From Desulfurococcaceae archaeon (lineage in GTDB: Archaea; Thermoproteota; Thermoprotei_A; Sulfolobales; Desulfurococcaceae), in assembly GCA_028275705.1 (NCBI GenBank), contig JAPWUD010000010.1:1-46652 (forward strand): a stretch of DNA of 46,652 nt, given 5' to 3'. The notes under the pieces are model-generated. The model ran no database searches, had not been told where the DNA came from, and worked only from the letters and a program-made list of their open reading frames with translations. This document shows, piece after piece, positions 1 through 46,652 of the stretch (its first letter is position 1; each line of letters starts with the position of its first letter). A program made the position numbers and the translations under genes.

Positions 1-293
1 TCTATAGATAAGAGTACTTAATAGCTCTTTCCGTGAATATCCAGAGGTAGTACCTTAATATCCGGCATTTGCAATTGAGGCTTTTCAACTCTTAGCAATT
101 TTGATTTAACCTGGCAATCTATATGTACCGAACAGGTAGATACAGGCCCCTCATTTTATTTTACTCTATGAAGCTTTATACTTGTGGACATAAATGTTCC
201 TTTGTTTAATCCAGTCATCACAGGTATTCATTGAAAACACGTATTTATTAACTAGTCTGTATTTAACGAAACATGCATTATGAGGTGACTTAT

Positions 294-578
294 GTGGATG
301 CATCTAAGTGGAAGACAATTATTACTATTCTACTTTTAATCCTAGGAATGGTCTTTATAATTACCGCTGCTGTAATAGCCTATGTGTCTTTCTACGGCTA
401 CAAAGTGCCTGTGGTTCAGGGTGCGAGCGTGGAGGATGTTATAACGTCTCTTATAAATGCACTTGTTGATATTGCTGTTAAACTAGGGTTTTTGGGTTTA
501 ACCGTGTGGGCTGGATCTATTCTATTAAAACACGGTATTTCACTAATTAAACCCGAGACTCACCGCGAGGAGAAGTAG
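294..578 (+). CDS. Small two-helix membrane protein, unknown function
   Basis: About 94 residues. I see a hydrophobic helix near the N-terminus (ITILLLILGMVFII) and a second one after residue 50, with a short basic and acidic tail, so it should be an integral membrane protein. An upstream in-frame ATG lies at 273. However, GAGGTGA at 282-288 is an excellent ribosome-binding site placed 5 nt before GTG 294, so I prefer 294. Two more small membrane proteins follow on the same strand, separated by 9 and 2 nt, which suggests one three-gene operon. I do not recognise the family. Confidence 0.6.
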   Translation: MDASKWKTIITILLLILGMVFIITAAVIAYVSFYGYKVPVVQGASVEDVITSLINALVDIAVKLGFLGLTVWAGSILLKHGISLIKPETHREEK

Positions 579-587
579 GGATTAAAC

Positions 588-956
588 TTGTTCACTCCAC
601 TACGATACGCACTATCAATAGCCCTGATCTCAGTGCTAATACCCCTAGTACTGCCCATAGGTATCTTAGTATACAGCATTATAAATAACCCAGAATGCCT
701 AGTAGTGAAGACAATTACGGGAGAGGAGGAATACGTTGGCAACAATACATATAAAGTACCAATTGTAATTACATACTGCTCCACAGTTCCATTAACAGAC
801 GTTAGAGCCGTATTTAACTCAACTGTATTGGAGATACCTAGGATTACTAGGGGTGAGCATAAGTACGTAGTTGAGTTGAGGCCGGGTGATAAATTAATAG
901 AGCTTGAATTCAGGATCATGGGTTTATATAAATTATCCATTAAATTCGGTGTATAA
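588..956 (+). CDS. Membrane-anchored protein with one N-terminal helix, unknown function
   Basis: 122 residues from a TTG start. The N-terminal 30 residues form a hydrophobic segment (ISVLIPLVLPIGILVYS) resembling a signal anchor. The rest is a beta-rich domain, probably outside the cell, with alternating hydrophobic residues and two cysteines. It is the second gene of a three-gene cluster: it starts 9 nt after the previous stop and ends 2 nt before the next GTG. The strand composition fits a small immunoglobulin-like or CARDB-like fold, but that is only an impression. I do not recognise the family. Confidence 0.55.
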   Translation: MFTPLRYALSIALISVLIPLVLPIGILVYSIINNPECLVVKTITGEEEYVGNNTYKVPIVITYCSTVPLTDVRAVFNSTVLEIPRITRGEHKYVVELRPGDKLIELEFRIMGLYKLSIKFGV

Positions 957-958
957 GT

Positions 959-1375
959 GTGATGCCTAAAATCCTTTGGAGAATAATAATAGGTGTGATC
1001 TCCGGTATTATATACTATGCGGTTTTCCTAGTAATCATTCCAATAGTGCTCAGTTTAGTTCTAAAATATCCAATGGAACTTGTGAAAACCAAAGAGCTAT
1101 TCTACTATGCCGCGGTATTTATATCGCTTGGTGTTTTATCGACAACTCTAAAGCCATTCATAGGGTTGATATTTACTGTGTTATCTATACTCATAGGATC
1201 ACTATTTCTAATCAGCATCCTTGGATCAGGTGTACTTCAACTAGCAATGAGTATTAGCGGGGAGCGCGTGCAAGTGTCTTTGGAATTCAAGGATTTATTA
1301 ATGGTTATTCTTGGAATGGGCTTTATATTTGCAATTATCGACGTATTTGAAAAACTAGCTACGAGCGAGGAGTGA
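959..1375 (+). CDS. Four-helix membrane protein, unknown function
   Basis: 138 residues, with a GTG at 959 directly followed by ATG 962; either could be the start. It appears to hold four hydrophobic segments (around residues 8-32, 46-62, 65-90 and 110-130) with short loops and almost no charged surface, so it is an integral membrane protein. It is the last gene of the cluster formed with the two preceding small membrane proteins and converges with the minus-strand gene that ends at 1398. The tight spacing suggests the three products work together, perhaps as a small membrane complex. That is inference from context only. Confidence 0.6.
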   Translation: MMPKILWRIIIGVISGIIYYAVFLVIIPIVLSLVLKYPMELVKTKELFYYAAVFISLGVLSTTLKPFIGLIFTVLSILIGSLFLISILGSGVLQLAMSISGERVQVSLEFKDLLMVILGMGFIFAIIDVFEKLATSEE

Positions 1376-1397
1376 ATAGCTTCTAAAATCTTGGAGT

Positions 1398-2030
1398 TCA
1401 CGGTGGTCTAGGAGCTCTAATAGACTGCACTATAAGGTATAACACGAATAGTACTATAATTACTGTTATACCCCATATTATTGGAGTTAGTAGTGATGGT
1501 AGAACACCTGCTCCTAATCCACTTTGCTCAACTCCGTAAACCACTATAGCCATGTAGAGCACGATCCTTAAGTACTCTGCCATAGGGTATAATAACTGCA
1601 TTTCAGCCCTCAACTCAGTGCTCTTATATACGTATCCAACAAAAGCATCTACAAGTGTAAACCCTATTAATACTATGAAGAGTAGTTTAAGCCCTCCCGC
1701 GACGTAAACGTATAGTGCTGTTTCAGCAGTTGACATAATGGCGTCGAGTTTAAGTACATACCCAGCTATGTAAACCCCGAGAATAGCGAAAACTATGTAT
1801 ATGATTACAGCGGTGAGAGAACCCATGAATTCGTGTGGTAAAAGCCCCGTTCTCTTAATGGCTCTCCCAAAACCAGTTCTCTTCACTATTTCTTCAAACC
1901 CTATTCTACTGAGTAGTCTCGAAACAAGATATTTTACTCCGTGACCAAGTAAATAGCCTGCAAGCCATGTTAATAGGGCTGCTCCAATAGATATAATTAT
2001 ATTCAATAGTAACTCCGCAGTAATTTCCAC
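1398..2030 (-). CDS. Multi-helix membrane protein resembling the 'conserved TM helix' (MscS-related) family
   Basis: About 210 residues with five predicted membrane segments. The first segment (LLLNIIISIGAALLTWLAGY) is followed by amphipathic, basic stretches ending in KRTGFGRAIKRTGL. This alternation of helix and 'GF..' linker is typical of the conserved-TM-helix repeat found next to mechanosensitive channels, although the MscS beta domain itself is absent. AGGTGG lies 6 nt before GTG 2030, which I take as the start in place of TTG 2033. It is transcribed divergently from mpgS. A role in osmotic or mechanical response is inference. Confidence 0.6.
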   Translation of the reverse strand: MEITAELLLNIIISIGAALLTWLAGYLLGHGVKYLVSRLLSRIGFEEIVKRTGFGRAIKRTGLLPHEFMGSLTAVIIYIVFAILGVYIAGYVLKLDAIMSTAETALYVYVAGGLKLLFIVLIGFTLVDAFVGYVYKSTELRAEMQLLYPMAEYLRIVLYMAIVVYGVEQSGLGAGVLPSLLTPIIWGITVIIVLFVLYLIVQSIRAPRPP

Positions 2031-2105
2031 CAATTACCACCTAAACACATATTAGCACAGCATACAATAAATATCTTATGCCTGGGAGAGTACAACTGAT
2101 TTAAT

Positions 2106-3281
2106 GTGGGAGCATTGCTACTAAACTACCCATCTAGGTTCGAGGCATACGGCTCGGTTGAAATATATGAATTATCTAGAATTCACACTCTCTTATCCAT
2201 GGGCATTAGCCCAAGGCCTGGTGCTTACTCTATACCTAGCTTAAAGCAGTTTGAAGACATTGCAAGCAGGACGGTCTTCATAGTCCCTGTTAAAAACGAA
2301 GATCCATTTGTACTAGAGGGTGTTTTAAGGGCTATTCCCTACTATTCCCAAGTAATTCTAGTGTCTAACTCTCAGAGAGAACCACTTAACATGTATAAAG
2401 TTGAATTAGACATTGCTAGAACAATATTTAAAAACACTGGTAGAACAATAATTATTCTCCACCAAAAAGACAAGGTTTTAGCTGATAACTTAGCACCTCA
2501 CTTACCATCGATCATAGGTGAGGACTCTCTCGTTAAAGATGGGAAAGGTGAGGGGATGTTGATTGGAGCTATTATAGCTGATGCACTTAGAGCAGAGAAC
2601 ATTGCATTCGTTGATGCAGATAACTATATTCCAAGCGTTGTACTAGAGTATGCATTAATATACTACACCACTCTATCCATGAGTGAGTCAAAGTATAAAA
2701 TGGCTAGGATTTACTGGGGTTACAAAGCATGGATGTCCCCTGATGAACTATACTATAGGAGGATGGGTAGAGCCTCATCTATAGTCAACGCCTTATTTAA
2801 TAAAGTTCTATCATACCGTAGGAGAGTGGAGACGGACATTATTAAGACATCTAATAGTGGAGAACACGCGATGAGCATGGATCTTGCACGTGAGATAATT
2901 TATGGTGGTGGATTCTCAGTTGAAACACAGGAGTTGGTGAGTATTCTCGAGAAGTGTTATCTCGGAGTTGAGCGTGGTTTATGCCCGTCTCTACATGGGG
3001 GTATCGAAATATATCAAGTAGAGTCATTAAGCCCCCACATACACGCTGAGAAGGGTGAAGCACACGTATTAGAAATGATCTTTGAGAGTGCATCAGCTCT
3101 ATACCACTCTGAGATAGCTGAGGAGAGAGGTAAATCATTTATACTCAAGACGCTTGGAGACCTTGGCTTCTCCAGGGATCCAGTTCAGATAAGTAAATAC
3201 GAGTATCCTAAAATAGATGCTAGGAAACTAATGGACACTGTTTTAACCGAGAGCTCTTCGAGCACTGGTTTTGGAGTTTAA
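2106..3281 (+). CDS. mpgS: Mannosyl-3-phosphoglycerate synthase (GT55)
   Basis: 391 residues, the normal size for this enzyme. It transfers mannose from GDP-mannose to 3-phosphoglycerate, the first step to the compatible solute mannosylglycerate, which accumulates in several hyperthermophiles. Recognisable features are the N-terminal FEAYGSVEIYEL, the nucleotide-binding start FIVPVKNEDPF (about residue 58), GEGMLIGAI and the metal-binding DADNY near residue 170. The start is uncertain: GTG 2106 is used here, but family members usually begin close to MLLNYPSRFE, which would be TTG 2115. A phosphatase gene (mpgP) normally needed for the second step is not adjacent and not in this window. A TATA-like stretch lies near 2065. 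Confidence 0.88.
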   Translation: MGALLLNYPSRFEAYGSVEIYELSRIHTLLSMGISPRPGAYSIPSLKQFEDIASRTVFIVPVKNEDPFVLEGVLRAIPYYSQVILVSNSQREPLNMYKVELDIARTIFKNTGRTIIILHQKDKVLADNLAPHLPSIIGEDSLVKDGKGEGMLIGAIIADALRAENIAFVDADNYIPSVVLEYALIYYTTLSMSESKYKMARIYWGYKAWMSPDELYYRRMGRASSIVNALFNKVLSYRRRVETDIIKTSNSGEHAMSMDLAREIIYGGGFSVETQELVSILEKCYLGVERGLCPSLHGGIEIYQVESLSPHIHAEKGEAHVLEMIFESASALYHSEIAEERGKSFILKTLGDLGFSRDPVQISKYEYPKIDARKLMDTVLTESSSSTGFGV

Positions 3282-3385
3282 CTGGCTTTATTAAATCTCA
3301 CGCGAGGACAATTAATTCATTAATTAAATGTGAACTCAATAAATATTAATCCCGTGGTTACTTCATTGATTAAAAGGTGGTATTA

Positions 3386-4321
3386 TTGGTTACGAGTTTA
3401 AAGGGTAGGCATTGTCTTACTCTAACTGAGTTTAGTAGGGAGGAGTTATTATTCATACTAGAAACATCATTTAGCCTAAAGCAGAGGTATTTAGCTGGTG
3501 AGAGAATTATTCCATTACTACCCGGTAGACACTTAGCAATGATATTTGAGAAACCCAGTACTAGGACTAGAGTTAGCTTTGAGACAGCAATGAGGGAGCT
3601 TGGTGGAGATGCGTTATATCTTAGTGCAAGCGAGCTACAGCTTGCACGTGGGGAATCCATAGAGGACACAGCTAGAACACTATCGAGGTATGTAGATGGA
3701 ATCATGGCCAGAGTCTACGAACACTGGAAACTCGAGAAGCTGGCTCAATACAGTAGAGTACCCGTGATCAATGGACTTAGCGACCTCCACCACCCTTGCC
3801 AAGCACTTGCAGATGTATTAACAATCATTGAGAAGAAGGGTAGGGGTATTGAGAGTTTAAAAATAGTATTTGTAGGTGATGGAGGAGACAATGTACTGCA
3901 TAGCTTAATGCTGGCTATAGGGATCCTGGGTGGCAAGATAACGATTTCATCTCCACCAGGCTACGACCCGCATCCAAGTGTTTTAAAGTTATTCAATGAA
4001 CACGCGAATGGAAGCTTCGAGATTGAGAGAGATCCATATAAAGCAGTTGAAAATGCAGATGTAGTGTATACAGATGTATGGGTTAGTATGGGCCAGGAGA
4101 AGGAGAGGGAGAGGAGAATTAGGGATCTAGAGCCATATAGAGTTACCGTTGACTTGATGAATCGGGCTAAGAAAGACGCGATCTTCATGCACTGCCTACC
4201 AGCGAAGCGGGGGGAGGAGGTTGTTGATGAAGTTATTGATGGTAAGTGGAGTGTTGTGTGGGATCAAGCTGAGAATAGAAAGCATGCTCAAAAAGCACTA
4301 TTAGCACTCATAATACCTTAG
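3386..4321 (+). CDS. argF: Ornithine carbamoyltransferase
   Basis: About 311 residues, a usual OTC length. It catalyses carbamoyl phosphate plus ornithine to citrulline. The carbamoyl-phosphate loop STRTR (residues about 58-62), HPCQ near 138, the ornithine-binding region DVWVSMGQE near 230 and HCLPAKRG near 270 are all present. The SMG motif distinguishes it from aspartate carbamoyltransferase. AGGTGG at 3375-3380 is 5 nt before TTG 3386, so I take that as the start; GTG 3377 lies inside the ribosome-binding site. No other arginine gene is nearby, so it stands alone between mpgS and aglB. It could serve arginine synthesis or a deiminase-type pathway; the sequence does not decide. Confidence 0.93.
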   Translation: MVTSLKGRHCLTLTEFSREELLFILETSFSLKQRYLAGERIIPLLPGRHLAMIFEKPSTRTRVSFETAMRELGGDALYLSASELQLARGESIEDTARTLSRYVDGIMARVYEHWKLEKLAQYSRVPVINGLSDLHHPCQALADVLTIIEKKGRGIESLKIVFVGDGGDNVLHSLMLAIGILGGKITISSPPGYDPHPSVLKLFNEHANGSFEIERDPYKAVENADVVYTDVWVSMGQEKERERRIRDLEPYRVTVDLMNRAKKDAIFMHCLPAKRGEEVVDEVIDGKWSVVWDQAENRKHAQKALLALIIP

Positions 4322-4407
4322 CTCATGCATTGGATTTATTATTGGCGAGTATTTAATTTTCTTTTTAATTCAAATACCTAGTTTAGAGTTATGTAGAGGT
4401 GTAAAGT

Positions 4408-7014
4408 ATGAGTAGTGTATGGTTGCGGATCAAGAAATTAAGCTACAAACTTGGAGAATTCGTAGAAGGGGTTTCAAGGGATAGTAGAAGGGCAAATATG
4501 CTAACTGCCATCTTTGTGGCATTAGCAATTATTACTTGCGTACTCATTAGGATAGCACCCTACCCATTAAACGACTTCGAGTTCTTCGAGTTTGACAGCT
4601 ATATAGAGTACTGGCAGGCAAAGTACGTGTATGAAAAGGGCCCTATGGCTTGGTACACACTTACAAGGAGCAATCCAGATACACATATATTTTGGTATCC
4701 ATGGGGGAGAGACTTTACACTAACTAGCTACCCATTCTTCCCACTATGGATTGGCACTACATACCACTTGGTTAAATACACTGGGTTAAGCCTAGAGCAG
4801 TGGGCTGCACTGCAGCCAATATTATTCGCCATAGTTGCAACCGTGGTGGCTTACTTCGCGGCCAGAGAAGTATTTAATAGTAGGACAGCGGGTATTGCAG
4901 CATCATTCTTCTTCGCAATACTACCAGCAGCTATTGAGAGGACTGTAATTGGATACGTTGAGAAAGAGGGAGCTGCATCAGTATTTGTATTTCTCTTCAT
5001 ATACTTCTATGCAAAGTCAATAAAGGCAATTAGCTCAACGAGTAGAGTATGCTTAAAGTACATTGTTCCAGCATCACTCTCACTAGCCCTCATTGGGTGG
5101 TTGTGGGGTGGATATGTATTTATTCTTGGGACAGTAGTTGTATTTGCATTATTATCTCCAATAATTCTAGGTGAATCATACTCAAGGGAGCTTGCTTTAA
5201 CAAATCTACTAGTGGTACTACTCGCCATAGTGTTTGAAGCACCATCACCAGCAAATCTCCACACGCTTGGCTTATACCCGTTGAGCTTAAAGAGCATTGC
5301 ATTAATCTTGCTAGTTGCCTCAGTTATGCCCCTCGGCTACTACTACTTGTCAAGGGGGTATAGGAGTATTGGATTGAAGAAGCCACTGCTAAATAGAGGC
5401 CTCTATACAGTTATACTAGTACTCATTCTAATAGTTGGTGCATTGTTAACATACACGGGGATGTTGCCTATTGGGGGTAGACTAGCCTGGGCTCTTGGAT
5501 TAAGAGTTGTCCAGGTTACACCCCTCGTTGAGAGTATTGCAGAGCACCAACCAGCTCTCGCGAGTACTGGGACTTTTATAAATATGTTGAATAATTGGGG
5601 TGTGATCAGGAGCTATGATCTACCGCAGCCTCTAAGCAGTCAACAATCATACTTGGCAATAATACCAATACTTGTCATTCCATCTGCACTATTCCTCGCT
5701 ATAATTGGCTTAATAGTAATGGTGATCGAGGCGTGGCCTCAGCAAATACGTAGGCGTGGTCGTGGTGGGAGACTAGAAGTTGTGTTTAAAGCAGAGCCCG
5801 AGGAGCTATATGTAGGAATAGCTTTTGCAATAGCATTCTACTCGTATTTAAACGCTGTATACATGATTGGCGCAGCCTCTTATTTTGGAATATTTCCAAT
5901 AGCTGTAGCAACAGCAAGGATACTGGAGAAATACGTTTACCCATTTATTAAATCGAGAATTAGTAGCACTAAAACCGCTAGGGTGCCTAGTAGATCGCCT
6001 GGGTGGAGTAGATTACTAGCGGTAGTATTCATTTTAGCCGTGGTATTGAACTCCGCTTGGTTTGCATACAGTGAGTATAGATTGAATTCAAACATAGTGT
6101 ACACACTGAGAGCCGGGGTTTCAGATCTTTCATTCTACTCAGACAGCTGGAGGAAGACGGTTGAAACACTAAGAAAAGATGTCCCACCAGGCAGTCTCGT
6201 TATATCTTGGTGGGACTATGGATATGGAATTAGCGTAGCGGGTGGTAGAATATCAGCTGCTGATGGAAGCACTATAAATGAAACACAAATTGGTATTATA
6301 GGATTAATACTAACATCTAGTAGTACGGAGAATGCTGCGAAACTAGCTAAGTTACTGAGTGCAAAGCCCAATGAAACATACATTATGGTAATTGATGGTG
6401 TAATTGTTAGTGAATCAAACGAGACTGTGTACATAGTCCCATTATTCCTTGGAAGGGGGTTGCCAGGCCTTGTTGACTGGCCTAAGAGTGTTTGGATGAT
6501 TAGAATTGGCAATGGGCAGGTACCATACTTGAGATCTCTTGGATTAAACATAAGCTATGTCGACACGGAGAAATTCTTTAGAGTCTATAATTTATTCGAA
6601 GGAGGGGTTATTGCACCAAAACTCGATGATTACAATGCTACCCCTATAATATACAAGATCATTGTTGATGCAACACTATACTGGGCTGAATCAATGGGTA
6701 AAAAAGGTCAATTCGTCTGGTTTACTGGTAGTGAGCAATTACTAAGCTTCGACGTAGCGGAGAACATAAGGACACAGTTAAAACTCAATATTAGTCTACA
6801 GGTAACACCAACAGATACTATTTGGCTGTCCGAGAGACCGTTTAAGAATGATTCATACTTAGCACCATATAGAGTAATCATGGAGCCATTCATAGATCCT
6901 AAAACAGGTGAGCCATTGAAAACCAGCTTCACACTATCTGGGAGGGCATATAGTGGAGTAGTCTACAGCGTAGTTGTTATATACCAGTTAGTAAACATCC
7001 CTGAATCACAGTAG
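4408..7014 (+). CDS. aglB: Archaeal oligosaccharyltransferase AglB (STT3 family)
   Basis: 868 residues. It moves lipid-linked glycan onto asparagine of secreted proteins at the outer face of the membrane. There are about a dozen hydrophobic segments in the first 530 residues, with the acidic loop EFFEFDSYIEYW after the first helix matching the metal-binding loop of GT-C enzymes. The signature WWDYGYG falls near residues 601-607 at the start of the soluble C-terminal domain. GAGGTG at 4394-4399 supports the ATG at 4408. Its 3' end overlaps the convergent downstream gene by 9 nt. Likely targets are the pilin at 31.2 kb and S-layer proteins; that link is inference. Confidence 0.92.
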   Translation: MSSVWLRIKKLSYKLGEFVEGVSRDSRRANMLTAIFVALAIITCVLIRIAPYPLNDFEFFEFDSYIEYWQAKYVYEKGPMAWYTLTRSNPDTHIFWYPWGRDFTLTSYPFFPLWIGTTYHLVKYTGLSLEQWAALQPILFAIVATVVAYFAAREVFNSRTAGIAASFFFAILPAAIERTVIGYVEKEGAASVFVFLFIYFYAKSIKAISSTSRVCLKYIVPASLSLALIGWLWGGYVFILGTVVVFALLSPIILGESYSRELALTNLLVVLLAIVFEAPSPANLHTLGLYPLSLKSIALILLVASVMPLGYYYLSRGYRSIGLKKPLLNRGLYTVILVLILIVGALLTYTGMLPIGGRLAWALGLRVVQVTPLVESIAEHQPALASTGTFINMLNNWGVIRSYDLPQPLSSQQSYLAIIPILVIPSALFLAIIGLIVMVIEAWPQQIRRRGRGGRLEVVFKAEPEELYVGIAFAIAFYSYLNAVYMIGAASYFGIFPIAVATARILEKYVYPFIKSRISSTKTARVPSRSPGWSRLLAVVFILAVVLNSAWFAYSEYRLNSNIVYTLRAGVSDLSFYSDSWRKTVETLRKDVPPGSLVISWWDYGYGISVAGGRISAADGSTINETQIGIIGLILTSSSTENAAKLAKLLSAKPNETYIMVIDGVIVSESNETVYIVPLFLGRGLPGLVDWPKSVWMIRIGNGQVPYLRSLGLNISYVDTEKFFRVYNLFEGGVIAPKLDDYNATPIIYKIIVDATLYWAESMGKKGQFVWFTGSEQLLSFDVAENIRTQLKLNISLQVTPTDTIWLSERPFKNDSYLAPYRVIMEPFIDPKTGEPLKTSFTLSGRAYSGVVYSVVVIYQLVNIPESQ

Positions 7015-8187
7015 TGAATATCCACATAGTTTTGGACTATACACACTCTCCACGTATGCTTTCCTAATTCTCTCTTTAAAGCCACGAGCCCTTGGATGTA
7101 TTATATAGTCAACACTTGTACCACACGAACCATTGATCTCCATTTGGAGTAATACTTCTCTAAAACACTTTACTCCAGCGAGTCCAGATCCTATTGCAGC
7201 ATAGCCTTGGGCAGACTCCTTTGAGATATTGGCTCCCTGAAGCCCCTTTAGAGTACTTATTTCTAAGTCTACAAGTCTCTCTTTTATTAACTCCAGTATC
7301 TCCTTGATCTTACTTAATCTACCAGTAGCTACTACAGTCTCGGATTTGGGTGTTGATAAGAGAGTTTTCTTCAAGTCTTTGGCAACGCACTCGATAAAGT
7401 GGTTAATTAGAGTAGTGTATGGTTCTTCACTCATACGTGCTCTTCTAAGTAACTCGTTGAAGTCATATATCCCTGAGTAGTCGAGTATTCCCCCATGGAA
7501 TACATCCCAACGCTCCCACTTCCCAACACCGGCAACTACCTCTAAATCTATTGAACCAGCGGTTAAAGTACCAGTCGATGCACTTGTACCACCTACGCCA
7601 TCGACAACCTTACCTTCTTTAACAGCTATTACTGAGTAGTATCCATAACCGAGCTCGAGTAGAGTGAAATTTATATTTTTAAAATCAAATCCTTTCTTAT
7701 TATAGTATTCATAAACCGCTAGGAACGTGGAGGCTAGTTTATCAGCAGTCCCCATGTCAACTTTATTTATCTTCCTATGTAGTGGGACTGTGGGTAAGTG
7801 TATAACTCCGGGTGTAAAGAGTGCTCTCTCACCATACATCCTAATGATCTCTGTAGTTATTTTTGCTAGTGCATCGTAAACCCATATACCTGGCTCACTC
7901 AATAACACCCCCTTCTCCATTAACTCCTCACTACTAAGGAGTAGAACCTCCACTGTAAACCTCCTTGGATTCATCACTTCTCCACCATTATGTACTGGGA
8001 CTCCATAGCCTGAAGGGGCTACAATGTAGTCGATATTTAGTGAGTTTAGTCTATTTAGTAATAACACTGGGTTTTTCGCAATAATTGGTGTTTCAAAGCT
8101 CTCTTCATGCACTACCCTATTGTTTTCCAATACAACGAGATCAAAGGTCTTAGTGCCGGGATCGATCCCAGCCACTCTAATAGGCAA
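7006..8187 (-). CDS. DUF1464 family protein (ASKHA fold, butyrate-kinase-like)
   Basis: About 393 residues. The N-terminus VAGIDPGTKTFDLVV is the phosphate-1 loop of the sugar kinase/Hsp70/actin superfamily. A second glycine-rich region (VDGVGGTSASTGTL) lies near residue 190 and another (ATGRLSKI) near 295. This arrangement fits the archaeal DUF1464 group, sometimes annotated as predicted butyrate kinase; the substrate is unknown. GGTGG at 8193-8197 sits 5 nt before TTG 8187, which I choose over GTG 8196. It is divergent from the ESCRT-III-like gene at 8262 and convergent with aglB, overlapping its end by 9 nt. Confidence 0.75.
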   Translation of the reverse strand: MPIRVAGIDPGTKTFDLVVLENNRVVHEESFETPIIAKNPVLLLNRLNSLNIDYIVAPSGYGVPVHNGGEVMNPRRFTVEVLLLSSEELMEKGVLLSEPGIWVYDALAKITTEIIRMYGERALFTPGVIHLPTVPLHRKINKVDMGTADKLASTFLAVYEYYNKKGFDFKNINFTLLELGYGYYSVIAVKEGKVVDGVGGTSASTGTLTAGSIDLEVVAGVGKWERWDVFHGGILDYSGIYDFNELLRRARMSEEPYTTLINHFIECVAKDLKKTLLSTPKSETVVATGRLSKIKEILELIKERLVDLEISTLKGLQGANISKESAQGYAAIGSGLAGVKCFREVLLQMEINGSCGTSVDYIIHPRARGFKERIRKAYVESVYSPKLCGYSLL

Positions 8188-8261
8188 AAATACCACCTTA
8201 TACGACTATATCGACCAACTTCTTAAAAACAACTTATTGAATATCTAATTGAGGGGATTCA

Positions 8262-8789
8262 TTGCTTAGGAGGAAGAAGGATCCACTTAGAAAATCATTT
8301 GAAATACTATATAGTGTCCGCTTATTGAAGGATAGAGTAAGTAGGATTCAGAGTAGGCTAGACGATAGAGCTAGTGAGCTATCTGAGAGGCTTGTACAAC
8401 TCCAAATGCGTGGTGATAAATACTTGGCTTCAAGGTATGCCGAGGAAGTGGCAAACTTGAGGAAGCTATCTAGTAGGCTCTCAATGTTGATGTATGTATT
8501 GGATAAAGTTGATCTCGCAGTGCAACACGCTATTGTACGGAGGGAATTCAGTTCACTAGCATCAGAGCTCAGTGGATTGATCAAAGACGTTGGTAAACTA
8601 CCGGAGTCTCGCATACCAGACTTGGGCATTTTATTTGCAGATCTAGAGGCTAGTGTTAGGGAGTTAACAGATATCGTTATCAATGATTTACCAGGCCCCT
8701 TCTACAACCCACCAACCAGTAGTGAGGTAAAAAGAATAATTGAAGAAGCTAAAGCTACCCTCAAAGAGAAGCTAGAACCCGTTCACTAG
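8262..8789 (+). CDS. ESCRT-III/Snf7-type protein (CdvB paralogue)
   Basis: 175 residues. The basic N-terminus (LRRKKDPLRKSFE) followed by a long predicted helical hairpin with the KDRVSRIQSRLDDRASEL pattern is typical of crenarchaeal CdvB-like ESCRT-III subunits, which polymerise on membranes in division and vesicle budding. A helical C-terminal part (residues 150-172) could be the autoinhibitory or CdvC-interacting tail, but I see no clear winged helix as in CdvB itself, so a smaller paralogue is likely. GAGGGG at 8251-8256 is 5 nt before TTG 8262. CdvA and CdvC are not adjacent. It overlaps the convergent next gene by 4 nt. Confidence 0.8.
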   Translation: MLRRKKDPLRKSFEILYSVRLLKDRVSRIQSRLDDRASELSERLVQLQMRGDKYLASRYAEEVANLRKLSSRLSMLMYVLDKVDLAVQHAIVRREFSSLASELSGLIKDVGKLPESRIPDLGILFADLEASVRELTDIVINDLPGPFYNPPTSSEVKRIIEEAKATLKEKLEPVH

Positions 8790-9454
8790 ATTTGAATAGT
8801 GTACCTCCTCTCCTCCCTTACTATAGCTAGAGAGACGTTGAATCTCTGTAGTACCTCCGTTATCTCCTGTGTTATCCTCCTATATAACTCACCAGGTACT
8901 AGTACAATGTACTTTGAGTAGTTTCTATTGAGCATACATGAGCCCATTATGTATGCTAAGTACCTGTATTGCGTTGATAGTGGTGATGATGGATCTATTA
9001 ACCAGACACCAATAGACTCCTCATCCTCCCCTTTTTCAGCGATTAAGTCTGGTTCCAGCGGCCTACTAGTCCTTGACGGTGAGACATCGTACCCAAGGCT
9101 CTCCAAGGCCTTCACCACTTCCTCGACTAGTTTCTTCCTCGTGGCAATTAATCTCTGTGTTCCAATGTACTTCTCGAGTTCCCCATGCTCTTCCGGGTTG
9201 TATAGTGTGTACTTTCCACGCTCAATTCTATATAGAAATAGCTTCTCGGGGTCTCTATACTTATCCTTACTATTGCTATTCACAGTTACAAGGTCTATTT
9301 CATACTCTAAACTCTCATTACTCCTCGAAGGATCCTTCTTCTTCACCTCCTCGATGAGATCCTTTCTCGTGAAGTAGACTTTGCCACTCCTATATAGTGC
9401 CTCAGCAGCTTCCCTAATTAGAAGCCAATTAGGCTTTTTACCTATTTCCTCCAT
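8786..9454 (-). CDS. Winged-helix plus restriction-endonuclease-like protein, unknown function
   Basis: About 222 residues. Residues 1-75 resemble a helix-turn-helix (LLIREAAEALYRSGKVYFTRKDLIEEV). From about residue 115 the pattern changes to SLGYDVSPSRTSRPLEPDLIAEK followed by a strand IGVWLIDP, which resembles a PD-(D/E)XK core with an altered E-x-K, so it may be inactive as a nuclease. The start ATG 9454 is preceded at 6 nt by GGTGA; longer starts at 9457 and 9460 are possible. It lies about 50 nt downstream of the convergent-free Mrp gene's stop side, on the same strand, so the two may be cotranscribed. Function not known. Confidence 0.55.
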   Translation of the reverse strand: MEEIGKKPNWLLIREAAEALYRSGKVYFTRKDLIEEVKKKDPSRSNESLEYEIDLVTVNSNSKDKYRDPEKLFLYRIERGKYTLYNPEEHGELEKYIGTQRLIATRKKLVEEVVKALESLGYDVSPSRTSRPLEPDLIAEKGEDEESIGVWLIDPSSPLSTQYRYLAYIMGSCMLNRNYSKYIVLVPGELYRRITQEITEVLQRFNVSLAIVREERRYTIQI

Positions 9455-9503
9455 CACCAATCACCTGGAAACCAGGTTTAAATCTATACTCGAGTCCAAC
9501 CCA

Positions 9504-10355
9504 CTATTCAGTATTCTCAACGAGGTTAATTACTTTATCTGCAATCTCAATCATGATTTTTGAAACCTCCCCCTCAGGCTTGTATAGTAGGTAGGGTATG
9601 CCGGAGTCTACTGCCTCGTTAACGGATGGATCTAGTGGTAGTTTACCGAGGATAGTAGTTCCATACTTCGCTGCCAGTCTTTCTCCACTATTCCTCCCCA
9701 TAATACTAGTAATTCTACCACAGTGTGGGCATTTAAAGTAACTCATGTTTTCAATAATTCCAAGTAGCTTTATGTGGAGTGAGCTAGCAAAATTAGCTGC
9801 TTTAGAAACAATAGTCTCGCTCAGTGCATTTGGGGCTGTCACCAATATTGCACCAGTAATGGATGGAATAACCTGGGCTATAGTAATAGCTGCATCCCCT
9901 GTTCCAGGCGGAAGATCTACAATGAGGTAGTCCCCCTCACCCCAGTCAACTCTAGCTGAAAGCTCTATTATTGCTCTACCAACGAGCGGCCCCCTCCAGA
10001 CAACTGGTAACTCCGGCGTATCGAGCATTAAGTTTATTGCAACTATCTTCAATCCAAGAGGACCATTCACAGGTATTATCTCACCTTTTTCACTCGCATA
10101 GTGTCTCTCCCCCTGAACTCCAAGAAGCATTGGAATAGATGAACCATGAACATCAGCGTCGAATACAGCAACTCTCCTACCCCTACTCGCTAGTCCAAGC
10201 GCTAACATTGAAGATACAAAGGATTTTCCAACACCCCCCTTTCCACTTAGAACAATTATTTTATACTTATAATTATTCATCTTCCTCCTGGCTTCAGTCA
10301 TCAACGCGTCGAAAACCGTTGGAACACTTGTTTTAAAACCACTTTCCCCACTCAA
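9504..10355 (-). CDS. Mrp/NBP35-type P-loop ATPase, iron-sulfur cluster carrier
   Basis: About 283 residues. The deviant Walker A SGKGGVGKS is near residue 37, the switch region DADVHGSSIPMLLG follows, and VDLPPGTGD is the Walker B-like segment. CPHCG in the C-terminal half provides the CxxC that binds a bridging cluster between two subunits. The family (ApbC/Mrp/NBP35) carries and transfers Fe-S clusters in the cytoplasm. GGTG at 10362-10365 is 6 nt before TTG 10355, so I choose this over the longer frame starting at 10367. The nuclease-like gene at 8786-9454 follows on the same strand after a short gap. Confidence 0.88.
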   Translation of the reverse strand: MSGESGFKTSVPTVFDALMTEARRKMNNYKYKIIVLSGKGGVGKSFVSSMLALGLASRGRRVAVFDADVHGSSIPMLLGVQGERHYASEKGEIIPVNGPLGLKIVAINLMLDTPELPVVWRGPLVGRAIIELSARVDWGEGDYLIVDLPPGTGDAAITIAQVIPSITGAILVTAPNALSETIVSKAANFASSLHIKLLGIIENMSYFKCPHCGRITSIMGRNSGERLAAKYGTTILGKLPLDPSVNEAVDSGIPYLLYKPEGEVSKIMIEIADKVINLVENTE

Positions 10356-10657
10356 ATAGTACACCAATAGATACTAATACATCTACTTCAACCTCTATTG
10401 CACTCATTGGTAATAAATATGTGCATCAAGACGATGATCTGCTAAGTGGGCTTAGAGCTTCACAAATAACCCGCGTGATAGAACACTCTGAGATATCCTG
10501 GAGACCTCGAGGAGGGATTAAAACAAATTGGTATAAATTAAAAGTCTTCGGAGACTCCATAGCCACGAGTACTTCGTGTTTAAGTTAACTCCGATAAAAT
10601 TCCAGCTCTTAGATGTATTCACAGTTAAATTAACATGCAATAGCTTAATGCATAAAC
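10356..10657 (+). other. Intergenic region without a recognisable gene
   Basis: About 300 nt between the Mrp gene and the threonine dehydratase stop. I found no open frame with a plausible ribosome-binding site. There are C/D-like words (GATGAT near 10431, GTGATAG near 10478, CTGA near 10489), but the spacing does not fit a C/D box RNA. The upstream part should hold the promoter of the minus-strand Mrp gene. Confidence 0.4.
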
Positions 10658-11620
10658 TTATCTAACTAGCCAAGATACCAACATCTCGGGATCTATATTT
10701 CCACCAGTAACCATAACTACTATTCTCTTTCCATGCATACTCTCCCTAACTTTAAACGCAGCTGCAAGAGCTGCTGCACCAGCAGGTTCAGCTATAACAC
10801 CCTCAAGCTCTACAAGCAACTTTATAGCTCTAATCATTTCATCATCAGAAACTAGTACAACACTGTCAATTCTATCTTTGAGTATACTGAAGGGTAGCTC
10901 ATAAGCTCTAGCTGTGGCTAATCCCTCGGCAATAGTCTTCGCGTAGCCTGCACTAACTAATTTTCCCTCCTTCCACGATAAGTAGAAACTCGGAGCACCC
11001 TCAGCTTGAACACCTATCACCCTTATACTAGGATCTACGCTCTTAGCCACAATTACAGCACCACTAGCTCCGGAACCCCCTCCAATAGGGTTTATAATCA
11101 CATCTACACTTGGTAAATCCTCAATATTCTCCAAGTGCATAGTGGCGACACCTGGGTATAGTAGTGGCTCATTCACTGGGTGAATGTAGAGCATACCTTT
11201 CTCCTCTGCAAGTTTCTCAGCGTACTCTCTAGCCTCTTCGAAGACAGAGCCTTGAAATACCACTTCCGCACCAAGGTCTCTTAGAGCATCAACTTTAACT
11301 CTCGAAACCCCGTGAGGCATAACAACAACAGCTCTCACACCATACACTGATGCAGCATACGCTACTGATTGAGCATGATTCCCGGTAGAGGCTGTAACTA
11401 CTCCTCTCTTAAGTGCTTCATCTACTTTAATGCTCATATAGTGTAATCCACCTCGAACTTTAAAAGACCTCGTTACTTGCACATTCTCAAGCTTTAAGTA
11501 TACATCACAACCCAGAATCCTAGATAGTCTCTTAGAATACCTCAGGGGCGTTCTCACAATATATTTAGATATAATGGACCTCGCTCTATAGACATCTCTT
11601 AAAGTATAGAGAGATTTCAC
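10658..11620 (-). CDS. Threonine dehydratase / serine-threonine ammonia-lyase (PLP fold type II)
   Basis: 320 residues, the length of catabolic-type enzymes without an ACT regulatory domain. The PLP lysine is in SFKVRGG near residue 52, the phosphate-binding glycine loop is GGGSGASG near 178, and the C-terminal TGGNID closes the cofactor site. The reaction is threonine to 2-oxobutyrate and ammonia. A serine/aspartate racemase of the same fold is an alternative. GAGGTG followed by 5 nt precedes GTG 11620, a clear start. The absence of the regulatory domain argues for no isoleucine feedback. It stands alone on the minus strand. Confidence 0.82.
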   Translation of the reverse strand: MKSLYTLRDVYRARSIISKYIVRTPLRYSKRLSRILGCDVYLKLENVQVTRSFKVRGGLHYMSIKVDEALKRGVVTASTGNHAQSVAYAASVYGVRAVVVMPHGVSRVKVDALRDLGAEVVFQGSVFEEAREYAEKLAEEKGMLYIHPVNEPLLYPGVATMHLENIEDLPSVDVIINPIGGGSGASGAVIVAKSVDPSIRVIGVQAEGAPSFYLSWKEGKLVSAGYAKTIAEGLATARAYELPFSILKDRIDSVVLVSDDEMIRAIKLLVELEGVIAEPAGAAALAAAFKVRESMHGKRIVVMVTGGNIDPEMLVSWLVR

Positions 11621-11807
11621 ATAGACACCTCAAATATACACTTAACTATACATTGAAAAGAGGCAAAATAAAAGACTACAATAAGTAAAAACCGCTAGAA
11701 GTAACTATGGTTAAACGTCACTTACTGGAGGAATCTACGCTGAGTCGCTGTGAAAAGGGGATTTTAGGACACCTCCGGGGCTGTGAGAGATATAGGTAGT
11801 GGGAGAG

Positions 11808-11905
11808 ATGTCGCAGGGTGCTTACTATATAAATATAACGAGTTTAATAGTAATAAAACCCAATGGGAAACCCGTAGTCATTGGTGTGCTTATTGATGAA
11901 GTGTA
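11808..11905 (+). CDS. Possible small ORF (32 aa) overlapping the mevalonate kinase start
   Basis: ATG 11808 opens a 32-codon frame whose stop overlaps the beginning of the mevalonate kinase gene, an arrangement typical of translational coupling. The peptide is strand-like and hydrophobic (INITSLIVIKPNG, then VVIGVLIDEV) and uses ATA/TTA codons like its neighbours. An alternative GTG is at 11799. It could be a small protein, the tail of a decayed gene, or chance. No family is recognised. Confidence 0.3.
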
Positions 11906-12819
11906 GTAAGGCACCGGGTAAAGTACTATTGTTCGGCGAACACTTTGTTGTAAAGGGTAAACCCGCACTAGGCGTTGCAGTATCTCTATATGTGAAAACA
12001 TGCGTTGAGTTGGGTAAGGGTCGAGTGTATTCAAAGCAACTGGGTTTAATAGAGCCTAGTTCGCCCCATAGAGCACTATTTGATGCAGTGATTCAAGCAG
12101 TAGTAGAGAGATATGGGGCTACTCCGAGCTTAGATATAGAGGTAGACTCAGAATTACCCATAGCCTCGGGTATGGGTTCATCTGCCGCTATAGCTGTATC
12201 ACTCACTCACGCTGTTTTATCACTAATGAATATTGATTTTAACAGAGAGGATGTTAGATTAATAGCTCATGAAGCGGAGAAAGCTGTTCACTATAGACCG
12301 AGTGGAGTCGACACTACACTATCAACCTATGGAGGCTTCCTATACTACAAGCAGGGGGATTTTAAGAAACTAGATTTAAGACTACCCATGGATACACTAT
12401 TGGTTATCGTGAATACAGGGCAGAAGAGGCAGACTGGTGTAGTTGTACGGGAGGTGTTGGAGAGGTATAGTAGAATAGGGGAGGTGGCTGAGTTAATATA
12501 CAGTGCTGGAGAACTAGTAGTTAGTAGAGCAATTAATGCTCTTGAACTAGGCAACGCTAATCAACTGGGTGAATTAATGCTGGTTAATCATGGACTACTA
12601 TGGTCCATGGGGGCATCATCAATAATTTGCGACACAGTAGTACATGACTTATTGAGTAGCGGGGCCTATGGGGCAAAAATTAGTGGTGCTGGAAGAGGTG
12701 GTGTAGTGATAGGCCTGATCCCACGTAGTATTGTAGAATCTCTTAGAGTAAGGCTTCAGAGAAAAGGCTATGAATTCTACATTGTTGAGCCAGACTACAC
12801 GGGTGTAGTGAGTGCTTAA
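11893..12819 (+). CDS. mvk: Mevalonate kinase (GHMP family)
   Basis: About 308 residues. It phosphorylates mevalonate in the pathway to isoprenoid lipids. The N-terminal KAPGKVLLFGEHFVV is the first GHMP motif, SGMGSSAAIAV (about residues 94-104) is the ATP-binding loop, and KISGAGRGGVV near residue 265 is the C-terminal GHMP motif. The start is TTG 11893 or ATG 11896; GGTG at 11883-11886 is 6 nt from the TTG. A longer frame from 11881 adds four doubtful residues. A small overlapping ORF lies just upstream. Other mevalonate genes are not in the window. Confidence 0.9.
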   Translation: MMKCSKAPGKVLLFGEHFVVKGKPALGVAVSLYVKTCVELGKGRVYSKQLGLIEPSSPHRALFDAVIQAVVERYGATPSLDIEVDSELPIASGMGSSAAIAVSLTHAVLSLMNIDFNREDVRLIAHEAEKAVHYRPSGVDTTLSTYGGFLYYKQGDFKKLDLRLPMDTLLVIVNTGQKRQTGVVVREVLERYSRIGEVAELIYSAGELVVSRAINALELGNANQLGELMLVNHGLLWSMGASSIICDTVVHDLLSSGAYGAKISGAGRGGVVIGLIPRSIVESLRVRLQRKGYEFYIVEPDYTGVVSA

Positions 12820-12844
12820 TAAAAAGCTATTTTATAGATATCGT

Positions 12845-12909
12845 ATAATTGATGATGAAAATAGCGGTCTATGATGTGGTGAAGTAACTCCCATGGACTG
12901 ATGTATTAT
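12845..12909 (+). ncRNA. Candidate C/D box small RNA
   Basis: ATGATGA at 12852-12858 matches the C box, ATGATGT at 12871-12877 a C' box, and CTGA at 12898-12901 the D box. ATAAT (12845-12849) and ATTAT (12905-12909) can pair to close the kink-turn. The total length of about 65 nt fits archaeal methylation guides. No good D' box is seen, so only the segment before the D box would be a guide. It overlaps the start of the next gene. Confidence 0.35.
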
Positions 12910-13333
12910 GGAGTCTAAGAGGTCTAGGAAGAGAAGGGTTTCAATTAAAGCCCCTCTAAGTATACTCGCTAGATTTAATCTCATAGTGGGTGAGATACTC
13001 CCAGCTTTCTACGAGTACAATAACTTGGTTAAGCAGAAGGGCTTATATTTGAAGCCCGTCCACGTGGTGGTTAGGAGAAATCCAGATGGTGGAGTAACAA
13101 AGTACTTTTACTATGGAAGATACTGGTATAGAATTGAGAGAGACTCTTTGGGTAGGTTAAAGTGGGTATATGTAGGTAGAGTAAAGCCAATACCCGAGCT
13201 TCCAGATCCACCCGAAAACCCCTTAGAGGGTGTTGTTGTAAAGCAGTACAATGACGTCGTCGAGGTCATATTCGCTAGTGAGGAGGTCTTCAAGATGATA
13301 TATGAAAAACTCTCAAAGGAACTATCTCATTGA
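12908..13333 (+). CDS. Conserved small basic protein, unknown function
   Basis: 141 residues. A very basic N-terminus (SKRSRKRRVSIKAP) is followed by a compact domain rich in Tyr, Val and Lys with the pattern YFYYGRYWYRIERDS and a proline-rich turn (PIPELPDPPENP). The basic tail suggests binding to RNA or DNA. The stop at 13331-13333 is 58 nt before the glycosyltransferase start, so the two may share a transcript. The start ATG 12908 lacks a clear ribosome-binding site and overlaps the proposed C/D RNA; translation might be leaderless. Family not recognised. Confidence 0.55.
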   Translation: MESKRSRKRRVSIKAPLSILARFNLIVGEILPAFYEYNNLVKQKGLYLKPVHVVVRRNPDGGVTKYFYYGRYWYRIERDSLGRLKWVYVGRVKPIPELPDPPENPLEGVVVKQYNDVVEVIFASEEVFKMIYEKLSKELSH

Positions 13334-13391
13334 ATTAGATTTAATTACTTCCCGATACTATATTATAGTTGTATAGAAATCGGTGTTTTTA

Positions 13392-14504
13392 GTGGAGCAA
13401 GAGGTAATAGTTGATGGATTAGTCACTGTGGCATTGCTCGGGGTTGTTGCATACTCAGTATTGATTTCTCTAGGTGTAACGGGTTATATTACATACAAGC
13501 CGAAGCGTGGGGAGAGAAGGGCAGGGAATTTCGAGATTGTCATTGTCTCTAAAGCCGATCACAGGGTGAAGAATAGTTTATTAGAGTCTCTTCGCTACCA
13601 CACTAGGAGGTTTGGTAGAGTTACACTCGTTATTGATGAAGGAGCTCCTCTAGTAGGCTTATTGAGGGGTATTAGAGGTGTTAGACTTATCATTGTTCCA
13701 TCTAGTTATAGAAGAGACTTGATTGGTAAAGGTAGAGCACTACAATACTTTGTGGATTGCTGTGTCGAGCGAGATAAGTGGTATGTATTTATAGATGACG
13801 ACAACCTAATACTTGACGATTCATTCCTATACGAGATACCAGTTTACGAGGCTGAGGGAAGAGTGGCTGCCAATGGGGTAATTATTCCGCGTCCAGGGCG
13901 CAGCACGGTAGCATATGTAATGGATTGGATTCGCTTCATGGACGACATACTCATATATCGCTTTTTCACTGGTTTAATTGGAAAACCCCTATTAGGCCTC
14001 CACGGAGACCTCTTGATCGTGAAGGGGAGTGTTCTCAAGGAGATTGGTTTCAATAGGAGGACTTTAACAGAGGACTTTGAATTTGCATCGTGCCTCGTTA
14101 GGAGGGGTTATAAAACATGGCAGTCTGCCACGAGGGTCTCTATTAGGAGCCCTAATAGTATTAAAGACCTTGTTCTTCAAAGAGGTAGGTGGTTTAAGGG
14201 TATTTTCTACGGTATTAAGAGAGCCCCTATTGGGATGAAAATACTAATTATTCTCAGAAGCTTCACGTTTAGTGTTGGGTTATTCATACTTTTATTATTT
14301 ATTCCATTTGTATACTACGTTGGCTACTTATGGTTTATTGTTCCAAGTGGACTATACTATGTCTCAACATATAGTTATGGAGTCTACAAGTCGGGGAAGC
14401 CAATACTACTACTTCTACTCCCATTCTTCGGGGTTATTGAAGCTTCATCTAGAATTTATGGATTTATAATGGTTAATGGCTATGTAGTAATAGACAAGAA
14501 CTAG
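13392..14504 (+). CDS. Membrane-bound family 2 glycosyltransferase
   Basis: About 370 residues. One N-terminal helix (VALLGVVAYSVLISLG) is followed by a GT-A catalytic domain. The DDD at YVFIDDDNLIL (near residue 138) is the metal/nucleotide-sugar site, LTEDFEF near 220 carries the catalytic acid, and QRGRWFKG near 262 is the QxxRW motif of processive GT2 enzymes. Two C-terminal helices (ILIILRSFTFSVG and LLFIPFVYYVGYLW) complete the usual membrane topology. GGTG at 13382-13385 lies 6 nt before GTG 13392, preferred over 13383. It ends just before the alcohol dehydrogenase start and could be cotranscribed with it. The substrate is unknown. Confidence 0.82.
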   Translation: MEQEVIVDGLVTVALLGVVAYSVLISLGVTGYITYKPKRGERRAGNFEIVIVSKADHRVKNSLLESLRYHTRRFGRVTLVIDEGAPLVGLLRGIRGVRLIIVPSSYRRDLIGKGRALQYFVDCCVERDKWYVFIDDDNLILDDSFLYEIPVYEAEGRVAANGVIIPRPGRSTVAYVMDWIRFMDDILIYRFFTGLIGKPLLGLHGDLLIVKGSVLKEIGFNRRTLTEDFEFASCLVRRGYKTWQSATRVSIRSPNSIKDLVLQRGRWFKGIFYGIKRAPIGMKILIILRSFTFSVGLFILLLFIPFVYYVGYLWFIVPSGLYYVSTYSYGVYKSGKPILLLLLPFFGVIEASSRIYGFIMVNGYVVIDKN

Positions 14505-14513
14505 GTGGTTGGA

Positions 14514-15941
14514 GTGTGGAGTAAGAAGTTTAAGGTTAGGATTGGAGAAGTAGACTTGTACTTCGGCCCAGGAGTCCTCGTTGAAAACATCTCAAGAGCT
14601 CTAGAGGGGGTTAGTAAAGCAATGATTGTAACGTCTAGGAGTGCTGCAAAAGTATCTGGTGCTCTTAGAGATGTTGTTAGTGCTCTAGGGAAATCTTCAA
14701 TAGAGTATAGAGTGTATGATAAAGTAACACCAAATCCATCTACGAGTATAGTGGATGAGTTACTAGAGGAAGTAGAGGTGTTTAATCCAAGTGCGTTAAT
14801 AGCTATTGGTGGGGGGAGCGTTATAGACACTGCTAAACTAGCCTCAATACTATATGGATCAGGGTTGAAGACCATAGACTACATACTCGGGGCTAAACCA
14901 GGGTTTCCCCGAGGCAATCTTTTGAATATTTCTAAATATTTTTTTGCCTCGGGGTTCCCGGGCTCCGTTCGGGTTTTCATTGCATCACAGCCCGGGCTAT
15001 CAGGGCTCCACATAACCCAAAAGCCCCTCATCCGCATTGAAGACAATAACTCAAGCTCCAAAACTCATCATCCACAAGAAAATACACGTAGGGAGATTAA
15101 TAAATATAAGCCAGCTACTCATAGTTATTCACAACCAATCACAACTATTTTTAGATCGGTCACAGGCTCAAAGGGGTTAAAATTAGTAGCTGTGAATTTA
15201 ACCCACGGCACTGGATCCGAAGTAGATAGATTCGCAGTTGTTACTATATCGGGGACTATTGAGAAGAAAGGCATGGCGGTGAGATACCCAGACATTAGCT
15301 TCGACGACCCAGTTTATACCTTAACTCTCAGTCGTGATCAAACCTTGTATACGTCAATAGATGCATTCTACCACGCATATGAGTCTGCAACATCAAATAG
15401 AAGTAATTTACTTGTATTGAGTCTAGCCGAGGAGTCTGTGAAACATATAACAATGTATCTCCGGAGGGTGCTTGAAAACCCAAAGGATCTAGAGGCTAGA
15501 ACAATGCTACTATACTCATCAATGCTAGCCGGTATATGCATTGATACTACGAGTGGAACACACCTAATCCACGCTCTCGAACATGGGTTTAGTGGATTTA
15601 AACCCGAATTACCACACGGTGCTGGCCTAGCTATTCTTGGTCCACGAATAGTCTACTATACTCACAAAGCTGTACCCGAGCAATCTGCAAGGATTTTGAA
15701 GCACATTGATCCATCTATAAAGCCAATCAGCGGTGATGCCGATAAAGCAATGAAGGCAGTGAAGGAATTCCAGGATAATCATGGCTTCAACAAGAGACTA
15801 AGCGACTACGGTATAGCAGTATCTGACTTAAAGCAAATACTAGACTTTGTTGAGAAAACAATAATGGAGAGGTTTGGATCAAACACACCATTCCCCGTGG
15901 ATAGGGGTTTACTGGAGGAAGTAGTTAGAGAAGCACTTTAG
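14514..15941 (+). CDS. Iron-containing alcohol dehydrogenase carrying a 90-codon in-frame insertion
   Basis: 475 residues as it stands; without the insertion it would be about 385, normal for the family. GGGSVIDTAK near residue 101 binds NAD(P). HGTGSEVDR, the SIDAFYHAYES segment (Asp and His), LEHGFSG and LPHGAG supply the expected metal ligands. Between LGAKP and KGLKLVAVNL sits an element (14900-15169) that is exactly 270 nt and has no stop in this frame. AGGTGG precedes GTG 14514 by 5 nt. The insertion lies after the nucleotide-binding region and before the metal-binding half, so it may be tolerated as a loop, or the enzyme may be dead. The substrate is unknown. Confidence 0.85.
   Translation: MWSKKFKVRIGEVDLYFGPGVLVENISRALEGVSKAMIVTSRSAAKVSGALRDVVSALGKSSIEYRVYDKVTPNPSTSIVDELLEEVEVFNPSALIAIGGGSVIDTAKLASILYGSGLKTIDYILGAKPGFPRGNLLNISKYFFASGFPGSVRVFIASQPGLSGLHITQKPLIRIEDNNSSSKTHHPQENTRREINKYKPATHSYSQPITTIFRSVTGSKGLKLVAVNLTHGTGSEVDRFAVVTISGTIEKKGMAVRYPDISFDDPVYTLTLSRDQTLYTSIDAFYHAYESATSNRSNLLVLSLAEESVKHITMYLRRVLENPKDLEARTMLLYSSMLAGICIDTTSGTHLIHALEHGFSGFKPELPHGAGLAILGPRIVYYTHKAVPEQSARILKHIDPSIKPISGDADKAMKAVKEFQDNHGFNKRLSDYGIAVSDLKQILDFVEKTIMERFGSNTPFPVDRGLLEEVVREAL
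14900..15169 (-). mobile_element. Structured insertion element, copy A (inside the alcohol dehydrogenase gene)
   Basis: Homologous to the copy at 24305-24585 in opposite orientation. From the left it has AGGGTTT, a hairpin with arms CCCCGAGGCA (14907-14916) and TGCCTCGGGG (14945-14954), a GC-rich core with CCCGGGC/GCCCGGG pairing to about 15045, then an AT-rich tail ending GGTCACAGGCT. The core differs from copy B at only three or four positions by eye, while the hairpin loop differs in length (28 against 40 nt). No target duplication is seen. Hairpin end, folded core and lack of duplication fit a non-autonomous IS200/IS605-type unit; this is inference. Orientation is given so that the hairpin is the right end. 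Confidence 0.75.
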
Positions 15942-17134
15942 TCTATATTTCCTCTTTTAACTCTACCCACGAATTTAGCTAGATTACGCAATAGAATCTC
16001 TTTTTCCCTAGATCCTGTCTTTAAGTCATTTAAAACCCCTGCGAAGAACTCTATAGTCTTGTCGATCTCCCTTGGTTTAACCCTATATGGAACACCATCC
16101 TTCCCACCATGTGCGTATGCGTATAGAAATGGATCCATTGGATGAGTAGTTGGGTCTTTGAAGGATGGTGTATATCCATAAATCAAGTCTGCTACTAGAG
16201 CAATAGCTCTCAGCGACTCAGGTCCAAGTCCGGGGATTAATAGTAATTCGTGGAATTCACGGGGAGCAAGCTTCTTAATTCTCTCAGCTACTACTTCAAT
16301 TCTATTGACGTCTCTTACGGGTCTATAGTAAATTGGGCACTTGGCGAATCTATCTCTAACAGTGTCTTTATCTTGTATTAACCCCCCGTGTATGTAGGCC
16401 TCTAGAGATGGTAGTCCTTTAAGTAACCTATTAACAACGTGTACTTGCTCCACTAGGGAACCTATGGGTGTAGACTCCAAGATCTCAACTATAGCTCTCC
16501 TAGTGTAATCAGACTCCTCATCTAGTAGATTTAATGCCGGGTTAACCTTGTGGGATGCCACTCCACTGTGAGGATCAGACTTTACATTGAAAACACCTGG
16601 TTTAACCATGTATATGTGGTATCTTCTAGCTACTCTCTCCTCGACATTCATCCCCTGCTGAACCACGAGAACACCTCCTTTCTCGGATACATATAGTCCA
16701 TGAATATACAGTGTATAACCATCTTGAAGCGCGATTGAGTCCAGTCTCGCGGAGAATCTACTAGTATCAATAATGCTACGGGCATCTAAAACCCCGTTAA
16801 GTAGTAATGCCTCTTGTTTAACACCGAGTGCATCCCTACCCTTCCCACCGAGAACCGCTAATCCAAAATCCCTGAGAGAACTTGGTGGAAAAGTATTTTT
16901 CAAAACATAGTGGACTATAGTCGTGGATCCACTACTATCCCAATCCATCCCTATGACATTATTAAACGCCTGAAACCACAGTGGATCTGAAAGCCTCTTC
17001 AATAATTCACTAGGGCCATATACATCCACGATATACCTAGCAATTAGAGAGCCCAAGTGCTTCATTCTCCTAAGTAGGTATTCAGGGACATGTCCCTCAT
17101 GTAGTGGTAGATCTGCTATCCCCCACTGTGACAC
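15938..17134 (-). CDS. DUF763 family protein
   Basis: About 398 residues. The N-terminal QWGIADLPLHEGHVPEYLL matches the DUF763 start, and the middle LPSLEAYIHGGLIQDKD and LLLIPGLGPESLRAIALVADLIYG segments are characteristic. The latter resembles a helix-hairpin-helix, so DNA or RNA contact is plausible. The family occurs in archaea and some thermophilic bacteria and has no established function that I know. The first in-frame TTG is at 17149, but family members begin near the WGIADLP motif and GGGGA lies 7 nt before GTG 17134, so I use that. The stop overlaps the convergent dehydrogenase stop by 4 nt. Confidence 0.8.
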   Translation of the reverse strand: MSQWGIADLPLHEGHVPEYLLRRMKHLGSLIARYIVDVYGPSELLKRLSDPLWFQAFNNVIGMDWDSSGSTTIVHYVLKNTFPPSSLRDFGLAVLGGKGRDALGVKQEALLLNGVLDARSIIDTSRFSARLDSIALQDGYTLYIHGLYVSEKGGVLVVQQGMNVEERVARRYHIYMVKPGVFNVKSDPHSGVASHKVNPALNLLDEESDYTRRAIVEILESTPIGSLVEQVHVVNRLLKGLPSLEAYIHGGLIQDKDTVRDRFAKCPIYYRPVRDVNRIEVVAERIKKLAPREFHELLLIPGLGPESLRAIALVADLIYGYTPSFKDPTTHPMDPFLYAYAHGGKDGVPYRVKPREIDKTIEFFAGVLNDLKTGSREKEILLRNLAKFVGRVKRGNID

Positions 17135-17204
17135 TAGCAGAGTCCCCAATGTATTATTAGAAATAAGACCTTATTTACCTTTGGGTAGATTGCATTGGTT
17201 TTTC

Positions 17205-17285
17205 ATATAGATGTGCGAAGAACCGGGGGACCCACCCCGGATCACTCCGCCGCGGGACACGCGGCTGTCCCCGAGGCCTCTACTA
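17205..17285 (-). ncRNA. Possible structured RNA or leader with tandem GC hairpins
   Basis: In an AT-rich setting, 17223-17280 is strongly GC-rich. CCGGGG/CCCCGG (17223-17240) and GCCGCG/CGCGGC (17249-17265) are perfect 6-bp hairpins, and GGGACA/TGTCCC (17254-17271) is an alternative to the second. A TATA-like AATATATAAA on the minus strand (17306-17315) would start transcription near 17283. It may be an independent RNA or the leader of the DUF763 gene. An ACA follows the last hairpin on this strand, which loosely recalls H/ACA RNAs. Confidence 0.4.
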
Positions 17286-17382
17286 TAGATAAGAATAATA
17301 ATTGGTTTATATATTCGTGCACTCCATGATAATTCGTGGTTTTAATGTGTAAAGTGCTTAGTTAGTTCATGGTGTTTTAAAT

Positions 17383-18189
17383 ATGTTTCAGTGGAGTTCC
17401 ATTGTTTTCTACGTTGAGGCATTGAAGATTACTGTATCAATAATTGTCCTAATAGTTCTAAGTGTTCAAGATTATAGAACGAGAGAGCTGGATGCACGCG
17501 TTGTCTACTTGTACTTAGCCTTCTCCATATGTATATCACTCGCTTCATTCTTAACTGCGGAGATCCCAACACTACTCAAGCTATTCTACTACATTGTTTC
17601 ACTATCAACAACTGGTGGATTATTCTTCATCCTATACAAGAGTGGACTAATAGGTGATGGAGACTTATACACTGCAGTATCACTTGGATTCCTTTTCCCA
17701 CTGCCATCAACATATCAATTCACAATCTATAATCCACCCGGCAGCGGAATTCTACCTCCATCAATAATACTAGTTCTATACGGCTCTATCTCTGTTATAC
17801 TACTAACAATGGTCAACGCTGCATTTGTACTCATAAAGTACAGGTTCATTCTGGCAAGAACCCCTCTTAAATACGCAGTAATACTACCATTTCTAGGTAA
17901 ACCTGTGAAAGTGTCAGACTACGTGAAGGGGAAGTATAGACACTACTATCCCCTACAATACTACAGAGTGGTTAATGGGGAAGTTGTTGTTGAATACAAG
18001 TTAGTGACGCGTGTATTGGGTGAGGATGGTAAAGATGTTTTATCACTATTGGAGAGGGGGTTTGTCAAGCCAGATGATTATATATGGGTATCACCTGGTA
18101 TACCATTCATACTCTACTTACTAGTTGGGTTTATACTACTATTAATTCTCGGAGATTACCCATTGATAGCTATTCTCGCTAGGAAGTGA
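17383..18189 (+). CDS. Archaeal type IV prepilin peptidase (A24 aspartic protease family)
   Basis: 268 residues. It should cleave class III signal peptides of pilins at the cytoplasmic membrane face. The first catalytic aspartate is in VQDYRTRELDARV (about residue 31) and the second in GDGDLYTAV near residue 97, matching the FlaK/PibD GxGD motif. There are about six hydrophobic segments, and the C-terminal 70 residues form a soluble loop plus a last helix. GGTG lies about 11 nt before ATG 17383, and a TATA-like TTTATATATT (17306-17315) is upstream. The pilin at 31.2 kb is a likely substrate. It overlaps the convergent phosphate permease gene by 11 nt. Confidence 0.85.
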   Translation: MFQWSSIVFYVEALKITVSIIVLIVLSVQDYRTRELDARVVYLYLAFSICISLASFLTAEIPTLLKLFYYIVSLSTTGGLFFILYKSGLIGDGDLYTAVSLGFLFPLPSTYQFTIYNPPGSGILPPSIILVLYGSISVILLTMVNAAFVLIKYRFILARTPLKYAVILPFLGKPVKVSDYVKGKYRHYYPLQYYRVVNGEVVVEYKLVTRVLGEDGKDVLSLLERGFVKPDDYIWVSPGIPFILYLLVGFILLLILGDYPLIAILARK

Positions 18190-19351
18190 ACTTTACTAGT
18201 GAGACTATAGAGAATGAAAGTAGAGCTGTAAATGGGACACCAAGCACCCACACCAAGTTGATCTCTAAGAATAGCTTTGTATTGACATATTTTAACCCCC
18301 TTGCATAGCCAACTCCTGCAATTGAGCCTATTACTGCAAGAGTGATCGAGCTTGGAATACCCATCCATATGAGCAATAGTATTGTCAACCCAGTACTTAA
18401 TTGAACCACGAAGCTTGTTTCAGGCGTTAAAGGTGTAATTCTACCACCAACAGTCTCGGCTATTCTATAACCCCAAATAATAGCGCCAATTGCAAACCCA
18501 GCGGCAGAAGCTAAGAGGGCTAACTGCATGGTTCTATCCCCCACGCCCAATACATCTTGAAGCCCTATTGATAGTGGACCTGCAGCATTCCCTATATCAT
18601 GCGCTCCAAAGCTAAGTGCAAGAAGTAGCGTTACTACAGCATGGCTAGTGATTTTAATGAATTCCGATCTCTCTTCAACATGGTGTTTCCGCGTTGATGT
18701 GAGCAATGTAATCAATGCCACAATACATAGGGATATTAGTGGAGAATAAGTAATTGAGAGGCCTGGCTCCACGACCTCGCTTAGTATAAAGTAGTTGAGG
18801 AGTAGTAGTGATGTATAAAGATAGCATGCATGTAGTGTAAACAGCGCTCTCGGTGAATTATGTTTACCCACATACTCGTTAATAAAGTAGAGGATAATCG
18901 ATAATATAGCTGCAAGTACTGGTGTAATGAACCATGAGGACACGACAATGAGTAGTCTATGTGTATTTATGTATTTGAATCCACCGAGTGCAATACCAGC
19001 TCCTGTAATACCCCCTACAACTAGTTGACTTATGCTAACTGGGAGCTTCTTTATTAACGCGAACGATGCAATAAGTATAGATGCTGTGAGAGCGGATATA
19101 GAGCCCACGGTGAGGGAATTCTTCAACTCTATAGCGGTGAAATCTACAATCCCCTTTGCCAGAGTCCTAGATATCCTTGAACCCAGAATTACTGCTCCAA
19201 TAGCCATTATCAACGAGTAGTAAACGTAGTCTAAAACGGCTCTTCTGCCAATACCTCTCGAGGAAACACCTAGAACTTTACCAACATCCTGAGCTCCATT
19301 AAGCATTGCCACTAAAAGCGAGATAGCGAATACTAATATAACTATAAACAA
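18179..19351 (-). CDS. Inorganic phosphate transporter, PiT (PHO4) family
   Basis: 390 residues with about ten membrane helices in two homologous halves. The first half carries NGAQDVGKVLGV near residue 18, and the second GAHDIGNAAGPLSIG near residue 255. These are the duplicated GANDVANA-type signatures of PiT permeases, which import phosphate with a cation. The central loop (about residues 200-225) is basic and cytoplasmic. AGGTG lies 7 nt before TTG 19351. No PhoU-like gene is adjacent. It overlaps the prepilin peptidase gene at the 3' end by 11 nt on the opposite strand. Confidence 0.9.
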   Translation of the reverse strand: MFIVILVFAISLLVAMLNGAQDVGKVLGVSSRGIGRRAVLDYVYYSLIMAIGAVILGSRISRTLAKGIVDFTAIELKNSLTVGSISALTASILIASFALIKKLPVSISQLVVGGITGAGIALGGFKYINTHRLLIVVSSWFITPVLAAILSIILYFINEYVGKHNSPRALFTLHACYLYTSLLLLNYFILSEVVEPGLSITYSPLISLCIVALITLLTSTRKHHVEERSEFIKITSHAVVTLLLALSFGAHDIGNAAGPLSIGLQDVLGVGDRTMQLALLASAAGFAIGAIIWGYRIAETVGGRITPLTPETSFVVQLSTGLTILLLIWMGIPSSITLAVIGSIAGVGYARGLKYVNTKLFLEINLVWVLGVPFTALLSFSIVSLVKFTS

Positions 19352-19488
19352 CTACATACACCTATTTAGACTATATAGAACCATTCCTCCACTGTAATAG
19401 GGTTTTGATACTGAAAAAGCACTAATAAACTTTACTTCAGATGGAAATAGTTGTTTTATGTATAGAGTTTATTTTGGTGGAGTAATTT

Positions 19489-20217
19489 ATGTCGTGGATA
19501 ATAAACCGCGATGAATGGCTTAAGTTATATGGCTTAATCAAGGAGCGTATTCCAAGTCTCAATTACTCAATGGATCAGGAGTCCACGAATATACTTAGTG
19601 ATTTATTGACTAGACATAGTGGGAGAATAACACACGTGGAGCTCTTCGATAAGTTAAAAAGTAGAAGACTCGGTGTAGTGGTTGGGTGTGGTGGGAACGT
19701 ATATAGAGAGCTGGCTTTACTGACTGATATTCGTGATCAATTGGATTTTGTAACTATAGCAGCGGGATCTACCGTGCGATTACTCCACGATAGGGGAATA
19801 AACCCCGACGTTGTCGTCACGGATCTCGATGGAGACATTGATTCATTAACTAATGCCTCGAGGAGGGGTGCTATTGTCGTTATACATGCTCATGGTGATA
19901 ATATCGAGGAGGTGTATAAGTATACCCCCCTAATACAGGGATCTGTGATAGGCTCCACGCAGGTGGAGCCAAGGCCATTCGTATATAACTTTGGTGGCTT
20001 CACAGATGGGGATCGGGGATTATTTATTCTATACCACGCGGGTGTGACGAAGGCTATTCTAGTAGGCTTTGACTTTGAAAAACCACATGCATGTCCAGGT
20101 AAGCAACTTAGAAACCCGGAGTTAAAGAAGAAGAAGCTTGAAGTAGCGGAGGTGATGATTAATTATCTAAAGTCTAAAGGCATGGTTATTAAGTCGATAG
20201 GTGAGTTTCTTGGTTGA
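19489..20217 (+). CDS. 6-hydroxymethyl-7,8-dihydropterin pyrophosphokinase, MptE-like (DUF115)
   Basis: 242 residues. It is expected to activate 6-hydroxymethyl-dihydropterin with ATP in archaeal C1-carrier synthesis. The core has VVGCGGNVYREL near residue 64, NPDVVVTDLDGD near 104 and HAHGDN near 134, then GFTDGDRG; these acidic motifs are typical of the MptE/DUF115 family. GGTGGAG about 6 nt before ATG 19489 is a strong ribosome-binding site. It overlaps the next gene's start by 8 nt and heads a four-gene operon of pterin genes. Confidence 0.85.
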   Translation: MSWIINRDEWLKLYGLIKERIPSLNYSMDQESTNILSDLLTRHSGRITHVELFDKLKSRRLGVVVGCGGNVYRELALLTDIRDQLDFVTIAAGSTVRLLHDRGINPDVVVTDLDGDIDSLTNASRRGAIVVIHAHGDNIEEVYKYTPLIQGSVIGSTQVEPRPFVYNFGGFTDGDRGLFILYHAGVTKAILVGFDFEKPHACPGKQLRNPELKKKKLEVAEVMINYLKSKGMVIKSIGEFLG

Positions 20218-20590
20218 CCCTGCATTAAAGTACTTCTCTAGTAAGATTAGTGATAGGGATAGAGCGGTATTCGAGGCTGGTATAGCTATTGGGACACTAG
20301 TACATCAATTCTCAGGCATTCCAGTCAAGAGGAGGGAGGACGTTGAAGTAATTAGAGAGGCTATTAAGAGATCCCTACTATCACAGCCATTTAGAGAGAG
20401 TGTTGAATTAGATTTAAATGTACAGATACCGAGCAGCGACTCCCCATACTCCTACACTACTCTAAAGGCGAGGCACATGGATGCTAGGATCACTGTTAAG
20501 TATGGTAATTGCAGGGTTATAGCAAGACTCCGCTATATACCTGAGCTAGACTACACACTAGGATACATTGAGGATATACAGGAGGTTTAA
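20210..20590 (+). CDS. Archaeal dihydroneopterin aldolase, MptD-like (PF04038)
   Basis: About 126 residues, the family's normal size. It should convert dihydroneopterin to 6-hydroxymethyl-dihydropterin and glycolaldehyde. The motif DRDRAVFEAGIAIGTLVHQFSG near the N-terminus is the hallmark of this family. GGTGAG at 20201-20206 is about 4 nt before TTG 20210, so I prefer it over GTG 20201. The gene overlaps the MptE-like gene by 8 nt and stops 1 nt before the following TTG, showing translational coupling within the operon. MptE and MptD act in successive steps, which supports both assignments. Confidence 0.83.
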   Translation: MVDPALKYFSSKISDRDRAVFEAGIAIGTLVHQFSGIPVKRREDVEVIREAIKRSLLSQPFRESVELDLNVQIPSSDSPYSYTTLKARHMDARITVKYGNCRVIARLRYIPELDYTLGYIEDIQEV

Positions 20591-20591
20591 G

Positions 20592-21305
20592 TTGGCATCT
20601 TCAATAGCTTGGGGTATAACAGGTGCTGGTGCATTCCTAAGGGAAAGTATTGATGCGGTAAAAAAGCTATTACTTAGAGGATACAGAGTTACAGCGTTTG
20701 TCTCAAAGGCTGGCGAATCTGTTTTAAAAATATATGGCTTTAAAGGCGAGTTAGAGGAGGCTTTGAAGGGTCCATATCCAACAGGGATCATCTATGAGTC
20801 AAACGAACCCCCCTCATACCCATCAACTGGTAGACTATACACTGGGGTTTATAGAGCTGTAGTTGTCTCACCGGCAAGCATGAACACTATTGGTAAAATT
20901 GTTCATGGAATTGCAGATAGCCTTGTGTCAAATCTAGCTATGCATGCTGTGAAAGCCCGTATTCCAATATACATTCTACCTGTTGATGCGTACGTTGTTA
21001 AGAGCGCTATTCCAGTGTTGATCAATAGAGAACTATGTAGTAAGTGTGGGGAGTGCTCGGCAGCTTTAATTTGCCCAACAAGAGCTCTCAAACAACACCC
21101 CTACTACAGGGTGGAGATTGATCTTGATAAGTGCAATAGATGCTACAAGTGTCTAGAGGCGTGTCCACATGGAGCTATTAAATTCGATGTTGAAATAGTA
21201 GTTAACCCAGTTCCATATTATCTTGAAGTAATAAAGAGGCTTGAATACATCCCCGGAGTTAAGCTACTTCATTCACCAATGGAGGTACTAGAGGTGATTG
21301 ACTAG
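20592..21305 (+). CDS. Flavoprotein with two [4Fe-4S] sites, DmrX-like dihydropterin reductase candidate
   Basis: About 237 residues. The N-terminal 140 residues resemble the flavoprotein (UbiX/DfrB-like) fold: AWGITGAGAFLRES binds FMN phosphate and VVSPASMNTIGKI is a conserved loop. A ferredoxin domain follows, with CSKCGECSAALIC (first cluster, a five-residue last gap) and CNRCYKCLEACP (second cluster). This architecture resembles methanopterin-type dihydropterin reductases (acceptor), so it may reduce the dihydropterin product of its operon. GGAGG at 20581-20585 is 6 nt before TTG 20592. A longer frame from 20568 overlaps the previous gene and is less likely. Confidence 0.78.
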   Translation: MASSIAWGITGAGAFLRESIDAVKKLLLRGYRVTAFVSKAGESVLKIYGFKGELEEALKGPYPTGIIYESNEPPSYPSTGRLYTGVYRAVVVSPASMNTIGKIVHGIADSLVSNLAMHAVKARIPIYILPVDAYVVKSAIPVLINRELCSKCGECSAALICPTRALKQHPYYRVEIDLDKCNRCYKCLEACPHGAIKFDVEIVVNPVPYYLEVIKRLEYIPGVKLLHSPMEVLEVID

Positions 21306-21307
21306 TC

Positions 21308-22858
21308 ATGAAGATACTGCTAGTGACTGGTAGGCAGGCTTATAGAATGGTCATGGATGTAGCTGAGAGAATAATGAGGGAAAACCCCGGTTTACACATC
21401 GATGTATTAGCTCTACCCATACCCGTTGCTGCAATGATGAATACAATCTACCTCCAAAGAGAGCTAGCGAGTAGAATAGATTACGTTAAGCAATTCAACC
21501 TAGTCATCGCTCCAGGCTACACACGTGGAGATGTAGCAGAGGTCTCCGAGAAGCTTGGAGTACCGGTTGTTAAGGGCACACTGTACATTCAGGACCTCCC
21601 ACTAATGATCAATGCATTGTTGAGAGGCGTTAAATTCTCCACTATTGAGCCAGCAGATAGTATTTTGGAGAGTGAGAAGAAGAGAGTAGAGCTTGATGTA
21701 CTCGAGGGGGCGAGGAAGCTAGCTCTAGTGGAGAAGTACTTCGATATAAATGGGTTACCAATTAGTAGCCACTACCCACTTGTTATTTCAGAAATATATG
21801 TTGAAGAGCCAAGCGATCTATATAAGTACAAGCGTGTGGCAAAGTACGCGGATTTAGTATCAATTGGAGTATCAATAGGTTGCAACTTATTGAGAGCTAG
21901 AGAATTAATTAACAAAGCAAAAGAGTTGTTTAGTAAACCAGTAGGTATTGATACAGGTGAATTAGAGTTGGCAATAGAAGTCTCTGGGGATGTTGACTTC
22001 ATAAATGGCATTAGAGTATCCGAGGTAGATGAGCTACTAAGATACGTTGATCGACTGCGTGAGAAGCCAATAGTCATACTAGGAGACCCCGAGAAAGCGC
22101 CTGTCGATGAGGCTTTAGAGTTAGAGAGAGTAGTTAAATTCCTGGTGGGGAAAGGATTTTCAAAGATTATTGTAGACCCTGTACTAATGCCCCCATTAAA
22201 TGGATTAGTGAAGTCCCTGGAGACCATAATATACTTGAGGAGTAGGACCCCGAGCACTCCGTTATTAATTGGGGCGGGGAATGTAACAGAGCTCTCGGAT
22301 GTCGACAGTATTGGGTTGAATGCACTATTAGTATTCATTGGTGTAGAGTTGGGTGTAGAGTTGTATTTGACAACAGAGGCTAGCACTAAGACACGTGGTT
22401 CAACGAGAGAGTTGAGGAGAGCAATTGAAATGGCTATTATTGCTAAAAAGCTACGTAAACCACCCAAGGATCTTTCATTCAATCTACTATGTGTTAAGAG
22501 TAAGAAGGCCATGCGTGAAGAGCCGCCTAAACCCAGTGAAATCGCGTATGTTTATGAGAAGCCAGAGTGGAGGCCCGATCCAAGCGGCTTCTTCAGGATA
22601 TTCGTAGACCATGATGAGGGGGTTATAAGGGTTCAACACTATTTACATGGCTCCAGCGAGCCATCGATTGAATTGAGGTCTATTGATCCATATGCAATAC
22701 TCAAAGCCGTAATTGAGAGGAAACTCGCATCTAGCTACACGCACTTCTTCTACCTAGGATATGAACTATCTAAAGCTAAAATAGCCTTAATGACTGGTAG
22801 AGAGTATATTCAAGACAAGGAGTTCTTCGAGGTGAATACGTGTAGTAATTACTTCTAG
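21308..22858 (+). CDS. Dihydropteroate synthase-like protein, archaeal type
   Basis: 516 residues. An N-terminal domain of about 160 residues (KILLVTGRQAYRMV onward) precedes a TIM-barrel-like half with VSIGVSIGCNLL, KPVGIDTGELELAI, DFINGIRV, VDPVLMPPLNG and LIGAGNVTEL. These recall DHPS pterin-binding motifs and match the archaeal DHPS-related family. A C-terminal extension of about 110 residues follows. In archaea this enzyme probably joins the pterin to an arylamine, as expected for a methanopterin or modified-folate pathway. It is the fourth gene of the operon; GAGGTGA lies 10 nt before ATG 21308. The precise reaction is inference. Confidence 0.8.
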   Translation: MKILLVTGRQAYRMVMDVAERIMRENPGLHIDVLALPIPVAAMMNTIYLQRELASRIDYVKQFNLVIAPGYTRGDVAEVSEKLGVPVVKGTLYIQDLPLMINALLRGVKFSTIEPADSILESEKKRVELDVLEGARKLALVEKYFDINGLPISSHYPLVISEIYVEEPSDLYKYKRVAKYADLVSIGVSIGCNLLRARELINKAKELFSKPVGIDTGELELAIEVSGDVDFINGIRVSEVDELLRYVDRLREKPIVILGDPEKAPVDEALELERVVKFLVGKGFSKIIVDPVLMPPLNGLVKSLETIIYLRSRTPSTPLLIGAGNVTELSDVDSIGLNALLVFIGVELGVELYLTTEASTKTRGSTRELRRAIEMAIIAKKLRKPPKDLSFNLLCVKSKKAMREEPPKPSEIAYVYEKPEWRPDPSGFFRIFVDHDEGVIRVQHYLHGSSEPSIELRSIDPYAILKAVIERKLASSYTHFFYLGYELSKAKIALMTGREYIQDKEFFEVNTCSNYF

Positions 22859-22900
22859 TTAGAGCACCATGGTTTGTTGACTTAAGTTGTCTAGGTGATA

Positions 22901-22993
22901 TTGTCTCAATTGCATGAGGATTACTCGTGGTACTGGATTATTACTTTGTTTATACCTATATTCATTTATGTGCATTGCTTAATAATGGCTTGA
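22901..22993 (+). CDS. Candidate 30-residue single-helix membrane protein
   Basis: TTG 22901 follows AGGTGA (22893-22898), although the spacing is short; TTG 22910 is an alternative. The 30-residue peptide has a charged and aromatic start (QLHEDYSWYW) and one hydrophobic helix (IITLFIPIFIYV). It stops 15 nt before ATG 23009 of the MscS gene, whose ribosome-binding site follows directly. It might be a small partner of that channel or chance. Confidence 0.38.
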   Translation: MSQLHEDYSWYWIITLFIPIFIYVHCLIMA

Positions 22994-23008
22994 AACTGGT
23001 GTTTGAGT

Positions 23009-23902
23009 ATGAGGAGGTATGCAAACTATTTGTTGTTGCTGTTTATTTTATCTGTATTGGTGTATGCATTATTCTCGCTTATACCAATTGAGTATAGGTG
23101 GGTTATTGAGCAAGTCTATGTTAAAGCGGCAGTGGCTATTATTGTTGGAGTAGTCTTCATAGAGTACATTGCGGGATTGATCAAGGAGCAAGCTAAGAGA
23201 ATAGGGCCGCAAGCATTACTCGTGAGAAACATACTCCTAATATTTGGATACATTATACTGGGAGTAGTTGTTGCAGCAATACTCGGTGTTTCAGGCGAGT
23301 CGATTCTTGCAAGTGCTACTTTCTCAGGCTTGATCATTGGTCTAGGCATGCAGCCTGTGCTAGCAAACTTCTTCGCGGGCATTATTATCCTTGGAACAGG
23401 TTTTCTAAAGCCAGGTAGAAAGGTGAAATTAGCTAGTACATCAGTACCCATTAACCCTGTAACTTTCCCAGCGTATAAAGCATTCAGCCGGGATATATTC
23501 ATTCCAACAGTTAGGGGTACAATAGTTGAAATTGGATTTATGTACACGAAAATACTCCTCGAGACAGGCGAGTTAATAAAGGTCGCTAATTCAATGATAT
23601 TTAGCGGTGCAGTAGTATTCGAGGAGGAGGAAAGTATTGAGCCACCGAGAATACAAGTTAGATACGAGTTTCCAATAGAATACGAGCCTAGCTTGGTATT
23701 AACTAGGGTGAGGGATGCACTATCTAGTATACAAGCGGACTTTGAAGTATTCGTGGAGGAGCAGAGTGATAAAAACTACTACATTATACTAGTAGTGGCA
23801 AATGTACCACACGGTGTAAAAGTACGCGAGTTTAGAAGCAGAATCCTTGAAAAAATAATAAAAGTACACAGAGAACTCACAGCGGGGAAGCGGGGACAAT
23901 AA
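23009..23902 (+). CDS. Small-conductance mechanosensitive channel (MscS family)
   Basis: About 297 residues. Three or four helices come first. The pore-lining helix has the typical glycine/alanine pattern (ATFSGLIIGLGMQPVLANFFAG, about residues 105-125), followed by the beta domain start (FLKPGRKVKL) and the IVEIGFMYTKILLETGELIKVANS stretch that defines MscS. It should open under membrane tension and release solutes. GGTG at 22998-23001 lies 7 nt before ATG 23009; TTG 23003 is an alternative. A second MscS-related membrane protein is at 1398. A tiny membrane ORF lies immediately upstream. Confidence 0.88.
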   Translation: MRRYANYLLLLFILSVLVYALFSLIPIEYRWVIEQVYVKAAVAIIVGVVFIEYIAGLIKEQAKRIGPQALLVRNILLIFGYIILGVVVAAILGVSGESILASATFSGLIIGLGMQPVLANFFAGIIILGTGFLKPGRKVKLASTSVPINPVTFPAYKAFSRDIFIPTVRGTIVEIGFMYTKILLETGELIKVANSMIFSGAVVFEEEESIEPPRIQVRYEFPIEYEPSLVLTRVRDALSSIQADFEVFVEEQSDKNYYIILVVANVPHGVKVREFRSRILEKIIKVHRELTAGKRGQ

Positions 23903-23978
23903 ATATTTCCAGTGTGCAAAACCGCATCTACTAATTATACCCCGAAGCCTTCACGAGGCTAAACAAAAATACATCGTC

Positions 23979-24287
23979 TTAATGAACACCAATCGTGTTT
24001 CCATAGTTTTCGAATTTCATTTTTATGGCTCTTGCAATGGCGTACCTTATATTCAATGGTATGTCTTCATTTACTAGTCTCCTAACTTCCTCACTCCAAG
24101 CTAATATAGTTAATGCATCACTATTTCGTATTTGTTTATATAGTTGTGGTATGTAGTGTGCAAGCACGTCATTGATTTCCTCTTCATACCGTTTTTCAAT
24201 CTCCTGGTTTATTTCAACACTATTTGGCTGTCCTGTTGAATTAGAGCTCTGGGATTGCTTTGAGTGAGCAAATATTCTCTTAAACAC
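23979..24287 (-). CDS. Small helical protein, unknown function, behind element copy B
   Basis: About 102 residues. A polar N-terminus rich in Ser, Gln and Asn is followed by an acidic helical region (EINQEIEKRYEEEINDVLAH) and a basic one ending in YAIARAIKMKFENYG. GGTGAT at 24293-24298 is 5 nt before GTG 24287; ATG 24299 would add four residues. The open frame also continues upstream without stop through copy B to GTG 24551, but that part is element sequence. A TATA-like box lies just beyond the element, so the element appears to form the leader. Family not recognised. Confidence 0.5.
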   Translation of the reverse strand: MFKRIFAHSKQSQSSNSTGQPNSVEINQEIEKRYEEEINDVLAHYIPQLYKQIRNSDALTILAWSEEVRRLVNEDIPLNIRYAIARAIKMKFENYGNTIGVH

Positions 24288-24304
24288 GTAGATCACCATT
24301 AGCA

Positions 24305-24585
24305 AGCCTGTGACCGATCTATAATTAGTTGTGATTAATTGTGGATAGCTGTGATTAGTTGGCTTGGATTTATTAACCTCTCCACGTGTACTTTGTTGTG
24401 GATGATGAGTCTTGGGACATAAGTTACTGTCTCCAATGCGGATGAGGGGCTTTTGGGTTATGTGGAGCCCTGATAGCCCGGGCAGTGATGCGATGAAAAC
24501 CCGAACGGAGCCCGGGAACCCCGAGGCAGAGAAATATTCAAAAGTATTCACAGCTAATTACAAACAATTGCCTCGGGGAAACCCT
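24305..24585 (+). mobile_element. Structured insertion element, copy B (in the leader of a small gene)
   Basis: Homologue of 14900-15169 in the opposite orientation. On this strand it begins AGCCTGTGACC, has an AT-rich part with AATTA/TAATT and repeated GTGATTA words, then the GC-rich core (about 24425-24520) and a terminal hairpin with arms CCCCGAGGCA (24519-24528) and TGCCTCGGGG (24569-24578), ending AAACCCT. A frame through the core reads AMKTRTEPGNPEA in both copies, which might be the tail of a transposon protein such as TnpB; this is a guess. No target duplication or transposase is seen. Confidence 0.72.
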
Positions 24586-24593
24586 ATTGGATC

Positions 24594-24614
24594 AGGTTTA
24601 TAAATTTTATAGTC
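24594..24614 (-). promoter_or_regulatory. TATA-like promoter upstream of element copy B
   Basis: TTATAAATTTTATAGTC at 24598-24614 (shown on the plus strand) is nearly palindromic. Read on the minus strand it puts transcription start near the first bases of element copy B, about 300 nt before the gene start at 24287. The identical 17 bp recurs at 39400-39416, upstream of another minus-strand gene. Confidence 0.4.
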
Positions 24615-24665
24615 TGAAAATCCGCTGGGAAGGATGAGTGTGGGAGTAAAAATAGTTAAAAATCC

Positions 24666-25382
24666 TTACTTTAAGCCAGCGAATGGTTTAGCGGCTCTCT
24701 CGAGGTATTTCCTGACTTTTGCTACTAGCTCTGCTGGTACTTTGCCCTCCTCGTAGCAGAACCACCAGTCGTAGCACTTGAACTTCTTTAGTCTCTCCTG
24801 TGCTTCCTGCACTGTCTTCGCTGGTGGAACTATTACTGCGTCGCCTATTAACCCGTTGTTTGGCCAATTAGCTGGTAGTGCTCTCTTATACTCTGTGTTT
24901 AATTGTAGAGTGACTAGTAGTCTCAGTATTTCATCTATGTTTCTACCTGACTCTTGTGGGTAGTATAGTATTGCTCTAACAACTCCATCAGGGTCTACTA
25001 TTATAACTGCCCTCACAGTTGATGTAGCACTCTGTGCGTGTAGGAAGCCAAGTTTCCTAGATACTTCTCCATTGGGGTCTGCTATTATTGGGAATGGTAC
25101 TTCAAATCCCAGCTTCTCCTTGATCCACTCAATCCACTTAATGTGTGAGTAGACACTGTCAACACTAAGACCCAGTAATTCAGCATTCAACTCCTTGAAT
25201 TCACTATACCTCACTGCAAACCCAACAAACTCAGTTGTGCAAACTGGTGTGAAGTCTGCTGGGTGGCTGAATAATACAAGCCACTTTCCCTTGTAGTCGT
25301 CTGGTAGTTTCTTCACTCCATGCGTTGTCTCCACTAATATCTCAGGGAATTTTTCTCCTATTAGGGGTATCAATCCCGGCAT
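24666..25382 (-). CDS. Peroxiredoxin (archaeal Prx6-like, 2-Cys)
   Basis: About 238 residues, the size of the long archaeal peroxiredoxins. It reduces peroxides. [12 protein letters not shown] near residue 48 holds the peroxidatic cysteine, [12 protein letters not shown] and [13 protein letters not shown] follow, and the C-terminal arm has CYDWWFC, which could supply the resolving cysteine as in the Aeropyrum thioredoxin peroxidase. GGGGTG about 6 nt before ATG 25382 supports this start; GTG 25391 is less likely. A strong BRE/TATA box is found 40-50 nt upstream, consistent with high expression. Confidence 0.92.
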
Positions 25383-25419
25383 TTTATACACCCCGTTTTT
25401 TGCTTAATATATTTAGGGG

Positions 25420-25435
25420 TTTATAAATTTTTCCA
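25420..25435 (-). promoter_or_regulatory. Archaeal BRE/TATA promoter of the peroxiredoxin gene
   Basis: Read on the minus strand, GGAAAAATTTATAAA is a near-ideal purine-rich BRE followed by a TATA box. It places the transcription start near 25398, a few bases before the ribosome-binding site at 25389-25394. Confidence 0.6.
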
Positions 25436-25589
25436 ATTATAGATATGATCCGATATTATTATTTCACTTAATAAACTTATATTTAATAATGCATAATGAA
25501 ATCCTAGTGAAAATTTACCTTGATATTTACCTCTGGGAAAACTATTTAAAGTAATGTGGTATAGTTGATCTCTGTGGCGAGTGGAGAGA

Positions 25590-27233
25590 ATGGTTGAAGT
25601 GATAAGATTGTCTAGTAGTGTGGTGCCAAGTACTCAGGAATCTGCTGGCGGGGAGTTGGGTTTCTTTACTCAATTTAATGGACAAGTTAGAGACCCTATT
25701 TACGGCTACATAGACTACACTAAGGAACTAGAAGGAGTAGTTATGGATTCATGGGTTCTCCAGAGGCTTAGGTATATTTATCAATTGCAAGCAGCACACT
25801 TTGTATATCCCGGTGCTACACACTCTAGGTTCTCCCACTCAATTGGCGTTATGTACTCTTCATTCAAGTACTCTTCGTTTATTCTCAGGTCTATTCAATA
25901 CTCTAATCTACCAAGCGATGTTTTAAATAGTGTTAGGAGTAGGCAGAGGGAGATTATAACCGCTGCTCGACTACTCGGACTACTCCACGATATAGGGCAT
26001 GGCCCATTTAGCCATGCATTTGATAAATATGTCTATAAAACACGTAGATTTCTAGGTTTTAGAGTTGGAAACCACGAGGTTGTAGGCTACTTAATATATA
26101 GGGACTACTTGAGGGATTTAATTGAGAGGGCTTTACTTGAGAATAAGGCTACTCTAGGTCTTGACCCAGAGTACTTATTAAGCCTACTAGATAGTGGTTT
26201 AAAGCCTCCGAGGGGTATGTATGCTTACACTGATCTAGTCTCAAAGGGCTTACTGTCAAGTAGCGACTTCTACAGTGGGGGAGTAGGGTTTGACAGAGTG
26301 GTGAGAATGATTGTTAGAGACTACATATATACGAGTGACATAATGGACTACTTAAAGCGAGATAGCTACTTCACTGGCGTCCCCGTTGGACAAATAAATG
26401 ACGACTGGATTGTTAGAAACTCCTTCATTATATATAGAGGCTCAGAGCCAACAATAGCTATCTCCATGAAGGCCCTTGACGAGGTGTCTAGGTTATTTGA
26501 TGCTAGGAGGATTATGTATAAGTATGTATACCTACACCCTGTTAACGTTGCATTTGTAGAGACTATTGGATCACTACTAGACTGCGTGAAGTCCACTATA
26601 GTAAACCACTTGGATAAAATGCTCATGGATAAGGGTGGCTTAAGCGAGTACATTGCTCTAACCGACCACTCTATATACGCTAAACTACAGGAGTTGTTGC
26701 TGAAGAATCCATCTGAGTATGAGTGTGAAGATAAAGCATTTGCTAGAAAAGCACTTGAGAGCTTGTTCTATCATAGGAAGCCTGTGTGGAAGTTGATTAC
26801 GAGGTTCACATACGACCTCGAGGAGGCTAAAGTATTGTTCGGAGAGATCGGCGCTGATGTATATAGTGCTATTAAGAAGCGTATTGGAGAGGAGTTAGCG
26901 TCAAGGTACTCAGCTAAGGGGATTAGTGAGGTGGATATTGAGATCATGGTTGATAAAATAGATGTTTTTCCAACCGCGGGTGGAGAGCTGTTTAATAGAA
27001 TAGAGATTGTGGATGTTAAAGATGGGAAGATAATCCCCCACGCCTCGAAGACTTTTGAGGAGTTCGCGAGGGATTATGGTCTTAAATCAGAGGCATTGAT
27101 CTCACTGTACATTAGTAGAGATAAATACAAGGCGCTAGAGGGAGGGGATATTGAGAACATAATAGCGATTGCTAAGTCAATTATTGACAACTCTATTAGG
27201 GGTAGGAGGAGGGAGGCTCCAGAGACTAGTTAG
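25590..27233 (+). CDS. HD-domain phosphohydrolase (dNTPase-like)
   Basis: About 547 residues. The N-terminal DPIYGYIDY, RLRYIYQLQAAHFVYPGATHSRFSHSIGV and GLLHDIGHGPFSHAF segments are the H...HD...D metal site of the SamHD1/YdhJ-like HD family (about residues 50-150). The rest is long and helical, with no further domain that I recognise. Members hydrolyse deoxynucleotides or other phosphate esters. ATG 25590 is preceded by GGAGA; GTG 25581 is in frame. A TATA-like ACTATTTAAAG is near 25540. The next gene follows after 15 nt, suggesting an operon. Confidence 0.82.
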   Translation: MVEVIRLSSSVVPSTQESAGGELGFFTQFNGQVRDPIYGYIDYTKELEGVVMDSWVLQRLRYIYQLQAAHFVYPGATHSRFSHSIGVMYSSFKYSSFILRSIQYSNLPSDVLNSVRSRQREIITAARLLGLLHDIGHGPFSHAFDKYVYKTRRFLGFRVGNHEVVGYLIYRDYLRDLIERALLENKATLGLDPEYLLSLLDSGLKPPRGMYAYTDLVSKGLLSSSDFYSGGVGFDRVVRMIVRDYIYTSDIMDYLKRDSYFTGVPVGQINDDWIVRNSFIIYRGSEPTIAISMKALDEVSRLFDARRIMYKYVYLHPVNVAFVETIGSLLDCVKSTIVNHLDKMLMDKGGLSEYIALTDHSIYAKLQELLLKNPSEYECEDKAFARKALESLFYHRKPVWKLITRFTYDLEEAKVLFGEIGADVYSAIKKRIGEELASRYSAKGISEVDIEIMVDKIDVFPTAGGELFNRIEIVDVKDGKIIPHASKTFEEFARDYGLKSEALISLYISRDKYKALEGGDIENIIAIAKSIIDNSIRGRRREAPETS

Positions 27234-27248
27234 TGTGAGTGATTACCA

Positions 27249-28085
27249 TTGAACGACTTCTCGGGATTAATACAAATGGTTGTTCAGTTAATTATATTCA
27301 TAGTTATGGCTATTCTTGGAGCCCGATCATATGCGAGGTCAACTCGCGGTGTTGAGGCCCTCAAGAGGGCTATTAAGGACTTCAATATAGAGCGGGGTAA
27401 AATAGAGTTTCCAGATAGACTACTATTGGAGAGGGGGTTTCTTGTAGTAAATGCACCGGTAGAGCAGCAAGTACTGAGAGTAGCTAGTGTTAAGTGGATT
27501 GGATTAAAAAACAATGTTGAGTCCCGGGAGGTTTCATATAGTGATGTATGCTCTACTCCACCAGTAGTTGTTAAAACAGGTACTTCAATTAATGCAGTAC
27601 TCCCCGGGTTGAGGGTGGTTAAGGGTAGGTATAGTGGTGTCTTGATATCCTGTATTGACACTAGAGTACCTGGAGTCTCTGCATGGGCTCATGCATTATA
27701 TGGTGAGGGCAGTGTTGATGCTGAGTTATCAATCGGCAGGGGATTGGTTAAAACTAGTATTGAGTGGCATAGAGTTACTCCACAGGGGGTTTACCCGGCT
27801 AAGCCAATAGGTGAGAGAGTGAGAGTGGATGTCTGCACGGACTTCGCGAAGAAGAGAGCTTGCTTTAAGTACATTGAGTTGGCGAAACCAGGTGTTTACA
27901 GAGTTAGTGAGAAGTACCCGGAGGCAACTGTATTGTTATTAATGCATAAGAGTGGTAGGGGTATTGATGAATTATTGAAGTATACTAGGGATCTACCGAG
28001 GGTATTTATTGCTTATAATCCCTCCTTGGAGATAGTTGTTTCAAGGGGTTTTAAGAGAGCTAGGTTTAAAGGAGTATCAATGTAG
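27249..28085 (+). CDS. Membrane-anchored protein, unknown function
   Basis: 278 residues from TTG 27249. One N-terminal helix (MVVQLIIFIVMAILGA) is followed by a soluble domain of mixed strands with four or more cysteines (DVCST, SCIDT, DVCTDF, RACFKY). These could form disulfides or bind metal. The strands near residue 40-150 resemble an OB-like or immunoglobulin-like arrangement, but I cannot name it. It starts 15 nt after the HD protein gene and is followed 20 nt later by a small exporter gene, so the three may be an operon. Function unknown. Confidence 0.6.
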   Translation: MNDFSGLIQMVVQLIIFIVMAILGARSYARSTRGVEALKRAIKDFNIERGKIEFPDRLLLERGFLVVNAPVEQQVLRVASVKWIGLKNNVESREVSYSDVCSTPPVVVKTGTSINAVLPGLRVVKGRYSGVLISCIDTRVPGVSAWAHALYGEGSVDAELSIGRGLVKTSIEWHRVTPQGVYPAKPIGERVRVDVCTDFAKKRACFKYIELAKPGVYRVSEKYPEATVLLLMHKSGRGIDELLKYTRDLPRVFIAYNPSLEIVVSRGFKRARFKGVSM

Positions 28086-28105
28086 GTGATCGAGGTGTAT
28101 TTGCA

Positions 28106-28597
28106 TTGAGGCCTGAGTACTTAGCTATATGTTTTATACTGAGTATTTCCCCTATTAGTGAAGTTAGAGGAGCTATACCATATGTATTATTAACTTTTAG
28201 CGATGGATACTCGAGAGTAGTGGGCTTGGTAGTATCCATTATTGGCAATCTAATAATACCCCTAATAGCATATCCACTACTGGATTTACTCAACTACATA
28301 ATCCAATCGAGGCATACTCCACGAGTCGTTAAGCACTTCTATAACTGGATAATTAGTCTAGGTAGGAGGAAGTCTCTGAGTCTACGTAGAGGTAGCTATA
28401 TTGCACTAGCTTTATTCGTAGGGGTACCACTACCAATGACTGGTGCTTGGACTGGCACTCTCGTAGCTTACATTCTAGGCCTCGAGAGGGAGAAGTCGAT
28501 AATGGCAATAGAGGCTGGAGTATTAATAGCGTCAATTATAGTATTAGTGGCTGCATACACTGGTATAGAGTTGTTAATGAGGTTGTTCCTCGCCTAA
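28106..28597 (+). CDS. Putative small multidrug export protein (PF06695-like)
   Basis: 163 residues with four or five helices. The N-terminal SISPISEVRGAIPYVL and the central YIALALFVGVPLPMTGAWTGTL are the two characteristic segments of this family; the proline and glycine pattern PLPMTGAWTG is conserved. Members are predicted exporters of small molecules, with little biochemical proof. GAGGTG at 28092-28097 is 8 nt before TTG 28106. It follows the unknown membrane-anchored gene after 20 nt and precedes the disrupted MATE transporter. Confidence 0.78.
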   Translation: MRPEYLAICFILSISPISEVRGAIPYVLLTFSDGYSRVVGLVVSIIGNLIIPLIAYPLLDLLNYIIQSRHTPRVVKHFYNWIISLGRRKSLSLRRGSYIALALFVGVPLPMTGAWTGTLVAYILGLEREKSIMAIEAGVLIASIIVLVAAYTGIELLMRLFLA

Positions 28598-28692
28598 TTC
28601 TTGTTAACCCATATAAATCCCCTGGATTTACTCCTAACACATTAGTGTTTAAACTAGGACTCGTTGGCAAGGGCATAAAGGTGTCTTGTGAG

Positions 28693-29477
28693 TTGAGTAC
28701 TCAGAGTGGTGTCTACAGTATTGATTCATATAGGGAGAGGATTATTAATGGACCCGTAGGGAGGACATTATTTTGGCTTGGATTGCCTTTGATGGTTGTT
28801 CAATTGGTTAATATATCCTATAACCTCGCTGATACTTATTGGCTAAGCCTATATAGTCCAATAGCGTATGCGTCTCCAAGGCAGATCTGGCCGTTCTTCA
28901 TGTTTTTAAATGCAATTTCACAAGCTCTTAGCGCTGCAAACCTTGCATTGATTAGCCAGCATGTTGGCGCTAGAAACTATGATCACGCGAAGAGAATAGT
29001 CTCATACTATGTATCAACACTACTCATATTGAATGCATTCATAGCACTAGTTTTTCTACTACTAGGACCCATTGTATTCAAGTATGTTATGGCGGTTCCA
29101 CAAGAACTCTACGACTATGTTTTAACATATGCTAGAATAATCTCCCTAGACTTACTATTGTCGGGGCTTTACGTCGGCTACTCTACAATATTTCAAGCTA
29201 TTGGAGACACTAGAACCCCTTCGAGAGCTGGAGTTGTATCTGCAGTAATGAACATTATACTAGACCCACTCTTCATTTTCGGTGTGAGGTTAGGGGATAA
29301 TTACATTATACCAGAAATGGGTGTAGCTGGAGCTGCATGGGCAACCGTGCTATCTAGGCTTGTTGGTTTTATAGCTGTATACATAGTTCTCAGGGAGAGG
29401 TATCCATTTCTAATTGCCAAGTTTACACTGAGAATTGATCGTGGGTGGCTATACAATAGCTTCAAGATAGGTGCCCC
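28693..29477 (+). pseudogene. MATE transporter, N-terminal half (part 1 of a broken gene)
   Basis: About 261 residues of a MATE-family multidrug/cation antiporter: LFWLGLPLMVVQLVNISYNLADTYW opens the first helix, QALSAANLALISQHVGA follows, and FQAIGDTRTPSRAG is a typical loop. The reading frame leaves MATE sequence at GGT GCC CC (29470-29477), inside the helix start KIGAP. The remaining half is found reversed at 29478-30323. TTG 28693 is the likely start; GTG 28681 is possible. Flipping the downstream segment and deleting the inserted element rebuilds an open frame of 473 codons including stop. As it stands it cannot make a complete transporter. Confidence 0.85.
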
Positions 29478-29667
29478 TTGTCCAATTACCCTTCAGTATC
29501 CACGGGATCATTGCTAACCCTGAGAATAGGTTGCTAAGTGACATTGCAAGCCAAACACCCATGGTACCAACACCCGTGAATACTGCGAGTAGGTATCCTA
29601 GTCCAAGTCTAACTCCCCAGAGCCTAATGAAGCCCACTATTGTTGGGTATAATGTGTGCCCAGAACC
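29478..29667 (-). pseudogene. MATE transporter, C-terminal part, inverted (part 3)
   Basis: Read on the minus strand, this codes for GSGHTLYPTIVGFIRLWGVR and LGYLLAVFTGVGTMGVWLAM, ending in IPWILKGNWT, the last helices of a MATE protein. Its upstream end abuts the inserted element at 29668, and its downstream end abuts the inversion breakpoint. After the inversion is undone it would continue as RGVIERSPR and a stop at 30350-30352. As present, it is separated from the rest of the gene and is probably not expressed. Confidence 0.82.
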
Positions 29668-29908
29668 GTTTCTCGGCAGATGGTGGTTCATGGTTTTTTA
29701 TGTTCAGTGATTTCATGGTTTTCCACCATCTGCCTCTCAACGGTCTCCCCGAGCCCGCTCACCGCAGTGGCTCCCCGCTAGTCGCCTAGGGTTCAAAGCC
29801 TCTACGGGTCTCGGGAGCCCGGGGGCATCGATAAGTACATAAACGCCTGGGGTTTTATATATACCACAGCCCTGAAAAGACTCAAACAACCCTAACTAGC
29901 CTTATTTA
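29668..29908 (-). mobile_element. Structured insertion element C, splitting the inverted MATE segment
   Basis: 241 bp between MATE codons for GRLFP and GSGHT. Removing exactly this stretch restores the frame. One end carries a hairpin with 12-bp arms GGCAGATGGTGG (29675-29686) and CCACCATCTGCC (29723-29734), whose 36-nt loop begins and ends with TTCATGGTTTT. A GC-rich folded core follows (about 29735-29830), with CTCCCCGAG pairing to CTCGGGAG, then an AT-rich tail. The plan matches copies A and B although the sequence differs. No transposase, no evident target duplication. Probably a non-autonomous IS200/IS605-type unit, by inference. Confidence 0.65.
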
Positions 29909-30323
29909 CGGAAACAGCCTCCCAATAGACATCCCAACGAAGAAGACAGCGAAGAATGCTAGTGTTGGGGCAAATAACTGGACGAATAAATCAGCCTCAC
30001 TGTACACTACTGGTAGGTCTGTGAATAAGTCGATGAAGAAGCCCCTAGTGTAGTAGACTATTATAGACCCTATAAATGAAGAAAAGCCAATGTATAGTGC
30101 AGACTTCTTAGCAACACTACGAGCCCTACTCTCCAATCCAGCGCCTATAGCCTGACCAACCATTGTTGCAACAGAGTTTGTAAAACCCCAGAGGGCTGCA
30201 TCAGCTAGATCCATTAAGACAAACCCTATTGCAGCAGCTGCAGCTACGTATGCACCAAAGTAGTTTATCAATCTATTCTGGAACATGAATGCAAGGCTAT
30301 TACTCATCATCATGAGTGACACG
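29909..30323 (-). pseudogene. MATE transporter, middle part, inverted (part 2)
   Basis: Minus-strand reading gives VSLMMMSNSLAFMFQNRLIN, AAAAAIGFVLMDLADAALWG and NSVATMVGQAIGAGLESRA, the first helices and the conserved VGQ.IGA loop of the second MATE half, then IGRLFP where the element interrupts. It would follow KIGAP of the plus-strand part directly, giving GAPVSLMM across the join. The frame also has an upstream ATG at about 30376, but the residues from there to VSL are not MATE-like and come from the far side of the breakpoint. Confidence 0.85.
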
Positions 30324-30352
30324 GGGGTGTTATTGAGAGGAGTCCACGGTAG

Positions 30353-30711
30353 TTCGGTAACCCACCATTTCATCACACATCGGACTCAAAGGTCTTCATC
30401 ACACTATCCACTAGGATAAAACACTCACATCATCCCTAATAATTTAGTAATCAAGTAGTCTTCAAGGCAGAGTCAAGCTCTTGGAGAAACACCCTGAGTC
30501 CTCTACATTTTGTATACGTGTGGTGAGACCCCGATACCACCAAAACCTATATGAAAATCCAAGATCCTCGGGACTACACATGGGCCATTACCACGGGCAA
30601 TTTTGATCAGCAGTCCCATGATCACCGAATACAATATTAAGAAACCCAGGTAAAAGATCTAGTTCAGAATCCAATACAAAGAATTGAAGGTTAATTAAGT
30701 GTTATCGGGGA
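30353..30711 (+). other. Intergenic region without a recognisable gene
   Basis: About 360 nt between the rebuilt MATE stop and the RpiB gene. I see no credible open frame. There is a short hairpin with GTGGT/ACCAC arms near 30522-30542 and scattered AT-rich tracts. It could be decayed sequence belonging to the rearranged region. Confidence 0.35.
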
Positions 30712-30720
30712 TTGTGGAAA

Positions 30721-31191
30721 ATGGTGTCGGGTATGCCCAGGGTTGTTGTGGGCTCTGATGACTTATATCCGTGTGCAAGGGAGGTTGTTGAGTACCTTAG
30801 GAGGAGGGGGTTTGAGGTATTGACTGAGGGTGCATTGAAGACTGGGAGGCCGGAGCCTTGGCCTATTGTAGCACACGAGGTTGCACTATATGTTTCACGG
30901 GGCTTAGTGGACTTCGGTGTGCTAGTATGCTACACGGGTACTGGTGTATCCATTGTTGCAAATAAGTTGCCGGGTGTTAGGGCAGCACTATGCAATGACC
31001 CTGAGACAGCTCGCGGTGCTAGACTCTGGAATGATGCAAATATACTGGCAATGAGTGGTAGACTAGTAACAGAGATACTTGCAAGAGAGATAATAGATGC
31101 ATGGCTATCAATAAAACAACCAGACCCAAGCGAGCATGAGAACATCAGGAAACTAAGGGAAATAGATGAAAAATACAGGTTGAGACTATAA
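30721..31191 (+). CDS. Ribose 5-phosphate isomerase B / LacAB family
   Basis: About 156 residues, the size of RpiB. VVVGSDDLYPCAREVV at the N-terminus corresponds to the GSDHAG region, with Asp in place of the usual His. GVLVCYTGTGVSIVANKLPGVRAAL near residue 65 contains the catalytic Cys and the GTG(I/V)S phosphate loop, and SEHENIRKL ends the core. It interconverts ribose 5-phosphate and ribulose 5-phosphate, or another sugar phosphate pair. The start is ATG 30721 or 30733; the longer frame from TTG 30712 is possible. It is followed 46 nt later by the pilin gene, which has its own TATA box. Confidence 0.85.
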   Translation: MVSGMPRVVVGSDDLYPCAREVVEYLRRRGFEVLTEGALKTGRPEPWPIVAHEVALYVSRGLVDFGVLVCYTGTGVSIVANKLPGVRAALCNDPETARGARLWNDANILAMSGRLVTEILAREIIDAWLSIKQPDPSEHENIRKLREIDEKYRLRL

Positions 31192-31193
31192 CA

Positions 31194-31203
31194 TTTATAT
31201 ACC
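31194..31203 (+). promoter_or_regulatory. TATA box of the pilin gene
   Basis: TTTATATACC follows directly after the RpiB stop and lies about 40 nt before the pilin start at 31237. The position predicts a short leader containing GGGTG at 31226-31230. Confidence 0.45.
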
Positions 31204-31236
31204 CTACACATACATAGATCTAGTTGGGTGTGAGGC

Positions 31237-31692
31237 TTGAAGACACGCATGCGTGGTATTGAGCCAATAATAGCAGTAGTGATCCTAGTAGCAGTAACAC
31301 TAGTAATAGCAATAGGAGTAATAGGCTGGATCATGGGATGGTGGGGAACAATGGGAGCAACAGAATCACTACAATTATATCCAGACAGCTACGCTATACA
31401 GAGTGATAACAATGCCGTTGTAGTACTACACATTAAGAATACTGGTTCAGCGCCTGCAGTAATATACAAATTCGAACTGTTGGGAGTGGGGACACCTACA
31501 TCAGCTATGGTTAGTACTACTTTGGCTGGGACCATTACGACTTCAGGTGCAGAAGTCACAATAAATCCAGGTGCTGAAGGCTATATTAACTTCATAATTA
31601 GCGGAACAGTAACCGCTGGTACAAACTATCAGATCAAAGTATATACAAGAGCTGGTAATGTATACACGTGGACTGTACAAGCGAAGGCATAA
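31237..31692 (+). CDS. Archaeal type IV pilin-like protein
   Basis: 151 residues. The N-terminus MRGIEPIIAVVILVAVTLVIAIG is the class III signal and hydrophobic helix of archaeal pilins: a short basic leader, glycine at the cleavage site, then the assembly helix. Prepilin peptidase (17383-18189) would cut after the glycine. The C-terminal domain is beta-rich, with VLHIKNTGSAPAVIYKFEL and the terminal KVYTRAGNVYTWTVQAKA. A truncated relative lies at 34823-35062. The protein has few lysines and many Thr/Ser/Asn, compatible with glycosylation. TTG 31237 or ATG 31249 may be the start. Confidence 0.82.
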   Translation: MKTRMRGIEPIIAVVILVAVTLVIAIGVIGWIMGWWGTMGATESLQLYPDSYAIQSDNNAVVVLHIKNTGSAPAVIYKFELLGVGTPTSAMVSTTLAGTITTSGAEVTINPGAEGYINFIISGTVTAGTNYQIKVYTRAGNVYTWTVQAKA

Positions 31693-31743
31693 GCTCAACA
31701 AGGCTAGAGCACAAGCTAAGGCTAAATCTAAAAAGTGTAAAAG

Positions 31744-32916
31744 TTGAAAAGCTATTATATCTTTTTCATCTTCCTTTCTTTCACTACCCTCCTACTAGCT
31801 GAGCAATTTACTGGTTTTTCCAATCTACCACGTTACTTAGATGAAGAAATATATGTTAAGTGTGGACTTTCATACGTTGTCAATTCTACTCCCCCAATGA
31901 ATTGTAACTTCGAGCATCCTCCACTCGCCAAGTATTTCATTGGTTTTTTCAGTCTCCTAAGGATATCAGGGATAGTCTATTCCGTCCTGGCTATAGCATC
32001 CGGGGTTTTACTGTATTTGATGATTAAAGATTATACCTCTGGTGATTGGTGTGCAGAGCTGTCTATTCTAGTGTTTTTCTTGTTTGACACTACTATATTC
32101 AATACTTGTAGGTTTCTCCTCCTGGATCCTCTAGCCGTCTTTTTTGCCTTATTATCTATTTACCTTTTTCAGCGCAGTTATAGATGGGCTTCTGCTGTGA
32201 TTAGTGGGCTGGCCATTGCCTCGAAATTTAGCGTTGCACCTATAGTTGCAGGGTTGTGGCTTTTATTACTCTTCAAGGATAAGAGGGTTAAGGAATCGCT
32301 TACCTACTTAGCTTTGGCTTTCACTACTTACTTCTCTACTTTTATTATGGATTTGAGGCTTGGCTGGGATGGTGTAATTAGACACCATGTTGAGATGTTT
32401 GAGTATATGTATTGGAGGCATGGTTTTTCACCTGCTATTACCGTTTTGGGCTTTATTAAGCTTGTTGTTCGTGTTGAGGCATGGAGGTATCTAGGAGACT
32501 ACACGTTTATTGTTTCTACGATTGGCTCCACGGTGGAATTAGTAAATACCACTTTTACCCCTGTGGGGAAGTGGTATTTGATTATATATGTAGGTGGTGG
32601 CTCTCCACTGTGGTATTTATTGCTACCTAGTTTACTCTATGCAACTTATCTCGTCTTGACGCGCAAGGCTACCACTGGACTGAGGATTATTGTACTTCTA
32701 TCTTGGTTATCCCTGTTTAACGTTGCTGCAGGCCCCTTGGACTGGTACTATGTTAACACATTGCCATTTCTATACGCAACACTTGTTTTACTAATCAAGC
32801 ATGTTGCAGCCTCACGGTATAAGTGGGTGTTGCTTGGATTAACTATTATTCAACTAGCTTCATTCATGCTGACTATTACTGGCCTAATACCGTTTAGGAT
32901 AGTGCTATATATTTAA
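31744..32916 (+). CDS. GT-C mannosyltransferase-like membrane protein (PMT/GT39-like)
   Basis: 390 residues with about nine membrane helices. Early motifs LPRYLDEEIYVK and NFEHPPLAKYFIG match the first extracellular loop of protein O-mannosyltransferases (acidic pair, then EHPPL). LLLDPLAVFFALLS follows. It should transfer a sugar from a lipid donor outside the membrane. It starts 51 nt after the pilin gene, so it could glycosylate the pilin; this is inference. Codon choice (CTT, TCT, CGC, GCC) differs from the TTA/CTA-rich genes around it, hinting at acquisition from elsewhere. TTG 31744 lacks a clear ribosome-binding site. Confidence 0.7.
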   Translation: MKSYYIFFIFLSFTTLLLAEQFTGFSNLPRYLDEEIYVKCGLSYVVNSTPPMNCNFEHPPLAKYFIGFFSLLRISGIVYSVLAIASGVLLYLMIKDYTSGDWCAELSILVFFLFDTTIFNTCRFLLLDPLAVFFALLSIYLFQRSYRWASAVISGLAIASKFSVAPIVAGLWLLLLFKDKRVKESLTYLALAFTTYFSTFIMDLRLGWDGVIRHHVEMFEYMYWRHGFSPAITVLGFIKLVVRVEAWRYLGDYTFIVSTIGSTVELVNTTFTPVGKWYLIIYVGGGSPLWYLLLPSLLYATYLVLTRKATTGLRIIVLLSWLSLFNVAAGPLDWYYVNTLPFLYATLVLLIKHVAASRYKWVLLGLTIIQLASFMLTITGLIPFRIVLYI

Positions 32917-33049
32917 GGGAAAGGAACTAGCTGAACTATACTCAATATAATGCCCTAAGTCACAATAAACCAGGAGAATAAATCCAGAAACCAGTAGGGC
33001 TTAAACCATTATTCTCCTTTACGTAGACGCTAATCATGTTGATGTATAA

Positions 33050-33325
33050 CAGAAAATTCTAGAGGAAATAGAGATCACGAGAGAGAATGAGGAAAAGATT
33101 AAGGAGCTTGCCAAGGACCCGTGGATAAGGGAGAAGATAAAAGCTCTAAAGAACTTCATGGATCAACTGCTTGATAAAGTCGGGAAGATTGAGAAGAACG
33201 AGCTTGTTAAGAAGGCGATCGAGAGGGGTCTCGACGGGGAGCTAGTGCTTGTGGGGCTTCAGAAGTTGATTCAAACAGGCGAATGCTTCGTGCCAGAGCC
33301 CGACAGGATATCAATAGTCAAGTAA
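33050..33325 (+). pseudogene. MCM helicase remnant: 5'-truncated and with the ATPase core deleted
   Basis: The frame from 33050 to TAA 33323-33325 codes for EITRENEEKIKELAKDPWIREKI, the segment that in MCM precedes the AAA+ domain, and then jumps to KALKNFMDQLLDKVGKI and KKAIERGLDGELVLVGL, LIQTGECFVPEPDRISIV, which resembles the C-terminal winged helix. Walker motifs are missing. A stop lies immediately upstream and no start codon precedes the first part. About 300 residues appear to have been lost at the junction near 33125. It could descend from a second chromosomal mcm or from an integrated plasmid or virus. Confidence 0.65.
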
Positions 33326-33370
33326 AAACTATGCTGGGATTTTAATCAAAGACGTTTTAAGCAATATTCA

Positions 33371-34635
33371 TCAATGCTGACTAGGTGTTTCTTTTAACAT
33401 TAGTGAAAGTATTAGTGCAATCAATGTCGAAACTATTATCGCGATCATAGATGCGAAATATGGGTTTGAAGGGTATAGGTGTTGAGTGGCTTCTTTCACC
33501 GCATCCAGCAATGGTATATAAGCCACTGCACCAATTTGCGAGAACAGCCATAATACGCTTGACACGCTGCCAGCTAGTTTAGGACCAACAATCTCAGCGG
33601 AGAGCTCCAACCCTATAGGTAGTGCTGACATCATGAAGAAGCCTAGCACAAAGCTTGATAAACCTATGATGGTGAAATCCTCCTGTGAAGCGAGCAATAT
33701 AAACATTACAGTTGCAACCGCAAGGTCGAGAACTATGAATGGTTTCCTCCTACGCATTTTATCCGAAATACCCGGGATTAAAACAGACCCGATTATCCCA
33801 CCTATCAGCATCACTCCCCCTATCAACCCTGCCTCAGCGACTTCAAGCCCTCGAAGAACCAGCATGGGCTCAAGCCACGTTAATAATGCCGTGAAAACAC
33901 CTACACCTATGAAGAAAACCCCGCTGAGGATCATCAAGTCCCTAGTTTTCAAGAACAAGGCAATCTCGTGGAGAGATATTGATGCTTTCGCTTCCAGCGA
34001 ATTATGCATAGCGGCTTTCCTCTCCCTCCCTACGATAAAAAACAAGAGGGACCCGATAACGGTTAAGGCAGCGTAAAGGCTAAGAGCATTTACTAATAAC
34101 CCCTTCTCCGGATACGGGACCAGCGTGGGGGTGAAAACCATTGCCGTTATCATGCCAATATACTGACCCATTACACCCACCCCTGTAGCCAATGCCCGCT
34201 CCCTTACAGGAAACCATTCAACAGAAAGCTTCGTAATAGAGTTAAAGATGAATGGTTGTCCAATACCTGCAATCGCCTGGGCTGTGAAGAGGAGAAAGTA
34301 GTTATCAAGCGTCAAAATCCTCAACACTGCACCTATGGACATGAAAAAGAGCCCATCAATATCCCCGCTCTAAAACCATACTTATCGATTATAACACCTG
34401 CCGGAATAGATGCTGGAATAAATATTAATGGCCAAGACATCGACAACATTCCAACATATGTTTCAGAAATCTTCAGTATCTGAGCGACAATAGTTGTAAC
34501 GGGCGCGAAGCTCAGCCAGAGAATCTGGGACACCAGGGCAATAATGGAATATGACGCTAAAACCACCCATCGGTAAGAAGTAGGGGTTTCCTCGGAAAAC
34601 TCGAGCATGCTTTTCCCCACTTCAAACCACCACAT
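33371..34635 (-). pseudogene. MFS transporter, interrupted by a single-base frameshift
   Basis: Two minus-strand frames (34635 to about 34342, and from there to 33371) together make one major-facilitator protein. The first has six-helix start features (LWLSFAPVTTIVAQIL, SMSWPLIFIPASIPAGVIIDKYGFRAG). The second continues at MSIGAVLRILTLDNYFLL through IGLSSFVLGF to the end. They meet at a run of five A (34344-34348 on the plus strand); one more base gives GSFFMSIG and an open frame of 422 codons. The substrate is unknown; it resembles the FLVCR-like group. Sequencing error, true decay and slippage are all possible. Confidence 0.78.
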
Positions 34636-34649
34636 TTAATACAGTAAAT

Positions 34650-34769
34650 GATGGATTTATATATTGGTTTAAATCGCTGAAAAACCAGTCAGAGTTTGCT
34701 AGAGAGAATTCTAACCGACTAATCAATTACATTAATTCTATTCCAGAAATATTCAAGGAATTAGGATAA
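34650..34769 (+). pseudogene. Possible gene fragment (C-terminal end of an unknown protein)
   Basis: An open frame without a start codon ends at TAA 34767-34769. The peptide contains YWFKSLKNQSEFARENSN and LINYINSIPEIFKELG, which reads like an authentic helical C-terminus. It sits just upstream of the MFS start and close to other remnants. Origin not recognised; chance cannot be excluded. Confidence 0.25.
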
Positions 34770-34822
34770 GGAAGTGATATAATAGGAATTAAAAAGAAGT
34801 CATTAATTTTAACCATCAATCT

Positions 34823-35062
34823 TTACTTAGCTTGCACAGTCACCGAGTAGACATTACCAGCCCTATTATAAACCTTAACTACGCAGTTAGAACCAGCCCT
34901 GTAATCCTTTGATAATGATATTTGTAGAGTGTCTTCAGTGCTCGGTCCCATAGTGCGAGCTGATATTTTATTACCTACACCCTTAAAGTTTGAGGTATCA
35001 GTAAGCGTTTCTATTCCCGAAATCTCTATTTTATACATTACTGCTGACGCTGACCCGGTGTT
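34823..35062 (-). pseudogene. Truncated pilin gene: C-terminal domain only
   Basis: Minus-strand reading from 35062 gives NTGSASAVMYKIEISGIE, paralleling KNTGSAPAVIYKFELLGVG of the intact pilin, and ends KVYNRAGNVYSVTVQAK, paralleling KVYTRAGNVYTWTVQAKA. The signal peptide and assembly helix are absent; a stop codon (35063-35065) directly precedes. ATG 35038 could start a 71-residue product, but it would not be a pilin. It may be a decayed paralogue or a donor cassette for recombination with the intact gene 3 kb away. Confidence 0.7.
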
Positions 35063-35186
35063 CTAGGGTGGTGTTATTTATTAGTGTTTCAGGTTTAACT
35101 TGCGACTTAGCAAAAAGTAGAGTTATGTTTATGCCTGCTCATGGTTTATTTAATTGCTTTGAGATCTTGGCGTGGATCGTTGTGTT

Positions 35187-36176
35187 TTACTTTTTAATGC
35201 CCCATATTCTAATCTTTACTTCTCTACTTGTGTATTCTTGGAGTAGTGTTATTAGTTTTTCTGGCTCTGAGATCTCGTGTTCTATTCCTTTGATTGATCC
35301 ACGCCATGCCGCTATGTTTCCATCTGGGTCTAGGAGTATTGATACATTTAGTTCTCCATTACTCCTCAGTGTTGCAACTACATACGTGTACTCTTTAATT
35401 CTACTAGATGAGCTTGTGAAGAATGTTAATAGGTCTTTAATACTCCAGTTTGGCTTAAGATCTATTGACGCTACTAGTGGTGCTTTAATTAGCTTCATTG
35501 CTAGGTTTACTGGATCTAGTGCCTCCTCGGGTGAAACCACTGGCTTAGCCTTGGGTGGTGTTACCACTGTTGGCTTCGGAGTTGGCGCTGGTGGTTTAAC
35601 CTCACGTGTCTCAATGGGTGGTGTAGGTGTTGGTTTCGCTGCCTCAGCCTCCCTAGATACTGGTTTTGGAGGTGTCGGTGGTGGGGGTGGTGCAACACTA
35701 ATTACTGGTGGTAGGTAGGTTACTATACTTAGTATACTTGCAGGTGGCTCTCTTATATAGTATTGTAGTATTGCTAGTAGTAGCTCTAGGAACTCTAGGC
35801 ATCTATCAGTTCTCCCTGTGCAGACTCTCGTTGCATTGACAATAGTCTCTTTGTCTTGCTTTACATTGAAGGTTACGGTGAAGTTGAATGATGTGCCGCG
35901 TCCAGATACTATTAAATCCCCGTCTTTAACACTAGCTCTTGTTGGTATAGTAATGTACTCGCTTACTTTCCTCATGAAACCTGGGTAAGACCACTTAACA
36001 ACATATGCTTCATCCCGCTTCTCAGTGATCTCAATACCATAGGTTACCATTAAGTACTCGTCTTTCCTCGAGTAACTAGGGATATTGTCTAGGAAGAAGC
36101 CAAAGTAGTATATTAATTTACCAACAGTCTCAGCGGGTAACCTGGTCTTCAATTGGGAGGTGTAAGTAGCGGACAA
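35187..36176 (-). CDS. Two-domain protein with proline-rich linker, paralogue of the gene at 38470
   Basis: 329 residues. An N-terminal mixed domain (about 1-150) has VVKWSYPGFMRKVSEYI and ATRVCTGRTDRCLEFLELLLA. A linker of about 70 residues is rich in Pro, Thr and Lys (APPPPPTPPKPV). The C-terminal domain (about 225-329) ends LLDPDGNIAAWRGSIKG, then REVKIRIWGIK. The gene at 38470-39351 has the same order with VCIGNRDKC and SGDVIAWRGLV. The N-domain resembles START/SRPBCC-type folds only loosely. TTG 36176 follows a GGGGG stretch. Function unknown. Confidence 0.65.
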   Translation of the reverse strand: MSATYTSQLKTRLPAETVGKLIYYFGFFLDNIPSYSRKDEYLMVTYGIEITEKRDEAYVVKWSYPGFMRKVSEYITIPTRASVKDGDLIVSGRGTSFNFTVTFNVKQDKETIVNATRVCTGRTDRCLEFLELLLAILQYYIREPPASILSIVTYLPPVISVAPPPPPTPPKPVSREAEAAKPTPTPPIETREVKPPAPTPKPTVVTPPKAKPVVSPEEALDPVNLAMKLIKAPLVASIDLKPNWSIKDLLTFFTSSSSRIKEYTYVVATLRSNGELNVSILLDPDGNIAAWRGSIKGIEHEISEPEKLITLLQEYTSREVKIRIWGIKK

Positions 36177-36298
36177 CTATACAACCCCCAATTTAATTGA
36201 ATTTATCTTAATACCATTATAAATACTTATCTAAGCTATACATGGATTAGAAATATGTGGGTGCAATACACAGTGATTCTAGTATATTATGAGATAAA

Positions 36299-37468
36299 CT
36301 ACTCCTCCTTTCTCCCCTTCCTCCTAGCTTTCTCCCTCTCAGTTGACTCTACTTCGTAAACCCTCACGCCTACATCTAGTAGTTTTCGAAACGCGTGCTC
36401 TAGGTATCTAACGTGTGCTCCCTTCTGCCCCACGAATGGTGCGTATCCCTCACTCTCTACTTTAACAGCTAGGTTTGGCCCTGCGAAGTCTACGTCTACT
36501 ATGTGCTTGTATATCCAGCTAACTGGGTGTATTGCCCTTATAAACGGCTTAAAGTCTAGTGTTAACTCAACAGCCCTCAGCTTCAACTCTAAGTCTCTCT
36601 CCATGTTGTTTATTCTCTCACCACCTCTACCAATTAATCTACCCTGATAACCCTCCTTCGCTATTAACAATGCATCCGGGGAGTGCTCGGTTGAAACACC
36701 ATACTTCTTCTTCAAGTCAACGAGATTCAACACTGTAACTAAGTCAGCGTCTGGAGCGTGTATTCTAGCAGTAGCCAAAACCTGCCTCTCGGTTTCATCC
36801 AGTGGCCTACTCCTCATCTTGGTCTCTAGTAGTAGTTTAATACCCCTCCTAGCACCAGGCCTCACGATATCCTTTAAACCGAGGTCGACAACTCTCGCGC
36901 TCTCCTCACCGAGTAGCAGCTCCCTGATCATCGAGGCAGAGTCCTTACTCCCAATACTCCTCTGGAAAACAGGGTCTCCTGCAATAATCAACCTACTATT
37001 CCTACCCATCCTCGTTACAACCTCAATAGCGCTCTCAACAGGTAGATTTTGAGCATCATCAATGAAGACTATTGAGTCGTCGAATGTCCTACCCTTCAAG
37101 TAGTGTGAGTCTGCAAACACTATTAAGCCCTTCGAGGCCAACTCACTTATTCTAGAAGCCTCGATCACACTAGATGCAACGTCCTCGACATATGAGAAGA
37201 CCATTCTATAGTACATTTCACCGAGCTCCGCTGCAGTCAACTCCTTACCAGATACTACGTCTATGAGGGGCCTTGTCAGTATGAAACGCCTGTACTTACC
37301 AGATAATACAGCGTCTACTCCATATATAATGCTAAATAAACTCTTACCACAACCAGTTGGCCCGAATAAACCAATAATCTCAACTCTCTTATCCACAAGA
37401 GCCTTCACGATCTCCTCTTGACCTGGTGACTGAGGCTGTATTTTTGAAAACAAACTCTCAGTACTCAC
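36299..37468 (-). CDS. PhoH-like P-loop ATPase with two KH domains
   Basis: 389 residues. The ATPase part has Walker A GLFGPTGCGKS near residue 40, FILTRPLIDVVSGKE, Walker B IVFIDDAQNLP near 130, and AGDPVFQRSIGS, the PhoH pattern. The C-terminal third carries two KH-type GxxG loops: LIGRGGERINNME near residue 278 and FVGQKGAHVRYLE near 353, so it should bind RNA or single-stranded DNA. The tail is Lys/Arg/Glu-rich. GAGGTGA lies 7 nt before GTG 37468. It lies downstream of PCNA on the same strand and between the two paralogous unknowns. Confidence 0.83.
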   Translation of the reverse strand: MSTESLFSKIQPQSPGQEEIVKALVDKRVEIIGLFGPTGCGKSLFSIIYGVDAVLSGKYRRFILTRPLIDVVSGKELTAAELGEMYYRMVFSYVEDVASSVIEASRISELASKGLIVFADSHYLKGRTFDDSIVFIDDAQNLPVESAIEVVTRMGRNSRLIIAGDPVFQRSIGSKDSASMIRELLLGEESARVVDLGLKDIVRPGARRGIKLLLETKMRSRPLDETERQVLATARIHAPDADLVTVLNLVDLKKKYGVSTEHSPDALLIAKEGYQGRLIGRGGERINNMERDLELKLRAVELTLDFKPFIRAIHPVSWIYKHIVDVDFAGPNLAVKVESEGYAPFVGQKGAHVRYLEHAFRKLLDVGVRVYEVESTEREKARRKGRKEE

Positions 37469-37577
37469 TACTAGATCACCTCTTTAAGCACGTGTAGCGC
37501 CATGGATAAACAATGTATTCTCGAATCCCTAATAAGCATTAATAACGTAGTTGAGCAGTAGCCTGGAAAACAATATA

Positions 37578-38318
37578 CTAAGCTTCAAATGGTGCTAGTA
37601 GATACACTACTCTACCAGGTCCAATGGAGAACTCTGCTTTCAGCGGGTTCTTTGTGGCAAACTGGAGTGAAACAATGTCCGAGACTCTAGCTACTCCAAG
37701 TATATTAACTAGCTTAGATGTGTCGTAAACACCCTCAGCTGGCTCTGAAACCTCTAGTGAGATCAATGCTAGAGAGCCCTGTGCAAACCTAACTTCGAGT
37801 TTTCCAGCTCCAATAGACTTGAACACTATTGCGTCTTGTGTAGCCTTAATCTGAGTACTGCCACCAACAGCTTCAATATCCTCAATAACCTTCTTCAACG
37901 ACTGAGCCATTAACTTAGCGTTCACAGTGTAGTTAATACTCAACTCAGGCAACTCTGGCACTGGGACATCTAGGTTTCTAAATTTAAACACTCTACTAAC
38001 TACTCCACCAGCACCAATAGAGAACTTAGCGTAGTCACCCTCAAGCTCGATGGATAAATTCTCACCCTTCTTAATATGCCTCAAAACCCTCTTCAAGTTA
38101 TTTATTGAAACCCCTATGTTTACTGCTTCACCAACATCATACTCCAAGAACATCTCTCTAGGTATTAAAACATCAACTAGTGAAGTCTGGTCAACATCGA
38201 GTGCTTTAATACTCAAACCATCCCCAGTTAAAACGAGTGAAACTTCGTCGGCAATAGTGCCAATAGTCTCTATTAAATCCCTAAACAACTTAGCCTCTGG
38301 TAAAACAACACGCGTCAA
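37578..38318 (-). CDS. pcn: Sliding clamp, PCNA
   Basis: About 246 residues, the normal PCNA length. It encircles DNA and tethers polymerase, FEN1 and ligase. SIKALDVDQTSLVDVLIP near residue 38 and the linker-region KFRNLDVPVPELPELSI near residue 115 are typical, and the end YLLAPFEA is the usual C-terminal strand and tail. GGTG at 38326-38329 is 7 nt before TTG 38318; GTG 38324 is possible, while the frame from 38390 adds residues not seen in PCNA. Crenarchaea usually have up to three paralogues; only one is in this window. Confidence 0.92.
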   Translation of the reverse strand: MTRVVLPEAKLFRDLIETIGTIADEVSLVLTGDGLSIKALDVDQTSLVDVLIPREMFLEYDVGEAVNIGVSINNLKRVLRHIKKGENLSIELEGDYAKFSIGAGGVVSRVFKFRNLDVPVPELPELSINYTVNAKLMAQSLKKVIEDIEAVGGSTQIKATQDAIVFKSIGAGKLEVRFAQGSLALISLEVSEPAEGVYDTSKLVNILGVARVSDIVSLQFATKNPLKAEFSIGPGRVVYLLAPFEA

Positions 38319-38469
38319 ACTCACACACCAATAAACTATATATAACGAGGAGCTTAAAACCAGTGAGCTAGTACCCGTGGGAAGCTTCAATGTGCTAAGT
38401 GTACAAAGTGCTCTTTAAATAAAATAGATACCTAGCATTAGTAGCCATGTATTAGTTTAGATAAAGCCA

Positions 38470-39351
38470 CTACCTTGCGCGCTTCCAAGGGGCAATCCAT
38501 ATTGTGACCTCTATGTCTTCCCCCGTGAATTCCCCTAGTACTCTATAGAGCTCCTCAGGCCAAGATACTCCACGCTCTCTATCTCTAACTAACCCCCTCC
38601 ACGCTATAACATCACCACTTGTGTCTACAACTAGCCAAACGTCTAGGAGTATTGGTATTCTTAGTTTAACCAGTATGAGTTGGTACTCTCTGTATTTTCT
38701 AGCCACTCCACGTATGTACTCCAATAAATCCCCTACTCTCCAGCCAGCACGAAGTACAACTGTACGGGTCTCCGGGGATTTCCTAAGTATGTATGCTACC
38801 CCCTCAACACTAAGAGCCATGTATGCACTAGTTAACCCTCTTCTCAATAACTCCTCATCTATTGGTTTTTCAGTAGTTTCCATAGTGCCCGGTGGACCTG
38901 GAGCCTCTTTTACTCTAAACTTAAAGATCTCTTGGGCTACAGCGCTCGGCAGGGAGTTTATGTATAGTGAAAGCACCATTATGTACTTCTCAGCGAACAA
39001 ATTGCACTTATCCCGGTTTCCAATGCACACGGTCTGTGTATTGACGATGACTGATCCATTCGGCCCCACTCTAGGCTCCAGCGTTAACTCCATGAAGAAA
39101 TCACTGCTCTTCCCATAGACCACTACTTTACTGTCAATGATTCGCCCATACCTAGAGATTGAAACTAAATCGCAGATCCTTCTAAACAACCCCTTTTTAT
39201 AACACCATTGGAATTTACAAGTATTAGCATCTACTTCTATAACCTCGAATTCCCCAAGGAATTGAATGGGGATACATGAGTAGTATAGAAGCTTTACAGT
39301 GGCTAGAAGGGGGTATGGGCTTGGGAACGAGCGGTTATTATTACTATTCAA
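38470..39351 (-). CDS. Two-domain protein, paralogue of the gene at 35187
   Basis: 293 residues. The N-terminal domain contains LVSISRYGRIIDSKVVVYG and TQTVCIGNRDKCNLFAEKY. A shorter linker (KEAPGPPGTMETTEKP) replaces the long proline-rich one of its paralogue. The C-terminal domain has AGWRVGDLLEYI and VDTSGDVIAWRGLVRDRE and ends in DIEVTIWIAPW. The matching positions with 35187-36176 (VC.G..D.C, then D..IAWRG, then V.IWI) show common descent with strong divergence. A TATA-like CTATTTAAAC at about 39366-39375 lies just before TTG 39351, so translation may be nearly leaderless. Function unknown. Confidence 0.65.
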   Translation of the reverse strand: MNSNNNRSFPSPYPLLATVKLLYYSCIPIQFLGEFEVIEVDANTCKFQWCYKKGLFRRICDLVSISRYGRIIDSKVVVYGKSSDFFMELTLEPRVGPNGSVIVNTQTVCIGNRDKCNLFAEKYIMVLSLYINSLPSAVAQEIFKFRVKEAPGPPGTMETTEKPIDEELLRRGLTSAYMALSVEGVAYILRKSPETRTVVLRAGWRVGDLLEYIRGVARKYREYQLILVKLRIPILLDVWLVVDTSGDVIAWRGLVRDRERGVSWPEELYRVLGEFTGEDIEVTIWIAPWKRAR

Positions 39352-39434
39352 TAATAGAAACCCCGTTTAAATAGTGCAAATAAAGTTCAATCTCAAAGCT
39401 TATAAATTTTATAGTCCCTAATCAAGTTAGCAAA

Positions 39435-39520
39435 TCAAGGAAAGAGAAGTGGGTTCATCCGAGTGGATGACGAGTATACGCTACATCTAGATCCATGTGG
39501 AAAAGCCATGTGTAGTGTTA
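39435..39520 (+). other. Hairpin-containing intergenic segment
   Basis: TCATCC-GAGT-GGATGA (39455-39470) is a perfect 6-bp stem with a four-base loop. CTACAT (39481-39486) can pair with ATGTGTAG (39508-39515) with a small bulge, enclosing two CCATGTG words. An ATA-rich near-palindrome at 39400-39416 is upstream. It could be a small RNA, but transcription is not shown. Confidence 0.25.
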
Positions 39521-39537
39521 AAAACACAAGTGAATAA

Positions 39538-39606
39538 CTACTTCTTCTCAGATTCTTCTTTCTTCTCACTAGCTCTCTTTTCTTTCCTCCTAGTTTTACA
39601 CGGCAA
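39538..39606 (-). CDS. Possible 22-residue lysine/glutamate-rich peptide
   Basis: TTG 39606 lies 6 nt after AGGG and opens a 22-codon frame coding for PCKTRRKEKRASEKKEE and a short tail. The extreme charge fits an unstructured tail of a small nucleic-acid-binding protein. It may equally be a low-complexity stretch. The remaining intergenic sequence to 39739 is AT-rich with nothing that I can name. Confidence 0.25.
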   Translation of the reverse strand: MPCKTRRKEKRASEKKEESEKK

Positions 39607-39739
39607 TTTAATCCCTATTACATATTTTATTAAGTTTTATTATTTAAAGAATGGGGATTTTAAGTAATTTGTTTTCCATATTATTAGTTTTGTTTAATTA
39701 ATTCAATTAACTCATTGATTAATACAGCGAGAGTGGTTT

Positions 39740-40405
39740 TCAACGTATTTTTAGTGGTTTAACTTCGAAGTAATCTAGGACTGCGTATTTATCTACTAGG
39801 AAGCTTGGTAGTTCCCTTATAGATATTACTAGTACATTAGCGTGCACTCTAATCCCCGGTGTTAGTAGTGTGATTATTAGTGGAGTAATGGATTTGGCTT
39901 TCTCGAGGATTCTATACTTAGACTTCACGTATGAATAGTACTTAACTAGCTTCCCAACTCTAGCATTGTGGTTTTCAGCAGCGTTTTTCAGTCTAGATGG
40001 TGTTGTTATTGACCAGTGTTTGCAGTCTACTGCCAGTGAGAAACCAGTTGATGGGTCAACGCCTAGTACATCTAGTTCAAACCTAACGGGGCTAGTTAAT
40101 GAGACGCTGTGCTCTACTTCATACTGTGACTCAGAGAGTATTCTAGACGTGAAGAACTCGAAGTCCCTCCAATTCAGTAGCTCACTTATTCTCCTCGCTT
40201 CAACTCCACGTGATAGTAGTTTTAGAGCTAACTCCACGGGGTTTATAACCGAGGCTTCTGAACCTCTTATTTTAATAAATTCCTTATTTCCAGCTATAAT
40301 CTCTAAGACTGCGTCCTCGGGTAGACTCGTTAGAGACGCAAGCTCCCCTATAAGAATCCTCCTATACTTCAATATGGTCATTAAAACCCTGGATTCAGTG
40401 TTCAT
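39740..40405 (-). CDS. PD-(D/E)XK nuclease-like protein with N-terminal winged helix
   Basis: About 221 residues. Residues 1-75 look like a winged helix (VLMTILKYRRILIGELASL). After the linker RISELLNWRDFEFFTSRIL comes a restriction-like core: FELDVLGVDPSTGFSLAVDCKHW, where Asp of the first strand and the D-C-K of the next fit the D...(D/E)xK metal site. The C-terminal half is mixed. Such proteins in archaea are often DNA repair or defence nucleases. The start is ATG 40405; GTG 40417 is in frame. It is divergent from the deoxyhypusine synthase gene. Confidence 0.65.
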   Translation of the reverse strand: MNTESRVLMTILKYRRILIGELASLTSLPEDAVLEIIAGNKEFIKIRGSEASVINPVELALKLLSRGVEARRISELLNWRDFEFFTSRILSESQYEVEHSVSLTSPVRFELDVLGVDPSTGFSLAVDCKHWSITTPSRLKNAAENHNARVGKLVKYYSYVKSKYRILEKAKSITPLIITLLTPGIRVHANVLVISIRELPSFLVDKYAVLDYFEVKPLKIR

Positions 40406-40485
40406 GTCTAAGACCACGTTGTTAAAATATAGTTAATTGGAGTGTATTAATTATCGATTGCTATAGATTGACCTTGGTGTTTGAA

Positions 40486-41460
40486 TTGAGTGGGGACATT
40501 ATTGAGGATTTGAAGAGATTGGTTTTGAAAGAGCCTATTGTAGACTATGAGGTAAGCCCTGATATGAGTATATGTGATTTCATTGAGAGACTTGGTGGAG
40601 CACATGGCTTCATGGCTGGCCACGTGTATGCAGCTAGTAGGGTTTTAGCTGAGATGATAATGGATGGAGATGCTACTAGAATACTCTCATTCACAGGCAA
40701 CCTCGTCTCTACTGGTTTAAGGGGTGTTTTAGCTCAGTTGGTTAGGAGTGGTTGGTTTAATGCTGTTATAACAACTTGTGGTGCACTAGACCACGATATA
40801 GCTAGGTCTACTGGTGGGGAATACTATAGGGGGGATTGGAGTTATGATGACTCAATGCTTAGATCCGCTGGATTACATAGACTTGGAAATGTATTGATAC
40901 CTATTGAAAACTATGGTTTACAAGTTGAGAAGTTTACGAGGAGTCTACTAGAGGATCTCGCTAAGATTAGTAAGAAGTGGAGTGTTAGTGACCTACTGCT
41001 TGAAGCTGGTAGGAGGATTAGCGATAAGTACAGTATACTCAAAGCTGCATATGAGAGGAGAGTACCCATTTTCGTACCCGGTGTTTATGATGGTGCATTT
41101 GGCTCTCAAATAGTATTCAACCACCACGCGTTGGGCTTAGAGCTAGACTTAATAAGGGATGAGAAGAAGATCATTGAGCTAGTTGTGTCGTCCAGGAAGC
41201 TTGGAGCACTCATTATTGGTGGTGGTATTAGTAAACACCACACTATATGGTGGGCTCAACTCAGGGAGGGATTAGACTATGCTATCTACTTAACCACGGC
41301 CATTGAGTATGATGGAAGCCTTAGTGGTGCACACCCGAGGGAGGCAATTAGCTGGGGTAAGATCAAGCCAAGTGCGAAGAGCGTAGTTGTATATGGTGAT
41401 GCAACAATAACACTTCCACTCGTAGTAGCCGGTGCTCTCTGCGTGTTGGGGAGGAAGTAG
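40486..41460 (+). CDS. dys: Deoxyhypusine synthase
   Basis: About 324 residues. It transfers the butylamine part of spermidine to a lysine of initiation factor aIF5A. FTGNLVSTGLRG near residue 70, TTCGALDHDIARS near 105, ENYGLQVEKF and the active-site region GGGISKHHTIWWAQLREGLDY near 250, then DGSLSGAHPREAISWGKI, all match the family; the catalytic lysine is in GGGISKHH. GGTG at 40476-40479 is 6 nt before TTG 40486, preferred over TTG 40468. The TiaS gene starts at the base after its stop, so the two translation genes are probably cotranscribed. Confidence 0.9.
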   Translation: MSGDIIEDLKRLVLKEPIVDYEVSPDMSICDFIERLGGAHGFMAGHVYAASRVLAEMIMDGDATRILSFTGNLVSTGLRGVLAQLVRSGWFNAVITTCGALDHDIARSTGGEYYRGDWSYDDSMLRSAGLHRLGNVLIPIENYGLQVEKFTRSLLEDLAKISKKWSVSDLLLEAGRRISDKYSILKAAYERRVPIFVPGVYDGAFGSQIVFNHHALGLELDLIRDEKKIIELVVSSRKLGALIIGGGISKHHTIWWAQLREGLDYAIYLTTAIEYDGSLSGAHPREAISWGKIKPSAKSVVVYGDATITLPLVVAGALCVLGRK

Positions 41461-42807
41461 TTGATTAAGGTACACATAGGAGTAGATGATGTTGACTCAA
41501 TTAATGGTGGCTGCACAACACACTACGCTGTAAAACTAGCCTGGATGCTATATAGTAGGGGTGTAAAGTTCTTAGACTATCCAAATATTGTTAGATTAAA
41601 CCCCGCAATACCGTGGAAGACTAGGGGGAATGGAGCAGTTGCGCTTAGAATACTCGTGGAATCTGAGGACTCAATTAATGATATATGGGAATTGGCGAGT
41701 AGTACTTTGGATGAGTATAGTGGGGTTTTCAGAGACTCGAAGAAGCAGCCGGGCTTAATACTACACATTGGGGATATACCTTGGTTTTTCAAGTTTATTG
41801 CGGAGAAGGCTCTATATGACTTAGTTCCATTAGAGCTCGTTGATAGATTACTCGTGAAGAGCAATAGTACACGGGTGTATAGTCCGAGTGGTCGGAGGGG
41901 TTTAATAGGTGCTGTTGCAGCAGTTGGGTGTACTATGGAGACTAGTGATCACACATACGAGCTCTTAGCATATAGAAAGCAAGAGTATTGGGGTAGTCGT
42001 AGGTGTGTTAGTGAGGGGAGTGTTATCGCAGTGGATAGAGAGTACGGGGATTACTTAATACTAAACTATGACTACGAGTATGGTAGAGTCTTGATTACGC
42101 CGAGGGGTCCAGACCCAGTTCTACTTGGTTTGAGGGGGGAGGATCCTATTGTCTTACTCGAGGCGTATAAGAAGCTAGAGATTTGTGAGCCCGTTGATTA
42201 TACTTGCTTGTTTAGGACTAATCAGCATACAGATGCCCACTTACACAGTGTTGACTCTATTTGCAGTATAAGGCCATATATGTGTGTTAAGGTAAATGGT
42301 ATAGTTTCATCTAGGCCTATTCGGATACCTGGTGGACACGTTGTATTTAAGATTTGTAGTGGGGGCTGCTGTATAGATGTAGCTGCCTATGAGCCTACAA
42401 AGTCCTTTAGAGACATTGTTGAGAAACTCCGTGAGGGAGACTTAGTTGAAGTTATGGGTTGTACTAGGCCTCCCAGTAGTAGGCATGGATTGACAATAAA
42501 CCTCGAGAAAATAGTGGTTAGAGAAGTTGCTAGAGTAGTTGAGTATGTGAATCCAAAGTGCCCGAGGTGTGGTGGGACAATGGAGAGTGTGGGGAGGGGT
42601 AAGGGGTTTAGGTGTAGGAGGTGTGGTTATAGGGATCAATATGCATCTAAAACCCCAGTGTATGTAGAGCGCGATTTAAAGCCCGGTATTTATGAGCCTC
42701 CCCGGATTGCCTTTAAGCACTTAATGAAGCCTATCTCTAGGTTTGGAAGGGAGAAGAGAGTGTTTAGTGGTGTTTTAGTAGATGGGTTTATCCAGAGAGT
42801 TGGCTAG
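41461..42807 (+). CDS. tiaS: tRNA(Ile2) 2-agmatinylcytidine synthetase TiaS
   Basis: 448 residues. It attaches agmatine to C34 of tRNA-Ile(CAU) so that AUA is read. The N-terminal HIGVDDVDSINGGCTTHYA is the kinase-like motif, NPAIPWKTRGNGAVALRI follows, and LFRTNQHTDAHLHSV near residue 255 marks the next domain. An OB-fold region (VNGIVSSRPIRIPGGHVVFK) precedes a zinc ribbon with CPRCGG and CRRCGY near 360-385. GGGGAGG at 41448-41454 lies 6 nt before TTG 41461, the first base after the dys stop. High ATA usage in this genome fits the need for this modification. Confidence 0.9.
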   Translation: MIKVHIGVDDVDSINGGCTTHYAVKLAWMLYSRGVKFLDYPNIVRLNPAIPWKTRGNGAVALRILVESEDSINDIWELASSTLDEYSGVFRDSKKQPGLILHIGDIPWFFKFIAEKALYDLVPLELVDRLLVKSNSTRVYSPSGRRGLIGAVAAVGCTMETSDHTYELLAYRKQEYWGSRRCVSEGSVIAVDREYGDYLILNYDYEYGRVLITPRGPDPVLLGLRGEDPIVLLEAYKKLEICEPVDYTCLFRTNQHTDAHLHSVDSICSIRPYMCVKVNGIVSSRPIRIPGGHVVFKICSGGCCIDVAAYEPTKSFRDIVEKLREGDLVEVMGCTRPPSSRHGLTINLEKIVVREVARVVEYVNPKCPRCGGTMESVGRGKGFRCRRCGYRDQYASKTPVYVERDLKPGIYEPPRIAFKHLMKPISRFGREKRVFSGVLVDGFIQRVG

Positions 42808-42850
42808 TATTTATATTTGAAGCCTTATATGGATTAATTGGTGCATCTAC

Positions 42851-44059
42851 ATGTCTAGGGCATCTACACGTGTAAAGTCTATACCGGTGAATCCTCATAG
42901 ATTGCTTATATCGAAAGCCCATGATTTGAAGAGGCGTGGTGTTAGGGTATATGACTTCACAGCGGGTCAGCCTGGGCTACCTCCGAGCATGGAGGCATTG
43001 AATTACTTCATGGATCGTGTTAGGAGGGATCCATTCAATCACTTTAGATACATGCCTACTCAGGGATTACTAGAGTTGAGAGAGGCTATTTCCACAGACC
43101 TCAAGAAGTATGGTGGTATTGATGTTCCAAGTGATCAAATACTGGTAACCACGGGTGGAGCCGAGTCTTTATTGATAACTGTGTGGAGTCTACTCGATGA
43201 GGGTGACGCAATACTACTACTAGACCCCTCTTACAGTGTATACTGGGATCAAGCGAAATTCGCTGGTTTGAGAGTGGAGACGTGTACTCAGAGCTATGAG
43301 ACCGGATTCAACCCAGACCCAGAGTGTATTAAGGAGAAACTAGGGTCTAGGGCTAAGGCAATATTGTTTGCAAGCCCCGATAATCCAACATCGAGGGTTA
43401 TTAGTAGAGAGGTTGGAGAGACTATTATGGATGTTGCTAGGGAGAAGAAGGCGTGGGTTATATATGATGTTGCATACAAACACCTAGTCTACGATGGAGA
43501 GCACTTGTGGCTCGAGAAATACGACCCTGGCTTAGAGTACACTGTTGTGTGTGGATCATTCAGTAAAGACCTAGCTATACCAGGCGGTAGACTAGGCTAC
43601 ATCTATGGACCGAGAGACATCATCCCTGATCTAGTCAAAGTGAAGAGCATACTCGGCATAGTAGCACCTGTCCCAATGCAGTGGCTTGCATACTACTACT
43701 TAACAATGGGGTTTAAGGAGAAGTACCTAGCGGAAGTACTACCAGTGTATAGGAGGAGGAGGGATGCTGCATATGAGTCATTCAAAAAACTAATCCCCGA
43801 GGCTAGACTACACAAGCCACCTGCAAGCATGTATCTATTCCCAGACATTAACCCAATACTCGGGAAGCTTGGACTAAGCGACTTAGACTTCACAATTAAA
43901 CTAGCCGAGTCCAAGGGAGTGGTAATGCTGCCCGGCTCAATATTCGGCGAAGCTGGGAGAGGATACTTACGGATAACATTTGTAACTATGAGAGAGGATG
44001 AATTAGTAGAGGGGTTTAAACTACTCAGAGAATTCCTCGAGGAAAACAAAGCTTTATAA
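42851..44059 (+). CDS. PLP-dependent aminotransferase, class I/II
   Basis: 402 residues, the normal length. VYDFTAGQPGLPPSMEAL at the N-terminus, HFRYMPTQGLLELREAI, TTGGAESLLITVWSLL, ASPDNPTSRVIS and the Schiff-base region CGSFSKDLAIPGGRLGYIYG (lysine near residue 238) identify fold type I subgroup I. GRGYLRITF near the C-terminus contains the substrate carboxylate-binding Arg. Aspartate or aromatic aminotransferase is likely; specificity cannot be read. GGTG 7 nt before ATG 42851 is the ribosome-binding site. It stands 43 nt after TiaS. Confidence 0.87.
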   Translation: MSRASTRVKSIPVNPHRLLISKAHDLKRRGVRVYDFTAGQPGLPPSMEALNYFMDRVRRDPFNHFRYMPTQGLLELREAISTDLKKYGGIDVPSDQILVTTGGAESLLITVWSLLDEGDAILLLDPSYSVYWDQAKFAGLRVETCTQSYETGFNPDPECIKEKLGSRAKAILFASPDNPTSRVISREVGETIMDVAREKKAWVIYDVAYKHLVYDGEHLWLEKYDPGLEYTVVCGSFSKDLAIPGGRLGYIYGPRDIIPDLVKVKSILGIVAPVPMQWLAYYYLTMGFKEKYLAEVLPVYRRRRDAAYESFKKLIPEARLHKPPASMYLFPDINPILGKLGLSDLDFTIKLAESKGVVMLPGSIFGEAGRGYLRITFVTMREDELVEGFKLLREFLEENKAL

Positions 44060-44174
44060 ACTAAGACTACACCTATTTCTCCAAACTGGTATCCTATCCA
44101 TAATAGTGTTCAATAATAATTAACCAGTATGAAAATAAATAATATAGTTAAGTGAATAAGTAGAAGTGAGAATA

Positions 44175-44918
44175 ATGGAGACAGTTGAGTTAAAGAAAAA
44201 GATTCTCAATCTACTGAGAGAAGACGAAGAGTTTAGACTAGCAGTTGCAGGCCTCCTCGGCATGGACACTATACTTAGAGAGCTAAAGAAACTACGCGAA
44301 GACTTCCAGCACTTTGTGAGAGAGCAGGAGAAAAGGTGGGAGGAGGAGGCTAGGAGGTGGGAAGAGAACAATAAGAGATGGGAAGAGAATAACAAGAGAT
44401 GGGAGGAGGCATACAAGAGATTTGAAGCAATTGAGAAAAAGCTATTGGAGCACGATGAGAAATTCGAATCCATCAATAAAGAACTAAGGAGATTATCTAA
44501 AGCTGTGGCTGAGTTACAGGTAATTGTGGGCTCCATGGGGAGGAGGTGGGGTAGGGACCTCGAGAAAATGGTTTTAGAGATCTATAGGCATGCACTCGAG
44601 GAGAGGGGGATCGAGCCTGGTAAAGTCGAGAAGTTTAAGTATGTAGATAGAGAGGGCAGGTATCTTGGTAAGGGTGCTGTAATCGAGGTGGACATATATA
44701 TACACGACGATAAAGTATATCTCCTAGAGGTTAAGTCTCGGACGGAGCTTGAAGATGTAGAGTGGTTTAGTAGGAAGGTGAAGATAGTTGAGGAGATTAT
44801 TGGTAGGAAGGCGGAGAAGTATATAATTGTGACAGTGCATATTGACGACGATGCACTAATGAGAGCAATAGAGCTTGGATTAGACGTTGTTTATGGATCA
44901 GTAATACGCCTTGAATAA
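44175..44918 (+). CDS. Coiled-coil protein with C-terminal PD-(D/E)XK-like domain (DUF3782-like)
   Basis: About 247 residues. A helical start is followed by a coiled coil with a repeated seven-residue unit RWEENNK (about residues 60-80), encoded by three similar 21-bp repeats at roughly 44335-44405. The C-terminal half (from about 120) has MGRRWGRDLEKMVLEIY, then AVIEVDIYIHDDKVYLLEVKSR, a clear D...ExK metal site. Families of this build are abundant in crenarchaea, with no proven role. The repeat number may vary between strains. ATG 44175 is used; GTG 44166 is in frame. No strong ribosome-binding site is seen. Confidence 0.72.
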   Translation: METVELKKKILNLLREDEEFRLAVAGLLGMDTILRELKKLREDFQHFVREQEKRWEEEARRWEENNKRWEENNKRWEEAYKRFEAIEKKLLEHDEKFESINKELRRLSKAVAELQVIVGSMGRRWGRDLEKMVLEIYRHALEERGIEPGKVEKFKYVDREGRYLGKGAVIEVDIYIHDDKVYLLEVKSRTELEDVEWFSRKVKIVEEIIGRKAEKYIIVTVHIDDDALMRAIELGLDVVYGSVIRLE

Positions 44919-44958
44919 TTATTATAAAAAGTTATGAGCGATCCCGCTACTACAACCT

Positions 44959-46652
44959 CTATGAAATGAGACTCGCCTTCCTGAATTTAAGCCAGCCGAG
45001 TACAAATGGCATTATTATCCAAGCTATAGTGCTAGTTGCTACTAGCCATGGATTTACAACCTCCTTCAATACGTCTCCTGTTGGCAGTATACTGTACTCA
45101 CCCACCTCTTGGATCATGAAGTAGTACTGCATATAGTCCTGTATTCTCAACGGGTTGAAGTAGTTTAGTGTGTACTGGATTCTAGTAATCTCAGTTAATA
45201 TATTAACTCCCACACCCCTATAGATAAAGTAGACGATCAAGTATATTATTAGAGACCACAATATGCTGAATAGTACATATGATAATACTGATGCAACAAT
45301 GTATCTCGAGCCACTGGTGAGTGATCCTAGTAGGTAGCAGAATGAGTAGAATGCAATGAGTGATAGTACTAAGCCACCGTACAGGATTAATCCCCCTTGG
45401 ATGCTCGGGGACACGCCAGTCAATAGGTTTATAGAGGTCATTAAGGCAACATAGAATAAACTGGTGGCCGCGATCACCACTAAAACCCCTGCTGTAAACC
45501 TCACAGTATATAGTTCAAACCTCGTAATGGGCCTAGCAAGTATAAATTCGAGAGCGCCCTGAGACCTTGGCTTAGCAATATATACGTAGACCAAGTAAAG
45601 GACAATTATGGGGAAGAACGCTGTAAACAAGCCAAGACCAACACTACTAATCAACTGCATATAGATCATTCTCGCTGCTAAACCACTTTGTACAGTGTTA
45701 ACGGGGACTTCTAGTACAGTGTATTCTCTACTAGTATTACCACGCGAGTAAAGTACAAAGTAGTAGGCTGGAGCTCGCCTCAGGGTATTATTGAATAAGC
45801 TAGTCTCTATCTCCAAGGAGCTAATGCCTGGCTCTACAACACCGACTTTATTAAAGTACTTTTCTAAATCCCCAGGTTCAAATCTCACTGGGATATTGAT
45901 TAGCGTTGTGTTTGCACTAACTTTCCCCAAGTAGACTTCGAATTCTCCCCCACTAATACTATAAAGTGAGAGAATTAGTTTCGCCTTATCTGAGCCCGTG
46001 ATGTATATTAGAGAAGCGGATACATAGCCCCTAATGCTCTCTGGATTGGTAGGTGGAATATAAGTCATTGAATCATTAAGCACTACAATGGGGTATGTTG
46101 CACTAGGCCCAGGCGTTTCTACTAACACATAGATTGTTTTATTCTCTACTTGTAGTTGACTGTATTGCCTCCCACTGAACACTGAAACCAGCGTCATGCT
46201 TGAGCCGAATGGTGTAGTTGTATTTACGTATAGGCTACACCCGTACTCAGCCCCTATGTTAATGCCTAGGTTCCTCTCAACTACTACTCTTCCATTACTA
46301 CTCCGCACTACTCTCTCGTCTAATATATTGAGTAGTTTGTTTGCTCTATCTACAAATTCCTCTCTATTTGTAGATCCCAGTTCAGACACCAGTCTCTTCA
46401 ACTCCGTAGTGTTGTAGCATCCAAGTTTATAAGATACCTCACCATCTACTGGTCTATAATCTGGGTTTAATAGTAGTACTTCTAGTTTATAGTCTCCAGT
46501 CGAGGCATCAATAACCGAGTAGTACACTGCACTCTGGGAGGTAGTGGTCGTCGATATTGATGTTATAGCTAAGTATGCGAGTCCTATGCCCGATACTGTG
46601 AATAATAATAGTGTTAGTAGTACTGAGAGCCTTATTACTCCGCGTTTAAAAT
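44959..46652 (-). CDS. ABC-2 type transporter permease with large extracytoplasmic domain (5' end outside window)
   Basis: The frame stays open to the window edge, so the start is missing. The first visible residues form a helix (LSVLLTLLLFTVSGIGLAYL) upstream of GTG 46527, which therefore is not the real start. A beta-rich external domain of about 290 residues with many N-x-S/T sites follows. Then come about six helices; YIAKPRSQGALEFILARPITRFELYTVRFTAG is the loop pattern of ABC-2 permeases. The tail KFRKASLIS is cytoplasmic. An ATPase gene is expected beyond the edge. The substrate is unknown. Confidence 0.75.
   Translation of the reverse strand, partial: FKRGVIRLSVLLTLLLFTVSGIGLAYLAITSISTTTTSQSAVYYSVIDASTGDYKLEVLLLNPDYRPVDGEVSYKLGCYNTTELKRLVSELGSTNREEFVDRANKLLNILDERVVRSSNGRVVVERNLGINIGAEYGCSLYVNTTTPFGSSMTLVSVFSGRQYSQLQVENKTIYVLVETPGPSATYPIVVLNDSMTYIPPTNPESIRGYVSASLIYITGSDKAKLILSLYSISGGEFEVYLGKVSANTTLINIPVRFEPGDLEKYFNKVGVVEPGISSLEIETSLFNNTLRRAPAYYFVLYSRGNTSREYTVLEVPVNTVQSGLAARMIYMQLISSVGLGLFTAFFPIIVLYLVYVYIAKPRSQGALEFILARPITRFELYTVRFTAGVLVVIAATSLFYVALMTSINLLTGVSPSIQGGLILYGGLVLSLIAFYSFCYLLGSLTSGSRYIVASVLSYVLFSILWSLIIYLIVYFIYRGVGVNILTEITRIQYTLNYFNPLRIQDYMQYYFMIQEVGEYSILPTGDVLKEVVNPWLVATSTIAWIIMPFVLGWLKFRKASLIS

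Follow-up and report, generated by a model that had tools for sequence, protein, structure and literature searches.

A gene for iron-containing alcohol dehydrogenase (Fe-ADH) in a hot-spring archaeon, a relative of Thermosphaera, is interrupted by an internally deleted derivative of a TnpB-only transposon (IS1341-type, IS200/IS605), i.e. a PATE. We consider it likely that this element inserted into the Fe-ADH gene, that its frame was opened by a deletion, and that the product is tolerated as a loop of 88 residues. Rickettsia provides the best-known examples of mobile repeats that lie in frame within proteins.

The insert in the Fe-ADH gene

The DNA analyzed here (the window, 46,652 nucleotides) comes from a 42-contig draft genome of 1.47 Mb (G000), whose named relatives are metagenome-assembled. 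The features are listed in Table 1. The host open reading frame was identified as a single Fe-ADH by its Pfam matches (PF00465 and PF25137), and the conserved metal-site residues and the fold agree with this assignment. As the initial annotation had it, the foreign segment lies in frame in an alcohol dehydrogenase gene, here one Fe-ADH ORF of 478 codons, and contains no stop in the host frame. Outside the insert there is no stop or frameshift either, and the metal ligands are kept. The length given there, exactly 90 codons (270 nt), was not confirmed, because comparison with the uninterrupted orthologue (L031 = L073, 390 versus 478 codons) gives 88 codons (264 nt). The empty site in the sister genome G004 consists of GCTAAACCAGG directly followed by CTCAAAGGGG, and the nucleotide identity is 94% on each side. 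In the protein, the split point is LGAKPG/SKGLKL. The insertion had thus been correctly placed in the dehydrogenase, but the bounds first drawn, between LGAKP and KGLKLVAVNL, took in two host codons. The junction slides by 4 nt (CAGG), which can be assigned to either side; the element was placed at 14901–15164 because the position of the target motif (AGCC) is known from other copies.

Alignment of the dehydrogenases of relatives also bore out the expectation of a clean insertion. The site is uninterrupted in the sister, and the 19 homologues in the alignment (A2) all lack an insert there, which marks the insertion as derived in this lineage. The orthologue is present in all eight genomes of the genus. 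Its closest named relative is that of Thermosphaera sp. isolate Bin P8, for which the ADH comparison gives the same values as for the sister genome G004. The ADH match in the relative G002 (L037, C58:22849-24015) contains one TAA. At a similar locus (L078), a stop is located at residue 3 of the ADH match, and the TAA of L037 therefore probably precedes the true start codon.

Table 1. Positions of the Fe-ADH gene, the mini element and its parts in the window
Feature	Position	Strand	Remarks
Fe-ADH gene with insert	14505..15941	+	478 codons, uninterrupted frame
Mini TnpB element (PATE), 264 nt	14901..15164	-	Antisense to Fe-ADH; empty site in L031, family alignment, table of copy ends and targets
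Guide-RNA (omegaRNA)-like scaffold; tail with homology to the 3' end of tnpB and the right end in full-length elements	14901..15035	-	
Terminal hairpin CCCCGAGGCA / TGCCTCGGGG	14907..14954	-	Helix 2, 91% of cells paired
12-nt deletion, private to the ADH copy	site 14924..14925	.	Takes away the codon at which most other mini copies have a stop
Second hairpin CCCGGGC / GCCCGGG	14957..14996	-	Helix 1, 96% paired, 22 cells changed on both sides
TATA-like sequence that may be a promoter directed at the scaffold	15098..15112	-	Inferred from the alignment only
Target or transposon-adjacent motif AGCC (GGCT on +), tnpB 5' end	15165..15168	-	Table of copy ends and targets
Second mini copy	24305..24584	-	Homologous frame contains an in-frame TAA; no conserved host gene recognized

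Parent transposon and target motif

The element has 18 matches in its own genome, the best non-self match having an E value of about 1e-92, and a chance origin is excluded by this degree of similarity. These matches and the empty site in the sister support the first impression of a mobile sequence and not an enzyme domain. The homologous element noticed elsewhere in the window (24305-24584, minus strand) is 84% identical to the ADH insert. Seven mini copies are present in the genome, along with at least four full-length copies; four full-length relatives are 1.37–1.53 kb long (~1.4 kb), with TnpB encoded on the opposite strand. The parent TnpB scores above the cut-off for the profiles PF07282 and TIGR01766 and below that for NF040570, and its matches to solved TnpB and Cas12f structures are weak. 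Two of the four full-length copies have lesions, one with tnpB split over two frames and one with an altered left end.

The mini copies are without the tnpB gene; what they retain is the 3' tail of tnpB, the right end, and some 45–60 bases of the left end. These ends are common to the full-length tnpB-bearing elements of the same genome. In the tnpB orientation, the copies read 5'-TGTGACCGATCT...GGGGAAACCC-3' with few changes. They are inserted 3' of a fixed short motif without target duplication, with an ambiguity of 1 nt in the livM case described below and 4 nt in ADH. The motif 5' of the copies is AGCC in 20 of 22 and GGCC in 2 of 22, a count made without L046, the row end of which was mis-trimmed. 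Of the two ends, the right one has clear subterminal hairpins, with compensatory changes; no such hairpin could be demonstrated at the left. In a family-wide search of 40 genomes, clear mini copies were found only in this genus and one further genus.

The genome encodes one intact and one partial Y1 TnpA. The ends of the mini element were not found on the resident TnpA elements, whose ends differ. In a resident TnpA/TnpB element (L096), AAAGCC directly precedes the hairpin upstream of tnpA and resembles the AGCC target; the remaining end sequences of this element are unlike those of the mini family.

Several repeats were observed besides these copies. In one mini copy (L047, G003 C47:17624-17882), the segment in the hairpin loop has the opposite orientation to that of the other copies, as though the palindrome had turned over. 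Another repeat of ~224 nt adjoins the mini copy L029 (reverse strand, about 1078-1301) and occurs in many copies in G000 (C24, C5, C40, C25, C7, C30, and C26) and some in G002, G004, and G005; it is absent from the window. An inverted 72-nt pair in the window (31615-31686 and 34826-34897, 72% complementary) looks like a coding motif common to two genes on opposite strands, not a mobile repeat.

Opening of the frame and a second in-frame case

In the mini copies, the frame that runs antisense to tnpB frequently comes close to being open. W2, L028, and L029 each have a single stop in the ADH frame, and its position is shared by all three. A stop occupies this codon in most other mini copies too; L045 and the full-length elements read TGG. 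The 12-nt deletion of the ADH copy is located in the hairpin loop on a codon boundary and removes this usual stop codon, and therefore the dehydrogenase frame is open. When the 11 end-to-end mini copies were read in six frames, only 2 of the 66 copy-by-frame combinations were translatable, those of the ADH copy and L045, and both sit in frame in conserved genes. In neutral simulations of W2, L028, or L029, which used assumed rates and serve only as a guide, the frame opened in 6–9% of runs without the deletion and 34–67% with it. Other genic copies (e.g. L027, L029, and L030) would disrupt their frames. The search for empty sites of L029 and L030 in the genus found flanks without full orthologues, which makes the count of disrupted genic copies uncertain. 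In two further places (G005 C3:20066-20221 and G004 C12:5098-5250), long open frames (300 and 245 aa) continue into the right end of a full-length element, again in that antisense frame, which may lengthen these host genes by about 50 codons at the C-terminus.

The second translatable copy, L045, is a stop-free mini copy of 270 nt in G004, near the N-terminus of a gene for a LivM-like permease in a liv-type ABC transporter operon (the liv and livM names were assigned by reading translations). It has the same phase as the ADH insert and leaves a 426-codon frame without a stop. The livM site is empty in G000, and this empty site fits insertion of L045 directly after GCC. Since ADH is empty in G004 and livM is empty in G000, each sister has an in-frame insert at the empty site of the other, and at the sequence level the livM insertion is independent of the ADH case. 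The two insert peptides are 76% identical. There are thus reciprocal in-frame inserts in two sister archaeal species with a defined parent transposon, from which insertion, stop loss, and tolerance can be read step by step.

Alternatively, the insert could be lost from the product, through splicing of the transcript or as an intein. The first and last residues of the insert are not of the intein type. No intron was matched in Rfam at three loci with E values up to 1, and no obvious bulge-helix-bulge, the mark of an archaeal intron, was seen by eye at the junctions in the predicted fold of the sense strand. A precedent exists in the IStrons, IS200/IS605 elements that are spliced from host transcripts with a group I intron and are in frame in more than half of the intragenic cases (PMC4227781), but most of them begin with a stop codon (PMC4227781), and the ADH insert has none. 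Both the intein and the spliced intron were rejected on anatomy, and we regard removal by either route as extremely unlikely.

Structure model and selection

The AlphaFold2 model (20 sequences) retains an intact Fe-ADH fold at high pLDDT, with residues 134–222 below 50. The predicted loop is located between a short surface helix and the strand preceding the THGTGSE motif. Compared with solved Fe-ADHs, the TM-score by target length reaches 0.93 (1o2d). The D and H residues that the ADH alignment shows as conserved at the metal site occur in this protein too; in the Fe-ADH family, such residues serve as metal ligands. The insert thus probably forms a disordered surface loop in the model, which makes the extra loop envisaged in the initial annotation plausible.

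The pairwise dN/dS of ADH against the sister is 0.17. The changes assigned to each ADH branch are 14 nonsynonymous and 14 synonymous for this genome, and 10 and 21 for the sister. By these comparisons the gene is under constraint overall, a constraint that is not datable relative to the insertion; given the branch counts, mild relaxation or recent loss of function is possible. A codon-level test of the insert peptide detected no constraint on its amino acids (pairwise omega of 0.6–1.9 in its frame), and the peptide is therefore read as tolerated, not functional.

These values bear on two other interpretations. The ADH gene could be a recent pseudogene that was inactivated by the insertion, in which the open frame is due to chance and too young to have decayed. 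That the insertion postdates divergence from the sister, that the insert peptide is without constraint, and that this ADH branch has a slight nonsynonymous excess all fit such a gene. An open in-frame copy is, however, unlikely to arise by chance (2/66 combinations, both in conserved genes), and livM provides a second in-frame case. The rest of ADH is free of stops and frameshifts, its metal ligands are present, and the gene is retained in 8/8 genomes. On balance, a pseudogene is unlikely. Co-option of the insert peptide for a function such as regulation or binding in the host proteins is very improbable: related peptides do occur in two unrelated host proteins, but a common peptide follows from common DNA, its codon positions are not constrained, and the model predicts it to be disordered. 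A tolerated loop in an enzyme is the interpretation that we prefer.

Right-end hairpins and a putative guide

In an alignment of 23 right ends, 93% of the cells in the two helices are paired. In most full-length elements, the second hairpin reads CCCCCGC / GCGGGGG, a compensated form. Two pairs are C-G in one copy type and G-C in the other, giving 22 cells changed on both sides, compared with a mean of 12 in shuffles. The swap divides the copies into two groups and thus may reflect one or a few events; the paired change between the groups of aligned copies is nonetheless a compensation. An Rfam scan for known guide-RNA families or introns returned a single match, a tRNA.

Next to AGCC in the empty G004 allele, 20 bases match the flank of the element perfectly. 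A 20-base match beside AGCC is what a TnpB guide would need (PMC8612924), and the flank is a putative guide, as read from the sequence. The mini transposon might consist of a guide RNA only, borrowing the resident TnpB in trans, with an antisense guide that carries ADH sequence beside AGCC. We think this distinctly unlikely. If it were true, TnpB would cut insert-free alleles and drive the insertion through the population, and the translatable frame would let the element sit harmlessly inside conserved proteins. As the inserts retain a guide-RNA-like scaffold, a testable question is whether mini elements without TnpB rely on TnpB in trans for their persistence in genes.

Proposed course of events

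Here, we propose a course of events for the tolerated insert. A PATE, which would have been mobilized by a Y1 transposase acting in trans, landed 3' of AGCC on the antisense strand of the Fe-ADH gene, with no target duplication required. By parsimony, this insertion followed the split of the lineage from the sister species. The 12-nt deletion in the hairpin loop, seen in the sequence, removed the single usual stop, resulting in an ADH with a predicted unstructured loop of 88 residues. Translation most likely runs through the whole gene, and the enzyme is probably still active. Such insertions may survive because a useful gene tolerates a copy only if it can be translated. In the sister, the same happened to livM independently, as its sequence shows.

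Comparison with known systems

The family resembles the PATEs of Haloquadratum walsbyi, which are short, have no terminal inverted repeats, and have near-terminal palindromes (PMC3119063). Some of them were derived from IS605/IS1341-type elements by core deletion, and they have a specific target of 4–5 bases at the 5' end (PMC3119063). In-frame retention inside proteins is not described in the available part of that paper (PMC3119063), whereas the present family includes two in-frame cases with empty sites and keeps a guide-RNA-like scaffold with compensatory changes. A PATE-like element of about 271 nt in Halanaerobium hydrogeniformans has nearly the same architecture, with a short left end, the last part of tnpB, and a right end of about 160 nt (PMC7290912). 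It is a single copy and bacterial, however, and the available portion of the text does not describe a host frame (PMC7290912). The RNA of ISDra2 TnpB is formed from the tnpB 3' end and the right end, with the guide from the flank and the motif at the left end (PMC8612924). The present family, with its putative guide, differs in having AGCC instead of the TTGAT of ISDra2 (PMC8612924) and mini copies without tnpB.

The palindromic elements of Rickettsia, about 150 bp in length, are bacterial mobile repeats that are also kept in frame inside protein genes, and the review describing them makes no link to TnpB (PMC10969869). The ADH insert may be likened to them by behavior alone; the analogy drawn in the initial annotation holds to this extent, but the origin does not, as the insert is a TnpB-derived IS200/IS605 PATE, a parentage that argues against membership in the Rickettsia elements. 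QMITEs of Coxiella burnetii are MITEs that are sometimes in frame within ORFs (PMC5896051); they represent another type of MITE in another host, and IS605 is not mentioned in the paper (PMC5896051). IStrons are likewise IS200/IS605 elements tolerated within genes, but they splice by a group I intron (PMC4227781), and no such intron was matched in the ADH insert in the Rfam scan of three loci. A limited search of the open-access literature turned up no account of archaeal proteins that retain an IS200/IS605-derived PATE in frame. Palindromic elements retained in frame (Rickettsia and Coxiella) and in-frame IStrons that are spliced were already known, and the archaeal in-frame PATE is a new variant of this theme.
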